Assembly: GCF_026162425.1 (NCBI RefSeq)
Contig: NZ_JAOBQJ010000002.1
Coordinates: 186,001 to 250,000 of the forward strand
Reading direction: 5' to 3'
DNA: 64,000 nucleotides
Source: Flexivirga meconopsidis
GTDB lineage: Bacteria > Actinomycetota > Actinomycetes > Actinomycetales > Dermatophilaceae
Part shown: positions 1-64,000 of the stretch, piece after piece
How positions within the stretch are numbered: the stretch's first letter is position 1
Layout of the letters: each line of letters starts with the position of its first letter
Notes under the pieces: generated by a model
Databases searched by the model: none
Told to the model about the DNA's origin: nothing
The model's input: only the letters and a program-made list of their open reading frames with translations
Made by a program: the position numbers and the translations under genes

Positions 1-706
1 CGGATCCGAAGCGGTTGCACTGAAACCCGATGAGTTCACCGCCCAGCTGAGCCGGTCCGTGTCCGCCGACGGCCGACAACGACGCCGCTTGCGCACGGGT
101 CACCGACGGCTCGTAGAACACGTCGAGGCCGTACATCGTCACCGGTATGCCGAGCCCGGCCGCGGCATCCAGCACGATCGCCGTGGCCTCCGGGTCGTGG
201 AAGACGTTGAACTCCGCCGAGGCGGTCGCGTTGCCGTGGCGCGCGGCGCCTCCCATGAAGACGATGCGTGAAATGCCCTCCGCCGCCTGCGGATAGGTCC
301 GCAGCAACAACGCGATGTTGGTCATCGGGGCGGTCGGCACCAAGGTGACGGGGTCGTCGGCCGAGGCGAGCAGTACGTCGCGCAGCAGCTCGACGGCGTG
401 CCGCCGGTCGGGAGCGCGCGCCGTGGTCGCCCAGCCGAGGTCGCCCATTCCGTCCTCACCGTGCACATGGCGGGCGTGCACGGGCTCCTCCAGCAGCGGC
501 CGCTCCGCCCCCATCGCGACCGGCACGTCCTCACGGCCGGCGATCTGCAGCACTGCCAACGTGTTTGCCGTGACCTGGGCGGCATCGGTGTTGCCGCCGA
601 CGCACGTCACCGCCCGCAGGTCGAGCGCCGGGTGCAGCGCAGCGAGCAGCAGTGCGCACGCGTCGTCGACCCCGGTGTCGACGTCCATCACGACCGGAGT
701 GGTCAC
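1..706 (-). CDS. Nucleoside hydrolase, partial (C-terminus outside window)
   Basis: Inosine-uridine-preferring nucleoside hydrolase family; such enzymes cleave the N-glycosidic bond of ribonucleosides in salvage. The N-terminus carries the metal- and ribose-binding signature as DVDTGVDDA (residues about 8-16), followed by the VTCVGGNT and VPTAPMTNIA stretches of the family and an FMGGAA motif. The chosen start is GTG at 706; its GTG overlaps the TGA of the upstream gene (GTGA), so the two are translationally coupled. About 235 residues are visible and the usual length is about 310, so the gene runs off the left edge. Substrate preference cannot be told. Confidence 0.9.
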   Translation of the reverse strand, partial: MTTPVVMDVDTGVDDACALLLAALHPALDLRAVTCVGGNTDAAQVTANTLAVLQIAGREDVPVAMGAERPLLEEPVHARHVHGEDGMGDLGWATTARAPDRRHAVELLRDVLLASADDPVTLVPTAPMTNIALLLRTYPQAAEGISRIVFMGGAARHGNATASAEFNVFHDPEATAIVLDAAAGLGIPVTMYGLDVFYEPSVTRAQAASLSAVGGHGPAQLGGELIGFQCNRFGS

Positions 707-1737
707 GTGAGCAGCAGTCCGTCCGGGCCGAGCGCGGGGTTGTCGGCCGAGGGCACCCGCTCGGCGACAGCGATCTCCCCCGGGGCCGTGCCGGCACCAA
801 AAGGCTTACCGCCCAAGGACTCTCGGCCGTGCGGAGTCATCCAGTTGCTGAGGTCCGGGCCCATAGGGACGATGCCGGTCGGGTTGATGTCGCGGTGCAC
901 GACGTAGTAGTGCCGCTTGATCTGGGTGAAGTCGACGGTGTCGCCGAAGCCGGGTGTCTGGAACAGGTCACGGGCGTAACCCCACAGCGCCGGCAGCTCG
1001 ATCAGCTTGCCGCGGTTGCACTTGAAGTGCCCGTGATAGACCGGATCGAAGCGGACGAGCGTCGTGAACAGGTTGACGTCGGCCATCGTGATCGTGTCAC
1101 CCATGAGGTAGCGCTGCCCGGCGAGGCGCTCCTCCAGCCAGTCGAGGGCCGTGAAGAGACGGGCGTAGGCCTCGTCATACGCCCCCTGACTGCCGGCGAA
1201 GCCGCAGCGGTAGACACCGTTGTTGACCTCGGTGTAGACGCGTCGCGTCACCTCGTCCATCTCGGCCCGCAGCCCCTCCGGGTAGAGGTCGGGCGCGCCG
1301 TCGCGGAAGTGCTCGGTCCACTCCGTGGCGAGGTCGGTGATCATCGGCGCGAAGTCGTTGGTGACCACGCCGCCGCTCGGCACGTCGACCATCGCCGGCA
1401 CGGTGATGCCGCGTGGGTAGCCCGGAAACCGTTTGTCGTAGGCATCTTTCAGCCGTGGGATCTGCAGGACGGGGTCCAGGCCGCCCGGGTCCAGATCGAA
1501 GGTCCAGCTGTTCGCGTCGTGGGTCGGCCCGGCCAGCCCCATCGAGATCGCGTCCTCGAGGCCGAGCAGCCGACGCACGATGATGGCCCGGCTCGCCCAC
1601 GGGCAGGCGCGCGCGGCGATCAACCGGTAGCGACCCGGCTCCACCGGCCAGCCGTCCCGCGCGTCACGGGTGATGCGATCGGGGATGTAGTTGGTGTCGC
1701 GCTTGAACGACGGTTCCACGTAACTGCCCTGTGCCAT
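703..1737 (-). CDS. Glutathionyl-hydroquinone reductase-like (Xi-class GST / ECM4-YqjG family)
   Basis: 344 aa protein with the family signature ARACPWASR around residues 43-51, holding the catalytic Cys of Xi-class GSTs, then a C-terminal all-helical GST domain (MADVNLFTTLVRFDPVYHGHFKCN). Known family members reduce glutathionyl-hydroquinones. Actinobacteria normally use mycothiol, so the physiological thiol is probably not glutathione (inference). ATG at 1737 is preceded by TAACGT and 6 nt, so the mRNA is likely leaderless. The stop overlaps the start of the nucleoside hydrolase. The 5' end lies inside the 3' end of the upstream nucleotidyltransferase gene (118 bp), which is unusual. Confidence 0.87.
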   Translation of the reverse strand: MAQGSYVEPSFKRDTNYIPDRITRDARDGWPVEPGRYRLIAARACPWASRAIIVRRLLGLEDAISMGLAGPTHDANSWTFDLDPGGLDPVLQIPRLKDAYDKRFPGYPRGITVPAMVDVPSGGVVTNDFAPMITDLATEWTEHFRDGAPDLYPEGLRAEMDEVTRRVYTEVNNGVYRCGFAGSQGAYDEAYARLFTALDWLEERLAGQRYLMGDTITMADVNLFTTLVRFDPVYHGHFKCNRGKLIELPALWGYARDLFQTPGFGDTVDFTQIKRHYYVVHRDINPTGIVPMGPDLSNWMTPHGRESLGGKPFGAGTAPGEIAVAERVPSADNPALGPDGLLLT

Positions 1738-2597
1738 GGCCAGACGTTACCGTCGCGGCCAGGCACCGGATCAGGCAGACCTCGCGCGGCCCATCGGGCC
1801 AGCCCGGCCTGCACGATCTCATCCGGCCACACTCCCCCGGCGCGCTCGACGAGCGCCCTTCCCTCAGCGCGTATGACGGCAGCCACCTCACACATGGCGG
1901 CGACGACGGCCGCGCGGTCTGCTACGGGCGGCAGCAGCGACGACAACCGACGCTGTTGTCCCGCCGTCAATTTCGCCGACCACTGCTTGACACCCATTGG
2001 CGGCAACGGCGCGTTGGAGATGACGTAAAGCTCGTAGAGGAAGCGCCGGCAGTTGTGCACCGCCTCCTGTCCGAGTAACCAGTCGCCACGGGCGACCACG
2101 GCATCGGGGAAGATCGCCAGCTGCCGACCGAACTCTGCGGCGATTCCCTCCATCCGCGCCATGTCAGGACGGTCGCCTTCGGCGCCGATTGCCTGCGGCA
2201 GCACCGGATCCGGGCGCCGATCGAACACCACCACCCGATGGACATATGGCGACGAGCCCGTCTCCGCGACACCCTCGAGCACGATGTCGATTCGCAGCCC
2301 GGATCGGGTCAACAGTGCGAAACTCCCTGCCATCCCTGCGATCTCATAGGTCCACACCGGGTCGAGGAAGTCCCACACGACCGCGCCGTCAGCGGCGACT
2401 ACGGATGGCTCGTAAGCCGTGACGATCAGGTCGAGATCGCTCCCGGTGTCGGCGACTCCCCTGCCGATTGAACCGCCGAGCCACAGTGCCGCTACCCGGC
2501 CGTCGTCCTGCAGCCGGACCACCACCCGGTCGAGCAACTGCGCGTAGCCGTCGGGCAAGTCGGCAATGGCTCCGGCGACAGCCGGGTCGAGCGTCAC
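1620..2597 (-). CDS. Nucleotidyltransferase-domain protein
   Basis: 325 aa. The segment LWLGGSIGRGVADTGSDLDL (about residues 33-52) is the GS-x-DxD signature of the polymerase-beta-like nucleotidyltransferase fold, as in aminoglycoside-adenylyltransferase or MNT-type proteins. A helical C-terminal half with GQEAVHNCRRFLYELY follows. The start is GTG at 2597, overlapping the stop of the M20 peptidase gene (GTGA), which implies translational coupling. The reading frame stays open 118 bp into the next gene, so the last 35-40 residues may be read-through sequence or the mark of a lost stop codon. The substrate is unknown; there is no evidence of an antibiotic-resistance role. Confidence 0.72.
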   Translation of the reverse strand: MTLDPAVAGAIADLPDGYAQLLDRVVVRLQDDGRVAALWLGGSIGRGVADTGSDLDLIVTAYEPSVVAADGAVVWDFLDPVWTYEIAGMAGSFALLTRSGLRIDIVLEGVAETGSSPYVHRVVVFDRRPDPVLPQAIGAEGDRPDMARMEGIAAEFGRQLAIFPDAVVARGDWLLGQEAVHNCRRFLYELYVISNAPLPPMGVKQWSAKLTAGQQRRLSSLLPPVADRAAVVAAMCEVAAVIRAEGRALVERAGGVWPDEIVQAGLARWAARGLPDPVPGRDGNVWPWHRAVTWNRRSSATPTTSPIASPVTRGTAGRWSRVATG

Positions 2598-3949
2598 TTC
2601 GCCTGCGGCAACCGGGCGAGCAACAGCGCCTCGGCCAGGCAGACCTTCTCGAACTCGCCGAGGTGCAGGCTCTCGTTGGCGCCGTGCGCGCGGGAGTCGG
2701 GATCCTCGACGCCGGTCACAAGGATCGCGGCGTCGGGGAACTTCTCGGCGAACGCCGCGACAAACGGGATCGAGCCGCCGACGCCGATGTCGACCGGGTC
2801 GGTGCCGTCCCACGCATCGGTGAATGAGCTGCGCGCCACGTCGTACACCGGCCCCTGGGCGTCGGCGTCGAAACCGGCGCCCTCGTCGTCCAGGCTCACC
2901 TCGACCTGCGCGCCCCACGGCGCGTGCTCGGTCAAGTACTTGCGCAGTGCGTCGTATGCCGCGCGCGGGTCTTCGTCCGGTGCGATCCGCATCGACACCT
3001 TGGCCCGCGCGGACGGCACGAGCGTGTTGGACGCGGCGTCGACCGCGGGTGCGTCGATGCCGATCGTGGTGATCGCCGGCTTGGTCCACAGCCGGGACAA
3101 CAGCGAACCGGTGCCGATCGGTTGCACGCCGTCGAGCAGGCCGCTCTCCTCGCGCAACCGTGCCTCGTCGAAGTCCAGGTCGGCGGCCGCCCCCGACTTC
3201 AGCCCCTGGACGGCGACGTCGCCGGCGTCGTCGTGCAGGGTGGCGAGCAACCGGATCAGCGAGCTGATGGCGTCCGGCACGGCTCCGCCGAACATGCCCG
3301 AATGGACGCCGTGATCGAGTGTCCGCACGCTCACGACGACCCGGATCATGCCGCGCAACGTCGTGGTGAGGGCCGGGACGCCGACCTTCCAGTTGGTCGA
3401 GTCTGCGAGGACGATCGCGTCGGCGGCCAGCTTGTCGCCGTGCTTGTCGAGGATGGTGGCGAGCGAGTCCGAGCCGACCTCTTCCTCGCCCTCGACGAAG
3501 ATGTTGACGCCGACCGGCGGCTTGCCGTCGTGTGCGCGCAGCGCCGCGACATGCGCCATGACACCCGCCTTGTCGTCCGCAGCGCCGCGGCCGTAGAGCC
3601 GACCGCCGCGTTCGGTCGGCTCGAACGGCGGGGTGTCCCAGTCGGCGTCCTCGCCCGGGGGCTGCACGTCGTGGTGGGCGTAGAGGGTGATGGTCGGCGC
3701 GCCCGCGGGCGCGGCCAAGCGGCCGATCACCGCGGGTCGCCCACCCTCGCGCACGATTTCGACGTCGAGGCCCTCGGCGCGCAGCAGGTCCGCCACCGCG
3801 TCCGCGCTTCGGTCGACCTGGGTCTGGTCGAAGGAATCCAGCGAGACGCTCGGGATGCGGGTCAATGCCTCGAGGTCGGCGCGGACGCCGTCCATGAGTT
3901 CGCTGACCTTGGTGCGGAGGGTGTCCGTTGCGGCGGTGTCGTCAGTCAC
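2594..3949 (-). CDS. M20 family dipeptidase / metallopeptidase
   Basis: About 451 aa zinc dipeptidase of the M20 family. Metal and catalytic motifs are in order: YAHHDVQPPG (first metal His/Asp), GRGAADDKAG (bridging Asp), VEGEEEVGS (general-base Glu and metal Glu), then the lid domain with LDHGVHSGMFGG, and the C-terminal HGANESLH metal His. The start is taken as GTG at 3949 (VTDDTAATD); GTG at 3955 is also possible. There is no good ribosome binding site, so it may be leaderless. It heads a minus-strand run of overlapping genes reaching the left edge of the window. Confidence 0.92.
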   Translation of the reverse strand: MTDDTAATDTLRTKVSELMDGVRADLEALTRIPSVSLDSFDQTQVDRSADAVADLLRAEGLDVEIVREGGRPAVIGRLAAPAGAPTITLYAHHDVQPPGEDADWDTPPFEPTERGGRLYGRGAADDKAGVMAHVAALRAHDGKPPVGVNIFVEGEEEVGSDSLATILDKHGDKLAADAIVLADSTNWKVGVPALTTTLRGMIRVVVSVRTLDHGVHSGMFGGAVPDAISSLIRLLATLHDDAGDVAVQGLKSGAAADLDFDEARLREESGLLDGVQPIGTGSLLSRLWTKPAITTIGIDAPAVDAASNTLVPSARAKVSMRIAPDEDPRAAYDALRKYLTEHAPWGAQVEVSLDDEGAGFDADAQGPVYDVARSSFTDAWDGTDPVDIGVGGSIPFVAAFAEKFPDAAILVTGVEDPDSRAHGANESLHLGEFEKVCLAEALLLARLPQAK

Positions 3950-4013
3950 GGACACCAAGCTAGTGCGCCCGTCGCCGCCCTCGCACGCGGGCGGAGGCAC
4001 TCCGCGAGCACCG

Positions 4014-4019
4014 TAGAAT
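4014..4019 (+). promoter_or_regulatory. -10 box of leaderless promoter for DUF3043 gene
   Basis: TAGAAT followed by 7 nt and then GTG at 4027. This spacing puts transcription start on the GTG and argues against the in-frame ATG at 4018, which overlaps the box itself. DUF3043 proteins usually begin MFGR, which agrees. Confidence 0.6.
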
Positions 4020-4026
4020 GACTGAT

Positions 4027-4632
4027 GTGTTCGGCCGCAACAAGACCACTGAGACCACCGACCCCGCACCGGAGGCGATCTCTGTCGACCTCGACAAGGA
4101 CGCCGCCCGGTCGGGCGTGACCCCGAAGAAGGGCCGGCCGACCCCGAAGCGCCGCGAGCAGGAAGCCGCCCGACGGCAGCCGCTGGTGCCGGTCGACCGC
4201 AAGGCGGCCAAGAAGCAGTCGCGTGAGGAGGCGCGCAAGGCGCGGCTTGAGCAGCGCGAGGCCTTCGCCCGCGGCGACGAGAAGGCGCTACCCCCGCGGG
4301 ACAAGGGCCCGATCAAGGCTTTCATCCGTGACTACATCGACTCCCGGTGGAACTTCGGCGAGATCCTGCTCCCGCTGATGCTCGTCGTGCTGGTGCTCAC
4401 CGTGTTGCCCAACCGCAGCCTGCAGATGGCCGCGTTCTTCTTCCTGTGGCTGGTCGTGCTGGTCGGGATCGTCGACTCGGTGCTGGTGCTGCGGCGGATC
4501 AAGAAGCAGATCCGCGAGCGTTTCCACACCGACCCGCCGCGCGGCACCACGTCATACACGATCATGCGGGCGTTCCAACTTCGGATGGGTCGCCGTCCGA
4601 TGCCTCGCGTGAAGCGCGGCGACAAAGTCTGA
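4027..4632 (+). CDS. DUF3043 family membrane protein
   Basis: 201 aa from GTG (VFGRNKTT). The first 100 residues are highly charged, rich in Lys, Arg and Glu, and probably cytosolic (KAAKKQSREEARKARLEQREA). Two hydrophobic segments (LLPLMLVVLVLTVLPN and AAFFFLWLVVLVGIVDSVLVL) follow, then a basic tail. This is the usual layout of the actinobacterial DUF3043 family, whose function is not known. It lies divergent from the M20 dipeptidase. An ATG nine bases upstream is in frame but overlaps the promoter box. Confidence 0.88.
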   Translation: MFGRNKTTETTDPAPEAISVDLDKDAARSGVTPKKGRPTPKRREQEAARRQPLVPVDRKAAKKQSREEARKARLEQREAFARGDEKALPPRDKGPIKAFIRDYIDSRWNFGEILLPLMLVVLVLTVLPNRSLQMAAFFFLWLVVLVGIVDSVLVLRRIKKQIRERFHTDPPRGTTSYTIMRAFQLRMGRRPMPRVKRGDKV

Positions 4633-4649
4633 GCGTCGGTGACGCTCCG

Positions 4650-4862
4650 TCAGGAGCCGTCCGACAGCGGCATCGGCCCGTAGACGACGGTGTCGTCCTC
4701 GTGCAGCGTCACCGCTGCCACGCCTTCGTCGGCCAGCGTCCGCCAGTGCTCCCCGAGCCAGCTCTCGGCGTCGTTCTGGGTGGGGAATGCCGTGGTGACA
4801 AGTTGCGGCGCACTCAACTGCGCGCCGCCGGTGTCTTCGTAGCTCCAGGTCCATCCGCTCAT
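4650..4862 (-). CDS. Small conserved hypothetical protein
   Basis: 70 aa protein starting MSGWTWSYED, resembling a small conserved actinobacterial hypothetical. It ends about 17 bp from the DUF3043 stop (convergent). ATG at 4862 is preferred to ATG at 4871 because a GGTGAAG element sits just upstream of it. It is acidic and shows no signal peptide or membrane segment. Function unknown. Confidence 0.7.
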   Translation of the reverse strand: MSGWTWSYEDTGGAQLSAPQLVTTAFPTQNDAESWLGEHWRTLADEGVAAVTLHEDDTVVYGPMPLSDGS

Positions 4863-4890
4863 GGGCTTCACCCTAATGAGGGCATACGAA

Positions 4891-4925
4891 AACCCACTGG
4901 ACTCCCCCGATGGGCCCAGTGGGTT
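4891..4925 (-). terminator. Intrinsic terminator of ABC exporter operon
   Basis: Perfect 10-bp stem (AACCCACTGG / CCAGTGGGTT) with a 15-nt loop, followed on the minus strand by TTTTCG. It lies 23 bp after the stop of the ABC permease gene. Confidence 0.75.
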
Positions 4926-4947
4926 CTCGCCTCAGGTGAAGCGGCGG

Positions 4948-5754
4948 TCAGCCGGACTTCACCTCGCTGTGTGTCATCCGCCAGATGCCCGCGACCATCG
5001 GCACGACCAACCAGATGACGAGCGAGACGCCGAGCTTGGCCCAGTCCGAGCCCTGCATGCTCGCGTCGAGCAGCGGCGCCATGGTCTTGTTCGTATCGGC
5101 CCATTCGGCGATGTTCGCCATCCAGGAGAAGCTGCCGAGCATCGACCACAGGCTCGGGATCAGCAGGTAGGCGACGATCGCGCCGGGCGTGTTCTGGATC
5201 AGCATGCCGAAGGCGACACCGATCGAGATGTAGAGCAACTGACCGACGAAGATGCCGACCACGACTTCCCAGCTGATGCTCCAGGACGGGTCGCTGCCGC
5301 GGATGATGTCGGTGAGCAGGGTGAACACGGCGGCCACGACGAAACCAGCGACGACACCGATCAGCCCCATGAGCGCCGAGGCGGCCCACTTGGACAGCGC
5401 CACGCGGGTGCGGCGAGGCTCCAGCGTGAAGGTCACCAGCCCGGTCCGCTGCGACCATTCGCTGGTCACCGCGAGGATGCCGATGATCGGCAGCAGCAGC
5501 TGCAGCACGATCGACCCGATCTGCACGAAGTCGTTGAACGACTTGTCCTCGGCCGGGCTGCCGGCGAACATCGGGATCAGCGAGACGCCGATCAGCAGTG
5601 CCACGACCACCGCCAGCAGCACTCGCCCGGCGCGGGTGTCGACGAGCTTGCGCAGCTCCAGCTTGACCAGCCGCGCGAACGGCACCCCGGAGATCGTCTC
5701 GTCGGCGATGCGGGACGGCATCCGCTCATCCGCCATCAGTTGTCCAGTAGTCAT
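4948..5754 (-). CDS. ABC-2 type transporter permease
   Basis: 268 aa integral membrane protein with about six hydrophobic segments: VLLAVVVALLIGVSLIPMF, SIVLQLLLPIIGILAVTS, LMGLIGVVAGFVVAAVFTLL, VVVGIFVGQLLYISIGVAFG, IVAYLLIPSLWSMLGS and SLVIWLVVPMVAGIW. It has an N-terminal cytosolic stretch. Its ATG overlaps the TGA of the ATPase gene (ATGA), so the two form one exporter operon. The transported substrate is unknown; no resistance gene lies beside it. Confidence 0.88.
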   Translation of the reverse strand: MTTGQLMADERMPSRIADETISGVPFARLVKLELRKLVDTRAGRVLLAVVVALLIGVSLIPMFAGSPAEDKSFNDFVQIGSIVLQLLLPIIGILAVTSEWSQRTGLVTFTLEPRRTRVALSKWAASALMGLIGVVAGFVVAAVFTLLTDIIRGSDPSWSISWEVVVGIFVGQLLYISIGVAFGMLIQNTPGAIVAYLLIPSLWSMLGSFSWMANIAEWADTNKTMAPLLDASMQGSDWAKLGVSLVIWLVVPMVAGIWRMTHSEVKSG

Positions 5755-6650
5755 GCCGCCACTCCTTCGCGTGCGTCGGCTGCGGTCAATTGCAGGAACA
5801 TCTCCTCCAGGCCGGCGGTGCCCGCCTGACGCAGCTCGGTCAGCACGACCTGCTGCTCCAGCGCGATGCGGCCGACCTGCTCGGGCACGGCGTCGGTGTG
5901 TATGCCGCCGCCGGTGGCCGGGCTCGCCTGGAAACCGGCGCTTTCCAGCGCATTGGCCAAGCGCTGGTCATCGGTGGTGCGCACAGTGGTGCCGGCGGCG
6001 GACAGCAGGGCCGACTTCGGACCCTCGGCGACGATCTTGCCGCGACCGATCACGATGAGTTCGTCGGCGACCACCTCGACCTCGTGCAGCAGGTGCGAGG
6101 ACAGCAGCACGGTGCCGCCCTCGTCGGCGAAACCGCGCAGCAGCCCACGCATCCAGCGGATGCCCGCCGGGTCCAGGCCGTTGGCCGGCTCGTCGAGGAT
6201 CAGCACCTTGGGGTCGCCGAGCAGCGAGTGGGCGATGCCGAGCCGCTGCCGCATGCCGAGGGAGTAGTCACGCAGGCGCCGCTTGGACTCCTCCTTGTTG
6301 AGGCCAACCAACTCGAGCATCTCATCGACGCGGCGGCGGTCCAGGCCCATCATGATCGCACCGAGGGTGAGGATTTCCCGGCCGGTGCGGCCGTTGTGCT
6401 GGGCGGCCGCGTCAAGCAGCACACCGACGTGCCGGCCCGGGTTGGGCAGCGCGGCATAGGTTTTGCCGAGCACGGTCGCCGTGCCCGAGGTGGGCGGGGT
6501 CAGACCGCAAATCATCCGCATGCAGGTCGACTTGCCGGCGCCGTTCGGGCCGAGGAAGCCGGCAACCGTGCCGGGCTGCACCTCGAACGACACCGAGTCG
6601 ACCGCGGCATACGAACCGTAGCGGCGGGTCAGGTCCTCGACTTTGATCAT
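5751..6650 (-). CDS. ABC transporter ATP-binding protein
   Basis: 299 aa. Walker A GPNGAGKST, Q-loop replaced by DAAAQHNGR, signature YSLGMRQRLG, Walker B VLILDEPANGLDP and H-loop SSHLLHE are all present. A C-terminal extension typical of ABC-2 export ATPases follows. The start MIKVEDL at 6650 is chosen because homologues begin here; an open frame extends further upstream without ABC-like sequence. It drives the permease encoded next and is divergent from the histidine kinase. Confidence 0.9.
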   Translation of the reverse strand: MIKVEDLTRRYGSYAAVDSVSFEVQPGTVAGFLGPNGAGKSTCMRMICGLTPPTSGTATVLGKTYAALPNPGRHVGVLLDAAAQHNGRTGREILTLGAIMMGLDRRRVDEMLELVGLNKEESKRRLRDYSLGMRQRLGIAHSLLGDPKVLILDEPANGLDPAGIRWMRGLLRGFADEGGTVLLSSHLLHEVEVVADELIVIGRGKIVAEGPKSALLSAAGTTVRTTDDQRLANALESAGFQASPATGGGIHTDAVPEQVGRIALEQQVVLTELRQAGTAGLEEMFLQLTAADAREGVAA

Positions 6651-6747
6651 GGCTCCAGCCTGGCAATCCGAAGGTAGGTCGCGCATCGGCCGCGGGGCTG
6701 GAAACCACCCCGACTTTGGTATGACGTGGGCTCCGGCCACGGACGCA

Positions 6748-6753
6748 TACGCT
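6748..6753 (+). promoter_or_regulatory. -10 box of leaderless promoter for histidine kinase
   Basis: TACGCT followed by 7 nt and the GTG start at 6761. No ribosome binding site precedes the GTG, which supports a leaderless transcript. Confidence 0.5.
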
Positions 6754-6760
6754 GGTCCGC

Positions 6761-7963
6761 GTGAATCTCGCGCTACCCGGAGTCAGCCGTCGCCGGCACA
6801 TCTGGGGTGAGGTATGGCGCGAGCTGCTGGCCGCCACGATCGGTGTGGCTCTGGTGGTGACGCAGGCCGCGCAGGACGTGCGCGGCTACCGCGACGGCGA
6901 GCACTGGATCCTGGTCGACGGCCTTCTTGGCCTGGTGTCGTTGGTGCTGCTGCTATTTCGCCGTCGGTGGCCCTTCGCCGTGTGCCTGATTCTCGCCGGC
7001 TTCTGTTTCGTGTCGACCACGCCGACGGGTGCGTCGTCGATCGCGTTGATCTCCCTCACCACCCATCGACGATGGAAGCCGGTCGCGGTCGCCGGTGTCG
7101 CGTACCTGGCCGGTGGTTACGTCTACCAATACTTGTTCCATCCACCAGAAGACGGGAACAGCGACTTCCTCGCCTCGGGGATCTTCGGGCTGCTCGCACT
7201 GGGCTTCTGCATCGCCACAGGTATGGCGATCGGCGCCCGACGCCTTCTGATTGCCGGGCTGCACGAACGACTCCTCGATGCCGAGAGCCGCCAGCAGTTG
7301 CGGGTCGAGCAGGCCAGGGTTGCCGAACGCTCGCGGATTGCCCGGGAGATGCACGACGTGCTTGCCCACCGAATCTCGTTGGTGGCCATGCATTCCGGCG
7401 CCCTGGCCTATCGCAGCAACCTCAGCCAGGAGGAGTTGCAGGAGTCCTCGGCGATCATCCGGGACAACGCGCACGCGGCGCTCAGCGAGCTGCGAGAAGT
7501 GCTGGGCGTGCTGCGTGACCCGACGGCAGGCGACGACGCCGCACCGGACGCACCGCAACCGACCCTTGCCGACCTGCCGTCCCTGGTGAACACCGCGGAG
7601 AAAGCCGACGGCCCGGTCGAGCTCGACATGCCGTCCGATCTCAGCGGGCTCAGCGATCTGGTGTCGCGTAACGCCTACCGCATCGTCCAGGAAGGGCTGA
7701 CCAATCGCCGGAAACACGCGCCGGGCAGGAAGATTCACATCCAGCTGCGACATGCCGACGACAATCTGCAGCTGCGCATGTGGAACCCCCTGCCGCAGCC
7801 GTCGGACGACGACGAGCGGCTCCCCGGAGCAGGGCTCGGCCTGGTCGGTGCCACCGAGCGCGCGGTCCTGGTCGGGGGCGAGTTGACCTCCGGGCGGGAC
7901 CGGGCGGGCGACTTCGTGGTGCGGGCCCGGCTACCGTGGCCCGGTGAGCTCGCCGACTCCTGA
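6761..7963 (+). CDS. Sensor histidine kinase (NarL-type partner, HisKA_3)
   Basis: 400 aa. Four or more membrane segments occupy the first 160 residues. The dimerisation/phosphoacceptor region is REMHDVLAHRISL with His198, and the HATPase domain has EGLTNRRKHAPG and a GAGLGLVGATERA box. The N-box usually reads TNARKHA; here one Ala is Arg. The sensed signal is unknown. The response regulator gene starts inside the last 20 bp, so the two are co-transcribed. The ABC exporter on the other strand is a plausible target because the two operons are divergent. Confidence 0.92.
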   Translation: MNLALPGVSRRRHIWGEVWRELLAATIGVALVVTQAAQDVRGYRDGEHWILVDGLLGLVSLVLLLFRRRWPFAVCLILAGFCFVSTTPTGASSIALISLTTHRRWKPVAVAGVAYLAGGYVYQYLFHPPEDGNSDFLASGIFGLLALGFCIATGMAIGARRLLIAGLHERLLDAESRQQLRVEQARVAERSRIAREMHDVLAHRISLVAMHSGALAYRSNLSQEELQESSAIIRDNAHAALSELREVLGVLRDPTAGDDAAPDAPQPTLADLPSLVNTAEKADGPVELDMPSDLSGLSDLVSRNAYRIVQEGLTNRRKHAPGRKIHIQLRHADDNLQLRMWNPLPQPSDDDERLPGAGLGLVGATERAVLVGGELTSGRDRAGDFVVRARLPWPGELADS

Positions 7964-8639
7964 CGACCCGACCACCACATCGACCAAGATTCGCGTGCTG
8001 CTCGTCGACGACGACGCGCTCGTGCGCGCGGGGTTGCGCATCATCCTGCGCGGAGCGGACGACATCGACGTGCTTGCCGCCGACCCGGCGGACGGAGCCG
8101 CCGGTGTGCAGACGGTGGCCGAGCAGCGTCCGGACGTTGTCCTGATGGACATCCGGATGCCGGTGATGGACGGCATCGAGGCGACGAAACGCATTCTGGC
8201 GCAGCCTAATCCGCCGCAAGTCATCGTGCTCACGACGTTCGACTCCGACGATCTGATCGTGCAGGCACTGCGCGCCGGCGCCGGTGGTTTCCTGCTGAAG
8301 GACACCCCGCCCGAACGACTCGTCGATGCAGTCCGTGCGGTCGCCTCCGGTGACCCGATCCTGTCGCCGTCGGTGACGCGCCAACTGGTGGACCGGGTGA
8401 CGACCGGGCCGGACCGCGACCGGCAGGCGGCCCGCGACAAATTGACGGTGCTGACCGACCGGGAGCGAGAGGTCGCCGACCTCATCGGCGAGGGGTTGTC
8501 CAACGCCGACATCGCTCGCCAGCTCTACATGAGTGTCCCCACGGTGAAGGCACATGTTTCGCGAGTGCTGACCAAGCTCGCGGCCGACAACCGTGTGCAG
8601 GTCGCGATTCTCGTCCACGAATCGAGACGTTCCGACTGA
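7944..8639 (+). CDS. Response regulator, NarL/FixJ family
   Basis: 231 aa. The receiver domain (residues about 16-130) has acidic pocket DDD, phosphoacceptor Asp69 in VLMDIRMPVMDG, switch Thr in VLTTF and Lys in LLKD. A LuxR-type HTH follows (LTDREREVADLIGEGLSNADIARQL ... VKAHVSRVLTKL). GTG at 7944 overlaps the kinase gene by 20 bp. It presumably controls its own operon and perhaps the divergent ABC exporter (inference). Confidence 0.93.
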   Translation: MSSPTPDDPTTTSTKIRVLLVDDDALVRAGLRIILRGADDIDVLAADPADGAAGVQTVAEQRPDVVLMDIRMPVMDGIEATKRILAQPNPPQVIVLTTFDSDDLIVQALRAGAGGFLLKDTPPERLVDAVRAVASGDPILSPSVTRQLVDRVTTGPDRDRQAARDKLTVLTDREREVADLIGEGLSNADIARQLYMSVPTVKAHVSRVLTKLAADNRVQVAILVHESRRSD

Positions 8640-8696
8640 GCGTTCCGGCCGCTACGCTCGCGTGCGACATCCGTCACAACCGACAAGGACGAGCAC

Positions 8697-9311
8697 ATGA
8701 GCGCTTCATCGGACATCCTCGGCCAGCTCCCGATCGACCAGATCGCTGCGCAGGTCGGCTCCGACCCGCAGCAGGTGCAGGCCGCGGCCGAGCAGGTCGT
8801 TCCCGCGCTGCTGGGCGGGATGCAGGCCAACGCGACCGACGAGGGTGGTGCGGCGTCCCTGGCGCAGGCACTCAGCCAGCACCAGGACCGTGACCCCTCG
8901 ACCGTGCAGCCGGACGAGGCGAACAAGATCGTCAGTAACGTCTTCGGCGGCAACGAGAACCAGGTCGTCCAGCAACTCGGCGGGCTCGGCGGTGGCAACG
9001 ACCTGGTCAAGAAGCTGTTGCCGATCCTCGCGCCGATCGTGCTGAAGTACTTGTCCGACAAGGTGCTCGGCGGCAACCAGGCCCCGCAACCGACCGGCGG
9101 CAACACCGGCGCGCAGAACCCACCTGCCGGTGGCCAGCCGCCGGCCGGTCAGCAGGCACCGACCGGCTCCGGCGGGGGTCTGGGCGACATCCTCGGCAGC
9201 ATCCTCGGCGGTGGCGGACAGGGCGGCACCGCACAGGGTCAGACGGGCGCGCTGCCCGGCGGCCTCGGCGACATCCTCGGCGGGCTGCTGGGCGGCGGTA
9301 AGAAGCAGTAG
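8697..9311 (+). CDS. DUF937 family protein with Gly-rich repeats
   Basis: 204 aa. The N-terminal 120 residues match the DUF937 pattern: paired helices, VVPALLGGMQANA, IVSNVFGGNE, LLPILAPIVLKYLSDK. The C-terminus is low complexity with Pro/Gln/Gly stretches and two copies of a GGLGDILG-x-LGGG repeat (about residues 158-202). An AAGGACGAG ribosome binding site sits 5 nt before the ATG. Function unknown. There is no signal peptide. Confidence 0.85.
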   Translation: MSASSDILGQLPIDQIAAQVGSDPQQVQAAAEQVVPALLGGMQANATDEGGAASLAQALSQHQDRDPSTVQPDEANKIVSNVFGGNENQVVQQLGGLGGGNDLVKKLLPILAPIVLKYLSDKVLGGNQAPQPTGGNTGAQNPPAGGQPPAGQQAPTGSGGGLGDILGSILGGGGQGGTAQGQTGALPGGLGDILGGLLGGGKKQ

Positions 9312-9341
9312 GCCCCGTCATACCCCCAAAAGTCCTGCGGG

Positions 9342-10493
9342 TCAGCTGTGGGCTCGGACCGCCTCCGCGACCGCCGGCGCGACGCGCTCGTCGAACACCG
9401 ACGGCACGATCTCGTCGGCGGTCGGCGTTTCGATGAGGCCGGCGATCGCCTCGGCCGCCGCCAGCTTCATCTCCTCGGTGATCGCCTTGGCACCGGAGTC
9501 GAGTGCGCCGCGGAACAGGCCGGGAAACGCCAGCACGTTGTTGATCTGGTTGGGGAAGTCGGATCGGCCGGTGGCCACCACTGCCGCGTGCCGGGCGGCC
9601 ACCTCGGGGTGAACCTCCGGGTCCGGGTTCGCCAACGCGAAAATGATTGCACCGTCTGCCATTTCGCGGATGGCGTCCTCAGGCACCGATCCGCCTGAAA
9701 CGCCGACGAAGACGTCCGCGCCGGCGAGCGCGTCGGTCAGCGACCCGGTCACCTGCCGCGGGTTGGTGCTCTCGGCGAGCTTGCGCTTGTGCGGGCCGAG
9801 GTCCTCGCGCGACCGGGAGATGACGCCCCGCGAGTCGGCCACGACCACATCGGGTATGCCGGCGCGCTCGAAGATGTTCGCGATCGCGACGCCGGCCGCA
9901 CCCGCACCGGCGATGACCACCTTGAGCGAGGGCAACTCGCGGCCGACCACCTTCGCCGCGTTGAGCAGTGCGGCGAGCGTGACGATCGCCGTACCGTGCT
10001 GATCGTCGTGGAAGACCGGAATGTCGAGTCGTTCTTTCAGCGCATCCTCGATGTCGAAGCAGCGGGGCGCCGAGATGTCCTCGAGGTTGATCCCGCCGTA
10101 GGTCGGCGCGATGCGCGCGATGGCCTCTACCAGGTCCTCGACCGGGCCGGTCTCCAGGCACACCGGCACCGAGTCGACCCCGCCGAAGTGCTTGAACAAC
10201 ACCGCCTTTCCCTCCATCACCGGCAGTGCGGCGGTCGGGCCGATGTCGCCGAGGCCGAGCACGGCGGTGCCGTCGGTGACGACTGCGACGGTGTTGTGGC
10301 GGGTGGTGTAGCGGAACGACAACTCCGGGTCGGCTGCGATGGCGCGGCATACATCGGCGACGCCCGGGGTGTAGAGCAGCGACAAGTCGTCCCGGTCGCG
10401 GAGCGGTTTGGTCGGTACCGACTCGAGCTTGCCGCCCTCATGGGCGACGAAAACCGGTCCGCTGACTTGGGGTGTGTGGCTGCTCTCACTCAT
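9342..10493 (-). CDS. NAD(P)-dependent malic enzyme
   Basis: 383 aa, oxidative decarboxylation of malate to pyruvate. The short bacterial form is recognised by [29 protein letters not shown], the metal/substrate motif [11 protein letters not shown], the dinucleotide fold [14 protein letters not shown] and FALANPDPE. The start is set at ATG 10493 (MSESSHTP); an upstream extension to 10514 lacks support. It is convergent with the DUF937 gene, with only a 30-bp gap. Confidence 0.93.
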
Positions 10494-10633
10494 GGCCGCA
10501 TCAGACAAGCACATCGGCGGGCGGTCGAGCGAGCGTTTCTCACGACGCGGCGCCTCCCGCGTCGCCCCTCTCGCCGTTCCAGGGCCGGGTGGCTACGCTC
10601 GGCTTACCCATGTGGTGGGTGTGACGGACGACA

Positions 10634-11182
10634 GTGATGAGGATGGTGAGCTTCGTGCCGGCGACTCTGGTGCTCGGGGGCGAGGGCAGTGGTCGAGGCA
10701 GGTATGCCGTGAGCCTGCTGCGCGATCAGGCGGCGGCGACGGTCGCGGTGCCGTCTCCCGAGGAAGCGTCACCCGACCGCGACCCCTCCGCGGGGTGGCC
10801 GGACTCCTGGACCGTCACCGGCACCAACGACCTGTCCCGCACGATCCTGCGCGCGCGACACCCGGTGCTCGTGGACGACCTCACCGCGTGGGTGGCGTTG
10901 CTGCTCGACCGCGCGGATGCCTGGTCGGACCCCGAGCGTGCCCTGGCCGCGGTGACCGACGCTGCGGACGAGTTGGTGACCGTCTGCCTGGGAGTGCCGT
11001 TCGACGTCGTGCTGCTCAGCACTGACGTCGGCTCGATCCCGCTCCCCCGCAACGAAACTCGCCGGAAGCTGCAGCGCACCGTAGCTGAGGCGAACCGGCT
11101 GATCGGCGCTGCCTTGCCACACGTGGTGCTGGTGACCGGCGGACGGGCACTGGACCTCAGCGACAGCCCGCGGGTGCGCTGA
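10634..11182 (+). CDS. CobU/CobP-like cobinamide kinase-guanylyltransferase family protein, degenerate P-loop
   Basis: 182 aa. The order of elements matches CobU: an N-terminal nucleotide loop, a central region, VVLLSTDVGSIPLPRNETRRKLQRTVAEANR resembling the CobU stretch VSNEVG-x-GIVP, and a C-terminal VVLVTGG. The loop reads GGEGSGRGRYA, so the Walker A Lys is replaced by Arg. No other cobalamin gene is in the window. The start is uncertain: GTG 10634, ATG 10637, ATG 10643 or GTG 10655 (preceded by GGTGAG). It may be a non-catalytic relative. It is convergent with gcvT. Confidence 0.6.
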   Translation: MMRMVSFVPATLVLGGEGSGRGRYAVSLLRDQAAATVAVPSPEEASPDRDPSAGWPDSWTVTGTNDLSRTILRARHPVLVDDLTAWVALLLDRADAWSDPERALAAVTDAADELVTVCLGVPFDVVLLSTDVGSIPLPRNETRRKLQRTVAEANRLIGAALPHVVLVTGGRALDLSDSPRVR

Positions 11183-11197
11183 GGCCGGCCGCGGCCG

Positions 11198-12301
11198 TCA
11201 GGAGGTCTCGACCTTAACGAACGGTGGTTTGACCACCGTGGCAGGCAGCTCACGGCCACGCACGTCGATGACGACGTCGTCCCCCTCGGACACGCCGCGG
11301 TCGAGTAGTGCGAGCGCAATGCCCTGCTTCAGGGTCGGCGACATCGTGCCCGAGGTGACCTCGCCGATCACCGCACCCGAGGCGTCCTTGACCTCGCAGT
11401 GGCTGCGCGGGATGCCGCGGCCGGTGGCCAGCAGACCCCACGTCAGTCGATAGCCGCCGGCGTCCTTCTGGCGTTGCAGCGCCTCCTTGCCCCAGAAGGC
11501 GTCCTTGCCGCGCCCGACCGCCCAGCCCGCGCGCGCCATGTTGGGGGTGATGTCGAGTGTCAGGTCGTTGCCGTGCAGCGGGTACCCCATCTCGGTGCGC
11601 AGCGTGTCGCGGGCGCCGAGGCCGCAGGGCAATCCGTCGTACGGCGCCATCGCCTCGACCAGCGCGTCCCAGAGGGCGGGTGCGTCGTCCCACCGGGGGA
11701 CCAACTCAAAGCCCTTCTCCCCGGTGTAGCCCGAGCGCAGCACGATGACGTCCCGGCCCTGCCACTGCGCGACCCGGAACGACATGTAGTCCAGGTCGAT
11801 CGGCAGGCCGAGCGCGGCGACGACCTCGGGCGCCTTCGGACCCTGCACCGCGATGATCCCGTAATCGGTGTGCTGATCGGTGATCTCGATGCCCTCGGGT
11901 GCCGCGGCCTGCAGCAGCCGGACGACCTCGGCGGTGTTGGCGGCATTCGGCACCAGGAAGATCTCGTCCTCGGAGGTGAAGTACTGGATCAGGTCGTCGA
12001 CGACGCCGGCGGTCTCGTCGTCCAGGCACATCGTGTACTGCGCCTTCGGCGGCGCGACCTTGCGCAAGTCGTTGGTGAAGCACGAGTTGACGAAGTCGGC
12101 CGCGCCGCTGCCCCGCACGAGCGCCTTGCCCAGGTGCGAGACGTCGAAGATGCCGACCCGCTCGCGCACCGCGGTGTGTTCGCGCAGCACGCCGCCGCCG
12201 GGGTACTCGATCGGCATCTGCCATCCGCCGAAATCGGCTAGCTTGGCCCCGAGGGCCACATGGCGATCATGCAAGGGGGACGTCTTCGGCTCCGCAGTCA
12301 T
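11198..12301 (-). CDS. gcvT: Aminomethyltransferase, glycine cleavage T-protein
   Basis: 367 aa T-protein. It transfers the aminomethyl carbon from the lipoylated H-protein to tetrahydrofolate. Motifs include MPIEYPGGGVLREHTAVRERVGIFDVSHLGK, the folate-site LRSGYTGEKGFEL, GLGARDTLRTEMGYPLHGND and the C-terminal GEVTSGTMSPTLKQGIALA. ATG 12301 is preceded by TACCGT and 7 nt, so it is likely leaderless; no glycine riboswitch can fit. gcvP and gcvH are not in this window. A gcvT-pepA-lpd-sucB neighbourhood is common in actinobacteria. Confidence 0.95.
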   Translation of the reverse strand: MTAEPKTSPLHDRHVALGAKLADFGGWQMPIEYPGGGVLREHTAVRERVGIFDVSHLGKALVRGSGAADFVNSCFTNDLRKVAPPKAQYTMCLDDETAGVVDDLIQYFTSEDEIFLVPNAANTAEVVRLLQAAAPEGIEITDQHTDYGIIAVQGPKAPEVVAALGLPIDLDYMSFRVAQWQGRDVIVLRSGYTGEKGFELVPRWDDAPALWDALVEAMAPYDGLPCGLGARDTLRTEMGYPLHGNDLTLDITPNMARAGWAVGRGKDAFWGKEALQRQKDAGGYRLTWGLLATGRGIPRSHCEVKDASGAVIGEVTSGTMSPTLKQGIALALLDRGVSEGDDVVIDVRGRELPATVVKPPFVKVETS

Positions 12302-12404
12302 GCACCGCACGGTAGCCGGGCCCGGCACCATGCCGTGCGCCGACTCTCACCGGCGCGGCGTATCGTCCGCGTCGATCGAACACCGAACGATAGGAGCCCA
12401 CGTC

Positions 12405-13904
12405 GTGCCGACGTTGACCGTGACAGATACCTCCTCCGGCAAAAGCAAGGCGGACGCGCTCGTCGTGCTCGCCGTGCAGGAGGACGGGCGCGCGAAGGTC
12501 GCCCCCGCGACCGCGCTGGACCGGGCGACGCAGGAGCACCTGGACGCGAGCCTGCAGGCGCTGGACGCAACCGGTGCAGCCGACGAGATCGTCCGGCTGC
12601 CAGGTGTTCCCGGCATCCAGGGGGTCGTGGTGATCAGCGGCTCCGGACTGGCCGCGAGCCCGCAGGCCGACGACGCGGAGGTGGTCCGTAAGGCCGCCGG
12701 CGCTGCGACCCGGTCGCTCGTCGGCAAGGTGGGCTCGGTCGCGTTTGCCTTCCCGGCGGAGACCGCGGAGCTCGTCGTCGCGACCGGCGAGGGCGCGCTG
12801 TTCGGCGCCTACGAGTACGACGCGTACCGCTCCAAGAAGTCGGCCAAGCCGATCACCAAGGTCTCCGTCCTGTCACCGCTCGCAAAGGACAAGGCGGTGC
12901 GCGCCGGAGTGAAGCGGGCCGGGGTCGTCGCGACGCAGCGCGCCTGGGCGCAGGACCTGGTCAACATGCCGCCGCTGGACCTCTACCCCGAGTCCTTCGC
13001 CGAGCAGGTCAAGGAGCACCTCGCCGGCGGCAAGGTGAAGGTCAAGGTGCAGGACGAGAAGGCGCTCGCCAAGGCCGGCGCCGGTGGCCTGGTCGGCGTC
13101 GGCCGGGGTTCGGCGCGCCCACCCCGCCTGGTCACCCTCACCTACCGGCCCGCGAAGGCGGGGCAGCACCTGGCCTTCGTCGGCAAGGGCATCACCTTCG
13201 ACTCCGGCGGCCTGTGCATCAAGCCCGCCGAGAGCATGGTGTCGATGAAGGACGACATGGCCGGCGCCGCTGCCGTCGCAGCAGCCGTGGCCGCCATCGC
13301 CGAGCTCGGTCTGCCGGTCGCGGTCACGGCATACCTGTGCCTGGCCGAGAACCTCACCGGCGCGGACGCGCAGCGCCCGGGCGACGTCGTCACCATGCCC
13401 AACGGCAAGACGGTGGAGGTCATCAACACCGACGCCGAGGGCCGGCTGGTGATGGCCGACGGCCTCTGCTTCGCCTCCCGCGAGCAGCCCGACCTGATCG
13501 TCGACGTCGCGACGCTCACCGGTGCCGCGGTGTTGTCGCTCGGGTCGCGCACCGCTGCCGCGTTGGGCAACGACGACACCACCCGGGAGGAGGTGGTCGC
13601 GGCGGCGACGACCGCCGGTGAGGACTTCTGGCCGATGCCGCTCCTGCAGCACCTGCGATCGGGCATGAAGTCGCTGGTCGCCGACATCAAGCACACCGGC
13701 CCGCGGATGGGCGGGATGATCGTCGCCGCGCTGTTCCTGCAGGACTTCGTCGGTGACGACAAGGACGGCAACCAGTTGCCGTGGGTGCACCTGGACATCG
13801 CGGCCCCGGCATACTCCGCCGACGAGACCTACGGCTACGTCGGCAAGGGCGCCACCGGCTTCGCGGTGCGCACCCTGGTGCAGCTCGCCGAAGGCCGCGC
13901 CTGA
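12405..13904 (+). CDS. pepA: Leucyl aminopeptidase (M17)
   Basis: 499 aa. The C-terminal catalytic domain has the di-zinc and catalytic motifs GKGITFDSGGLCIKP, MKDDMAGAAAV and NTDAEGRLVMADG, plus the C-terminal lid VHLDIAAPAYS. The N-terminal domain (about residues 1-165) is the usual variable macro-like domain. GTG at 12405 is chosen because AGGAG lies 8 nt upstream; the frame is open for another 525 bp upstream but that stretch overlaps gcvT. It releases N-terminal residues in peptide turnover in the cytosol. Confidence 0.94.
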   Translation: MPTLTVTDTSSGKSKADALVVLAVQEDGRAKVAPATALDRATQEHLDASLQALDATGAADEIVRLPGVPGIQGVVVISGSGLAASPQADDAEVVRKAAGAATRSLVGKVGSVAFAFPAETAELVVATGEGALFGAYEYDAYRSKKSAKPITKVSVLSPLAKDKAVRAGVKRAGVVATQRAWAQDLVNMPPLDLYPESFAEQVKEHLAGGKVKVKVQDEKALAKAGAGGLVGVGRGSARPPRLVTLTYRPAKAGQHLAFVGKGITFDSGGLCIKPAESMVSMKDDMAGAAAVAAAVAAIAELGLPVAVTAYLCLAENLTGADAQRPGDVVTMPNGKTVEVINTDAEGRLVMADGLCFASREQPDLIVDVATLTGAAVLSLGSRTAAALGNDDTTREEVVAAATTAGEDFWPMPLLQHLRSGMKSLVADIKHTGPRMGGMIVAALFLQDFVGDDKDGNQLPWVHLDIAAPAYSADETYGYVGKGATGFAVRTLVQLAEGRA

Positions 13905-13926
13905 GCGGCCGATCGCCATACGGGAC

Positions 13927-13967
13927 AACAACAACCCGCACCGAAATGATCGGTGCGGGTTGTTGTT
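13927..13967. terminator. Bidirectional intrinsic terminator
   Basis: Perfect 17-bp stem (13927-13943 with 13951-13967) around a 7-nt loop. It is GC-rich at the top and ends in TTGTTGTTTCG on the plus strand and in mixed T-rich sequence on the minus strand. It separates the convergent pepA and DUF5302 genes. Confidence 0.9.
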
Positions 13968-13990
13968 TCGTATGTCGCGAGGCGGTCCGC

Positions 13991-14170
13991 TCAGCCCGAC
14001 TTGCGGCGGAACATCTGCTGCGCGCCGCTGGTCTCGGCACCGTGGGTGCCGTGCACCTTGGAGTGCTCCGAATTGTCCGAGACGTCCTTGCCACCGTGCG
14101 CGTGCTTCTTGTCCAGCGCTTCGCGGAACTTGCGCTTGACCTCGTCGCTGGGTCCGCTCTTGTCCGTCAC
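13991..14170 (-). CDS. DUF5302 family small protein
   Basis: 59 aa, very hydrophilic, with SDEVKRKFREALDKK near the start and the C-terminal signature QQMFRRKSG seen in actinobacterial DUF5302 proteins. GTG at 14170 is chosen because a near-perfect AGGAGG ribosome binding site lies 6 nt upstream. The chain is rich in Lys, His, Ser and Gly and is probably disordered. Function unknown. Confidence 0.85.
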   Translation of the reverse strand: MTDKSGPSDEVKRKFREALDKKHAHGGKDVSDNSEHSKVHGTHGAETSGAQQMFRRKSG

Positions 14171-14342
14171 GGTCGACCTCCTCATTGTCGCGTCCGGCCA
14201 CTCTCGCACGGCGAGCACCGCCCGAACCAGTGATTAACACCGGCCGGTATGGAGACCGCCGCCGCGTGACGTGGCCGACAGTGCCAAGATGGCGATGCAC
14301 GACACCTCATCAGCGACGAGACGCAAGGGAGCGCTTCGAGCA

Positions 14343-15722
14343 ATGACGGCAGCAGCCGACCAATACGACATCGTGATCCTGGGCGGTGGCAGCGGCGGTT
14401 ACGCCTGCGCCTTCCGTGCCGCCGAGCTGGGCCTGAGCGTGGCTCTCGTCGAGAAGGACAAGGTCGGCGGCACCTGCTTGCACCGCGGCTGCATCCCGAC
14501 CAAGGCACTGCTGCATGCGGGGGAGATCGCCGACAGTGCCCGTGAAGGTGAAAAGTTCGGCGTCAAGACCACCTTCGAGTCGGTCGACATGTCGGGCGTG
14601 CACGGCTACAAGGACGGCGTCATCGGCCGGCTCTACAAGGGGCTGCAGGGTCTGGTGAAGTCGCACGGGATCACGTATGTCGAGGGCACCGGCCGGCTCA
14701 CCTCGCCGACCACGGTCACCGTCGGCGACCGGGTGCTCACCGGCAAGAACATCGTGCTGGCGACCGGCTCCTACGCCAAGACATTGCCCGGGGTCGAGAT
14801 CGGCGGCCGCATCATGACCAGCGACCAGGCCCTCAGCCTGGACCACGTGCCGTCGCGGGTGACCGTGCTCGGCGGTGGCGTGATCGGCGTCGAATTTGCC
14901 TCTGTCTTCAGCTCGTTCGGCTCCGAGGTGACGATCGTCGAGGCACTTCCACGACTCGTCGCCGCCGAGGACGCGGCGATCTCCAAGCAGTTGGAGCGCG
15001 CCTTCAAGAAGCGCAAGATCAAGGTGCTCACCGGCGCGAAACTGACCGGCGCCAGCCAGGACGGTGACGTCGTCACCGTCACCCTCGACTCCGGCGAGAC
15101 CGTCACCTCCGACCTGCTGCTCGTGGCGGTCGGTCGCGGTCCGGTCACCGACGACCTCGGGTATGCCGAGGCCGGTGTGACGCTGGACCGCGGCTACGTC
15201 ATCACCGACGAGCGCCTGCGCACCGGGGTGCCGGGCGTCTACGCGGTCGGCGACATCGTGCCCGGCCTGCAGCTGGCGCACCGCGGATTCGCACAGGGCA
15301 TCTTCGTGGCCGAGGAGATCGCCGGCAAGCAGCCGGCGGTCATCGACGAAAGCGGGATCCCGCGGGTCACCTACTGCGACCCGGAGGTCGCGTCGGTCGG
15401 CCTGACCGAGGAGGCCGCGCAGGAGCGGCACGGCGAGGTCAGCAGCTATGAGTACAACCTCGGCGGCAACGGCAAGAGCCAGATCCTGCAGACGCAGGGC
15501 TTCGTGAAGGTGGTCCGCGCGGCCGACACCGGCGCCGTGGTCGGAGTGCACATGATCGGTGCCCGCATGGGTGAGCAGGTCGGTGAGGCCCAGCTCATCG
15601 TCGGCTGGGAGGCGCTGCCCGATGACGTTGCCAGTCTGGTCCACGCCCATCCGACCCAGAACGAATCGCTCGGCGAGGCTCATCTCGCCCTCGCCGGAAA
15701 GCCGCTACACGCTCATGCGTGA
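14343..15722 (+). CDS. lpdA: Dihydrolipoyl dehydrogenase (E3)
   Basis: 459 aa FAD flavoprotein that reoxidises dihydrolipoyl groups of 2-oxoacid dehydrogenase complexes. FAD site [19 protein letters not shown], redox disulfide [13 protein letters not shown] (Cys45 and Cys50), NAD fold [15 protein letters not shown], second FAD motif [10 protein letters not shown] and the C-terminal His-Pro-Thr-Gln active site in [14 protein letters not shown] are present. AAGGGAG lies about 13 nt before ATG 14343. The sucB gene follows after 44 bp with its own strong ribosome binding site, so the two are likely one operon. Confidence 0.96.
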
Positions 15723-15766
15723 GACCCGCCTGCAGATTGCATACAGAATCAAGGAGACTGTCATCC

Positions 15767-17623
15767 ATGTCTGAACGCGTGACAATGCCAGCACTCGGCG
15801 AGTCGGTGACCGAAGGCACCGTGACTCGCTGGCTCAAGCAGGTGGGCGAAGAGGTTGCGGTCGACGAACCGCTGCTCGAGGTCTCCACCGACAAGGTCGA
15901 CACCGAGATCCCGTCCCCGGTCGCCGGCACTCTGCAGGAGGTGCTCGTCGAGGAGGACGAGACCGTGCCGGTCGGTGCCGATCTCGCGGTCATCGGTGAC
16001 GGCGCCGCCGCTCCGGCGAGCGACTCCGGCTCCGGTGACTCGCAGCAGGAGGCGCCGAAGCAGGACGCCCCGCAGGAGACCGCTGCCGCCGCACCGGAGG
16101 CGACGCCGGCAGCGCAGGCGGCTCCCGCTGAGGCACCGTCCACCGACCAGCAGCAGCCGGCCGAGCAGCCGAGCGCGGGCACCGGCGGAGAGGTCAGCGG
16201 CGGAGAGAAAATCACCATGCCGGCCCTCGGCGAGTCGGTCACCGAGGGCACCATCACCCGCTGGCTGAAGGCCGAGGGTGACGACGTGGCGGTCGACGAG
16301 CCGCTGCTCGAGGTGTCCACCGACAAGGTCGACACCGAGGTGCCCTCCCCGGTCGCCGGCAAGCTCAGCAAGATCCTGGTGCAAGAGGACGAGACCGTGC
16401 CGGTCGGCGCGGACCTGGCGATCATCGGCGGTGACGCTTCCGGTGGGGGTGCTCCCGCCGCAGCGCCCGCGCAGGAGGCGCCCACGCAGGAGCCCGCCAA
16501 GGAAGAGGCCCCGAAGCAAGAGGCGCCGAAGCAAGAGCCGGCAGCGCCCGCACCGGCCGCGGCTCCCGCGCCGCAGCAGCCCGCCCAGCCGGCCGCCCCG
16601 GCCGCGTCGCAGACCCCGCCGCCGAGTCCGCAAGCTCCGGCGCCGGCGAGCGCTCCGGCCAGTGCGCCGGCGCCCGCCGCGAGCTCGAACCGGGAGGAGC
16701 CTGCGTCATACGTCACGCCGCTGGTGCGCAAGCTGGCCGCCGAGAACAACGTCGACCTGTCGACGGTCAAGGGCACCGGTGTCGGCGGCCGGATCCGCAA
16801 GCAGGACGTCCTCGACGCCGCCAAGCCCGCCGAGCAGCCGGCCGCAGCAGCGACCCCGGCTGCTGAGACTGCGCCGGCTGCGGCTTCGAAACCGACTGCT
16901 GTTCCTGAGGTTTCGGCCAAGCGTGGCACGACCGAGAAGATGACCCGCATGCGCAAGCTGATCGCGCAGCGGATGGTCGAGTCCCTGCAGGTGTCGGCGC
17001 AGCTGACCACGGTCGTCGAGGTGGATGTCACCAAGATCGCCCGGCTGCGGGCGCGCAACAAGACTGCGTTCGAGCAGCGTGAGGGCGTCAAGCTCAGTTT
17101 CATGCCGTTCTTCGCGCTGGCCGCGGTCGAAGCGCTCAAGGCCTACCCGCAGCTCAACGCCAGCGTCGAGGACGACTCGATCGTCTACCACCCGCAGGAG
17201 AACCTCGGCATCGCGGTGGACACCGAGAAGGGCCTGTTCGTCCCGGTGATCAAGAACGCCGGCGACCTCAACATCGCCGGCCTCGCCCGCAAGACAGCCG
17301 ACCTGGCGGCCCGCACCCGCGACAACAAGGTGACACCGGACGAGCTGGGTGGCGGCACCTTCACGCTGACCAACACCGGCAGCCGCGGCGCGCTGTTCGA
17401 CACCCCGATCATCAACCAGCCGCAGGTCGGCATCCTCGGCACCGGCTCGGTCGTCAAGCGGCCGGTCGTGGTGACCGACGCCGACGGCGGCGAGACGATC
17501 GCCATCCGCTCGATGGTCTACCTCGCGCTGTCCTACGACCACCGGATCGTGGACGGCGCCGACGCGGCCCGCTTCCTCACCGCAATGAAGGAGCGGCTGG
17601 AAGAGGGCGCGTTCGAGGTCTGA
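15767..17623 (+). CDS. sucB: 2-oxoglutarate dehydrogenase E2, dihydrolipoamide succinyltransferase (actinobacterial, two lipoyl domains)
   Basis: 618 aa. Two lipoyl domains (residues about 4-78 and 147-220) each carry the lipoylation motif STDKVDTE. Long Ala/Pro/Gln/Glu-rich swivel linkers follow. An E3-binding domain ([25 protein letters not shown]) lies around residue 320, and the C-terminal acyltransferase domain has the active-site [24 protein letters not shown] sits 9 nt before the ATG. It is directly downstream of lpdA, and lipB, which modifies it, lies 15 kb away. An open antisense frame across the linkers is a composition artefact. Confidence 0.96.
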
Positions 17624-17734
17624 CCGCGACGCACCCGTGCTGACCGCGCGCCGCCCGGCCACCGGCTGGGCGGCGCGCGGCGCATGTCCGAAACGTGCAA
17701 GACAGGTGCGCGGACGGCGCCATACGTTGCCGGT

Positions 17735-18151
17735 ATGACGAACTCACCCGCACCTACGACACCCTCCGCCCGCCTGGACCTCGTCGGCATCGTGACCGCC
17801 GACCTGGCCGCGTCACTGCGTTTCTACCGGCTGCTCGGCCTTCCGGTGCCCGACGGCGTCGACGACGCCCCGCACGTCGAGATCACCCTCGACGGCGGGA
17901 TGCGGCTTGCCTGGGACCCCGAGTCGACGGTGCGCTCCTTCCACCCCGACTGGCGGCCGGTCACCGGCGGCCGGATCGGGCTCGCCCTGCAGGCCGACTC
18001 CCCCGCCGACGTCGACACCCTCTTCGAGCAGGTCACCGGCGCCGGATACGAGGCCGCCTTGCGGCCGTTCGACGCGCCGTGGGGGCAGCGCTACGCCAGC
18101 GTGCTCGACCCGGACGGCAACGGCGTCGACATCTTCGCGCCGCGTGCTTGA
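17735..18151 (+). CDS. VOC/glyoxalase superfamily protein
   Basis: 138 aa, two beta-alpha-beta-beta-beta modules: LVGIVTADLAASLRFYRLLGLPVP and the second half ending RYASVLDPDGNGVDIFAP. It has the size and layout of single-chain VOC-fold enzymes. The substrate is unknown. TACGTT and 6 nt precede ATG 17735, so it is likely leaderless. Its 3' end overlaps the end of the convergent AraC-type gene by 61 bp. Confidence 0.85.
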   Translation: MTNSPAPTTPSARLDLVGIVTADLAASLRFYRLLGLPVPDGVDDAPHVEITLDGGMRLAWDPESTVRSFHPDWRPVTGGRIGLALQADSPADVDTLFEQVTGAGYEAALRPFDAPWGQRYASVLDPDGNGVDIFAPRA

Positions 18152-18840
18152 GTCAGCTCTCGGATCGGCACCCCGGCGAGCGCCCGCACCTCTCTGCTGA
18201 GATGGGACTGGTCCGAAAACCCAGTGCGCACAGCGCATTCCGCGGCGGGTAGGCCGGCCCGAAGTTGGCTGAGCGCGCGCTGGAATCGGCTGATCCGGTG
18301 CAGCTGCTTCGGCCCGTAGCCGAAGGCCGCGACTGAGCGTCGATGCAGCTGTCGCGGGCTCAGGTCGAGCGCCCGCCCGATGGCCGGCAGTGCGGTGCCT
18401 GCGGCGGCGAGGTCGGCGAGTCTTGTGACGAATGGGTCGCCTCCGTCGATGTCGAGCGAGTCCAGCAGCGTGGTGGCGATCTCCGCCGGCCCCATCAAGT
18501 CGGTATGACGCAGGCCGCGCCCGAGCCGGCGCCGTTGCGCCGAGGGCAGCGCATCCGCGGGGGCCTGCAGGTCGGTCAGCTCACCGGCGGGCACACCCAG
18601 GATCCCCGGCCCGACACCCGGCGCGAAGCGCAGCCCGACGCGGCGGCGACCCGACTCCCCCGGCACCAGCTTGGCGACTGTGTCCGGCCCGGCGATGCTC
18701 AAGGAGCCGTCGGTCCACAGCAGATCGAGACAACCGTCCGGCAGCACCCGCACCGGCCCGGTGCCACTGACGCTCGTCCAGGCGGTGACGCCGGGGCCGA
18801 GCGCCCATTCCCGGTAGACCGGTGACCACTCGCTGCTCAC
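18091..18840 (-). CDS. AraC-family transcriptional regulator with DUF6597-type N-domain
   Basis: 249 aa. The N-terminal half (YREWALGPGVTAWTSVSGTGPVRVLPDGCLDLLW) resembles the sensor domain found in many AraC-type regulators. The C-terminal HTH has LDLSPRQLHRRSVAAFGYGPKQLHRISRFQRAL and GFSDQSHLSREVRALAGV. GTG at 18840 is chosen because the similarity begins there; the frame continues upstream over the next gene. It is divergent from the epimerase gene and convergent with the VOC gene, so either could be a target. Confidence 0.8.
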   Translation of the reverse strand: MSSEWSPVYREWALGPGVTAWTSVSGTGPVRVLPDGCLDLLWTDGSLSIAGPDTVAKLVPGESGRRRVGLRFAPGVGPGILGVPAGELTDLQAPADALPSAQRRRLGRGLRHTDLMGPAEIATTLLDSLDIDGGDPFVTRLADLAAAGTALPAIGRALDLSPRQLHRRSVAAFGYGPKQLHRISRFQRALSQLRAGLPAAECAVRTGFSDQSHLSREVRALAGVPIRELTQARGAKMSTPLPSGSSTLA

Positions 18841-18919
18841 CCGCCGACTCTGCCAGCTTTCACCGACAAGTGTGCTGGACTGTTCCTTCACCCTTTCCCA
18901 CATCAGTGGAGGTTCCCTC

Positions 18920-19810
18920 ATGCGAGTCGCGATCACCGGGTCGTCCGGGCTGATCGGCACCGCGCTCTGCCAGGCGCTCGCCGAACGCGGAGACCAGGTC
19001 GTCAAGCTGGTGCGGCATCCCCCGAAGTCTCCGGATGAAGTCCGCTGGAACCCCACTGAAGGGCAACTCGATCCTGAAGCGTTACAAGGCATTTCGGCTG
19101 CGGTAAACCTCGCTGGCGCCGGCATCGGTGACCATCGATGGACCGCGTCGTACAAACAGACGTTGATCGATTCTCGCGTCGACAGCACCGAAACCCTGGC
19201 CACGGCGCTGACCCGGCTCGACGCACCGGTGCGGCTGGTGAACGGCTCCGCGATGGGTTACTACGGCGACCGCGGTGACCAAGAGGTCGACGAGGACTCG
19301 CCGCCCGGCACCGGCTTCCTGCCCGAGCTGGTGCAACGCTGGGAAGCGGCCACCGCCCCTGCCGTCTCGGCCGACCTGCCGGTCGCCTTCGCCCGGACCG
19401 GGCTCGTGCTCGCACCCGACGGCGGCGGGATGATGGCGCGGGTGCTGCCGCTTGCAAAACTCGGTCTCGCCGGCCCGCTCGGCAACGGACGTCAGTGGTG
19501 GTCCTGGATCACGTTGACCGACGAGATCTCCGCACTCGTGCACCTGATCGACCACCCGGAGATCACCGGGCCGGTCAACCTGGCCACCCCGGCCGCAGTC
19601 CGGCAGCGCGACGCGATGAAGGCGCTGGGCCGGGTGCTGCGCCGGCCGGCGGTCTTCCCCGCCCCCAAGCTCGGCCTACGGCTCGTCCTCGGAGAGCTTG
19701 CCGAGGACGTCGTCTCGAGCACTCGTATGCGTCCGAAAGTGTTGCAGCAGAACGACTTCCAGTGGCACCACCGCAGCATTGACGACGCGATGCGTTATGC
19801 GGCGGCCTGA
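18920..19810 (+). CDS. TIGR01777 family NAD-dependent epimerase/dehydratase-like protein
   Basis: 296 aa. Extended SDR fold with N-terminal ITGSSGLIGTALCQALAERG, WNPTEGQLDPEALQG, AGAGIGDHRWT and the family hallmark GSAMGYYGDRGD, plus a C-terminal RMRPKVLQQNDF motif. TIGR01777 proteins often sit next to sucB and lipB in actinobacteria (as Rv2216 does), which fits here. The biochemical role is not established. GTGGAGG lies 9 nt before the ATG. Confidence 0.9.
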   Translation: MRVAITGSSGLIGTALCQALAERGDQVVKLVRHPPKSPDEVRWNPTEGQLDPEALQGISAAVNLAGAGIGDHRWTASYKQTLIDSRVDSTETLATALTRLDAPVRLVNGSAMGYYGDRGDQEVDEDSPPGTGFLPELVQRWEAATAPAVSADLPVAFARTGLVLAPDGGGMMARVLPLAKLGLAGPLGNGRQWWSWITLTDEISALVHLIDHPEITGPVNLATPAAVRQRDAMKALGRVLRRPAVFPAPKLGLRLVLGELAEDVVSSTRMRPKVLQQNDFQWHHRSIDDAMRYAAA

Positions 19811-19829
19811 GTCTCAGACCCGCAGAGTC

Positions 19830-22187
19830 TCAGACCCGCAGGGTCGGGGGCTGACCGCGATAGGCGCGCGCGTGGTTGCGCGCCGTGATTGCGGCATACG
19901 CCCGGTGTTTGGGGTTGCGCTCCCCGTCGTACTTCAGCGGATCGGCGAGCCGCCCGGCACCGGCGAGCGCCGCGACCCGGGCGCCCGCGGCGCCACCGAC
20001 GTAACGCTCGACGAAACGCGGCGGCACCGTGGTGTAGACGAGTTCGCCGGACAGTGCGGGCGCCTCGACCGGTGAGTCCTCGATCAGGTCGCCGACGAGT
20101 TGCTCGGCGATATTGGCGCCGGTTGCCGTCGCGTAATGGCAGTTGCGACCGTATCGGGGGTTGATCTCGAAGAACACCACCCGGCCGTCGCGCGGGTCAC
20201 GGATCGCGTCCAGATTGGCGAAGCCGTGGTAGTCGGCCTCGGCCAGGATGCGCGCCCCCTGCTCGACCGCGTCGTCCAGCTCGGTGACCACCTGGACGTC
20301 CGGGATGCCCAGGTATGCCGCGCGCGGGTCCTGCATCAGCACCTGCGAGGCGCGAGCCAGAGTGATCCGGCCATCCCGCGCCCGGTAGAGCGTGATCGAC
20401 AGCAGGTCCTCCCCGGGGATGAACTCCTGGGCGAGCATCTGCCCGTCGAACCCGGCCTGGTGCAACTGACCGATCAGCTCCTCGAGCGCCGGCCGGTCGT
20501 CGATGCGGTAGAGCTTCTTCTTTCCGGCCAACCGCAGGCCGGCGAACCTGCCCGAGTCAGCGGGCTTGACGATGATCGGCCAGGGCAGGTCGACGGCGTC
20601 GGCGTCGGGCCGGCCACCGGCGAAGTCGAGCACCTCGGTGCGCGGTGTCGCGACACCGGCGGCAGCGCACAGCTCGTTGAAGGAGACTTTGTCCGAAACC
20701 CGGTGCAGCATCTCCGGCGTCTCGTGCGGGACGACGACGTTCTTGCCCAGCGAATTGCGTTCTGCTGCAAGGGATTGCACCAGTGCGTCGTTGTTCGTGA
20801 GCGGTATGACGGTGAGCGCCGGATTGGCCTTGGCCACTTCGCGGATGGCCTGCAGCACCGGTTTCGGATCGGTCACCGCGCCCCGGCCGAGCTCACGCAC
20901 CTGCGAGATCACTGATGAGTCGGCGATCGCTCCGGTGGCGAACGGCACCAGCGCCACGCTGGTCAGCCCGTAGCGCTCGTGGAAGGCGCGGGCGAGCGCA
21001 TACCCGGACAGGGTGAAGTCGAGCACGACGGGAAGCACCGCGGGCGCCGCGGTGCTCGGCGGAGTCACCCGGGTCACCGCCGACGCGGCCGCGGAGGTGG
21101 CCGCGTCCACCATGCCGACCACGTCGGCCTTCGATCGCGGCACCCGGTGCGGGAGCTCGCGGGCGGCCGTCTTCGCGCGCGCGGCCGCACTCAGTGCGGA
21201 GCGCTGGGTGTTGTACGCACGCATCACGCCCGGGCGCAGGATCACATCCCATGGACCGGGGATGTCCACCAGCGCCTTCTTGCCGAAGTTGAGCTTGAAC
21301 CGGTTGAGCGTCTCCAGCTCCGGCGCGCGCGCCGACCCGGCACCGCAGAAGTCGAAGGTGCGCAACTGCTCGGTGTGCAGGGTCTGCAGCACGCCCCAGA
21401 CGAGGCGGTAGACGGCGTAGAGGTCGCGCGCCGCGTCCTTGGAGGCGGCGAAGTAGTAGCTGGCCGCCCCGTCATACACGGTGACGAGGGTCCAGGCGAC
21501 CACCTCGCCACGGTGCCGCACGACGAACAGGCGGCACACCTGCGGCCCGAGCTCGCGCAGCATCTCGTAATAGAAGCTCGGTGGCCGCAGCACGAATCCA
21601 CCGCGCCGCCCGGTCTCCTCGAAGACCGGGTACATCGTGTCGCGGAAGTCCGCCTCGCCGATGCCGGTCTCGTCGGCGAAGGTCAGCTCGTCGTTCTTCA
21701 GCGCCTTGCGAATGTTGCGGCGGCCGGTCTGCGACATCTCCGCGAGCAGCTGGTCCTCGGGTTTGGTGAGGTCGAGGATCACCGTGCGGTCGTAGAAGAC
21801 GCCGATCAGCGGCTCCACCAGGTCGTCGCCGCCGTGCTCCGTGTGCAGTCGCAGCACCGCCGCGGATGGCCGCTCGCTGCGGATGTATGACGCAAGCGCG
21901 TCCCGCACCTGCCGCTCGCGCTCGGCAGACCGCTCGCCGGACAGCCAGATCGGCCCGTTCTTGGCCCAGAGCTGCTCCAGGAAGCGGCCAGAGAACGAGG
22001 TGAGACTGAGCGCGACGACCGGCTCGTCACCGTCCCTGACCACCAGGTAGCGCCAGTGCTCGCGGCCGGGCAGCGAGTCGTCATACTTCGCCCACTCGGG
22101 CGCCTGCTCGACCGGGACGTCACGCCCCCCAGCGTGAACGACGTCGAGGAAGTCGGTAGATGTGCAGGACTGCACGGTGAATGCCAC
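19830..22187 (-). CDS. Fused FemX-type aminoacyltransferase and ATP-grasp (D-Asp ligase-like) protein
   Basis: 785 aa, two enzymes in one chain. Residues about 1-325 match the FemABX fold (two GNAT-like halves): SQTGRRNIRKALKN at 152-165, FVLRPPSFYYEML, VAWTLVTVYDGAASYYFAASKDAA around 230-252 and LNRFKLNFGKK. Such enzymes add an L-amino acid or Gly from aminoacyl-tRNA to the stem-peptide Lys of lipid II. After an Ala-rich linker (about 330-380), residues 384-700 form an ATP-grasp ligase: PVVLDFTLSGYALARAFHERYGL, PIIVKPADSG, AQEFIPGED and metal site FFEINPRYGRN (Glu673, Asn675). This part resembles the D-aspartate ligase Asl-fm of A4-alpha peptidoglycan. Inference: one protein builds a two-residue bridge such as L-Ser or Gly followed by D-Asp or D-Glu. 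No strong ribosome binding site is seen before ATG 22187. Confidence 0.85.
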   Translation of the reverse strand: MAFTVQSCTSTDFLDVVHAGGRDVPVEQAPEWAKYDDSLPGREHWRYLVVRDGDEPVVALSLTSFSGRFLEQLWAKNGPIWLSGERSAERERQVRDALASYIRSERPSAAVLRLHTEHGGDDLVEPLIGVFYDRTVILDLTKPEDQLLAEMSQTGRRNIRKALKNDELTFADETGIGEADFRDTMYPVFEETGRRGGFVLRPPSFYYEMLRELGPQVCRLFVVRHRGEVVAWTLVTVYDGAASYYFAASKDAARDLYAVYRLVWGVLQTLHTEQLRTFDFCGAGSARAPELETLNRFKLNFGKKALVDIPGPWDVILRPGVMRAYNTQRSALSAAARAKTAARELPHRVPRSKADVVGMVDAATSAAASAVTRVTPPSTAAPAVLPVVLDFTLSGYALARAFHERYGLTSVALVPFATGAIADSSVISQVRELGRGAVTDPKPVLQAIREVAKANPALTVIPLTNNDALVQSLAAERNSLGKNVVVPHETPEMLHRVSDKVSFNELCAAAGVATPRTEVLDFAGGRPDADAVDLPWPIIVKPADSGRFAGLRLAGKKKLYRIDDRPALEELIGQLHQAGFDGQMLAQEFIPGEDLLSITLYRARDGRITLARASQVLMQDPRAAYLGIPDVQVVTELDDAVEQGARILAEADYHGFANLDAIRDPRDGRVVFFEINPRYGRNCHYATATGANIAEQLVGDLIEDSPVEAPALSGELVYTTVPPRFVERYVGGAAGARVAALAGAGRLADPLKYDGERNPKHRAYAAITARNHARAYRGQPPTLRV

Positions 22188-22291
22188 GGATGTCTCTCGT
22201 CAGGGGTTGGGGCAAAGAGCGTCCAGCAGCATATGCAGGTCGACCGGTCAGTCCAAAGCCCGGAACCAGGCGGTGTGTCGGCGGACGTTGC

Positions 22292-22297
22292 TAGCGT
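22292..22297 (+). promoter_or_regulatory. -10 box of leaderless promoter for ABC exporter operon
   Basis: TAGCGT followed by 7 nt and ATG 22305. No ribosome binding site lies in the gap, and this fixes the start at MDRSMPE rather than further upstream. Confidence 0.5.
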
Positions 22298-22304
22298 CCG
22301 GGTC

Positions 22305-23243
22305 ATGGACCGCTCGATGCCGGAGGTGATGATCAGCGCACGGGAGCTGCGCAAGTCGTTCGGCGACTTCGAGGCGGTGCGTGGCATCGATGTCGAGGTG
22401 GTGCGGGGAGAGTCGTTCGGCTTTCTCGGCCCCAACGGCGCCGGCAAGTCCTCGACCATGCGGATGGTCGCGGCCGTCTCGCCGATCAGCGGCGGCGAGC
22501 TGCGGATCCTCGGGCGCGACCCGGCGACGGACGGCTCGCGGATCCGCGCCCGGCTCGGCGTGTGCCCACAGGAGGACTCGCTCGACCCGGAGCTGTCGGT
22601 GCGGGACAACCTGATCGTCTACGGCCGCTATTTCGGTATGACGAGGCCTGCGGTCCGGGCACGCGCGGACGAGTTGCTGGACTTCGCCCAGCTCACCGAT
22701 AAGGCGAACGCGCGCGTCGAGGATCTGTCCGGCGGCATGAAGCGGCGCCTGACGATCGCCCGCTCGTTGATCAACGAGCCAGACCTGCTGCTGCTCGACG
22801 AGCCCACCACCGGGCTCGATCCGCAGGCGCGACATGTGTTGTGGGACAAGCTTTTCCGGCTCAAACAGCAGGGCGTGACGCTGGTGCTGACGACTCACTA
22901 CATGGACGAGGCCGAGCAGCTCTGCGACCGGTTGGTGGTGATGGACAAGGGCCGCATCGTCGCCGAGGGCTCCCCTGCCGCACTCATCCGCGCGCACTCC
23001 ACCCGGGAGGTCGTGGAGTTGCGCTTCGGGGTCGGCGAGCACGAGGCGCTGGCCGATGCGCTCGCCGATCTGGCCGATCGGGTCGAGGTGCTGCCGGACC
23101 GGCTGTTGCTTTACACCGACGACGGCGAGGCCGCATCGGTGGCGGTGCACGACCGCGGGTTGCAGCCGGTCGGGATGCTCACCCGGCGCTCGACCCTGGA
23201 AGACGTCTTCCTCCGGCTCACCGGCCGAAGCCTGGTCGACTGA
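22305..23243 (+). CDS. ABC-2 exporter ATP-binding protein (NodI/DrrA-like)
   Basis: 312 aa. Walker A GPNGAGKSS, Q-loop VCPQEDSLDPELSV, signature LSGGMKRRL, Walker B LLLLDEPTTGLDP, H-loop LTTHYMDEAEQL, and a C-terminal regulatory part ending RRSTLEDVFLRLTGRSL, as in NodI and DrrA proteins. Leaderless start at 22305. It is followed by two permease genes overlapping by 3 and 1 bases, which makes a three-gene exporter operon. The substrate is unknown. Confidence 0.92.
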   Translation: MDRSMPEVMISARELRKSFGDFEAVRGIDVEVVRGESFGFLGPNGAGKSSTMRMVAAVSPISGGELRILGRDPATDGSRIRARLGVCPQEDSLDPELSVRDNLIVYGRYFGMTRPAVRARADELLDFAQLTDKANARVEDLSGGMKRRLTIARSLINEPDLLLLDEPTTGLDPQARHVLWDKLFRLKQQGVTLVLTTHYMDEAEQLCDRLVVMDKGRIVAEGSPAALIRAHSTREVVELRFGVGEHEALADALADLADRVEVLPDRLLLYTDDGEAASVAVHDRGLQPVGMLTRRSTLEDVFLRLTGRSLVD

Positions 23244-24025
23244 TGACCTCCCTGCCGCTCACCGCCCGGTTGTTCGACTACTGGGTGACGGTCTACCGGC
23301 GCACCTGGCGCGGCACGGTCATCAACAGTTTCCTGACCCCGCTGCTCTATGTCGTCGCGATGGGCGTCCTGCTCGGCGGGTTCGTCAAGGCCGATCCGTC
23401 GCACTTGGAGGGTGCGGGCAGCTACCTGCAGTTCGTGGTGCCGGGCCTGCTCGCCGGTCAGAGCATGCAGTTGGCGTTCGGGGAGACGACCTATCCGGTG
23501 ATGGGTGCGGTCAAGTGGCACAAGACCTACTACGGCATGCTCGCGACCCCGTTGCGGGTCGCCGATATCGCTCTCGCCCACCTGTCCTTCGCCGTCGTCC
23601 GGATCGCTTCCAGTGCAGCGGTTTTCGTGCTCGTGATGGCTCCGTTCGGTGCCTGGTCGTCGGTGCCGGGCGCGATCGGGGTCTTCCTCATCCAGCTGCT
23701 GGTCGGGCTCGCCTTCGCCGCGCCGGTCTACGCCTACGCCGCCACGCTCAAGGACGAGGGCGGCTTCACGGTGATCTTCCGGCTGCTGATGATGCCGCTG
23801 TTCCTCTTCTCCGGCGCGTTCTTCCCGCTCGGCAACCTTCCGCCGGTGCTGGAGTGGGTCGCCCGGCTGACACCGCTGTGGCAGGGGGTCGACCTGACCC
23901 GCATGTGCGCGCTCGGCACCTGGTCGTGGCCGGCGGCGCTGGCGCATGTGGTCTACCTCGGGGTGTGCGCGGTCGGCGGGACTTGGCTCGGCATACGGGC
24001 ATTGGAGCGGAGGCTGGTGCGCTGA
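23243..24025 (+). CDS. ABC-2 type permease (NodJ-like) 1
   Basis: 260 aa, six hydrophobic segments. It has FVVPGLLAGQSMQLAFGETTYPVMGAVKWHKTYYGMLATPLRVADIALAH in the middle and MMPLFLFSGAFFPLGNLPPVLEWVARLTPLWQGVDL near the end, typical of the NodJ/ABC-2 family. ATG overlaps the stop of the ATPase gene (TGATG), implying coupled translation. It probably forms a heterodimeric channel with the next gene product. Confidence 0.9.
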   Translation: MTSLPLTARLFDYWVTVYRRTWRGTVINSFLTPLLYVVAMGVLLGGFVKADPSHLEGAGSYLQFVVPGLLAGQSMQLAFGETTYPVMGAVKWHKTYYGMLATPLRVADIALAHLSFAVVRIASSAAVFVLVMAPFGAWSSVPGAIGVFLIQLLVGLAFAAPVYAYAATLKDEGGFTVIFRLLMMPLFLFSGAFFPLGNLPPVLEWVARLTPLWQGVDLTRMCALGTWSWPAALAHVVYLGVCAVGGTWLGIRALERRLVR

Positions 24026-24837
24026 TGTCCGCAGTCTCCGGAGCTCTTACCCGCGACACCGGTCGCGAGTTGTCCCGCGCGAGCGCCACCGGCGTGTTGC
24101 TCTACCGCAACTACCTGGTCTACCGGCGCGGCTGGATCTTCTTCCTCACCGGCTTCCTCGAGCCGGTCTTCTACCTGCTGTCGATCGGCGTGGGTGTCGG
24201 CAAGCTGGTGCACGGTTTCGACGTCGGCGGTCACACCGTGCCATATGCCGACTACGTCGCGCCCGGCATGCTCGCGGCGTCGGCGATGAACGGCGCGGTC
24301 TTCGACACCACCTTCAACGTCTTCTTCCGGCTGAAGTACGTCAAGCTCTACGACCAGATCCTCGCGACACCGCGCACCACCGCAGACGTCGCGCGTGGCG
24401 AGATCAGCTGGGCGCTGCTGCGCGGCGGCAGCTATGCGGCAGCGTTCCTGATCGTGATGGCGGCGCTGGGCATGGTGCACTCGTGGTGGGCGATCCTCGC
24501 ACTGCCGGCCACGCTGCTCATCGGGTTCGCGTTCGCCGGGATCTGTATGGCGCTGACCACCTGGATGCGGTCGTGGCAGGACTTCGAATACATCACCCTC
24601 GGGGTAATGCCACTGTTCCTCTTCTCCGGCACCTTCTTCCCGGTCAGCGCCTTCCCCGACTGGCTGCGCTGGGTGGTGGAGTGCACGCCGCTCTACCGGG
24701 GCGTGGTGCTCTGTCGGGAGCTCACCACCGGCGAGGTCACCTGGGCGTCCGCGGTGTCGGTGGTCTACCTGGTCGTGCTGGGCCTGATCGGCACACGGGT
24801 CGTGGCCCGGCGGCTCGACGCGCTGCTGCTGACCTGA
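24025..24837 (+). CDS. ABC-2 type permease (NodJ-like) 2
   Basis: 270 aa paralogue of the preceding permease, again with six membrane segments and the FSGTFFPVSAFPDWLRWVVECTPLYRGVVLCR motif. ATG shares its first base with the TGA of the preceding gene. Two different permeases with one ATPase suggest a heteromeric exporter. The downstream kinase gene is convergent, leaving 22 bp between the stops. Confidence 0.9.
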   Translation: MSAVSGALTRDTGRELSRASATGVLLYRNYLVYRRGWIFFLTGFLEPVFYLLSIGVGVGKLVHGFDVGGHTVPYADYVAPGMLAASAMNGAVFDTTFNVFFRLKYVKLYDQILATPRTTADVARGEISWALLRGGSYAAAFLIVMAALGMVHSWWAILALPATLLIGFAFAGICMALTTWMRSWQDFEYITLGVMPLFLFSGTFFPVSAFPDWLRWVVECTPLYRGVVLCRELTTGEVTWASAVSVVYLVVLGLIGTRVVARRLDALLLT

Positions 24838-24859
24838 GCGACCCGTGGGTGCCGCTCAA

Positions 24860-26395
24860 CTACGGCGCCTGCCAATCGGTGATGCGCCAGCCGTCCGGCG
24901 TCCACCGCACCGAGACGTCGGTGCGCTGCCCGGACCCGGCCGGGACGGTGCGGCGCCCGGTTGCCGTGACGACGTGATAGGCAGGACGGTCGATCACGGC
25001 CGTCACGTGCACTGTGTCGCCTTCCCCCGGCTCCACCCGGGCCGAACGCACGCGAAACCTCAACCCGTCATACTGCACGCCGTTCGCGACGGCCTTGCCG
25101 AGGTCGGCCCGATCTCGTTTGTCCGCAGCAGAGCCCGGCACCAAAGCGGTATTCAGGCGCCGCGCATCGACGTTCGACCACGCGGCTGCCCGCGCATCGG
25201 CCAGGGACTGCACCACCTGCACCGGGTCGCTGCCGAGTCGCTCCGGCGCCGGATCGGCGGCAGAGGGCCGCGCGCTCGCCGACGGTCGTGCCGCCGGCGC
25301 ACTCGGTGAACCTTCGGTAGCTGCGGAGGCGCCGCCGCCGGAACGGTCCGGTGCACCCAACGCGACGGCGCTCACGCCGAGTGCGACCGCGACGGCGACC
25401 CCGGTCCAGGCCCACCGGACCGATGGTCCGCGCCGCCCCGGGTCGCGCCCGGCGCGGCGGGTGCGGCGGGCCGATCGGGACGCTTGCGGGTGCGCGTCGA
25501 CGACCTGGCCGGCTTCCGCTCGGATCCGACGGGTGAGCGCCTCAGCGGGGTCCTCGCTCGCGGCGACGGCAACTCGGCGGGCCGCCGATCCCTGCACGGG
25601 GGCCGGCTCGGGGTCGGCACATCGCCACAGGGACAGCGCAAAGTCGCCGGGCAGCGGTCGCGCCGAGTCCGTATGCGCCAGAGCGGAATTGACCAGGTCC
25701 CGGAGCTCCTGAGGCACCTCCGGGGCAAGCTCTGACAGGTCGGCCCGCAAGGCGGCCGGCTCGGGAGGCGCACCGGTGAGCGCGCGCCAGGCGATCGCAC
25801 CGAGCGAGTAGACATCAGCTGCCGGCGTCACAGCGGCGCCGGCGAGTACCTCCGGTGCGGCCCAGGCCTCGGTCGCCCACACCTCGTCGCCGACGTGACC
25901 GGCGAGCTGCGACATACCCAGGTCGCCGATCAACGGCTTGCCGTCACCGGTCAGCAGGATGTTGCCCGGGCTGAGATCGCCGTGCACCAACCCCAGGCCG
26001 TGCAGATCGTGCAGCGCGCGGGCCACCGGGCAGAGCACGGTGACCAACTCCCCTGGTGTCAACACCCCACGGCGGGTCAGCGTCTCGGCAAGCGACCCGC
26101 CTTCGGCAAGCTCCATCACCAAACCGAGGCCAGGCGGCTCCGATGCGGTGTCGAGCACGACGTCGACCAGTCGCACGACGTGCTCGTGACGGATCGACTC
26201 CAGGACCGTGATCTCGTAGTCCAGTTGCTCTGCCTCCCCCGCGAGCACCTTCGCTGCCAACCGAATCCCGTCGGCGGAACGCACCGCCCAGACGGTCCCG
26301 GTCGCACCGCGCCCGATCGGACCGATCACCTCGTAGCCGGGCAGGCTGGGCTGTCGGAGGCCCGCGGCCCGGTCGGATGCGCCGGAAGTGTCCAC
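24860..26395 (-). CDS. Membrane Ser/Thr protein kinase with atypical motifs
   Basis: 511 aa. Kinase domain at about 21-275: Gly loop IGRGATGTVW, ATP-binding Lys49 in LAAKVL, catalytic loop HGDLSPGN (Asp140, Asn145; the usual HRD Arg is Gly), metal site GDLG (Asp158, in place of DFG) and WAAPEVL. A basic linker leads to one membrane segment (WTGVAVAVALGVSAVALGA, about 327-346). A Ser/Ala/Pro-rich stalk and an extracellular NTF2-like region of about 120 residues (VQSLADARAAAWSNVDARRLNTALV ... VRWTPDGWRITDWQAP) follow. All residues needed for phosphotransfer are retained. The start is GTG at 26395, divergent from the HTH-citrate synthase gene. Confidence 0.85.
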   Translation of the reverse strand: MDTSGASDRAAGLRQPSLPGYEVIGPIGRGATGTVWAVRSADGIRLAAKVLAGEAEQLDYEITVLESIRHEHVVRLVDVVLDTASEPPGLGLVMELAEGGSLAETLTRRGVLTPGELVTVLCPVARALHDLHGLGLVHGDLSPGNILLTGDGKPLIGDLGMSQLAGHVGDEVWATEAWAAPEVLAGAAVTPAADVYSLGAIAWRALTGAPPEPAALRADLSELAPEVPQELRDLVNSALAHTDSARPLPGDFALSLWRCADPEPAPVQGSAARRVAVAASEDPAEALTRRIRAEAGQVVDAHPQASRSARRTRRAGRDPGRRGPSVRWAWTGVAVAVALGVSAVALGAPDRSGGGASAATEGSPSAPAARPSASARPSAADPAPERLGSDPVQVVQSLADARAAAWSNVDARRLNTALVPGSAADKRDRADLGKAVANGVQYDGLRFRVRSARVEPGEGDTVHVTAVIDRPAYHVVTATGRRTVPAGSGQRTDVSVRWTPDGWRITDWQAP

Positions 26396-26453
26396 CGCTC
26401 CACCGTGGCACTCGCACGCTGTCGCGCGCAGAAGTTGTCCACAGGCACCGCAT

Positions 26454-26459
26454 TAGGGT
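26454..26459 (+). promoter_or_regulatory. -10 box of leaderless promoter for HTH-citrate synthase
   Basis: TAGGGT followed by 7 nt and GTG 26467; no ribosome binding site lies in between. It fixes the start at MSDDLIST. Confidence 0.5.
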
Positions 26460-26466
26460 GTGGCGA

Positions 26467-27630
26467 GTGAGCGACGACCTCATCTCGACCCAGCAGGCGG
26501 CCGACCTGCTCGGCGTGCGCGTCGCGACCGTCTACTCCTATGTCAGCCGCGGACTGCTGCACCGCGCGGGCGCCGGCAGATCGCGGCAGGACGGCTCACG
26601 CTTCGACCGTGCCGAGGTCGCGCAGCTAGCGGCTCGGCACCACCGACCGCGCGGCGGTGTCTTCGAACTCACCGTCGAGACCGCCGTCACAAGTCTCGAC
26701 CCACAAGGACGGCTGCTCTTCCGCGGGCGCGATGCCGGCGAACTCGCCGAGCACTCTTGCTTCGAGCAGGTTGCCGAAATCGTCTGGGGCGAGCCGGATC
26801 CGCCGGCCGTCTGGCCGTCCGGCACAACCCCACCGATCCGGTATGACGACGCCACCCGCTGCGACCGCATCCGGCTCGCCGTCCAGTCCGCCGCCATCAC
26901 CGACCCCGATCGAACCAGCCTGTCGGCCAGTCATTTTCGGGCCGCCGGCCGCCGCGCGATCATGACGGCGATCGCCGCTCTCACACCGTCCGCTCCACCG
27001 CCTGCCCCGTCCGTCGCGGCAGGTGTTTGGTCCGCCTTGAGCGACCGGGCCTGCCACCCCGACGAGCTGCGCGCAGTTGAGGTCGCACTCGGGATCCTTG
27101 CCGATCACGAGCTCGCCACCTCGACGCTGGCCGCCAGGGCAGCCGCGAGCACCGGCGCCGACCCCTACCTGGTGATGCTCGCCGGAGCGTCGGCGCTCGC
27201 CGGTGAGCGCCATGGCGCCGCGTCGGCCCCGGCATACGATCTGCTGGTGGCGGCGCGGTCCGGGAGCGCCGAGATCGACGACACACCAGCGGGATTCGGT
27301 CACGCGGTGTACGTCGGGAACGATCCCCGCTTCGACGTGCTCCTCTCCGCCGTGGGCCGGGTCGCTCCGGACGTCGTCGGCACGGTCGACGAGCTCGTGG
27401 TCCGCGTCGGGCGCCGGCACGGGGTGGCACCGAACGTCGACCTCGCCCTTGCCGCGCTCTCACTCGCCACTGACCTGCCGCGGGACGCCGGTGCGGTGCT
27501 CTTCATGCTCGCCCGCCTCTCCGGCTTCGTGGCGCACGGCATCGAGGAGCAGGGCCACCCGCTCCGCTTCCGGCCCCGGGCCACCTACACCGGTCGGTCA
27601 GAAGATCACTCGGGCAGCGGGCCGACGTAG
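26467..27630 (+). CDS. Citrate synthase family protein with N-terminal HTH domain
   Basis: 387 aa. Residues 4-60 form an excisionase/MerR-like winged helix (ISTQQAADLLGVRVATVYSYVSRGLLHRAG). The rest is a citrate synthase fold with catalytic candidates in GERHGAASAPAYD (His), GFGHAVYVGNDPR (His) and APNVDLALAAL (Asp). The first lobe is divergent from ordinary citrate synthases. HTH-citrate synthase fusions are known from databases, but their function is unclear; DNA binding controlled by acetyl-CoA or oxaloacetate is conceivable (inference). Its 3' end overlaps the convergent citrate synthase gene by 25 bp. A decayed copy of part of this gene lies at 29494-29800. Confidence 0.85.
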   Translation: MSDDLISTQQAADLLGVRVATVYSYVSRGLLHRAGAGRSRQDGSRFDRAEVAQLAARHHRPRGGVFELTVETAVTSLDPQGRLLFRGRDAGELAEHSCFEQVAEIVWGEPDPPAVWPSGTTPPIRYDDATRCDRIRLAVQSAAITDPDRTSLSASHFRAAGRRAIMTAIAALTPSAPPPAPSVAAGVWSALSDRACHPDELRAVEVALGILADHELATSTLAARAAASTGADPYLVMLAGASALAGERHGAASAPAYDLLVAARSGSAEIDDTPAGFGHAVYVGNDPRFDVLLSAVGRVAPDVVGTVDELVVRVGRRHGVAPNVDLALAALSLATDLPRDAGAVLFMLARLSGFVAHGIEEQGHPLRFRPRATYTGRSEDHSGSGPT

Positions 27631-28748
27631 CGCGACCTCGGCCGGATGATCTTGCGGTCCCGACTCTGCTCCAGCACGTGCGCCGCCCATCCCACCACGC
27701 GACTGCACGCAAAGGTCGGGGTGAACATCTCGCGCGGCACCCCGCACGCCTGCATCACCACGCCCGCGTAGTACTCGACATTCGCTCGCAGCGGCCGATC
27801 CGGCTTTGCCTCATCGAGCACCTTGACGACCTCTGCCTCCGCCGCGACGGCCAGGTCCGCGGTCGGTCCGCCTAGCTCAATTGCGGTCTCCTTCAACAGT
27901 TCCGAGCGCGGGTCGAGGGTCCGATAGACGGGGTGACCGAATCCCATCACCCGTTGCCCGGCAGCGAGCTGTGCGCGCGCCCAGCCCTCTGCGCGCTCCA
28001 CCGATCCGATCTCGTCAAGGGCGTCCAGGGCCCTGCTCGGGGCACCGCCGTGCAGCGGGCCGGCCAGCGCGCCGACACCTGCGACCAGGCACGAGCTCAG
28101 GTCGGTGCCGGTCGACGCGACCGTGCGGGCGGTGAACGTCGAGTTGTTGAAGCCGTGGTCGATGGTCAGCACGAGGTAGCGGCTAAGTGCGGCGATGTGT
28201 TCTGCGCTCGGGGTCCTGCCGGTCAACATCGCGAGATAGCTTGCGACATAACCAAGTTCGGGCCGTGGGGCGACCGGCTCCCGTCCACTCGCCAGCGCGT
28301 GTGCCGCCGTCACCAGCCATGGCACCACGGCTGCGGTGCGCAGCGCAGCACGTTGCTTGATGTCCTCGTCGCTGTCCCAGAGCGGCCGGTCACCGGTCAG
28401 CGCGCCGTATGCCGAAAGCGCCGTCCGCAGAGTGACCAACGGGTCGTCGCTGCCTGCTGCCCGCATCACCACCCCGAGTTGCTCCGCCAATCCCTCCGGT
28501 ATGACGAGGGCTTCTGCCACGTCGGCCTCCCATGGACCCCGCTGCGCCTCGGTCGGCAGCTCGCCGCGGAGCATCAAGTGCCAGACGTCCTCGAAGCTGT
28601 GGTCCCGGGCTAGGCGCGTGGCGTCGTACTGCCGGTAGTGAAAGAAGCCCTCCGCACCGCGCACGTCGCCGATCGCTGTCTCGGCGACGACGACACCGGC
28701 CAATCCCGGTGGGGTGACAATGAGTTCGCTGGCTGCTGAGGTGGTCAT
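27606..28748 (-). CDS. Citrate synthase (citrate/2-methylcitrate synthase family)
   Basis: 380 aa, complete. Active-site elements: GFNNSTFTARTVAST, AGPLHGGAPSRALD (His), VMGFGHPVYRTLDPR (His) and ANVEYYAGVVMQACG, where the usual catalytic Asp is Glu, then the C-terminal FACSRVVGWAAHVLEQ. It condenses acetyl-CoA (or propionyl-CoA) with oxaloacetate. ATG 28748 has CACGCT 6 nt upstream and TTGACG 18 nt before that, so it is probably leaderless. A GTCAA/TTGAC half-site cluster lies around the -35. Part of this gene and its promoter is duplicated at 30643-31354. It is not in an operon with other TCA genes. Confidence 0.92.
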   Translation of the reverse strand: MTTSAASELIVTPPGLAGVVVAETAIGDVRGAEGFFHYRQYDATRLARDHSFEDVWHLMLRGELPTEAQRGPWEADVAEALVIPEGLAEQLGVVMRAAGSDDPLVTLRTALSAYGALTGDRPLWDSDEDIKQRAALRTAAVVPWLVTAAHALASGREPVAPRPELGYVASYLAMLTGRTPSAEHIAALSRYLVLTIDHGFNNSTFTARTVASTGTDLSSCLVAGVGALAGPLHGGAPSRALDALDEIGSVERAEGWARAQLAAGQRVMGFGHPVYRTLDPRSELLKETAIELGGPTADLAVAAEAEVVKVLDEAKPDRPLRANVEYYAGVVMQACGVPREMFTPTFACSRVVGWAAHVLEQSRDRKIIRPRSRYVGPLPE

Positions 28749-28779
28749 GACGGCAGCGTGCGGCTGCCGGCCAGTGAGC

Positions 28780-28799
28780 GTCAATCTTGACGACGTCAA
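28780..28799. promoter_or_regulatory. Putative operator: overlapping GTCAA/TTGAC inverted repeats
   Basis: GTCAA-TC-TTGAC (28780-28791) overlaps the 13-bp palindrome TTGACGACGTCAA (28787-28799). It covers the -35 (TTGACG on the minus strand) of the citrate synthase promoter. The same array is kept in the duplicated promoter at about 31270-31289. A regulator, possibly the HTH-citrate synthase, may bind here (inference). Confidence 0.45.
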
Positions 28800-28864
28800 C
28801 ATAGGCGCGGACGAAAATCGGTTGTCGCCTCCGTGATTGGCGACCTAACCTCGCCGCACGGTGA

Positions 28865-29492
28865 GGTTGACCCCGTTCGGTGGACATCCTGATCGCCAGG
28901 CATTTGGCTTGGCAGGGAAGGATGCCCTGCGCAGGTTCGATCGTGGGGCACTGAACGTGGTGTGGACCTCCGACATCACCCATCTGGCCACCGGGCAGGG
29001 CTGGTTGTATCTGTGCACGGTCCGCGACGGGTGCTCCCGGCGGGTGATCGGGTACGCGTTCGCTGACAACCTGCACACCGACCTGGTCGAGACCGCGCTG
29101 CGTCGCGCGGTCACCTTCCGCGATCCGGCCTCCGGATCGACCGCGAAGGTCATCTTCCACGCCGACCGGGTTGTCAGTACACGTCCACTCAGCTGGCTGA
29201 CGTCGCCGACGAGGTCGATGTGCGGCTGTCCGTGGCGCGGACCGGGGTGTGCTGGGACAACGCTCAGCAGGAATCGTTCTGGTCGACGCTGAAAACCGAG
29301 TACTACCAGCGGCACTCGTTCGACACACACGCCGAAGCGATCACCCGGGTCAGCTCCTGGATCGAGACCGTGTACAACTGTCGGCGACGGCACAGCGCAC
29401 TAGGCCAGATCAGCCCCATAGCCTTCGAGAACACGCTCACCACCACGGCCAACGAAGCCGCTTAACCCGATGTCCACGAAACGGGGTCAACC
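28865..29492 (+). mobile_element. IS3-family remnant with both terminal inverted repeats
   Basis: The left end 28865-28888 and right end 29469-29492 are imperfect 24-bp inverted repeats (GGTTGACCCCGTT core, about 22 of 24 matching). Between them is only the 3' part of an IS3 orfB, so orfA and the start of orfB have been lost by internal deletion. It stands exactly at the junction of the two copies of the citrate synthase region. No clear target duplication is visible. Confidence 0.8.
28889..29465 (+). pseudogene. IS3-family transposase OrfB, truncated and frameshifted
   Basis: The rve integrase core is recognisable: VVWTSDITHLATGQGWLYL (first Asp), VIFHADR (second Asp), then in another frame QYTSTQLADV ... 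CWDNAQQESFWSTLKTEYY (Glu) and the C-terminal NCRRRHSALGQISPIAFE. The frame changes at about 29170, where one G appears to be missing from a run of G. The N-terminal third is deleted. Not expected to be active. Confidence 0.85.
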
Positions 29493-29493
29493 C

Positions 29494-29800
29494 CACTGTG
29501 CCTTCGAGCAGGTCGCCGACATCGTCTGGGACGACCCGCACCAGCCGGCCGCGTAGCCCGCGACCCCGCCCCTCCGATCGGGTATGACGGGGCGACCCGC
29601 TGTGACCGAATCCGCCCTGGCATCCAGTCCTCGGCAACAACCGACCCGGATCGAACCAGCCTGTCCGCCGAGCATATTCGCGCGGCAGCTCGTCGCGCGA
29701 TCATGACGGCGACAGCGACGCCCGCGGCGCCGACCGTGGTCGGCAAGAGTGTTGTGGCGGGTGCCTGTGTCGGACTGACCAACCGCGCCACGCAGCCACC
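29494..29800 (+). pseudogene. Fragment of an HTH-citrate synthase gene copy
   Basis: Translation in pieces gives CAFEQVADIVWDDPHQPAA followed by a stop (29554-29556). In other frames it gives IRYDGATRCDRIRPGIQSSATTDPDRTSLS and RRAIMTATATPAAP. These align to residues about 98-190 of the intact gene at 26467-27630 at roughly three-quarters identity. It begins immediately after the IS remnant. Both ends are missing, so it is a dead duplicate. Confidence 0.75.
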
Positions 29801-29936
29801 GAAGCCGACGCAAACAACACATTCCGCGCCGGAGGATTTTACGATTTGCGTACTTTTTGGCACTTGACGTGCACATGCGCTACATGGTCGAGTGAGAGAG
29901 TTCGCGATAGCTTCTCAAATACTCAGGGGAACCGAA

Positions 29937-30273
29937 ATGAGAATGCGCGCCATTTGCACTGCTGTTCTGCTATCCACCACATGTGTTGGTGTGGCAGATG
30001 CGCCCGCCCGGCTACGCATACAACGTTCGTGGTTACGAGTACGTGCCTTACGAGCGATACACGATTTGGACAACTGTGTACCGTAACGGCCAACCCACTA
30101 GCACGAGCGAAAGGGACACAGTCACCGCCGGCACACACGGAGCATGGTCCACGTCGACGCATTACGGCTACGCCGGTGCTGATAACGTCGGCATCGGCGC
30201 AAACGTGCGCGACTCGTACGGGACTATTCTCACGTCGACATATTCCGGCTGCGGAACACCTGCCAAGATGTGA
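29937..30273 (+). pseudogene. Small secreted protein gene, apparently frameshifted
   Basis: ATG 29937 has AGGGGA 6 nt upstream and encodes a signal-peptide-like start (MRMRAICTAVLLSTTCVGVADA). That frame then continues as unlikely sequence and stops at 30086. From about 30000 the next frame reads a polar, Tyr/Thr/Gly-rich domain (RPPGYAYNVRGYEYVPYERYTIWT ... STYSGCGTPAKM) to the stop at 30273. A one-base shift would join them into a secreted protein of about 110 aa. It lies in a stretch visibly less GC-rich than the window. No family recognised. Confidence 0.5.
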
Positions 30274-30274
30274 A

Positions 30275-30616
30275 ATGACATCAACAACAGTAGTCGGAAC
30301 ATATAAGGGTGCGAAGGTTCGCCTCGCGCAACCGGAGATTACAGATGGTTCGGTAGAAGTTACCTTCTTCATCGAATCTGACGGCCCAGGCGACACCAGC
30401 CCGTCCGGGTTCCTAACAGACATCGTCCCGACATTGACGCTCGGGGAGAGAGTTCTCAAGGTCCGAGAACTTAACGGCGTAACCGTCAACGCAACGTCGT
30501 CGCCGTGGTGGGTGCTGTGGAGGTTCGTCGACGACACACCCGACCGCAGCGGATCGCTCCACTTCACCGGCCTTGACCAAGACAAGACGGTACCCGTGAC
30601 GCTGCCGAGCGCGTGA
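30275..30616 (+). CDS. Hypothetical protein in lower-GC insert
   Basis: 113 aa. The start is one base after the preceding stop, which suggests coupled translation. The chain looks like a small all-beta domain (VVGTYKGAKVRLAQPEITDGSVEVTFFIESD ... SLHFTGLDQDKTVPVTLPSA), with no signal peptide or membrane segment. Codon use is more AT-tolerant than in neighbouring genes, which points to recent acquisition. No family recognised. The downstream citrate synthase pseudogene begins 26 bp later on the other strand. Confidence 0.5.
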   Translation: MTSTTVVGTYKGAKVRLAQPEITDGSVEVTFFIESDGPGDTSPSGFLTDIVPTLTLGERVLKVRELNGVTVNATSSPWWVLWRFVDDTPDRSGSLHFTGLDQDKTVPVTLPSA

Positions 30617-30642
30617 CGACCCGGCACTTCAAGGTGCCATCT

Positions 30643-31240
30643 TGCGCCGATGTGACCAGGCACGAGGTCAGGTCGGTGCCGGTGGACGCGACGGTCCGCG
30701 CAGTGAACGTCGAGTTGTTGAAGCCGTGGTCGATGGTGAGCACCAGGTAACGGCTGAGCACGGTGACGTGTTCGGCGCTCGGAGCACCGCCGGTCAGCGT
30801 CGCGAGATAGCTTCCGACATAACCGAGTTCAGGTCGCGGCGCGAGTGGTTCCTGCCCCTTCGCGAGAGACTGTGCCACAGTCACCAGCCACGGCACGACG
30901 GCCGCTGTGCGCAGGGCGGCACGTTGGTTGGTGTCCTCGTCGTTGCCCGCCGCCCGCATGACAGTCCCCAGCCGATCTGCCAATTGCGCTGGTATGACGA
31001 GAGCTTCGGCCACCTCGTCCTCCCACGCCGCACGACGGTCGCCGGTCGGCAACTCCCGCGGAGCATCAAGTGCCAGACATCCTCGAAGCTGTGGTCCCGG
31101 GCTAGGCGCGTGGCGTCGTACTGCCGGTAGTGGAGGAAGCCTTCGGCGCCACGCGCGTCGCCGATCGCTGTCTCGGCGACGACGACACCGGCCAATCCCG
31201 GTGGGGTGACAATGAGTTCGCTGGCTGCTGAGGTGGTCAT
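30643..31240 (-). pseudogene. Citrate synthase gene copy, broken
   Basis: From ATG 31240 the first 62 codons are almost identical to the intact gene at 27606-28748. A frameshift follows LMLRG, then a diverged part (LPTGDRRAAWEDEVAEALVIPAQLADRLG) in another frame, with an in-frame loss of about 30 codons relative to the intact gene (GNDED). Homology runs to VASTGTDLTSCLV and stops at about 30643, so the catalytic C-terminal half is absent. Cannot encode an active enzyme. Confidence 0.85.
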
Positions 31241-31313
31241 GACGGCAGCGTGCGGCTGCCGGTCAGTGAGCGTCAATCTTGACGACGTCAACATAGCCGC
31301 GGACGAAAATCGG

Positions 31314-31343
31314 TTGTCGCCTCCGTGATTGGCGACCTAATCT
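31314..31343 (+). promoter_or_regulatory. Promoter of the aspS2 T-box transcript
   Basis: TTGTCG (31314-31319), an 18-bp spacer and TAATCT (31338-31343). Transcription would start near 31350, so stem I of the T-box lies at the very 5' end of the RNA. The same promoter with TAACCT exists in the other copy at about 28824-28853, where it now reads into the IS remnant. Confidence 0.6.
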
Positions 31344-31350
31344 CGCCGCA

Positions 31351-31494
31351 CGGCGACGACGGGAGTGACGCCCCCGAGCCGATCGCAGGACAAGAGGTCG
31401 CGGCATCCGCTGCGGCGAAGGTGTGGTGGCACCGCGAAGTTGGCCCCATCGCCCACACCTCCGGGGAGTCGTTTTCTCATGGAGGTGAATACAC
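31351..31494 (+). promoter_or_regulatory. T-box riboswitch, translational type, Asp specifier, controlling aspS2
   Basis: Ultrashort stem I: GCGA (31353-31356) with TCGC (31383-31386), then CGGG (31360-31363) with CCCG (31373-31376), whose loop holds GAC (31367-31369), the Asp codon. A 6-bp hairpin follows (31399-31404 with 31409-31414). The T-box core is AGGTGTGG (31419-31426) paired with CCACACCT (31453-31460). These flank the 7-nt bulge TGGCACC (31427-31433) and helix GCG/CGC (31434-31436 with 31450-31452), exactly the antisequestrator layout. TGGC would pair with a GCCA tRNA end, and tRNA-Asp has discriminator G. In the alternative fold CACCTCC (31456-31462) pairs with the ribosome binding site GGAGGTG (31481-31487). 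Uncharged tRNA-Asp should therefore open the ribosome binding site. Confidence 0.88.
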
Positions 31495-32787
31495 ATGCAC
31501 CAGCGCATCCTGGCCGCCGAACTGGCGCAGATCCCGATTGGGTCGGAGGTCACCCTCGCCGGTTGGATCCATCGACGCCGGCAACTGTCGGGCGTGAGTT
31601 TCCTTGTGCTGCGCGACCGTTCGGGTCTGGCCCAGATCGTGGCAAAGGCGCCCCACGCCCGCGCTGCGATCGGCACGCTCGGCGAGGAGTCGGTCGTGCA
31701 GGTGCGCGGCAGGCTGGCCGCCAACGACGCCGCACCCGGCGGTCTCGAGGTGATTGAGCCACGCATCGAGCCACCCACCGAACCATCACTCACCCCACCG
31801 GTCGAGCTCTGGCGACCCGCCCAATCCGAAGGACTGCCAACCAGATTGGACCACGCAGCGGCGGCGCTGCGACACCCGCGTAGCAGAGCCCGTTGGCAAC
31901 TGGCTGCGGCGTCGCTGCATGGCTTCCGCTCGTCACTCGACTCCGAGGGGTTCACCGAGGTGTCGACCCCGAAAGTGGTCGGCATGGCCACCGAGTCCGG
32001 CGCCAACGTCTTCCAGCTCGACTACTTCGGCAGACCGGCCTATCTCGCGCAGTCGCCGCAGCTCTACAAACAGATGCTGGTCGGAGTGTTCGAGCGGGTC
32101 TTCGAGGTCGGTCCGGTGTTCCGCGCCGAGCCGCACGACACAGTCCGGCATCTTGCCCAATACACCTCTCTCGACGTCGAATTCGGCTTCATCGAGAGTC
32201 ACCGCGACGTGATCGCGATGTTCCGGACCGTGCTCGCCGGCATGCTCAGCTCTGTCCGGGAGCGTGCCGCCGACGCGGTGGAATTGCTCGGCGTCGACGT
32301 CCCGCAGGTGCCGGAAGCGTTGCCCGTCATACATTTTCGGGAGGCGCTGCGGCTGGTCGGTGCCGCACCGGACGAGCCGGACCTCGAGCCGGCACACGAG
32401 CGAGCACTCGGGGTCTGGGCCAAGGAGACTCACGGTTCGGATTTCCTTGTGGTGGAGGGCTATCCGATGGCGAAGCGCCCGTTCTACACCCACCCGCAGC
32501 CGGACGACCCACGATGGTCCAACAGCTTCGACGTGCTCTTCCGCGGGCTGGAGCTGAGCACCGGCGGCCAACGGCTGCATCGGCCGGCGGACTACCGCGC
32601 CGCACTGGCGACGAGCGGGCAGTCGGCAGAGGAGTTTTCGGCATACCTTGAGGCATTCGACCACGGAATGCCGCCGCACGGCGGTTTCGCGATCGGGCTG
32701 GAGCGCTGGGTGGCCCGGCTCACCGGGGCAGCGAATGTGCGGGAGGTGACGCTCTTCCCGCGTGACCTGCACCGCCTGGCCCCATAG
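31495..32787 (+). CDS. aspS2: Aspartyl-tRNA synthetase, archaeal-type (AspRS2)
   Basis: 430 aa class II synthetase. It has an N-terminal OB-fold anticodon domain (VTLAGWIHRRRQLSGVSFLVLRDRSGLAQIV), then the catalytic core with motif 1 GFTEVSTPKVVG, FQLDYFGRPAYLAQSPQLYKQ, motif 2 FRAEPHDTVRHLAQYTSLDVEFGF and motif 3 GGFAIGLERWVARLTGAANVREVTLFPRD. The short length and lack of the bacterial GAD insertion mark the archaeal type, which may be non-discriminating and also charge tRNA-Asn. The Asp T-box upstream supports Asp specificity. GGAGGTG lies 7 nt before ATG 31495. Most actinobacteria also carry a bacterial aspS elsewhere, so this is likely a second copy. Confidence 0.92.
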   Translation: MHQRILAAELAQIPIGSEVTLAGWIHRRRQLSGVSFLVLRDRSGLAQIVAKAPHARAAIGTLGEESVVQVRGRLAANDAAPGGLEVIEPRIEPPTEPSLTPPVELWRPAQSEGLPTRLDHAAAALRHPRSRARWQLAAASLHGFRSSLDSEGFTEVSTPKVVGMATESGANVFQLDYFGRPAYLAQSPQLYKQMLVGVFERVFEVGPVFRAEPHDTVRHLAQYTSLDVEFGFIESHRDVIAMFRTVLAGMLSSVRERAADAVELLGVDVPQVPEALPVIHFREALRLVGAAPDEPDLEPAHERALGVWAKETHGSDFLVVEGYPMAKRPFYTHPQPDDPRWSNSFDVLFRGLELSTGGQRLHRPADYRAALATSGQSAEEFSAYLEAFDHGMPPHGGFAIGLERWVARLTGAANVREVTLFPRDLHRLAP

Positions 32788-32790
32788 CGG

Positions 32791-33420
32791 TCAGGCGAGG
32801 ATGTCGGGCAGCCGCTTCTCGACGAACGGCAGCACCTCACGCACGGTCACGTCGCGGCCGAGCTCCTCGGTCAGCGACGTGACCCCGGCGTCGGGGATGC
32901 CGCACGGGACGATCACCTGCGACCACGACAGGTCGCAGTCGCAGTTGAGCGCGAAGCCGTGCATGGTCACGTCCCGGCTGACCCGGATGCCGATCGCACC
33001 GATCTTGCGCTCCTGCTTGCCGTCGCCGGCCGGCAGCCAGACGCCGCTGCGACCCTCGACCCGGGTCGTCTCCAGGCCGAGGTCACCGCAGACGTCGATC
33101 ATCAACTGCTCGAGCCGGCGCACGTGGCCGACCACATCGACCGGGTCGGGCAGGTGCACGATCGGGTAGCCGGTCAGCTGACCCGGGCCGTGCCAGGTGA
33201 TCTTGCCGCCACGGTCGACGTCGATGACCGGGGTGCCGTCGAACGGCCGCTCGTGCGGCGCGGTGCGCTTGCCCGCGGTGTAGACCCGCTGGTGCTCCAG
33301 CAGCAGCGTGGTGTCGGGCTGCTCCCCCGCCACGACTGCCGCATGCACCTGCCGCTGCAGATCCCAGGCGGCCTGGTAGTCGACGAAGTCAGGGTCGAAG
33401 CCGACGTGCTCGATGCGCAT
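32791..33420 (-). CDS. lipB: Octanoyltransferase
   Basis: 209 aa. It moves the octanoyl group from acyl carrier protein to lipoyl domains such as those of SucB. Signature elements are [33 protein letters not shown] (substrate-binding, with His), [22 protein letters not shown] (catalytic Lys region) and [17 protein letters not shown] with the acyl-accepting Cys. ATG 33420 has TACCGT and 6 nt upstream, so it is leaderless. It ends only 3 bp from the convergent aspS2 stop. lipA is not in the window. Confidence 0.95.
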
Positions 33421-33467
33421 GCAATCACGGTACGCCGGTCGCGGCCGCCCGCTCCGGTCAGGCCGGG

Positions 33468-34268
33468 TCAGGGCACGATGCTGTCGACATACCCGCCGTC
33501 GACCCGCACCGACGCGCCCGTGGTCGCCGAGGCGAGGTCGGAGCTGAGGTAGGCGACCATGTTGGCGATCTCGGCCGGCTCGATGAGCCGCTGCAGCAGC
33601 GACTGCGGGCGGTGCTTGCGCATGAACTCGCGCTGCGCCTCCTCCCACGGCAGGTCCTTGTCGACCAGCTCGTAGACGAAGTCCTCCACGCCGCCGGTGT
33701 GGGTCGGGCCGGCGATCACCGAGTTGACCGTCACGCCGGTGCCCGCGGCGTGCTTGGCGAAGCCGCGCGAGACCGACAGCAGCGCGGTCTTGCTCATCCC
33801 GTAATGGATCATCTCCTCGGGTATGGCGATCGCGGAGTCGCTGGCAATGTTGAGGATTCGGCCCCAGCCGCGCTTCATCATGCCGGGCACGGTCGAGCGG
33901 ATCAGCCGCACCGCGCTCATCACGTTGGTGTCGAAGTAGCGGCGCCATTCCTCGTCGGAGATCGTCGCCGGATCGGCGCTGCCGAAGATGCCGAGATTGT
34001 TGACCAGCACGTCGACATCGCCGGTCGCGGCCAGCACCTGGTCGGCACCCTCGGCAGTCGTGACGTCACCCACCGCCGGCACGAAGTCACCGTCGGGAGT
34101 GGCTGCGGCGAGCTCGGCGATGGCCTGCTCGACCCGCTCGGCGCTGCGGCCGTTGACACCCACCCGTGCCCCGCAGTCGGCCAGCGCGGTGGCGATCGCC
34201 GCACCGATGCCCTGGGTCGATCCGGTGACGAGTGCGGTGCGTCCGGTCAGGTCGAGTACGAGAGCCAT
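33468..34268 (-). CDS. Short-chain dehydrogenase/reductase
   Basis: 266 aa classical SDR. NAD(P)-binding [12 protein letters not shown] (residues about 15-26), NNLG motif, catalytic Ser in ASDSA and Tyr-x3-Lys in HYGMSKTA, and C-terminal GGYVDSIVP. An insertion ([37 protein letters not shown]) precedes the last strand. It follows sdaA by 1 bp and is likely in the same operon. The substrate is not identifiable. Confidence 0.9.
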
Positions 34269-34269
34269 G

Positions 34270-35643
<1,374 letters not shown>

Positions 35644-35731
35644 ACCCAAAGCATAATCACCAGCCCACTCCAGCAACGAAATCCGTGGTCGAATGGTTGA
35701 TTAACGTCACAACTCGTGGCAACATGCAGGC

Positions 35732-36208
35732 ATGGCCGAGCCAAATCGCACATCTTCCCGCCCGGCGCTCGACGACGTGTCCAAGGCGATCATCGGACAC
35801 CTGCAGTCCGACGGCCGCGCCGCCTATTCGGCGATCGCGCGGGAGATCGGCCTGTCCGAGGCGGCGGTCCGCCAGCGGGTGCAGCGGTTGCTCGACTCCG
35901 ACGTCCTGCAGATCGTCGCGGTCACCGATCCCGCACAGGTCGGCTTCGACCGGCAGGCCATGATCGGCCTGACCGTGCACGGCGATCTGGGCGGCGTGCA
36001 GGTGGCTCTCAACGAGATGCCCGAGGTCGCCTACATCGTGCTCACCGCGGGCCGGTTCGACATCCTCGTCGAGGTCGTCTGCGTCGACGACGACCACCTG
36101 CTCGACCTGCTCACCGCCAAGATCCGGGCGATCCCCGGTGTCGCCGACACCGAGACCTTCGTCTACCTCAAACTCGCCAAACAACGCTACGACTGGGGAA
36201 CGAGATGA
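35732..36208 (+). CDS. Lrp/AsnC family transcriptional regulator
   Basis: 158 aa. N-terminal HTH (LDDVSKAIIGHLQSDGRAAYSAIAREIGLSEAAVRQRVQRLLDSDVLQI) and C-terminal RAM domain (VAYIVLTAGRFDILVEVVCVDDDHLLDLL). Its stop overlaps the start of the aminotransferase gene (ATGA). Such regulator-aminotransferase pairs usually mean that the regulator controls the aminotransferase in response to an amino acid; the divergent sdaA is a second candidate target. Confidence 0.92.
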   Translation: MAEPNRTSSRPALDDVSKAIIGHLQSDGRAAYSAIAREIGLSEAAVRQRVQRLLDSDVLQIVAVTDPAQVGFDRQAMIGLTVHGDLGGVQVALNEMPEVAYIVLTAGRFDILVEVVCVDDDHLLDLLTAKIRAIPGVADTETFVYLKLAKQRYDWGTR

Positions 36209-37629
36209 CAACAACCACAGCGCAATCCACCGATCTGACTCCTGCGGGCACGCCGCGCCAGGAGGCCGCACGGGACCACCTCTGGGGTCACTTCACCCGG
36301 CAGTCGGTCTACGAACCGGTCGACCAGGGCGGGCTCGGCGCCAACATTCCGCTGATCACCCGCGGTGAGGGTGCCTACATCTTCGACGACGCCGGCAAGA
36401 AGTACCTCGACGGCCTCTCCGGCCTGTTCACCGTGCAGGTCGGTCACGGCCGCGAGGAGCTCGCCGAGGCGGCCGCCAAGCAGGCCAAGGAGCTGGCGTT
36501 CTTCCCCATCTGGTCCTACGCCCACAAGCCGGCGATCGACCTCGCGGAGCGACTCGCGTCATACGCACCGGGTGACCTCAACCGGGTCTTCTTCACCACC
36601 GGCGGCGGCGAGGCCGTCGAGTCGGCGTGGAAGCTCGCCAAGCAGTACTACAAGCTGGTCGGCAAGCCGACCAAGCACAAGGTGATCAGCCGCGCGATCG
36701 CCTACCACGGCACGCCGCAGGGTGCGCTGTCGATCACCGGGCTGCCGCCGCTCAAGGAGATGTTCGAGCCGTTGGTGCCGGGTGCGTTCAAGGTGCCCAA
36801 CACCAACATCTACCGGGCAGCTCCCGAATTCCGTGACGACCCAAAGGCTTTCGGCCGCTGGGCCGCCGACCGCATCGCCGAGGCGATCGAGTTCGAGGGG
36901 CCCGACACGGTCGCCGCGGTCTTCCTCGAGCCGGTGCAGAACGCCGGTGGCTGCTTCCCGCCGCCGCCCGGATACTTCGAGCGGGTGCGCGAGATCTGCG
37001 ACGAGTACGACGTGCTGCTGGTCTCGGACGAAACGATCTGCGCGTTCGGCCGGATCGGCGAGATCTTCGCCTGCAAGGACTTCGGTTACACCCCGGACAT
37101 CATCACCTGCGCCAAGGGGATGACCTCCGGCTACTCCCCGATCGGCGCGATGATCGCGAGCGACCGGCTGTTCGAGCCGTTCCGGCACGGCACCACGTCC
37201 TTCCCGCACGGCTACACCTTCGGCGGGCACCCGGTGTCGGCCGCGGTCGCGATGGCCAACCTGGACATCTTCGAGCGCGAGGGCCTCGTGCAGCACGTGC
37301 ACGAGAACGCCCCGAAGTTCCGTGCGTCGCTGGAGAAGCTGCACGATCTGCCGATCGTCGGCGACGTCCGCGGCGAGGGCTACTTCTACGGCATCGAGCT
37401 GGTCAAGGACAAGGAGACCCGCGAGACGTTCAACGACGACGAGGCCGAGCGGATGCTGCGCGGGTTCCTCTCCAAGGCGTTGTATGACGCAGGTCTCTAC
37501 TGCCGCGCCGACGACCGCGGCGACCCCGTCGTCCAGCTGGCGCCGCCGTTGATCATCGGCCAGCCGGAGTTCGACGAGATCGAGCAGAAGCTCCGCGGCG
37601 TCCTCACCGAGGCGTGGTCGATGCTCTGA
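36205..37629 (+). CDS. Class III PLP-dependent aminotransferase
   Basis: 474 aa. Fold-type I omega-aminotransferase related to putrescine, GABA and taurine-pyruvate transaminases. Cofactor-phosphate region FFTTGGGEAVESAWKLAKQYY, Asp in LLVSDETICAFGR, PLP Lys in ITCAKGMTSGYSPIGA, then TSFPHGYTFGGHPVSAA. It is coupled to the Lrp gene. The true amino donor cannot be assigned from sequence alone. Confidence 0.92.
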   Translation: MTTTTAQSTDLTPAGTPRQEAARDHLWGHFTRQSVYEPVDQGGLGANIPLITRGEGAYIFDDAGKKYLDGLSGLFTVQVGHGREELAEAAAKQAKELAFFPIWSYAHKPAIDLAERLASYAPGDLNRVFFTTGGGEAVESAWKLAKQYYKLVGKPTKHKVISRAIAYHGTPQGALSITGLPPLKEMFEPLVPGAFKVPNTNIYRAAPEFRDDPKAFGRWAADRIAEAIEFEGPDTVAAVFLEPVQNAGGCFPPPPGYFERVREICDEYDVLLVSDETICAFGRIGEIFACKDFGYTPDIITCAKGMTSGYSPIGAMIASDRLFEPFRHGTTSFPHGYTFGGHPVSAAVAMANLDIFEREGLVQHVHENAPKFRASLEKLHDLPIVGDVRGEGYFYGIELVKDKETRETFNDDEAERMLRGFLSKALYDAGLYCRADDRGDPVVQLAPPLIIGQPEFDEIEQKLRGVLTEAWSML

Positions 37630-37683
37630 GCGGCGACGCCGTGAGCACGCACTGATGTCAACGACTCTGGTTCACTGACCCGC

Positions 37684-38514
37684 GTGGAGCCGCTTCCGAA
37701 ATACTGGATCGCCGCGCGCAAGGGCAGCCAGACGGCCTGGGGCTGGTCCAGCCGGTCGCTCGACGACGCTCGCGCCGTCGGGTACGACCGGCTGGCCCGT
37801 CTCCTGGCCGCGGTGCACGACGGCACGATCAGGGGCTCCTACGGCTGGGCGCCGCCGCGCGAGTTGACCCTGCACGAGGAGCGCGACGACGCCGGCGTGC
37901 TGATCGGGGTGGTGTCGCGCAATCGCTACGGCGCCGACGTGCTCAACACCGACCATTTCCTCATCGCCGACGTCGACGTCCGCCAGACGGTCGCGCAGCA
38001 CGGGCGGCGGCTGCTGCGGCGTGCGTTCGGACGCCCCGAGGAAAGCACCAACAGCCCGAAAACCTTGGCACTGCGCCAGATCGGTGAGTTCGCGTCAGCG
38101 CATCCGTCGGTCGGGGTGCGGGTCTACGAGACCTTCGGCGGCTTCCGGGCCATCCTCACCGGCACCGGCCTGCCGCCCGACTCCCTCGGTGCCGCCACGC
38201 TCTTCGACGAGCTCGCGACCGACCAGGTGTACGCCCGGCTGTGCCGGAAATACCAGACCTGCCGGGCGCGGCTCACGCCGAAGCCGTGGCGCGCCGGACT
38301 GCGTGCGTCCGCGCCGGCCTGGCCGCCGGCGGACCCTGACGCGGAGGGGCAATGGGGTTCCTGGCTGCGCGACTATCAGGCGGCGTCCGCGCCATACGCA
38401 ACCTGCCGGCTGGTTGAGGTCGTCGGACCGCCGCCGCGGCCCTCCGAGCAGCGGTTGATCGCGCTGCACGACAGGGTGACCCGGGTTGCCGAAAAGTCGT
38501 TGCCCCTCGCCTGA
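37684..38514 (+). CDS. Conserved hypothetical protein
   Basis: 276 aa. No named family recognised. Fixed points are TDHFLIADVDV (about residues 90-100), RVYETFGGFRAILT (about 142-155), a helical FDELATDQVYARLCRKYQTCRARLTPKPWR (about 173-202) and a tail with WLRDYQAASAPYATCRLVEVVG. The acidic DVD pair, the F-G-G-F-R stretch and the RARLTPKPWR motif recur in conserved bacterial proteins of unknown role; a primase-polymerase-like core is conceivable but unproven. GTG 37684 has a weak TTCACT box 7 nt upstream. Confidence 0.72.
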   Translation: MEPLPKYWIAARKGSQTAWGWSSRSLDDARAVGYDRLARLLAAVHDGTIRGSYGWAPPRELTLHEERDDAGVLIGVVSRNRYGADVLNTDHFLIADVDVRQTVAQHGRRLLRRAFGRPEESTNSPKTLALRQIGEFASAHPSVGVRVYETFGGFRAILTGTGLPPDSLGAATLFDELATDQVYARLCRKYQTCRARLTPKPWRAGLRASAPAWPPADPDAEGQWGSWLRDYQAASAPYATCRLVEVVGPPPRPSEQRLIALHDRVTRVAEKSLPLA

Positions 38515-38543
38515 GCGACCGTCCTGCTACTACATTCGTAGAC

Positions 38544-39779
38544 ATGACTGAACGCGAGCACGACATCGTCCTCTTCGGCGCGACCGGTTTCGTCGGTCGG
38601 CTGACCGCCGAACACCTGGCGAAATTCGCGCCGAAAGGCACCCGGATCGCCCTCGCCGGGCGCGATCGCGGGAGGGTCGAGGCGGTGCGCCGGGAGCTAC
38701 CGCGCGCGGCTGCCGACTGGCCTGTCGTCATTGCGGATTCGAGCAATCCGGCATCGTTGCGAGCGATGGCCGAAAGCACTCGCGTGGTGATCACCACGGT
38801 CGGCCCGTACGCGAAGTACGGCCTCCCGCTGGTGGACGCCTGCGCCACCGCCGGGACCGACTACGTCGACCTGACCGGCGAGGTTCTCTTCGTGCGCGAG
38901 TCGATCGACCAGTTCCAGGAGGAGGCGAACCGCACCGGCGCCCGCATCGTGCACTCCTGTGGGTTCGACTCGGTGCCGTCCGACCTCGGAGTGCTCGTGC
39001 TGGCGGAGGCCGCGCGCGCGGATGACGCCGGCGAGCTCGGTGACACGACGCTGCACATGGCGATGAAGGGCGGTGCGAGCGGCGGCACCATTGCGTCGGC
39101 GATCAACCAGCTCGACGAGATCCGCGCCGACAAGACGAAGCGGAAGGTCGCCACCGACAAGTTCTCGCTCAGCCCGGACCGCGCGGCGGAGCCGAGTGGC
39201 GAATGGCGCGACTCGGTCGCCGTCCGGCATTCCCCCGAAATCGACGCGTGGACAGCACCTTTCGTGATGGCGACCTTCAACACCCGGGTCGTACGACGGA
39301 GCAACGCCCTCCTCGGGCACGCCTACGGCAAGAGCTTTCGCTACCGGGAGGTGCAACGCACCGGCAAGGGCATCGGCGGCCGCCTCGCCGCAGTGGCGCT
39401 CGCCGGAGGGCTCGGCATCGGATTCGGCGCGCTGAACCTGAAGCCGATCCGCCCGTTGGTCGAGCGGGTCGTGCCGTCGCCCGGCGAAGGACCGGACGAG
39501 AAGGCACGCGCCGCGGGTTGGTTCAAGGCTGAGGTACGCAGCACGACATCCACCGGTGCGGCGTACCGCAGCATCGTTGCAGCACAAGGTGATCCGGGCT
39601 ATGCGGCGACTGCGGTGATGCTCGGTGAGAGCGCGCTCAGCCTGGCGCTGCAGCGGGACGAGTGCCCCCTGCCGACAGGCCTCAACGGCGGCGTTCTGAC
39701 GCCTGCGACCGCGCTCGGCAACGTCCTTGCCGACCGCCTCCGGGCGCGCGGCTTCACGGTCGAGGCCGGTGCGGCCTGA
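38544..39779 (+). CDS. Saccharopine dehydrogenase-like oxidoreductase (trans-acting enoyl reductase family)
   Basis: 411 aa. N-terminal Rossmann fold DIVLFGATGFVGRLTAEHLA, then VVITTVGPYAKYGLPLVDACATAGTDYVDLTGE and SCGFDSVPSDLGV, as in the mycobacterial Rv2449c/Rv2953 type. A hydrophobic segment at about 280-298 (LAAVALAGGLGIGFGALNL) may touch the membrane. TACATT plus 7 nt precedes ATG 38544 (leaderless). Rv2953 acts in phthiocerol lipid synthesis, but no polyketide genes lie here, so the substrate is open. Confidence 0.88.
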   Translation: MTEREHDIVLFGATGFVGRLTAEHLAKFAPKGTRIALAGRDRGRVEAVRRELPRAAADWPVVIADSSNPASLRAMAESTRVVITTVGPYAKYGLPLVDACATAGTDYVDLTGEVLFVRESIDQFQEEANRTGARIVHSCGFDSVPSDLGVLVLAEAARADDAGELGDTTLHMAMKGGASGGTIASAINQLDEIRADKTKRKVATDKFSLSPDRAAEPSGEWRDSVAVRHSPEIDAWTAPFVMATFNTRVVRRSNALLGHAYGKSFRYREVQRTGKGIGGRLAAVALAGGLGIGFGALNLKPIRPLVERVVPSPGEGPDEKARAAGWFKAEVRSTTSTGAAYRSIVAAQGDPGYAATAVMLGESALSLALQRDECPLPTGLNGGVLTPATALGNVLADRLRARGFTVEAGAA

Positions 39780-39820
39780 CCGGCTGATCGAAGCGGACAG
39801 CTTTGGTCCGCCCGCTTCCT

Positions 39821-39826
39821 TAGGCT
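39821..39826 (+). promoter_or_regulatory. -10 box of leaderless promoter for AlkZ-like gene
   Basis: TAGGCT with 7 nt to ATG 39834. The start codon itself lies in the recurrent word GGTATGACG. Confidence 0.5.
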
Positions 39827-39833
39827 GCCGGGT

Positions 39834-40901
39834 ATGACGACGCCACGCGACCACATCGCCCGCCTGCGCCTGATCGCGCAGCGCCTCGTCGGGCCGGCGT
39901 GCCCGACACCGACCGACGCGGTGCGGTGGATGACCTGCTCGCAGGCCCAGGACTTCGCCGGCGCACGGTGCGCGGTGGCCTTGCGGTCCGGCACCTCGGT
40001 CGCCGAGGTCGAACGCGCAGTGAACGCAGGCGAACTCGTCCGGTCGTGGCCGATGCGCGGCACGCTGCAACTGGTCGCGGCCGAGGACTTGGCGTGGATG
40101 CTGTCGCTCAACCGGGAGCCGACGCTCCGGGCGCGCAAGCGGCGGCATGCAGAGCTGGCCATCACGCCGCGTGACGTCGCGCGCGCGACCGAGGTCACCG
40201 TCGCTGCACTTCGTGGCGGCGGGCGGCTGGACCGCGCCGGGCTGTTCGCCCTCTGGCAACAGCACGGCATCGCTACCGAGGGTCAGCGCGGCATACATCT
40301 GGTGCAGGCGCTGTCGCTGGACGGCGTGATCGTGCTGGGGCCGATGGTCGGCAAGCAGCATGGTTTCGTGCTCTTCGATGAGTGGATTCCTCGCAGTCGC
40401 AAGCTAACTCGCGATCAGTCGGTGGCGGAGTGGGCGGTCCGCTACTTCCGGTCGCACGGCCCGGCGACGGTCGCGGACTTCCGGTGGTGGAGTGGGCTGC
40501 TGCAGCGGAATCTCTCGCCGGTGTGGGAGCAGGTGCGCGGCGAGTTGGCGTCGCTCGATGTCGGCGAGACGACCTACTACCTGGATCCGGCGACGTTGGC
40601 CGCGTGGGAATCGCTCGGCTCGGCGACCCTGCGACCGCTGCTCACGCCCGCCTTCGACGAGATCCTGCTCGGGTATGCCGACCGCTCCCCCACCCTGCCG
40701 CCGTCCGTCGCCGACCAGGTCGTGCCGGGCCGGAACGGCGTCTTCCGTCCGGTGCTGATCGACGGAGGACGCGCCGTTGCGACCTGGCAGAAACCGGCGA
40801 AAGGCATTGGGGACGTGAGTGTCTCGCCGCTCGGCGGCCGGCTCACTGCTCGTGCGACGCAGGCGCTTCCTGGGTTGACCAGGCGCTATCCGTTTGCGTG
40901 A
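39834..40901 (+). CDS. AlkZ-like DNA glycosylase (HTH_42 winged-helix family)
   Basis: 355 aa. The three tandem winged-helix arrangement of the HTH_42 family is recognisable from WMTCSQAQDFAGARCAVALRS, LVRSWPMRGTLQLVAAEDLAWML, GPATVADFRWWSGL and the C-terminal FDEILLGYADRS ... GRNGVFRPVLIDGG. Gln37-Ala-Gln39 coincides in number with the catalytic QxQ motif of Streptomyces AlkZ, which removes bulky lesions and interstrand crosslinks; paralogues are widespread and less specialised. Whether this one unhooks crosslinks is inference. It stands alone. Confidence 0.83.
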   Translation: MTTPRDHIARLRLIAQRLVGPACPTPTDAVRWMTCSQAQDFAGARCAVALRSGTSVAEVERAVNAGELVRSWPMRGTLQLVAAEDLAWMLSLNREPTLRARKRRHAELAITPRDVARATEVTVAALRGGGRLDRAGLFALWQQHGIATEGQRGIHLVQALSLDGVIVLGPMVGKQHGFVLFDEWIPRSRKLTRDQSVAEWAVRYFRSHGPATVADFRWWSGLLQRNLSPVWEQVRGELASLDVGETTYYLDPATLAAWESLGSATLRPLLTPAFDEILLGYADRSPTLPPSVADQVVPGRNGVFRPVLIDGGRAVATWQKPAKGIGDVSVSPLGGRLTARATQALPGLTRRYPFA

Positions 40902-40944
40902 GTGGGTGCGACGTCGCGGTTCCCGCGCTGCTGGCGTACGTGCC

Positions 40945-41001
40945 GGCCGCGGGATCAACGCGCGCCGCGGGATGACTGGCTGGCCGCGGGATCAACGCGC
41001 G
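40945..41001 (+). repeat. 20-bp direct repeats in long intergenic region
   Basis: GGCCGCGGGATCAACGCGCG occurs at 40945-40964 and 40982-41001 (37-bp period), with further CCGCGGGA copies between and after. Downstream are clustered CTTCGCT/GCTCCGCT units (41036-41070) and a perfect hairpin GGGCCGC-TCAC-GCGGCCC (41074-41091). The 485 bp from 40902 to 41386 has no gene I can support. Confidence 0.7.
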
Positions 41002-41157
41002 TGCCGCGGGACGAGGGACCGCCCTCGCGGCCTCACTCCGCTTCGCTCCGCTGGCGCTCCGCTTCGCTGCATAGGGCCGCTCACGCGGCCCCTCGCCCCG
41101 CTCAGGATCTCGCCACGCACCTGATCGTGCCCCCTTCTGCAACCTTCCGTTGGCGGT

Positions 41158-41251
41158 GGTCGAGTAGGGCGAAGCAGCGAAGCCCTTGGGGCCGGTGGGG
41201 GCTGGTCGAGTAGGGCGGAGGAGCGAAGCGGGGGAGCCCGTATCGAGACCA
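41158..41251 (+). repeat. GGTCGAGTAGGGCG / GTATCGAGACC interspersed repeats
   Basis: Two copies of TGGTCGAGTAGGGCG (41158 and 41203), each followed by AGCGAAGC. The second is closed by CCCGTATCGAGACCA (41237-41251), roughly the reverse complement of the start. Units of this kind are common beside DUF222-HNH genes in actinobacteria. Inverted relatives lie downstream of the gene at 43143-43289. Confidence 0.7.
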
Positions 41252-41374
41252 CCCCACTCCACCACGCAACACCATCCCACCCGCCAGCGACAACCCCCGC
41301 CTGATCCCACGAATCACACTGGAAACACTCACGATTCAGCCTTGTGCACCCTTCCCAACCACATCGAACACGTG

Positions 41375-41380
41375 TATGAT
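41375..41380 (+). promoter_or_regulatory. -10 box of leaderless promoter for DUF222-HNH gene
   Basis: TATGAT with 6 nt to ATG 41387. It fixes the start at MSQLQQAL; the open frame upstream runs through repeats. Confidence 0.55.
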
Positions 41381-41386
41381 TTGGGC

Positions 41387-43135
41387 ATGTCCCAGCTGCA
41401 GCAGGCACTCACCAACCAGGTGATCGCTGCTGCCACCACGAGCGAACTCTTGGAGGCCGCACAGACGCTGCTGCGGGCCGCGTTCGACAACGCCCGCCAC
41501 GACGCCAACGGCACACCAGGCGACGGCACGTGTCTTTCGGATGGCGAGTTGCTCGATCAGGTGCTCGCCACCCAGCAGGTGCAAAACTCCGCCTGGGCCA
41601 CCCAAACCCTGCGGCTGGACCAACTCGCGCAACGCGAATACGACAAACACCCCGAAAGCCCCGACACGTGGACACCGTTGGAAGTCGGTGCCCGGCTGGG
41701 GTGGACCGACCGGCAAACCAGCCTGCGACTCACCCAAGCGGTCGACAGTGTGCGTCACACGCCGCTGCTGCTCCACCAGGCCGGGACCGGGGAGTTGGAG
41801 GGACGGAAAGTGATCGCGGTCAGCGACGCCCTCGCCGACACCGTCAGCACCCTGGAATCAGCTGACGGACCCCACACACCGGGGTTGGCCGCGAAGATCA
41901 CCGACGCGATCCAGGCCGAGATCCTGGCCAGCGCCCCGGAGACCTCGACATCGACGAAACTGCGCCGCCGCACCGGGCGCCTACTGACCCAGCACGCACC
42001 GGTCGCAGCCGACCACGCTGCGGCGGCACGACGACGAGAGTCCACCGACGTGACCGTCGCACCCCAGTGGGAACCAGGCATGTCCACCCTCACCGCCGTC
42101 CTGCCCGCGTTGGACGCGGCGCAACTCATCACCGCAATCAACACGCACGCAAAGACCCTGCACGAGACAACCACGACAACCAAAACATTGGGCGAGTGCA
42201 GGGTCGACGCCCTCACCGACCTCGTGCTGTCCGATGTGCGGGTGACCGCCGAGCTCGTCTTGCACGTGCCGTTCCACCCGGCTACCGCCGCGTCCACAAA
42301 CACGAGTCCGGAGGCCGGCACTGGCGGGACCGAAGCGCACGGCCGCCACCGTGCGACGGGCACGAGTGACGCAACCGGCACGGGCGTGGGCGGCGGGGTC
42401 GGCGTGCTGGACCGGCCGAGCATCATCGACGACACAGCAGCAACCGACGCGACACCCGGAGCCGTCGGCGCGTGGACATCGAAGGCACGACCGCCCGGTC
42501 CGCCTGAGTTCATACTCCCGATCAACTCGGTCGTCCTCGACCTCGACACCTGCCGCCCGACCAGTTGCCGCCCGATCAGCGGGGCCGAACGCCAACTCAA
42601 AGCCAAGGTGCTCGAGGCCGCGCTCCGCACTGGCACCCGACCACCACCCGATCGGATCCGCTCCCAGCAGTCCACACCCAGTGAAACTCCCGCTCCCACC
42701 GCGAACCCCGCGCGGTACCGGCTCGGTGACGTCCACGTCCCCGGTGTCGGGGTCATCCCCGCTGACGCGATCCGCGAACTCACCCGCCTGCTCGGCACCA
42801 AGATCACCCGTGCCCTGGTCAACGCGGACACCGGGACGGTGGCCGAAACCGCTAACCAGACCTACACCCCCGGCACCCGCCTGGCACGATTCGTGCGGGC
42901 CCGTGACCAGCACTGCCGATTCCCCGGCTGCACCCGACCCGCAACACTCACCGACCTCGACCACGTCACCCCGTATCCGGACGGTCCGACCGCAGCCCAC
43001 AACCTGCAATGCCTCTGCCGACACCACCACCGCGCCAAACACGAAACCGGCTGGACCGTGTCAATGACCCCCGACGGTGCCTGCACCTGGACCAGCCCCA
43101 CCGGACACGTCTACACCACCCACCCCGCCGACTAA
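41387..43135 (+). CDS. DUF222 domain HNH endonuclease (13E12 repeat family)
   Basis: 582 aa. The N-terminal two-thirds is the helical DUF222 domain (LDQLAQREYDKHPESPDTWTPLEVGARLGWTDRQTSLRL ... LPALDAAQLITAINTHAK). A low-complexity Thr/Gly/Ala linker lies at about 305-350. The C-terminal HNH nuclease has CRFPGCTRPATLTDLDHVTPYPDGPTAAHNLQCLCRHHHRAKH with the paired Cys and the catalytic His. These genes are multicopy repeats in many actinobacteria (REP13E12 in mycobacteria), and mobility has been suggested. The coding strand is markedly C- and A-rich compared with its neighbours. Related repeats flank it on both sides. Confidence 0.93.
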   Translation: MSQLQQALTNQVIAAATTSELLEAAQTLLRAAFDNARHDANGTPGDGTCLSDGELLDQVLATQQVQNSAWATQTLRLDQLAQREYDKHPESPDTWTPLEVGARLGWTDRQTSLRLTQAVDSVRHTPLLLHQAGTGELEGRKVIAVSDALADTVSTLESADGPHTPGLAAKITDAIQAEILASAPETSTSTKLRRRTGRLLTQHAPVAADHAAAARRRESTDVTVAPQWEPGMSTLTAVLPALDAAQLITAINTHAKTLHETTTTTKTLGECRVDALTDLVLSDVRVTAELVLHVPFHPATAASTNTSPEAGTGGTEAHGRHRATGTSDATGTGVGGGVGVLDRPSIIDDTAATDATPGAVGAWTSKARPPGPPEFILPINSVVLDLDTCRPTSCRPISGAERQLKAKVLEAALRTGTRPPPDRIRSQQSTPSETPAPTANPARYRLGDVHVPGVGVIPADAIRELTRLLGTKITRALVNADTGTVAETANQTYTPGTRLARFVRARDQHCRFPGCTRPATLTDLDHVTPYPDGPTAAHNLQCLCRHHHRAKHETGWTVSMTPDGACTWTSPTGHVYTTHPAD

Positions 43136-43169
43136 CAGACCGCTGATCTCGATACGGCCCGCCTAGCGG

Positions 43170-43289
43170 CTCGACCTACTCGATCAGCGTGGAAATGGCT
43201 CGGCCTACTCGATCAGCGGGCCAGGCGCTCGGTGCGCGGGTCGGCCAACTCGATCAGCGTGGAACACGGCTCGGCCCACTCGACCAGCA
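43170..43289 (+). repeat. Four copies of CTCGRCCYACTCGATCAGCG
   Basis: 20-bp units at 43170-43189, 43199-43218, 43240-43259 and 43270-43289, differing at one to four positions and spaced 9 to 21 bp apart. They are preceded by CTCGATACGGCCCGC (43149-43163), which is the inverted partner of the upstream element. No gene is evident in 43136-43380. Confidence 0.75.
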
Positions 43290-43380
43290 TGCAACGCCCA
43301 ACGATCCGGAATGTTCGCCGATCGCCACCGCGCCGAAATCTCGCATGCGATCGCGCACTCGCCTTCCCTACAGTCACGCC

Positions 43381-43800
43381 ATGTCCGAACCGGTCCGCAC
43401 CACAACGCATTCGCAGCAAGGCGCGCTGCTCAGCCGGACCGCAACGCTACTGGAGCGAGTCGCACACGACCGGGTGGTCGGGCGCCCGGTGGTGATCCTG
43501 GCGTCGGTCCTTGCGGGGGCAACGCGGGCGGTCCGCGGCTTCCGTGCCGACGGCGCCACCAAGGTGCTGGTGATCGCCTTCAGCACCGGCACCGGTGAGG
43601 TCCCTCGTGGCGACGAGGCCGAAACGCTCATCGTCTCGAGCCCGCCGGCAAAGTCGGTGATGGACGAACTCGCTGCCTGGGACCGGCTGATCGCGCAGCA
43701 GCGCCGCACCCGACCTGACGACCGACGCACCCTGACACCGCAAACCCGTTGCAACGAGGGGAAACTCAGCGCGTCCCCCACTCCCATGCCGGACGGCTGA
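43381..43800 (+). CDS. Hypothetical protein
   Basis: 139 aa. ATG 43381 has TACAGT and 6 nt upstream (leaderless). The N-terminal two-thirds looks folded (LLSRTATLLERVAHDRVVGRPVVILASVLAGATRAVRGFRADGATKVLVIAFSTGTGEVP); the last 40 residues are polar and likely disordered. No family recognised. Its end overlaps the convergent ATPase gene by 35 bp. Confidence 0.55.
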   Translation: MSEPVRTTTHSQQGALLSRTATLLERVAHDRVVGRPVVILASVLAGATRAVRGFRADGATKVLVIAFSTGTGEVPRGDEAETLIVSSPPAKSVMDELAAWDRLIAQQRRTRPDDRRTLTPQTRCNEGKLSASPTPMPDG

Positions 43801-44926
43801 GCAGTCCCTGACCCTCGACGCGGGTCTCACCGAGATCCTTGGCGAGCACGACCTCGCAGGTCCCGCCCGTGCCGGGCGCCAGCACGTTCAGCAACGGCCC
43901 GGCATGTGTCACCACCAGCACCTGCGAACGCTCCGACGCACGCTTGATCAACCGCCCGAGCGGCGGCAGCAACTCCGGGTGCAAGGACGTCTCGGGCTCG
44001 TTGAGCACCATCAGTTCGGGTGGGTCCACGGTGAGCAGCGCTGCTGCCCACAGCACGTAGCGCAGGGTGCCGTCCGACAGCTCGGCTGCCCGAAGCGGAC
44101 GCAGCATCCCGGGCTGGTGCAGCGCCAGATCGAACAACCCGTCATGCACGACCACCTCGAGCCGCGCGCCATCGAAAGCGTCGGCGATCGCCGTCTGCAG
44201 GTCGTCGAAACCACTCTCATTGATCGTCTGCACCGCCGCGGCAAGATCGGCACCGTCGTCGGCCAGCACCGGCGTCCGGGTGCCGACCTGGGGCCGGCGC
44301 GCCGGCGCCTCCGCGTCGGCCCGGAAGCCGTCGTAGAACCGCCAGGACCGGATCGAACGACGCACCGCGAACACCTCGGGCGCGACCTGCGGGTCGGCAT
44401 ACTCGGTCAGCACACTGCGAAACGGCGCCAAGCCGTCGGTGACCTCCGACCATGAGCGGCCCTCCCGCGCCTCGACCAGGCCCCGGGTGCGCCGCACCGA
44501 GACCGTCGCCGGTCGCATCACCGGGCCGCTGAAGATCCGCTCCCGCTTGATCTGCGGATCGCGCTGGAAAGCCGTCGGCAACCCGGTGGGCTGCGGCAGC
44601 CCGAGGTCCACCATGTAGCCGAAATCGTCACTGGCGTAACCAAGTTGGAGACTCACCGGTCCCTTCCGCACGGTGCCCTGCACCGCCGCACCGCGCCGGG
44701 CACCAGCCAGGGACTCGGGCCCGGCCCAGAGCGCCGAGTGCAGCCCGCCTTCCCTGGCGAGCGAGGCGATCACCCCGCCCTGGCCGCAATCGGCCAGCAA
44801 CCGAAGGGCCCGGTAGAGGGACGACTTGCCGCTGCCGTTGGCGCCGGTCACCACGGTCAACCGATCGAGTGGGACGACGACATCGCGCAGTGACCGATAG
44901 CCGCTGACCGCGAGGGTACTGATCAT
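43766..44926 (-). CDS. AAA-type ATPase, RecF/OLD-like
   Basis: 386 aa. Walker A GANGSGKSS near the N-terminus after ISTLAVSGYRSLRDVVVPLDRLTVV, as in SMC/RecF-like ATPases. An ABC-type signature region ELSDGTLRYVLWAAAL, Walker B LMVLNEPETSLHPELL and a downstream VLVVTHAGPLLN motif lie in the last third. No nuclease (Toprim) domain follows, unlike OLD proteins, so it may act alone. ATG 44926 has TAGTTT and 6 nt upstream (leaderless). No partner toxin or nuclease gene is adjacent. Confidence 0.87.
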   Translation of the reverse strand: MISTLAVSGYRSLRDVVVPLDRLTVVTGANGSGKSSLYRALRLLADCGQGGVIASLAREGGLHSALWAGPESLAGARRGAAVQGTVRKGPVSLQLGYASDDFGYMVDLGLPQPTGLPTAFQRDPQIKRERIFSGPVMRPATVSVRRTRGLVEAREGRSWSEVTDGLAPFRSVLTEYADPQVAPEVFAVRRSIRSWRFYDGFRADAEAPARRPQVGTRTPVLADDGADLAAAVQTINESGFDDLQTAIADAFDGARLEVVVHDGLFDLALHQPGMLRPLRAAELSDGTLRYVLWAAALLTVDPPELMVLNEPETSLHPELLPPLGRLIKRASERSQVLVVTHAGPLLNVLAPGTGGTCEVVLAKDLGETRVEGQGLLSRPAWEWGTR

Positions 44927-44939
44927 GCGGCAAAACTAG

Positions 44940-44972
44940 GGGGCGCCACGGACAGCGTGTCCGTGGCGCCCC
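44940..44972 (-). terminator. Intrinsic terminator of secreted-protein gene
   Basis: Perfect 15-bp stem (GGGGCGCCACGGACA with its complement) and a 3-nt loop, followed on the minus strand by CCTAGTTTTGCC. The TAGTTT of this T-tract doubles as the -10 box of the next gene. Confidence 0.8.
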
Positions 44973-44987
44973 TTAGTCAACCGTCGA

Positions 44988-45413
44988 TCAGCAGGGCCCG
45001 TGCAATCCGAGCGACGCGCGGACCGCGGCCGGAGCGGAGCCACAGCCCACCCCGAAGGTGCCGAGGTCACGCACCTGCCAGGTGGAGCCGGTCTTGTGCA
45101 GCACCACCTGCGCCGGGTCGGTCTGGCCGTTCTTCGGGGTCACTGTCGCGGCCGCCCACGACTTGTCACTCGCGGCGAACTTGATGCCGCTCACGGTGAT
45201 GTTGTCGGCCGACACCGCCCCGAGCAGTTTGCTGTGCCGCACGGCAGCGGTGATCTGCTGGTTCGCGGAGGGTGCTGCGGCCTTCGGCACGACGACCTTC
45301 GGTGCCGACGATCGGCCGAGCGTGCCCGATGCTTCGGCGGGCGAGACCGCGACCGCCGCACCCGCAGCGAGTACGGCGGAGGTGGCGATGGTGACGACTG
45401 CTGTGCGCTTCAT
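44988..45413 (-). CDS. Small secreted protein
   Basis: 141 aa. Signal peptide MKRTAVVTIATSAVLAAGAAVAVSPAEASG with a likely cleavage after AEA. The mature part is about 110 residues with two Cys (FGVGCGS and the C-terminal HGPC) that could form a disulfide. ATG 45413 has AAGGA upstream. No family recognised; the domain SKLLGAVSADNITVSGIKFAASDKSWAAATVTPK looks like a small alpha/beta fold. Confidence 0.8.
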   Translation of the reverse strand: MKRTAVVTIATSAVLAAGAAVAVSPAEASGTLGRSSAPKVVVPKAAAPSANQQITAAVRHSKLLGAVSADNITVSGIKFAASDKSWAAATVTPKNGQTDPAQVVLHKTGSTWQVRDLGTFGVGCGSAPAAVRASLGLHGPC

Positions 45414-45575
45414 GAACGAATCCTTCCCACGACCCTTCCTCAAAGGATCGCGTTCCCCGAGTGTCGTCGGACGCGTCTGCGCCCGACACCTCCATGACGG
45501 CCAAGCTACGACTCTGGTTGGCACGATCAACCCCCTGTAACACGATCGTGACCGCGGATGGGTTTGAATCGGCAC

Positions 45576-46685
45576 ATGCCCGCCAAGGAGATCGAGACCG
45601 TCGAGGCGCTGCGCGCGCTGCTGCGCACCGGACAGTCACTGCACCACCTGCGGCTGCAGGACCTGGACCTGACCGAGGTGGAGCCGGAACTGCTTCAGGT
45701 GCGGTCGTTCTCCGGCCTGGTCGTGATGGGCGGCCGGGTTTCCGGGCCGCTCGACCAGCACCTGCGGCTGCACGGCGCACTCGTCTTCCCGTCCGATCCC
45801 GAGGTGCCGTTCGACCCGTGGAGCGCCCGGCTCTACCGGCCCGCCGAGCTGTACGCCGGGCTCCGCGCGGGCGGCTACCCGCAGACCCCCGACTCACGCA
45901 CCTACCAGTGGTCCCTCGCCCCCGAGACGCAGCGGGACGCCTACGCGACCCTGCTGCGAGCGGTGCACGACGACAGCGTCACCGACGCCCTCTTCGAGCT
46001 GATCGACGGCCGGTCGGTCGTGGGCGTGATGGGCGGTCACGCCCTGGAACGCGGAACGAGCGGGTATGCCGATGCCGCGCGCCTCGGACGACGCCTCGCG
46101 AGCTCGGGCCGGGTCGTCACCACGGGCGGTGGACCGGGAGCCATGGAGGCGGCGAACCTCGGTGCCTTTGTTGATGATTCGGCCGCGTTGGACGATGCCC
46201 TGCGTGACCTGGCAGCCGTGCCCAGCTTCCGGCCGAGCATCGACGCCTGGGCAGGCAGTGCATTGGCGGTGCGCGAGCGCTTCACCCCCGCGCAAACCGC
46301 CGGCCAGGTGCGCAGTCTCGGCATACCCACCTGGTTCTACGGGCACGAGCCGCCCAACGTGTTCGTCGACTGGGTGGCGAAATATTTCAGCAACGCGTTG
46401 CGCGAGGACCTGCTGCTGCGGGTGTGCAACGCCGGCGTGATCGTGCTGCCCGGCGCTGCGGGCACGGTCCAGGAGATCTTCCAGATCGCAACCCCGCTCT
46501 ACTACGCAGCCGAGGATGCCGCACTGCCGCCACTTGTTCTCGTCGGCGAGGACTACTGGACCCGCACGGTGCCGGTCTGGCCGGCGCTCCGGGCCCTCGC
46601 GGCCGACCGACCCATGGCGCGCGCGATCCGGCTGGTCGACGATGTCGGCAGTGCGGGCGACGCAATCGTCGGCGCCGGTTCGTAA
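45576..46685 (+). CDS. LOG family protein (lysine decarboxylase-like Rossmann fold)
   Basis: 369 aa. Central LOG domain with VVGVMGGHALERGTSGYADAARLGRRLASSGRVVTTGGGPGAMEAAN and PGAAGTVQEIFQ, the counterpart of the PGGxGTxxE motif of cytokinin-activating LOG enzymes. The Glu is kept; one Gly is Ala. The N-terminal 130 residues are specific to a long actinobacterial subgroup. ATG 45576 is favoured because TTGAAT lies 6 nt upstream; ATG 45558 is an alternative. The substrate is unknown; the family may hydrolyse nucleotide 5'-monophosphates. Confidence 0.87.
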   Translation: MPAKEIETVEALRALLRTGQSLHHLRLQDLDLTEVEPELLQVRSFSGLVVMGGRVSGPLDQHLRLHGALVFPSDPEVPFDPWSARLYRPAELYAGLRAGGYPQTPDSRTYQWSLAPETQRDAYATLLRAVHDDSVTDALFELIDGRSVVGVMGGHALERGTSGYADAARLGRRLASSGRVVTTGGGPGAMEAANLGAFVDDSAALDDALRDLAAVPSFRPSIDAWAGSALAVRERFTPAQTAGQVRSLGIPTWFYGHEPPNVFVDWVAKYFSNALREDLLLRVCNAGVIVLPGAAGTVQEIFQIATPLYYAAEDAALPPLVLVGEDYWTRTVPVWPALRALAADRPMARAIRLVDDVGSAGDAIVGAGS

Positions 46686-46694
46686 AGTGGTCAG

Positions 46695-47681
46695 GTGAAG
46701 CGTTCCGCGCCTGAGTTCAGCCCGTTCACCACCTCGGTGCTGCGGGCCGCCGACCGACGGCTGCGTGCCTGCGAACGCGGCGACGAGATGACCCGGTATG
46801 CCGCCTGTCGGGCCGCGCTGTGCGCACTGGCGTCGGTCGACACCTTCTACGTCGGTCATTACCTCGGCCCGACAACCCTGTCGATCCCCTACTGCGTCGA
46901 CAAGAAGCAGTTTTTGAGCGCTGACGTGCAGCAGTTCGGACCGCACGGCATGTCGGCGTACATTCTCACCGGACAGACCTATCGCTTCGCGGTCGATGAC
47001 GGCCATCGGGTGCGTCTCGGCTGGGACGTCAGCGAACACCCGGTCCAGGACGCCGTCGTGCTCCCGCTGCGCCGCGGCGACGGCACGGAAGTGATCGGCA
47101 TGATCGCGGTCGAGAGCATCACCCCCGACGCGTTCGACGACGAATTCGTGCACGCGATGGAGTGGCTGGCCCGGGCACTGGTCTGGGAGATGAACCAGGA
47201 CCGCGAGTTCGCCGAGGACCTCGGGCTCTACGAGCTCTACCCCGAACTCGACAGCAACCAGCCGCGCAACGAGCTCGAGCAGTTCCGTTTGCTCAGTGGC
47301 GAATTGGAGCGGCTTCGGCTGGCGCTGCAGAGCGTCGAGCTGCCGGCGACCGACGAGTTCGCCGATCAGCGTCGAGAGCTCGACGACGCGCGCGCGGCCG
47401 GTGAGCGACTGCATCTGCTGCTGGTCGACCAGCACCAGGTCCGGTCACCGGAGAGGCAGCCCGCCCAGCTGGAGTCCGCAGCGCTCACCACGCGCGAACT
47501 CGAGATCGCCACCCTGATCGCGGCCGACGGTCTGAGCAACCGGCAACTGGCCACTCGGCTGTTCATCTCGGAAAAGACCGTCAAGGTGCATGTCGGCAAC
47601 GTGTTGCGCAAACTCGGTGTCTCGCAACGGTCGGCGATCCCGTTCGTGCTCGGTGAGATCCACCCGTCACGCGACCTTTGA
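46695..47681 (+). CDS. LuxR-type regulator with GAF-like sensor domain
   Basis: 328 aa. Residues about 10-165 look like a GAF domain (ALASVDTFYVGHYLGPTTLSIPYCVDKKQF ... VVLPLRRGDGTEVIGMIAVES). A coiled-coil-like helix follows (about 200-250), then a LuxR HTH (LTTRELEIATLIAADGLSNRQLATRLFISEKTVKVHVGNVLRKLGV). TAAAGT plus 6 nt precedes GTG 46695. The target and ligand are unknown. Its end overlaps the convergent PAP2 gene by 15 bp. Confidence 0.88.
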   Translation: MKRSAPEFSPFTTSVLRAADRRLRACERGDEMTRYAACRAALCALASVDTFYVGHYLGPTTLSIPYCVDKKQFLSADVQQFGPHGMSAYILTGQTYRFAVDDGHRVRLGWDVSEHPVQDAVVLPLRRGDGTEVIGMIAVESITPDAFDDEFVHAMEWLARALVWEMNQDREFAEDLGLYELYPELDSNQPRNELEQFRLLSGELERLRLALQSVELPATDEFADQRRELDDARAAGERLHLLLVDQHQVRSPERQPAQLESAALTTRELEIATLIAADGLSNRQLATRLFISEKTVKVHVGNVLRKLGVSQRSAIPFVLGEIHPSRDL

Positions 47682-48491
47682 TGCGTCGACGGCGACCGGG
47701 GCGACCACCGTCTTCGGGTGCCGCCGGCGCCACAGGGTGAGCACCCCGCGCCGCAACCACGCACACCCGATCAGGATCGCGATCGCGACGATGCCGTCCA
47801 GCCACCAGTGATTCGCGGTCGCCACCACCACGAACACGGTGAGCGCGAAGTGCAGCGGCCCGAGCAGGCGCCACGGCGACGTGCTCACCTGCCAGGCATA
47901 CCAGCCGACGACCGCGGCGAAGAGCACGTGCACCGACGGCATCGCACCGAAGTTGTCGACCGAGAATCCCGCGTTGTAGACCGACTGACCGTAGAGCTCG
48001 GCGGTGTCGACATACCCGGGCAGCAGGCGCGGCGGCGCCACCGGGAAGAACTGCACCACGAAGCAGCCGAGGGTGCTCAACGCCAGCACCGTGCGCACCT
48101 GCGGATAGCGATCCCGATGGCGGAAATACAGCCACACCAGGAAGATCCCCATCACGGTGAAGTGCATCGACGCGTAGTAGAGGTTCGCCAGACGCACCAG
48201 TGCGTCATGCCCGAGGATCAGGTCCTGCACGGTGCGCTCGCTCGGGAGGAAGAGGTCGGACTGCACCCGGGCGATCCGTTCGGCCCGGCCTATCGCGTCC
48301 CCACCGGCGTCGGAGGTGACCTGCTGCAGGACCTGCCAGATCGCGAAAAGCCAGGCCACGATTGCGGCTTCACGGCAGAAGGTCGCGGCGCCGGGTCGGC
48401 GGCCACGCAGCAGCAACCAGATGACCGCCAGCACACTGCCCAGCACCAGGGCCTGACGCCAGGTCAGCATGAGGTTGGGCAACGAAGTCAA
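47667..48491 (-). CDS. PAP2 superfamily membrane phosphatase / inositol-phosphotransferase-like
   Basis: 274 aa, about six membrane segments. The three motifs of the Aur1-like PAP2 group are visible: FFPVAPPRLLPG, GAMPSVHVLFA with catalytic His, and TANHWWLDG with the second His and Asp. Such actinobacterial proteins act on lipid phosphates or transfer phosphoinositol groups. The start is uncertain: TTG at 48491 or ATG at 48470 (MLTWRQ). It lies 16 bp downstream of rlmN on the same strand. Confidence 0.83.
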   Translation of the reverse strand: MTSLPNLMLTWRQALVLGSVLAVIWLLLRGRRPGAATFCREAAIVAWLFAIWQVLQQVTSDAGGDAIGRAERIARVQSDLFLPSERTVQDLILGHDALVRLANLYYASMHFTVMGIFLVWLYFRHRDRYPQVRTVLALSTLGCFVVQFFPVAPPRLLPGYVDTAELYGQSVYNAGFSVDNFGAMPSVHVLFAAVVGWYAWQVSTSPWRLLGPLHFALTVFVVVATANHWWLDGIVAIAILIGCAWLRRGVLTLWRRRHPKTVVAPVAVDASKVA

Positions 48492-48507
48492 CGCAACGCC
48501 CTGTCGA

Positions 48508-49668
48508 TCAGGCGGTGGAGGCGGCCAATTGCCCGCAGGCGCCGTCGATGTCGGAGCCGCGGGTGTCCCGGATGGTCGTCGGTATGCCGTGGGCTCGCAG
48601 CCGCTCGACGAACTGCTGCTCGACCCCCTTGCGGGACGCCGTCCATTTCGAGCCCGGCGTCGGGTTCAGCGGGATCGGGTTGACGTGCACCCAGCCCTTG
48701 CCGCGCGCGGTGAGCTTCTCACCGAGCAGGTCGGCGCGCCACGCCTGGTCGTTGATGTCGCGGATCAGCGCGTACTCGATGGACACTCGCCGCCCGGTCT
48801 GCTCGTAATACCGGTATGCCGCATCAAGCGCCTCATCGACGGTCCACCGGGTGTTGATGGGCACCAGCTCGTTGCGCAGCTCATCGTCCGGAGCATGCAG
48901 TGAGAGCGCGAGCGTGACCGGAATGCCTTCTGCGGCAAGCTTGTCGATCGCCGGCACCAGACCGACGGTGGACATGGTGATGCCGCGGGCCGACATGCCA
49001 AGGCCGGCGGGGGCGGGGTCGGTGAGGCGGCGGATCGCGTTCACCGCCTGGCGGTAGTTGGCCAGGGCCTCGCCCATGCCCATGAAGACGACGTTGGACA
49101 CCCGCAGCGGCTGCTCGCGGGACTCCTCGTCCCCGCCGGCGAGTTCGCCGGTGCGCAGCATCCGGGCACCGGCCACCACCTGCTCGACGATCTCGGCGGT
49201 GGTCAGGTTGCGGGTCAGCCCCTCCTGACCGGTCGCGCAGAACGGACAGTTCATCCCGCAGCCGGCCTGGCTCGAGATGCACATCGTCACCCGGTGCGGG
49301 TAGCGCATCAGCACCGACTCCACGAGTGCGCCGTCGAAGAGCCGCCAGACCTGCTTGATCGTGCGACCGTCGTCGGCCTGCACCGCGCGCACCGGCGTCA
49401 TCAGCCGCGGCAGCATCGCCGACACCAATTCATCCCGGCCTGCTGCGGGCAGGTCGGTCATCACCGCGGCATCGTCGACGAACCGCTCGAAGTAGTGCGT
49501 CGACAGCTGTTTGGCACGGAACCCCTTGTGCCCCAACGCTTCGACCGCTTCCTTGCGGCCGGCCTCGTCGAAATCGGCCAGGTGCTGCGGCGGCTTGCCG
49601 CGCCGCGGCGCGGTGAAGGTCAGCTCACCCGGCTTGGGGCGGCGCGTGGGGTCGGGCAGATCGGTCAC
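48508..49668 (-). CDS. rlmN: 23S rRNA (adenine2503-C2) / tRNA (adenine37-C2) methyltransferase
   Basis: 386 aa radical SAM enzyme. [4Fe-4S] motif CGMNCPFC in [51 protein letters not shown], and the C-terminal methyl-carrying Cys in [16 protein letters not shown]. The start is GTG at 49668, 9 bp after cdsA. The order rlmN-cdsA-frr-pyrH is the normal actinobacterial one. Confidence 0.95.
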
Positions 49669-49677
49669 GACGGGCTC

Positions 49678-50577
49678 CTACTTGACCGCGACCAGCGGCG
49701 TCAGCACCGCCCAGGCGACCGGCACCACCAGCAGCAGCGAGTCGAGACGGTCCATCAGACCGCCGTGCCCGGGGATGAGATTGCTCATGTCCTTGATGCC
49801 GAGGTCACGCTTGATCATGGACTCGCAGAGATCACCGACGGTCGCGGCGATCACCGCGAGCGCACCCAGTAGCGCGCCGACCCACCAGCGACCGTCGAGG
49901 ATCAGCCAGACCGTCAGCGCACCACCCACCACGCAGGCGGTCACCGATCCGGCGAAACCCTCCCAGGATTTCTTCGGGGAGACGCTGGGCGCCATCGGGT
50001 GCTTGCCGGCGACGACGCCCACGACATACCCGCCGATGTCGCTGCAGATCGTGACGATGATGAAGACGCAGATCCGGCCCGGTCCGTCGTCGTGGTGCAA
50101 CAGCAGCATCGCAAAGCCCACCAGCGCGGGCACGTAGAGCGTGATCAGCGCGCCCGCCGCCACGTCGGACGGCATCTGCTCCAGGCTCCCGAACGACCGC
50201 CAGACGAGTATGGCGAGAACAGCGACAACGACACCGAACGCGAGCGCGGGGGCGCCCCACAGATAGGCCACGAGCGGCACCACCGCCGCCGCGGCGACGG
50301 TCGGCACTGCCGGCGGGTGCATCCGTCCGTGCGCCATCGCGCGCAGCAGCTCCACCGTGCCGATGACCGAGGCGACCATCGCCAGGCCGACGAACAGCTC
50401 CTTGCGGATGAACAGGCTGGCCAACACGATCGCGCCGAGCAGCACGCCGACGCCGATCGCGGCATACAAATTGCGACCGGCGCGTGGCGTCGGATTGTGC
50501 TCACCGTCGGCGGCCGGCACGGCCGGCGTGACGGAGCGCGCCTCGCGAGCCGCGCGGCGTGAGCTGGGTTCGGACAT
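49678..50577 (-). CDS. cdsA: Phosphatidate cytidylyltransferase (CDP-diacylglycerol synthase)
   Basis: 299 aa. The N-terminal 40 residues are basic and polar; eight or more membrane segments follow. The C-terminal signature SVSPKKSWEGFAGSV and CESMIKRDLGIKDMSNLIPGHGGLMDRLDSLL, with its conserved Asp residues, is diagnostic. It makes CDP-diacylglycerol for phospholipid synthesis. ATG 50577 is preferred, with GGTGA just upstream. Confidence 0.95.
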   Translation of the reverse strand: MSEPSSRRAAREARSVTPAVPAADGEHNPTPRAGRNLYAAIGVGVLLGAIVLASLFIRKELFVGLAMVASVIGTVELLRAMAHGRMHPPAVPTVAAAAVVPLVAYLWGAPALAFGVVVAVLAILVWRSFGSLEQMPSDVAAGALITLYVPALVGFAMLLLHHDDGPGRICVFIIVTICSDIGGYVVGVVAGKHPMAPSVSPKKSWEGFAGSVTACVVGGALTVWLILDGRWWVGALLGALAVIAATVGDLCESMIKRDLGIKDMSNLIPGHGGLMDRLDSLLLVVPVAWAVLTPLVAVK

Positions 50578-50600
50578 CAACGTCACCGGCGAGAGCGACC

Positions 50601-51167
50601 TCAGACCTCGAGGAGCTCGGCCTCCTTGCCCTTCAGCAGCTCGTCAACGGCGTCGACGTGCTTCTTGGTCGTCGCCTCCAGCTCCTTCTCGTGCCGGGAG
50701 CCCTCGTCCTCGCCGATGTCGCCGTCCTTGACCGCGCGGTCGATGTCTTCCTTGGCCTTGCGGCGCACATTGCGGATCGACACCTTGGCGTCCTCACCCT
50801 TCTGCCGGGCGAGCTTGATGTAGTCCTTGCGGCGCTCCTCGGTCAGCGCGGGCAGCACGACGCGGATCACGTTGCCGTCGTTGCCCGGGTTGACACCCAG
50901 GTCGCTCTCGCGCAAAGCCTTTTCGATGTTTGCCATCGAGCCCTTGTCGAAGGGCTGGATCAGCACCGTGCGTGCCTCCGGCGTCTGGAACGACGCCAGC
51001 TGCTGCAGCGGCGTCGGCGCGCCGTAGTAGTCGACCATCAGCTTGTTGAACATCGCCGCGTTGGCCCGGCCGGTGCGGATCGAGGCGAAGTCCTCCTTGG
51101 CGACCTCGACCGCCTTCTCCATCTTGTCCTCGGCCTCGAGCAGGCTGTCGTCGATGCTGCCGTCCAT
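50601..51167 (-). CDS. frr: Ribosome recycling factor
   Basis: 188 aa, close to the usual 185. It starts [43 protein letters not shown], with the Arg of SIRTGRA conserved, and ends in the long helix with [39 protein letters not shown] 51167 has GAAGG about 10 nt upstream. Confidence 0.97.
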
Positions 51168-51237
51168 GGTGTGCTGACCTTCTTCGTCGATGTGGGTTGT
51201 CGAAACTTGGTGGGGTATGGCGGGTGCCGGCGCGCGA

Positions 51238-51969
51238 TCAGGCGCTGACCAGCGTCCCGATCTTCTCACCTTGCAGGGCCTTGGTGATGTTGCCCGGGCC
51301 CTGCATGCCGAAGACCCGCATCGGCAGGTCGTTGTCCATGCAGAGGCTGAACGCCGCGGCGTCGACGATGCGCAGGTTCTGCGCGAGCGCGTCGGCGAAC
51401 GAGACGGTCTCCAGCTTGGTGGCGTTCGGGTCCTGCTTCGGGTCCGCGGTGTAGACCCCGTCGACGCCGCTCTTGGCGATCAGCACGATGTCGCACCGGA
51501 TTTCCAGCGCTCGCTGCGCGCTGACCGTGTCGGTGGAGAAGAACGGCATGCCGGCGCCCGCGCCGAAGATGACGACCCGGCCCTTCTCCAGGTGCCGCAT
51601 CGCGCGTCGCGGGATATAGGGCTCGGCGACCTGACCCATCGTGATCGCGGTCTGCACCCGCGTGTCGATGCCTTCCTTCTCCAGGAAGTCCTGCAACGCC
51701 AGGCAGTTCATCACCGTGCCGAGCATGCCCATGTAGTCGGCGCGGGTGCGGTCCATGCCGCGCTGCTGCAACTCGGCGCCGCGGAAGAAGTTGCCACCGC
51801 CGACGACGACCGCGATCTCCACTCCACTGCGGGAGGCCTCGGCGATCTGTTCGGCCACCCCGCGGACCACCTCGGGGTCGAGCCCGATCTGGCCGCCGCC
51901 GAAGACTTCGCCGGAGAGTTTGAGGAGCACTCGCTGCGGGGTTTCGGTCGGGGCAGGGCTGATGGTCAT
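51238..51969 (-). CDS. pyrH: Uridylate kinase
   Basis: 243 aa amino-acid-kinase-fold UMP kinase. [61 protein letters not shown] and [13 protein letters not shown] are typical. GGAGG lies 5 nt before ATG 51969. In most actinobacteria pyrH directly follows tsf; here tsf is 9 kb upstream beyond a sugar locus, so pyrH needs its own promoter, which I could not define in 51970-52170. Confidence 0.97.
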
Positions 51970-52089
51970 CGCGGCCTCCGGGGTGCGGCAGACGTGAGCA
52001 GCGGTCGGTAGATCCTGCCACAACCGGGGCCGGGCACTGCCGGGCGGTCTGGACGAGGCCGAATCTGCGCCTGCCGTGGACATGCGCCA

Positions 52090-52103
52090 CTGAACCGGAT
52101 TAG
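52090..52103 (+). promoter_or_regulatory. LacI-type operator upstream of GH38 gene
   Basis: CTGAACCGGATTAG matches the palindrome CTAAACCGGTTTAG at 12 of 14 positions. It overlaps TAGCGT (52101-52106), a possible -10. The related sites are at 58310 and 59491. Confidence 0.65.
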
Positions 52104-52170
52104 CGTCGGGTCGGTTGGTCCCGTCATACCTGCCCGTCATCGCCTGTCACCTGAAAAGAGGAGCCACTTC

Positions 52171-55100
52171 GTGCACGACCGCCGATCCCTCACCGAGCAC
52201 CGCATCGAGCGCGTGCTGAACGAACGTCTCAAGCCGGCCGTGCACCGCCGGGTCGGCGCCCTCGCCGTGCAGGCCTGGCACGTCGAGGGCGGGCAGGGTG
52301 AGCCCGTGCCGCCGAGCGCGGCGTTCGCCGCGTCATACCAGCCGTTCGCGGTGGGCGACCCGTGGGGACCGGCGTGGGGCACGACCTGGTTCCACATCAC
52401 CGGCGATGCCCCCGCGGCCGACACGGCAGGTCCACTCGAGATCGTCTTCGACCTCGGCTGGGCCGACCACTCCCCCGGCTTCCAGGCCGAGGGCCTGGTC
52501 TACCGGCCCGACGGCACCGTCATCAAAGGCCTGAACCCGCGCAACGTGTGGATCCCGGTCGAGCCGGGCAAACCCATCGACCTGTATGTCGAGGCGGCCG
52601 CGAATCCGCTGATCCTGGAGATCGATCCGTTCCGTCCGACCAAACTCGGCGAGAAGACGACCGCCGGTGACGCTCCGCTCTACCGCCTGGCCCGCGCCGA
52701 GGTGTGCGTGCGCGACACCCAGGTGTGGGAGCTGGTCGCCGACATCGAGGTGCTCGACGGCCTGATGCGGTCGCTGCCGGAGCAGGACGGCTGGCGAATG
52801 GAGCTGCAGCTGGGGCTGGACCGCGCGCTCGACGTGGTCGACCTGCAGGACGTGCCGGGCTCGGCGGCAGCCGCCCGTGAGGTGCTGGCTCCGCTGCTGG
52901 CCCGCACGGCGAACCAGGGTGCGCACAAGATCAGCGCGGTCGGACACGCGCACATCGACTCCGCCTGGCTGTGGCCGGTGCGCGAGACCGTCCGCAAGGT
53001 CGCGCGCACGGTCTCCAATGTGACCAACCTGCTCGACAGCGACGACTCGCTGGTCTTTGCGATGTCGTCCGCGCAGCAATACGAGTGGATCGAGCGCGAG
53101 CGGCCCGAGGTCTTCGCCCGGCTCGTCGAGCACGTCAAGGGCGGGCGGTTCGTGCCGACCGGCGGCATGTGGGTCGAATCCGACACCAACATGGTCGGTG
53201 GCGAGGCAATGGCCCGGCAGTTTGTGATGGGCCAGGGCTACTTCCGCGAGAAGTTCGGGATCACCTGCTCGCAGGTGTGGCTACCGGACAGCTTCGGCTA
53301 CTCGGCCGGACTGCCGCAGATCGTCAAGCAGGCCGGGCTGACTCACTTCCTGACCCAGAAGATCAGCTGGAACCAAAAGAACGTCTTCCCGCACCACACC
53401 TTCTGGTGGGAAGGCATCGACGGCACCCGGGTGTTCACCCACTTCCCGCCGGTCGACACCTACAACTCCGACCTGTCGAGTCGCGAACTTGCCCATGCCG
53501 CAAGCAATTTCCGCGACAAGGGCGCCACGTCATACTCGCTCGCACCGTTCGGTTGGGGTGACGGCGGGGGCGGTCCCACCCGTGAGATGCTGCAGCGCGC
53601 CGCCCGGACCAAGGATCTCGAGGGGTCGGCTCAGGTGAGCGTCGAATCGCCCTCGGCGTTCTTCACCAAGGCCGAGGCCGACTATCCGGATGCGCCGGTC
53701 TGGGCCGGCGAGCTCTACCTCGAGCTGCACCGCGGCACCTACACCAGCCAGGCGAAGACCAAGGCCGGCAACCGGCGCACCGAGCACCTGCTGCGCGAAG
53801 CCGAGCTGTGGGCGGCCACCGCTGCGGTGCGCGGACTGGCCGACTACCCGGCCGAGGACCTGAAACGACTCTGGAAAGTCGTGCTGCTACAGCAGTTCCA
53901 CGACATCCTGCCGGGCAGCTCGATCGCCTGGGTGCACCGCGAGGCGGCCGACAACTACGCGGCCGTCGAGGCCGAACTCGAGGCGCTCATCGCCGACCGG
54001 CTGGCGGTGCTCGCCGGCGACGGTGACCAGCCGATCAGCTTCAACGCCACCCCCTTCGACGGTGCGGTGCCCGCGCTGTCCGGGGCCGTGCCGCAGCGGG
54101 CCGGCGCTCCGGTGCGGGTGGACGAGACCGGCGACGCCATCGTGCTCGACAACGGCGTCGTGACCGTCACCATCGACGCCACCGGCGTGGTCACCGGTCT
54201 GCTCGACCGGGCGACCGGACGGGACGTCGTGCCCGCCGGTGAGCGCGCGAATCTGCTGCAGCTGCACCAGGATTTCCCCAACATGTGGGACGCGTGGGAC
54301 ATCGACGAGTTCTACCGCAACACGGTGCGCGACCTGACCGAGCTCGATGAGCTCAAGGTCGACCTGGCCGACAACGGCTCCGCCGCGGTGACCGTACGCC
54401 GCTCGTTCGGCGAGTCCTCCGTCGTACAGACGATGGTGCTGCAACCGGGTGCCCGGCAGTTGGACTGCTCGGTCGACGTCGACTGGCACGAGCGCGAGAC
54501 GGTGCTGAAGGCCGCCGTGCCGATCGACGTACACACCAAGGAGGCGGCGTTCGAGACGCAGTTCGGGCACCTGGTGCGACCGACCCACACCAACACCAGC
54601 TGGGACGCCGCCCGCTTCGAGGTCTGCGCGCATCGGTTCGTGCATGTTGCGGAGCGTGATTTCGGTGCGGCCGTAGTGAATTCGGCGACCTACGGGCACG
54701 ACGTGACCCGGCACGAGAGCGCCGACGGCGGCACCTACTCGACCGTGCGCCTGTCGCTGCTGCGGGCGCCGCGCTTCCCCGACCCGGAAACCGACCAGGG
54801 GCCGCACGCGCGCAGTTACGCCATCGTCGTGGCGCCGGACGTGGCCGCCGCCGTCGACGCCGGCTACCGGATCAATCTGCCGGCCCGGCAGGTCACCGGT
54901 TCGCCGGTCGAGCCCCTGGTCCGTATCGGTGGCGAGGGCACGGCCGCGATCGAGGCGGTGAAGCTGGCCGAGGACGGCAGCGGCGACGTGATCGTGCGGG
55001 TCTACGAGCCACTCGGCGCCCGGACGAGAGTCACCCTGGAGCCCGGTTTCGAGCACACCGGCGCGCGCCAGGTGAACCTGCTCGAGGATGACGCCGAGGC

Positions 55101-55182
55101 AGACGGGATGTCGGTCGAGGACGGCCGAATCACCTTGTCGCTGCGGCCATTCCAGTTGGTGACGGTGCGTCTGGCGCGGTAA
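52171..55182 (+). CDS. Alpha-mannosidase, GH38
   Basis: 1003 aa, no signal peptide, so cytosolic. The catalytic domain has the zinc and substrate motifs GHAHIDSAWLWPVRETVRK and the nucleophile Asp in QVWLPDSFGYSAGLPQ (near residue 370), a helical middle domain (LLQQFHDILPGSSIAWVHREA with a further metal His-Asp) and C-terminal beta domains. Family members release alpha-linked mannose from N-glycan or mannan oligosaccharides. AGAGGAG lies 7 nt before GTG 52171. A LacI-type operator lies 68 bp upstream. It is transcribed convergently with the importer operon. Confidence 0.95.
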   Translation: MHDRRSLTEHRIERVLNERLKPAVHRRVGALAVQAWHVEGGQGEPVPPSAAFAASYQPFAVGDPWGPAWGTTWFHITGDAPAADTAGPLEIVFDLGWADHSPGFQAEGLVYRPDGTVIKGLNPRNVWIPVEPGKPIDLYVEAAANPLILEIDPFRPTKLGEKTTAGDAPLYRLARAEVCVRDTQVWELVADIEVLDGLMRSLPEQDGWRMELQLGLDRALDVVDLQDVPGSAAAAREVLAPLLARTANQGAHKISAVGHAHIDSAWLWPVRETVRKVARTVSNVTNLLDSDDSLVFAMSSAQQYEWIERERPEVFARLVEHVKGGRFVPTGGMWVESDTNMVGGEAMARQFVMGQGYFREKFGITCSQVWLPDSFGYSAGLPQIVKQAGLTHFLTQKISWNQKNVFPHHTFWWEGIDGTRVFTHFPPVDTYNSDLSSRELAHAASNFRDKGATSYSLAPFGWGDGGGGPTREMLQRAARTKDLEGSAQVSVESPSAFFTKAEADYPDAPVWAGELYLELHRGTYTSQAKTKAGNRRTEHLLREAELWAATAAVRGLADYPAEDLKRLWKVVLLQQFHDILPGSSIAWVHREAADNYAAVEAELEALIADRLAVLAGDGDQPISFNATPFDGAVPALSGAVPQRAGAPVRVDETGDAIVLDNGVVTVTIDATGVVTGLLDRATGRDVVPAGERANLLQLHQDFPNMWDAWDIDEFYRNTVRDLTELDELKVDLADNGSAAVTVRRSFGESSVVQTMVLQPGARQLDCSVDVDWHERETVLKAAVPIDVHTKEAAFETQFGHLVRPTHTNTSWDAARFEVCAHRFVHVAERDFGAAVVNSATYGHDVTRHESADGGTYSTVRLSLLRAPRFPDPETDQGPHARSYAIVVAPDVAAAVDAGYRINLPARQVTGSPVEPLVRIGGEGTAAIEAVKLAEDGSGDVIVRVYEPLGARTRVTLEPGFEHTGARQVNLLEDDAEADGMSVEDGRITLSLRPFQLVTVRLAR

Positions 55183-55199
55183 ACGCGGTGAGGGAGCGG

Positions 55200-56063
55200 T
55201 CAGCCCTTGATGGCTCCCTCACCGACGCCGCGGAAGAAGTAGCGCTGAAGCACCGCGAAAATCACCAGGATCGGGATCAGTGCGATCATCGCACCGGCTG
55301 CGACCAGTCGTGGGTCGTTGACGAACGTGCCCTGCAGGTAGGCCAGGCCGACGGTGAGGGTCAGCTTGTCGGGGCTTTGCAGCACCAGCAGCGGCCAGAG
55401 GAAGTCGTCCCAGGCACCGATGAAGGTCAAGATGGTGATGATCGCCAGCGTCCCGACGACGTTGGGCAGCGCGATGTAGCGGAACCGCTGCCATACGTTT
55501 GCGCCGTCGACGATCGCCGCCTGATCGAGCTCTTCGGGGATCGCCATGAACGCGTTGCGCAGCAGCAGCACGTTGATCGCGCCGATGAGACCCGGCAGGG
55601 CTACGCCGACGAGCGAGTCGCCCAGGCCCAGCTTCACGATGGTCTGGAACTGACTGATGATCGTCGCCTCGGCCGGAAGCACCAGCGTTGACAGGAACAG
55701 GCCGAAGATCAGCTTGCGACCGCGAAACTTCAGCTTTGCCAACGCATATCCGGCGGCGGTTGCCCCCAGCAGATTGCCCACGATCTGCATCGCCGCGACG
55801 GTGACCGAGTTGCCGGCGAAGTGGTAGATCGGCACCGCGCGCGCGACCTCGGAGAAGTTGTCGAACGTCGGGTGCTGCGGCAGCAGACTCGGGGTCTGCG
55901 AATAGACGTCCTCCGCCTTGGATTTCAGCGACGTCGACAGCTCCCACAGGATCGGACCGACGCTGATCGCCGCGACCAGCAGAAGCAACAGGTAGCGTCC
56001 CGCGGTCGACCAACGGCGGCTGCGACGGACCGACGAGGTGGCGATCCGGTGCTCGGCGCTCAT
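55200..56063 (-). CDS. Carbohydrate ABC transporter permease (MalG-like)
   Basis: 287 aa, six membrane segments. The ATPase-contact EAA motif is EELDQAAIVDGANVWQRFRYIALP. Its start overlaps the end of the MalF-like gene by 4 bp (ATGA). It is the last gene of the importer operon; no ATP-binding gene follows, so a shared MsmK-type ATPase encoded elsewhere must energise it (inference from family practice). Confidence 0.93.
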   Translation of the reverse strand: MSAEHRIATSSVRRSRRWSTAGRYLLLLLVAAISVGPILWELSTSLKSKAEDVYSQTPSLLPQHPTFDNFSEVARAVPIYHFAGNSVTVAAMQIVGNLLGATAAGYALAKLKFRGRKLIFGLFLSTLVLPAEATIISQFQTIVKLGLGDSLVGVALPGLIGAINVLLLRNAFMAIPEELDQAAIVDGANVWQRFRYIALPNVVGTLAIITILTFIGAWDDFLWPLLVLQSPDKLTLTVGLAYLQGTFVNDPRLVAAGAMIALIPILVIFAVLQRYFFRGVGEGAIKG

Positions 56064-56938
56064 TCGTCGACCTTCCGGTTGAAGCGGGCAAGCAACGCCA
56101 TCGGTGGCAGCGTGATCAGGAAGAGGAGCACGCTGAGCGCGGAGGCGTATCCGAGGCGGCCGTCCGCCCCCGCTGCCGAGCTTTGGATCAGGAAGACCAC
56201 CGACACGTCCTGCCCGCCGACACCACCGGTCTTGCCGCCGAGGATGTAGAGCTCGGTGAAGATGCGCATCGCCGAGACCATGACCAGGATCGCGACCAGC
56301 ACCATGGTGCGCCGTACACCTGGCACGGTCACGCTCCAGAACCGCCGGATCGGCCCGGCGCCGTCGACCGCGGCCGCCTCGTGCAGCTGCGGATCGACGT
56401 TACCCAGGGCCGACAGGTAGAGCACCATGTAGTAGCCGAGTCCCTTCCAGACGGTCAGCGAGATCGCCGAGAAGAGCAGTAGCCACCGCCCGGAGAGGAA
56501 CGGCACCGCATCCTGGATGATGCCCGCGTGCTGTGCCCAACCGTTGATCAGCCCGCGGTCGTCCAGCAGGAACTTCCAGATGACCGCGACCGCGACCGCC
56601 GAGGCGATCACCGGGAAGTAGAAGATCGTCCGGAAGATCGCCAGTCCGCGCAGCGGCTTCTCGGCGAGTATGGCGATAAGCAGCGGCAAGAAGGTGAGCA
56701 GCGGGACGCAGACCACAACGTAGACAACGGTATTCAGCAACGCCGAGCGCAGCTGCGGATCGTCGAGGAGTTGCCGGTAGTTCGCCAGACCGACGATCTT
56801 GCCGCCGCTCAGCGTGCGCACGTCGGTGAACGACAGGAAGAAGGTGTTGACCGCCGGCCACAGCGCGAAGACGCACAGGATGACCAACGCGGGCAACACC
56901 ATGATCCACGGCGTGAACCAGCGGTGGGTGCGAACCAT
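56060..56938 (-). CDS. Carbohydrate ABC transporter permease (MalF-like)
   Basis: 292 aa, six membrane segments with an N-terminal segment VLPALVILCVFALWPAVNTFFLSF. EAA motif PQLHEAAAVDGAGPIRRFWSVTVPGVRRT. It lies 13 bp after the binding-protein gene and is coupled to the MalG-like gene. Confidence 0.93.
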   Translation of the reverse strand: MVRTHRWFTPWIMVLPALVILCVFALWPAVNTFFLSFTDVRTLSGGKIVGLANYRQLLDDPQLRSALLNTVVYVVVCVPLLTFLPLLIAILAEKPLRGLAIFRTIFYFPVIASAVAVAVIWKFLLDDRGLINGWAQHAGIIQDAVPFLSGRWLLLFSAISLTVWKGLGYYMVLYLSALGNVDPQLHEAAAVDGAGPIRRFWSVTVPGVRRTMVLVAILVMVSAMRIFTELYILGGKTGGVGGQDVSVVFLIQSSAAGADGRLGYASALSVLLFLITLPPMALLARFNRKVDE

Positions 56939-56951
56939 CGAGTGGTGTTCC

Positions 56952-58250
56952 TTACTTGCTGAGCAGCGAATTCGCCTTGTTCACCGCGTTGTCCAGCGCC
57001 TGCTTCGGCGTCTGCTTACCGGTCATCGCAAGGGCGATCTGCTGGTCCAGGTAGTCGGAGTCCTGCTGGTCCCACTGCGGCGCACCCAGGCTCTTGGCCT
57101 TCGGCAGCGCCCGCGCGCCGAGGACGGCCGCGTCACCCGCGGGTGTGCCGTCCGACTTGGTGAACTGCGGATCCGACTGTGCCGCTTGGGTGCCCGGCAG
57201 GAAGCCCTTGGCGACATCGACGAAGGCGGTCTGGTTGGCGTTGTTGGTGACGAACTGGGCGAAGGCCAGTGCCAGCGCCGGCCTCTTGCTCTTGGCGGAC
57301 ACCGAGATGCCTTGGCTGTAAAGCGGTGCGACGTCGATCGCGGGTGAGCCGATGACCTTGGGCGCCAGTGTCGGGGCGTCGGTCTTCAGGCTGGTGATGT
57401 AGTAACCGGTGCTGGTGGTCCAGCCGACCTGCTGCTTCTTGAACAACGCGTCGTTGCCCTGGTAGTCGCTGCTCAGCACCTCGCGCGGCATGTAGCCCGA
57501 CTTGTACGCATCGGCGTACTTGCTGATCAGTGCTGCCGCGGCGTCGGTGTTGAAGGTGAATTTCGTGCCGTCGGAGTTCATGATCGGCGCACCGGTCGCC
57601 ATGATGTCGTAGAGGTTGGGCTTGCGGCTCATCAGATATTGCTTGCCGCCGGTCGCGTCGTGCACCTTCTTCGCCGCGGCGACGAGCCCGTCGAACGTCG
57701 TCGGCAGGTTCCTCGTGTCGAGGCCCGCCTTCTTCAGGATGTCGGTATTCCAGTAGCTGACGTCGGTGCCGAGATACCAGGGGTAGGCGTAGGTGCCGTC
57801 GACGCCCTTGTAGGTGTAGTCGGCCAGTCCCGACTTGACGTAGGTCTGGTTGATCTTCGGGTCGCTCTTGGCCAGGTTGAGCAGCGCACCCGACTTCACC
57901 CCGGCGAAGGCTATGTCCGGCGGCAGGTTGACCACGTCCGGCAGGCTGTTGCTGCTGATCTGGCTGGACACCTTGTCGGCGTAACCGTCGCCCGGCTGGT
58001 CGACCCAGTTGACCTTGGTGCCCGGGTGCTGCTTCTCGAAGTCGGCGATCAACTTGGTGAAGTACGGCGTGAACTTGTCGTTCTTCAGGGCCCAGGTCTG
58101 GAAGTTGATCGTGCCGGACAACTTCGCGCTGCTGTCGACCGACTGCTGCACCTTGCTGCTGTTCGCCGACGAGCCGCCGGAGCCGAGGCCGCAGCCGGCG
58201 AGGGCGACCACCGCGACTGATCCCAGCGCTGCCACCTTGAAAAGCTTCAT
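56952..58250 (-). CDS. Sugar ABC transporter substrate-binding lipoprotein
   Basis: 432 aa. Signal peptide MKLFKVAALGSVAVVALAGCG with lipobox LAGC, then a Ser/Gly linker and an extracellular solute-binding protein family 1 domain (INFQTWALKNDKFTPYFTKLIADFEKQHPGTKVNWVD ... FVTNNANQTAFV). GGAGGAG lies 8 nt before ATG 58250. It is the first gene of the importer operon, read from TTGACA-17-GATAGT with a LacI-type operator just after the transcription start. A mannose-containing oligosaccharide ligand is inferred from the neighbouring hydrolases. Confidence 0.93.
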   Translation of the reverse strand: MKLFKVAALGSVAVVALAGCGLGSGGSSANSSKVQQSVDSSAKLSGTINFQTWALKNDKFTPYFTKLIADFEKQHPGTKVNWVDQPGDGYADKVSSQISSNSLPDVVNLPPDIAFAGVKSGALLNLAKSDPKINQTYVKSGLADYTYKGVDGTYAYPWYLGTDVSYWNTDILKKAGLDTRNLPTTFDGLVAAAKKVHDATGGKQYLMSRKPNLYDIMATGAPIMNSDGTKFTFNTDAAAALISKYADAYKSGYMPREVLSSDYQGNDALFKKQQVGWTTSTGYYITSLKTDAPTLAPKVIGSPAIDVAPLYSQGISVSAKSKRPALALAFAQFVTNNANQTAFVDVAKGFLPGTQAAQSDPQFTKSDGTPAGDAAVLGARALPKAKSLGAPQWDQQDSDYLDQQIALAMTGKQTPKQALDNAVNKANSLLSK

Positions 58251-58309
58251 CGAGTCCACTCCTCCACGAGTGAGATCGGCGCGTGCCACGTCCCGGGTGA
58301 CGCAGTCCA

Positions 58310-58323
58310 CAAAACCGGTCTAG
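58310..58323 (-). promoter_or_regulatory. LacI-type operator of importer operon
   Basis: On the plus strand CAAAACCGGTCTAG, 12 of 14 matches to CTAAACCGGTTTAG. It lies at about +2 to +15 of the importer transcript. Confidence 0.65.
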
Positions 58324-58331
58324 TTCATCGA

Positions 58332-58360
58332 ACTATCGCGAGCGAAGATTGTGCTGTCAA
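58332..58360 (-). promoter_or_regulatory. Promoter of sugar importer operon
   Basis: Minus strand TTGACA (58360-58355), 17-bp spacer, GATAGT (58337-58332). One of the best sigma-70-like promoters in the window. The start would be near 58325. Confidence 0.7.
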
Positions 58361-58433
58361 GCAGATCCGGGTAGAACCATCGGTATCAGCCGCCGGCCCG
58401 AAGCGCCGCTCGGCGCAGCACGAAGGGGTTCTC

Positions 58434-59450
58434 ATGGCGCGACCGACGATCGCCGACATCGCCCGGGAGGCCGGCGTCTCCAAGGGCGCGGTGTCGTTCG
58501 CGTTGAACGGCCGGCCCGGTGTCAGCGACGAGACCCGCAAGCGCATCCTCGAGATCGTGGAGCGCCGGCAGTGGCGACCGCACAGCGCCGCGCGCGCTCT
58601 CGGCCGGTCGTCCACGGGCCTGGTTGGTCTGGTCTCCGCACGCCCGGCACGCACCCTGGGCGTCGAGCCCTTCTTCGCCCAGCTGATCTCCGGGCTACAG
58701 GCGGGGCTTTCGGCGCACGGTGTCGGGCTGCAGCTGATGGTGGTCGAGGACACCGAAGCCGAGCTCGAGGTCTATCGCAGCTGGGCAGCCGAGAACCGCG
58801 TTGACGGCGTCGTCCTGCTCGACCTGTTGACGCCCGATCCACGCATCGCCGAGCTCGACCGCATTGGGTTGCCGGCCGTCGCACTTGGCGATCCCGCACG
58901 GGGACAACGCATTTCGACCGTTGTCGCCGACGACCGAGCGGCCACCCGCACCATCGCGGAGTACCTCGCAGCATTGGGACACACCCGCATCCACCACATT
59001 GCCGGCCTGCCGTCGTTGCGCCACACGCGGCGCCGGATCGGTGCCCTCAAATCAGCCGCCGACACACTGGGTCTGCAGGTCGCGACCACCACGACCGACT
59101 TCTCCGACACCGAGGGTGCAGCGGCCACGCGTGCCGCGCTGACCGCCCGGCCAACGCCCTCCGCACTGATCTTCGACAGCGACCTGATGGCGGTCGCCGG
59201 GTTGGGAGTCGCGATGGAGATGGGCCGATCCGTGCCTCGCGACCTGTCGATCGTGTCGTTCGACGACTCGGTGCTGGCACGACTCATGCACCCGTCGCTC
59301 ACTGCCCTGTCGCGTGACACCTTCGCACTCGGCGAGCAGGTCGCCGACTGCCTCATGCAGACCGTCGCCGCACCGACAACGCCGGTACGCATGCAGGCGT
59401 CCGTGCCGCAACTCGTGGTGCGAGAGAGCACCACGCCTCCACAGAGCTGA
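58434..59450 (+). CDS. LacI-family transcriptional repressor
   Basis: 338 aa. N-terminal HTH PTIADIAREAGVSKGAVSFALNGRPGVSDETRKRILEIV with the hinge helix PHSAARALG, then a periplasmic-binding-protein-like effector domain (STGLVGLVSARPARTLGVEPFFAQLISGLQAGL ... PSALIFDSDLMAVAGLGVAMEMGRSVPRDLSIVSFDD). AAGGGG lies 5 nt before ATG 58434. It is divergent from the importer operon. The three matching operators at 52090, 58310 and 59491 are its likely targets. Confidence 0.94.
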   Translation: MARPTIADIAREAGVSKGAVSFALNGRPGVSDETRKRILEIVERRQWRPHSAARALGRSSTGLVGLVSARPARTLGVEPFFAQLISGLQAGLSAHGVGLQLMVVEDTEAELEVYRSWAAENRVDGVVLLDLLTPDPRIAELDRIGLPAVALGDPARGQRISTVVADDRAATRTIAEYLAALGHTRIHHIAGLPSLRHTRRRIGALKSAADTLGLQVATTTTDFSDTEGAAATRAALTARPTPSALIFDSDLMAVAGLGVAMEMGRSVPRDLSIVSFDDSVLARLMHPSLTALSRDTFALGEQVADCLMQTVAAPTTPVRMQASVPQLVVRESTTPPQS

Positions 59451-59490
59451 CCGGCTCGAGACGAGATCGTTCCGGCGGTTGCCGAGCGCG

Positions 59491-59504
59491 CTAAACCGTT
59501 CTAG
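59491..59504 (+). promoter_or_regulatory. LacI-type operator overlapping the -10 of the GH5 gene
   Basis: CTAAACCGTTCTAG, 12 of 14 matches to CTAAACCGGTTTAG. Its right half overlaps TAGGGT (59502-59507), which lies 7 nt before ATG 59515, so binding would block a leaderless promoter directly. Confidence 0.65.
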
Positions 59505-59514
59505 GGTCTGCGCC

Positions 59515-60699
59515 ATGTCCGAGGTCTCCCCCGCCGACCGTCCGCTTCGCTTCGGCGCCAACTACGTGCCGTCCCGTGGCTGGTTCTACAGCTGGCTCGA
59601 CCTGGACACCGACGCGGTGCGCCGCGACCTGGCCGACCTCGCCTCGCTCGGCATGGACCACGTGCGCATCTTCCCCATCTGGCCGTGGATCCAGCCGGGC
59701 CGCGGCCATCTGCGCACGTCGGCTATCGCCGACGTACGCACCGTCATACGCCTTGCTGGCGAGAGTGGCCTCGAGGTGTCGGTCGATCTGCTCCAGGGCC
59801 ACCTGTCCAGCTTCGACTTCCTGCCGTCCTGGATGCGCACCTGGCACGACGGCAGCCTGTTCGTCGATCAACGGGTGCGCGACGGCGCGCGCTGCTACGC
59901 GCAGGCCCTGACCGCCCAGGTCGTGCAGGAGCCGAACGTCTTCGCCGTCACCATCGGCAACGAGGTCAACAACCTGTGGCCGGCCAACTCCACGACGCTC
60001 GACGAGTCGACCGGATGGGCCGACGAAATCGTCACTGCGGTAAGGGAAGTCGCGGACGGGCGGCAGGTCATCTATTCCTTGTATGACGATGCGCTCTACG
60101 CGCCGGACCACCCGTTCGCACCGAGCGACCCGGCTCGTTTCGGCGACCAGACCGCGGTGCATTCGTGGGTGTTCAACGGCAGCGCACTGGACGGCCCGAC
60201 CGGGCCGACCACAACCAGTCACGCCGCCTATCTCGCGTCATTGGCCGCGGCGTGCGGACCGGCTGACCGGCCCATCTGGCTGCAGGAGGTCGGTGCGCCC
60301 ACCGCGGAGGTGCCGGTCGCCGAAGCCGAGGAGTTCGCCGGCCGCACGGTCGCCTGCGCGACGGCGCTGCCGACGCTGACCGGCATCACCTGGTGGTGTT
60401 CGCACGACATCGACCGGGCACAGCTCGACTTCCCCGAGCGCGAGTACGACCTCGGCCTGGTCACCGTCGACCACCGGATCAAACCGCTCGCCTACGCGCT
60501 GCGCGATGCCGTGCAAGAGGCCCGACGCACCCCTGCCCCGTCCCCGCCGGTCACGATCGCCGCGCCCGTCGACATCGTCGCGGAACCGAAGCGGCGAGCA
60601 GAGGTCGCACCCGGCAGCGCGTTCCACCGTGCTTGGGTCGAGGCCGGCCGGCAGCCAGACGGCACCGTCATACCGGCTCGAATTGTGTTGCCGGAGTAG
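59515..60699 (+). CDS. Glycoside hydrolase family 5-like (beta-mannosidase type)
   Basis: 394 aa, cytosolic (no signal peptide). TIM-barrel clan A layout: RFGANYVPSRGWFYSWLDLDTDAVRRDLADLASLGMDHVRIFPIWPW at the start, acid/base Glu150 in TIGNEVN, nucleophile Glu258 in IWLQEVGAP, and GITWWCSHD. The pattern resembles GH5_18 enzymes, some of which in bifidobacteria cleave Man-beta-1,4-GlcNAc from N-glycan cores. With the GH38 gene this suggests stepwise breakdown of an imported mannose-rich oligosaccharide (inference). Leaderless start at 59515. Confidence 0.88.
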   Translation: MSEVSPADRPLRFGANYVPSRGWFYSWLDLDTDAVRRDLADLASLGMDHVRIFPIWPWIQPGRGHLRTSAIADVRTVIRLAGESGLEVSVDLLQGHLSSFDFLPSWMRTWHDGSLFVDQRVRDGARCYAQALTAQVVQEPNVFAVTIGNEVNNLWPANSTTLDESTGWADEIVTAVREVADGRQVIYSLYDDALYAPDHPFAPSDPARFGDQTAVHSWVFNGSALDGPTGPTTTSHAAYLASLAAACGPADRPIWLQEVGAPTAEVPVAEAEEFAGRTVACATALPTLTGITWWCSHDIDRAQLDFPEREYDLGLVTVDHRIKPLAYALRDAVQEARRTPAPSPPVTIAAPVDIVAEPKRRAEVAPGSAFHRAWVEAGRQPDGTVIPARIVLPE

Positions 60700-60786
60700 G
60701 GGCGAGTAGAGCGCACACGTCGCAACCGTCGCGACGATTTCGCACGCCCTACGGCCAGCCCGGTTTCGCGCGCAGGCCGCAGACGC

Positions 60787-60826
60787 AAACCGGCCCTGAC
60801 GAGCAACAGCTCGTCAGGGCCGGTTT
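60787..60826. terminator. Bidirectional intrinsic terminator
   Basis: Perfect 18-bp stem AAACCGGCCCTGACGAGC with its complement and a 4-nt loop, with GGTTTG and GGTTTGCG tails. It lies between the convergent GH5 and tsf genes. Confidence 0.85.
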
Positions 60827-60841
60827 GACCTACGCGTGTCG

Positions 60842-61669
60842 TCAGACGCCGACCTTGAAGCGGAGGAAGCCGGTCACTTCCGCACCCGCCTCCTCGGCGA
60901 CCTTCTGCACGGTCTTCTTCGTGTCCTTGGCGAACGGCTGCTCCAGCAGGACGTTCTCCTTGAAGTACCCGTTGACCCGGCCCTCGATGATCTTCGGCAG
61001 GGCCGCCTCGGGCTTGCCCTCTTCCTTGGCGGTTGCCTCGGCCACGCGGCGTTCGTTCTCGACGGTCTCGGCGTCGATCTCGTCGCGGGTCAGCACGGTC
61101 GGGCTGAACGCCGCGATGTGCATCGCGACGTCCTTGGCGGTCTGCTCGTCGCCACCCTTGGTGGCCACGAGCACGCCGATCTGAGCCGGCAGGTCGGGGC
61201 TGGTCTTGTGCAGGTAGGCGACGACGGTCTCACCCTCGAGACGACCGACCCGGCGCACCTCGATCTTCTCGCCGATGGTCGCACCGGCCTGGTCGAGCAT
61301 GTCCTGCACGGTGCCGCCGTCGACGGTCGACTCCAGCAGGCTCTGTGCGTCAGTGGCCTTGGCGGCGACGGCCTGCGCCAGCACCTTGTCTGCCAGCTCG
61401 ATGAACTTGTCACCCTTGGCGACGAAGTCGGTCTCGCAGTTGATCTCCAGCAGCGTGCCCACGCCGCCCTCGACCTTGGCGGTGACCAGACCGTTGGAGG
61501 CCGAGCGGCCCTCACGCTTGGTGACGCCCTTCAGGCCCTTGACCCGCAGGATCTCGGTGGCCTTGCCCTTGTCGCCGTCTGCCTCGTCGAGCGCCTTCTT
61601 GACGTCGAGCATGCCGGCACCGGTCTGCTCGCGCAGGGCCTTGATGTCGGCAGCGGTGTAGTTGGCCAT
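60842..61669 (-). CDS. tsf: Elongation factor Ts
   Basis: 275 aa. Starts MANYTAADIKALREQTGAGMLDVKKALDEADGD, with the UBA-like N-domain, then EINCETDFVAKGDKF and the C-terminal GKPEAALPKIIEGRVNGYFKENVLLEQPFAKD. It exchanges GDP on EF-Tu. AAGGAGCG lies upstream of ATG 61669. It follows rpsB, as in most bacteria, and ends at a strong terminator instead of continuing to pyrH. Confidence 0.97.
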   Translation of the reverse strand: MANYTAADIKALREQTGAGMLDVKKALDEADGDKGKATEILRVKGLKGVTKREGRSASNGLVTAKVEGGVGTLLEINCETDFVAKGDKFIELADKVLAQAVAAKATDAQSLLESTVDGGTVQDMLDQAGATIGEKIEVRRVGRLEGETVVAYLHKTSPDLPAQIGVLVATKGGDEQTAKDVAMHIAAFSPTVLTRDEIDAETVENERRVAEATAKEEGKPEAALPKIIEGRVNGYFKENVLLEQPFAKDTKKTVQKVAEEAGAEVTGFLRFKVGV

Positions 61670-61724
61670 GTGTGTGCTTCGCTCCTTCGCGAACTGATGA
61701 GGATGGGTGAGGTGGCCGGACGGC

Positions 61725-62648
61725 TCAGGCCTCGGCAATTTCCTCGGCGGCCTTCTCGGTCGCCTCGGCAACGGCGGCCTGCTCGGCCGGGTCGGCGACA
61801 TCCGCGGCGGCGGTCGCGTCAGCGGCCTCCTTCACCGAGGTGGGGCCGGTCTCGACGTCGGTCTTGGCGGCGGCGTCCTCGGAGGCGAGCAGCTCGCGCT
61901 CCCACTCGGCCATCGGCTCGGCCTCGGCGCCCTCGGCCTCGGCACCCGAACGGCCCTGCGAGCGCGAGATCAGGCCCTCGGCGACAGCGTCGGCGACCAC
62001 GCGGGTCAGCAGGGTGACCGAACGAATCGCGTCGTCGTTGCCCGGGATCTTGTAGTCGACCTCGTCGGGGTCGCAGTTGGTGTCGAGGATCGCGACGACC
62101 GGGATGTTGAGCTTGCGCGCCTCGGTGACCGCGAGGTGCTCCTTCTTGGTGTCGACGACCCAGACCGCCGACGGCACCTTGGCCATGTCGCGGATGCCGC
62201 CCAGGGTGCGCTCCAGCTTGTCCTTCTCCCGCTTGAGGACCAGGAGCTCCTTCTTGGTGCGACCCGAACCCGCCACGTCGTCGTAGTCGATCTCCTCGAG
62301 CTCCTTGAGCCGGGCGAGACGCTTGTGGACGGTGTTGAAGTTGGTCAGCATGCCACCGAGCCAGCGGTGGTTGACATAGGGCATGCCCACGCGGGTGGCC
62401 TGCTCGGCGATCGACTCCTGCGCCTGCTTCTTGGTGCCGACGAACAGCACGGTGCCGCCGTGGGCGACCGTTGCCTTGATGAACTCGAACGCGTCGCCGA
62501 TGTAGGTCAGCGACTGCTGCAGGTCGATGATGTAGATGCCGTTGCGCTCGGTCAGGATGAAGCGCTTCATCTTCGGGTTCCAGCGACGGGTCTGGTGCCC
62601 GAAGTGGACGCCGCTCTCCAGGAGCTGGCGGGTGGTGACGACGGCCAT
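61725..62648 (-). CDS. rpsB: 30S ribosomal protein S2
   Basis: 307 aa. [77 protein letters not shown] and [14 protein letters not shown] are diagnostic. A 60-residue Ala/Glu-rich acidic tail follows the folded part, longer than in E. coli but usual in actinobacteria. AAAGGA lies upstream of ATG 62648. Confidence 0.97.
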
Positions 62649-62737
62649 GCCGAAGTCCTTTCTTGTCAAGGGTTTCCAGTTGTCTTCACGAGCACCAGTG
62701 GTGGTCTCGCAAACCTGGCGCCCTGACGGACCCGGAC

Positions 62738-62760
62738 CGTCATACCAAGGTCGTATGACG
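62738..62760. repeat. Perfect inverted repeat of the recurrent octamer upstream of rpsB
   Basis: CGTCATAC (62738-62745), 7 nt, GTATGACG (62753-62760). It lies 90-112 bp upstream of rpsB in the 279-bp gap to the divergent aminotransferase. It could form a hairpin in the rpsB leader or be a double protein site. A smaller CACCG/CGGTG inverted repeat lies at 62895-62909. Confidence 0.6.
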
Positions 62761-62927
62761 AACTGGCGGGTCTGCCCCGGAGTCCCCGCGATGCGAGGAG
62801 CGCCGGCCAAGGACGCGCGAATTCGACCCGCGAACCTCCATCGATGATGAAGTCACGCGAGTCGTGCTTCACAGGATACGGGAAAGGCCCTGATCACCGC
62901 GAATCGGTGCGTCATTAGCATCGGTTC

Positions 62928-64000
62928 ATGACTTCCGTCGCCGGGCCGGATCCGCTTATCGCACGCATGCAAGGCTTCGGGGCGACAATCTTCGGGCAGA
63001 TGTCGGCGCTCGCGGCCCGCACCGGGGCGATCAACCTCGGGCAGGGCTTCCCGGACACCGACGGCCCGGGCGAGGTGCTCACCGCCGCGAAGACGGCCAT
63101 CGACGATGGGTTCAATCAGTATCCGCCGGCACGCGGCATACCCGATCTGCGTGCCGCGATCGCCGAGCACCAGCGCCGGTTCTACGACCTGCAGCTCGAC
63201 GCCGACCGGCAGGTGCTGGTCACCGTCGGCGCCACCGAGGCGATCGCATCCGCAGTGCTCGCACTGTGCGAACCGGGCGACGAGGTGGTCACCTTCGAGC
63301 CCTACTACGACTCGTATGCCGCGACGATCGCGCTCGCCGGCGCCACCCGACGGACCAGCGTGCTGCGCTTTCCCGACTTCGCGGTCGACGAGGAGTCGCT
63401 GCGGTCGGCGTTCTCCCCGCGCACCCGGTTGGTGCTGCTCAACACCCCGCACAACCCGACCGGGAAGGTCTTCACCAGGGCCGAGCTGGAGCTGATCGCC
63501 GGCCTGGCACGCGAGCTCGACGCGATCGTGGTGACCGACGAGGTCTACGAGCACCTCACCTTCGACGGTGCCGAGCACATCCCGATGGCGACGCTGCCGG
63601 GCATGTTCGAGCGGACGCTCACGATCAGCTCGGGCGGCAAGACGTTCTCCACCACCGGGTGGAAGGTCGGCTGGCTGACCGGCCCGGAGGCGCTCGTCAC
63701 CGCGTGCGCGACAGTCAAGCAGTTCCTGACGTATGTCGGCAGCGGCCCCTTCCAACCGGCGATCGCGGCCGGGCTGCGGCTCGACGACGACTTCTACCGC
63801 ACTCTCGCGGCCACCATGCAGCAGGCCCGCGACATACTCACCGGCGGCCTGGTCGACTCCGGCCTGACGGTCAGCCGCCCGGCCGGCACCTACTTCGCGA
63901 TCGCCGACGCGGCAGCGCTCGGCGCGACCGACGGCGTCGATTTCTGCTGGCAATTGCCGGACCTGTGCGGCGTGGTGGGCGTGCCGGTGTCCGTCTTCTG
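62928..64000 (+). CDS. Class I/II PLP-dependent aminotransferase, partial (C-terminus outside window)
   Basis: About 357 residues visible. The sequence starts LIARMQGFGATIFGQMSALAARTGAINLGQGFPDTDGP and resembles kynurenine/glutamine aminotransferases and the actinobacterial DapC type. Conserved sites: VTVGATEAIASAVLAL, the PLP-contact NTPHNPTGKVFT (Asn), VVTDEVYEHLTFDG (Asp, Tyr) and the Schiff-base Lys in SSGGKTFSTTGWKVGW. TAGCAT plus 6 nt precedes ATG 62928 (leaderless). Either methionine/kynurenine-type or N-succinyl-diaminopimelate aminotransferase is possible. The frame is open to the right edge. Confidence 0.9.
   Translation, partial: MTSVAGPDPLIARMQGFGATIFGQMSALAARTGAINLGQGFPDTDGPGEVLTAAKTAIDDGFNQYPPARGIPDLRAAIAEHQRRFYDLQLDADRQVLVTVGATEAIASAVLALCEPGDEVVTFEPYYDSYAATIALAGATRRTSVLRFPDFAVDEESLRSAFSPRTRLVLLNTPHNPTGKVFTRAELELIAGLARELDAIVVTDEVYEHLTFDGAEHIPMATLPGMFERTLTISSGGKTFSTTGWKVGWLTGPEALVTACATVKQFLTYVGSGPFQPAIAAGLRLDDDFYRTLAATMQQARDILTGGLVDSGLTVSRPAGTYFAIADAAALGATDGVDFCWQLPDLCGVVGVPVSVF

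Follow-up and report, generated by a model that had tools for sequence, protein, structure and literature searches.

A structured leader before a second aspartyl-tRNA synthetase gene

Is the leader of the second aspartyl-tRNA synthetase (AspRS) gene in the 64,000-nucleotide stretch of actinobacterial DNA analysed here (the window) a T-box riboswitch, and if so, which tRNA does it read and at which level does it act? A sequence-only reading had proposed an Asp-specific, translational T-box with an ultrashort stem I. Based on the leader itself and on its relatives, we consider it highly probable that the leader is a T-box riboswitch with an ultrashort stem I, that it is specific for Asp and that it controls translation.

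The gene, aspS2 (31495-32787, forward strand, as are all leader features below), encodes a 430-aa aspartate--tRNA(Asn) ligase (NF003483, 531.7 bits, cut-off 353). By this profile match the enzyme is archaeal-type and belongs to the aspartate--tRNA(Asn) family; its score against TIGR00458 (aspS_nondisc) is 359.9 bits, just below the cut-off of 368.4. The genome also carries a bacterial-type AspRS (C5), which bears out the description of aspS2 as a second AspRS, and one further, more distant AspRS match (C7) that is probably a lysyl-type ligase. An AsnRS over cut-off was found in none of the 13 genomes searched and gatB over cut-off in all 13, so Asn-tRNA is presumably made by transamidation. 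The distribution of aspS2 is patchy, with 12 of 58 relatives (the window's own genome counted) at E 1e-60 and 17 of the 396 genomes of the order at E 1e-100. One of the 12 (L085, 39% identity) is probably not aspS2, and the bulge motif described below was not found at its locus. Genome G427 has two aspS2 loci (L090 and L099), each with a leader, the second with an in-frame TAG.

A broken second copy of a citrate synthase gene adjoins aspS2 (30564-31294, reverse strand), while in the nearest relative (L075) an unbroken, whole-protein citrate synthase match of 85% identity lies divergent to aspS2. A direct duplicate of 301 bp, 96% identical, occupies 28564-28864 and 31056-31356 and holds the start of the citrate synthase gene, the aspS2 promoter and the first few leader bases; its extra copy now faces an IS3-like transposase fragment (28861-29292).

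Anatomy of the leader

The sequence-only reading had placed stem I at the very 5' end of an RNA starting at 31314. Both starts shift downstream: stem I begins at about 31351, and because 31314-31343 resembles a promoter, with a predicted -35 element TTGTCG (31314-31319), an 18-nt spacer and a -10 element TAATCT (31338-31343), the RNA probably starts near 31350 (±1-2 nt), 7 nt downstream of the -10 element. The same arrangement and spacing are kept in L075 although the spacer sequence differs, and by eye TANNNT occupies the -10 place in seven of nine minimal leaders, being absent from L080 and L082. A consensus promoter scan found no sites and left that at 31314-31343 unreported, so that the promoter is predicted from comparison. 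The CGGCG block that starts at 31351 is conserved in all nine minimal leaders.

The ultrashort stem I (31351-31381), likewise conserved in all nine, consists of a C-stem CGGC/GCCG (31351-31354 with 31378-31381), a kink-turn-like GAC plus GA (31355-31359) opposite GA (31376-31377), and the hairpin GGG/CCC (31361-31363 with 31372-31374; loop AGTGACGC) noted earlier for the GAC in its loop. This GAC (31367-31369, within AGUGACGC) is the Asp specifier. By eye, the C-stem has compensatory changes from G-C to A-U in L084 and to C-G in L092. The nine minimal leaders alone are too invariant for covariation among them to be informative (55 of 500 shuffles reach their score), so it does not prove the pairing of stem I.

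A 10-nt linker (31382-31391) replaces stem II and stem IIA/B and leads into stem III with its purine string (31392-31419): AAGAG (31392-31396), stem III (31397-31403 with 31410-31416) and AA (31418-31419). The RRRxG-stem III-AA motif, as defined in the available text of PMC7583486, is thus present as AAGAG...AA. Across a leader alignment of 34 rows the GAGG and GAA flanks of stem III are mostly conserved, 93.5% of the stem III cells are paired and three of five pairs have changed on both sides.

The antisequestrator (31419-31460) has the plan that the sequence-only reading described: helix A1, AGGTGTGG/CCACACCT (31419-31426 with 31453-31460), encloses the T-box bulge TGGCACC (31427-31433) and helix A2, GCG/CGC (31434-31436 with 31450-31452). 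The competing hairpin of the same reading is also present. In the predicted fold this sequestrator (31456-31487) pairs 31456-31463 with 31480-31487 and continues with 31464-31468 against 31474-31478; its core, CACCTCC (31456-31462) with GGAGGTG (31481-31487), shares 31456-31460 with helix A1 and contains the Shine-Dalgarno sequence GGAGG (31481-31485), 9 nt before the ATG at 31495. Sequence and comparison together establish the helices, their mutual exclusion, the codon, the discriminator match and the gene.

Conservation and covariation

A pattern for the element, AGGTGNGGTGGNACCGCG, occurs exactly once in the 64 kb, but at up to 3 mismatches it is found twice against 2.43 times expected in shuffles, which is chance level; the case is therefore carried by relatives. 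Within 400 nt upstream of aspS2, the bulge motif is present at 51 of 70 genome_contigs loci, including ten of the ten actinobacterial ones, and was not found upstream of the other 19, four of which have less than 230 nt of upstream DNA. For the alignment we used 35 leaders from Actinobacteria: the window's own, 10 that came from genome_contigs and 24 found in whole genomes (L085 was dropped beforehand). Helix A1, the bulge and helix A2 are kept in 35 of the 35 aspS2 loci tried, the leaders having been located by a pattern that contains the bulge and CGCCC. The bulge reads UGG[CU]AC[CA] throughout and UGGCACC in the window. L008 and L018 have UGGU instead of UGGC, and a variant UGGCACA, in which the last base is changed from C to A, occurs in 12 leaders (L076-L083, L086-L088 and L098).

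Covariation of 31419-31426 with 31453-31460 had been singled out in advance as a point on which the T-box reading would stand or fall, and it is found. Over 34 distinct rows and 16 pairs, pairing holds in 96.9% of the cells, and in five pairs both partners have changed. The covariation score is 0.177 compared with 0.091 in shuffles (none of 500 reached it); slid controls score 0.029-0.076. For helix A1 itself 97.8% of the cells are paired and two of eight pairs show double changes, one from U-A to A-U in two rows and another to C-G in nine; in 6 of the 34 rows its outermost A-U pair is disrupted.

Aspartate specificity

The GAC codon is shared by both stem I forms among the 35 leaders: 26 have a short stem I with U-GAC-R and nine a long one with A-GAC-A, classes that were selected with TGAC[AG] and AAGACA as patterns and inspected by eye; three of the short ones (L090, L097 and L099) were read by hand. 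In L007 stem I is atypical, and GAC occurs a second time. Eleven further short leaders outside this set also read U-GAC-R by eye. The tRNA-Asp of the genome has the anticodon loop CUGUCAC and ends in G73-CCA, so that GAC matches the loop and the UGGC of the bulge complements the 3' end, as had been anticipated for a tRNA ending in GCCA. We considered whether the U before GAC (26 of 26 short and none of nine long actinobacterial aspS2 leaders) might be an adaptation specific to the short stem I; this idea is weakened because many long leaders of Chloroflexi also have U before GAC.

Masking of the Shine-Dalgarno sequence

In the predicted fold of the window's leader without tRNA, 31481-31485 has an unpaired probability of 0.001 or less and no pair of helix A1 forms. 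Of the 35 leaders, 30 have the Shine-Dalgarno sequence itself as one strand of the competing helix, and in these 30 the mean energy of the sequestrator's own pairs is -19.65 kcal/mol vs -18.35 kcal/mol for permuted arms, a difference reached in 0 of 400 permutations with relatedness uncorrected. The five leaders left out of this comparison, all from Amycolatopsis, lack the sequestrator helix, and their Shine-Dalgarno sequence pairs weakly with the helix A1 arm (-4.3 to -4.8). An alternative CTTCTC/GAGAAG helix considered for Amycolatopsis is absent from the predicted folds of the two leaders that were folded. Sequestrator and antisequestrator are mutually exclusive, as in the translational, ultrashort (ileS-type) T-box, and a terminator-like site was not found in 31250-31550. 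Control is thus probably translational, which agrees with the original proposal.

We infer tRNA binding, a response to charging and a direction of control along the following lines. When aspartate or AspRS activity runs short, uncharged tRNA-Asp would bind at two places, its GUC anticodon pairing with GAC in the stem I loop and its free GCCA end with the UGGC of the 7-nt bulge. This pairing would stabilise helices A1 and A2 (31419-31460) and pull 31453-31460 off the Shine-Dalgarno sequence, leaving it free for ribosomes to start on aspS2. The 3' end of charged tRNA-Asp could not insert, the CACCTCC/GGAGGTG hairpin would form and translation would be off.

A doubly reduced architecture

Beyond what had been noticed earlier, the leader lacks stem II, its helix A2 lacks a wobble pair, and the same RNA is found in other genomes and before the main aspS. 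The link from GAGCC to GAGG measures 11-13 nt in 12 leaders, nine with a short stem I (the window, L075, L077, L079-L083 and L086) and three with a long one (L008, L076 and L078), L076 and L081 having been read by hand. In the window's lineage this link leaves out stem II with its S-turn and the IIA/B pseudoknot, while a long stem II occupies this position in L102 and L105, AUC-bearing leaders that were assigned to ileS by eye. The G-U wobble at the end of A2 is also missing, since all 35 leaders have CGC there and hence G-C, and no leader failed the pattern search as one with CGU would have; by eye G-U is kept in four AUC-bearing T-boxes (L102-L105). In the available text of the T-box review PMC7583486, this wobble is called the primary steric sensor of 3'-aminoacyl tRNA, and ileS data are given in which a truncated stem I, once stem II is missing, has hardly any affinity for tRNA; by that account a short stem I without stem II should barely bind tRNA. 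New here are the combination of an ultrashort stem I with the absence of stem II, and G-C in place of G-U in A2.

How these losses may have been ordered is suggested by a quick tree of 47 AspRS2 proteins, with SH-aLRT as its only support values. Long-stem-I L078 groups with the window and L075 (93), long-stem-I L076 groups with the other seven short-stem-I leaders (92), and both groups lie inside one clade of 11 lacking stem II (99). If lost stem I parts were not regained, this suggests two or more truncations of stem I within a lineage that by then had no stem II; unordered parsimony counts three changes overall and would permit regain of stem I too.

With stem II also missing, only three things would be left to grip the tRNA: the discriminator domain, the kink-turn and a loop-loop pairing that may extend past the codon (5'-GUGACG-3' against 5'-UGUCAC-3' in the anticodon loop). 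The switch may function in this doubly reduced form. We tentatively propose, as a possibility that we hold to be somewhat more doubtful than probable, that a T-box of about 111 nt, counted from the predicted start through the antisequestrator, is functional with no elbow-binding distal part of stem I, no stem II and no A2 wobble sensor; that it holds tRNA-Asp by at most six contiguous loop-loop pairs (GUGACG/UGUCAC, one of them G-U) plus the 3'-end contact and senses charging by other sterics; and that this form evolved two or more times from an ancestor resembling glyQS, in which stem I was long and stem II absent.

Detection and spread

A search with the Rfam T-box model RF00230, suggested by the sequence-only reading, left the window unreported, with no match in the leader even at E 10, none in 15 relatives at E 1 and none in the whole of the window's own genome at E 1. 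The gathering score was passed by L010 alone among 20 aspS2 loci, and sub-threshold matches fell on aspS2 leaders of Actinoplanes and Amycolatopsis; the model therefore overlooks these forms.

Our own model R1, built on nine leaders, matches 23 of the 396 genomes of the order, namely all 17 with aspS2 (four of which had supplied model sequences) and six others. In these six, which belong to the window's family and gave no aspS2 match, the ultrashort Asp T-box precedes the bacterial-type housekeeping aspS (L136-L139, L143 and L144; the gene was identified by profile for L138 and L143 and by eye for the other four). This position supports specificity for Asp. In a sample of the class, R1 matches 19 of 394 genomes, and among 15 further loci fetched from it L152 precedes aspS2, several are AspRS-like by eye and three are without the searched motif. 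Another of the 15, from a different actinobacterial family, is a weaker match (L166, 34.7 bits): a long T-box-like leader with UCC at the specifier position that lies before a SerRS gene (by profile), the same code logic as GAC before AspRS.

Alternative explanations

The same T-box could act mainly on transcription, by attenuation or Rho access, and not on ribosome access. Many Chloroflexi aspS2 leaders are long T-boxes with GAC and T-rich terminator hairpins, so that the level of control differs between phyla, and in the six leaders before aspS about 95-125 nt separate the bulge from the start codon, compared with 68 in the window, so that Shine-Dalgarno masking, and with it the output mechanism, is not obvious there. 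Against this, the region around the window's leader has no terminator-like site that we could find, and the arms of the Shine-Dalgarno helix match better within leaders than between them; we regard a mainly transcriptional switch as improbable here. In three Chloroflexi loci (L016, L029 and L041) two T-box bulge motifs lie in tandem within about 420 nt upstream of aspS2, and a further match in L029, at the start of the gene, is probably due to chance. A decayed T-box, which after the loss of stem II and distal stem I no longer senses tRNA and persists as a constitutive or weakly regulated hairpin leader, seems to us improbable to the same degree. Such decay would suit the missing A2 wobble pair and the two lost elements for gripping the tRNA, and also the segmental duplication and the IS3-like fragment near the window's copy, but specifier, kink-turn, purine string, bulge and helices A1 and A2 hardly vary among nine genomes whose proteins share 68-87% identity with that of the window.

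That tRNA-Asn is the sensed tRNA is less probable still. The enzyme family (NF003483) and the absence of an AsnRS over cut-off would fit it, and TGGC suits any tRNA with G73, which tRNA-Asn also has; yet the loop codon is GAC in the 35 leaders, and the same RNA stands ahead of the main aspS. Actinomyces-1 RNA (RF02928), the sole sub-threshold Rfam match in the leader (23.3 bits), is almost certainly not what the leader represents. Matches of about 23 bits to this model are background in many genomes, whereas those over cut-off score 69-113 bits and come from six genomes of another family, each of which carries several copies; 6 of the order's 396 genomes pass the cut-off, and in the class none of 296 does. 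The six loci fetched from these are without the T-box motif, and the idea that RF02928 is a hidden 5' half of a T-box was rejected on the same grounds. The preferred reading thus remains an Asp-specific, probably translational T-box.

Comparison with known systems

No paper among those searched joins 'T-box' and 'aspS2', and among the titles and abstract openings searched none named an Asp T-box in Actinobacteria; a prior listing, for example in TBDB, is possible, since the available text of PMC7778990 describes a scan of Actinobacteria with a class II model. According to the available text of PMC1262725, translational T-boxes in Actinobacteria are described for ileS. The leaders described here would extend these from ileS to AspRS genes, both the patchy archaeal-type and the housekeeping ones. 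T-box research has worked with two ways of gripping the tRNA, either by a long stem I in contact with the elbow or by a short one aided by stem II; a natural T-box with neither raises the question of the minimum needed for tRNA reading and charge sensing, and the family offers a natural series for testing, from a long stem I without stem II to a short stem I without stem II.

The window's leader resembles the actinobacterial ileS translational T-box (ultrashort stem I, TBDB class II) in its short, apical-loop specifier, in its discriminator domain with a UGGN bulge and in a Shine-Dalgarno sequestrator that replaces the terminator. It differs from it in the specifier (GAC, not the AUC of ileS), in preceding aspS2 or aspS, in the lack of stem II and IIA/B in its lineage and in the G-C of A2, where ileS has G-U. 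With the glyQS T-box of Bacilli it shares the absence of stem II and a purine string with stem III directly after stem I; glyQS, however, is transcriptional and has a long stem I with an elbow-binding distal part that the window lacks. The Chloroflexi Asp T-boxes with a long stem I, found here, precede the same gene family and have the same GAC and bulge, but possess a full stem I, a stem II region and terminators. Clostridium acetobutylicum has a two-codon T-box for tRNA-Asn, and the specificity of its aspS T-box differs from that of the window's. According to the available text of PMC2494555, that aspS T-box stands on one of three aspS copies; like the window's it sits on a spare AspRS, but it is of the Firmicute transcriptional type.
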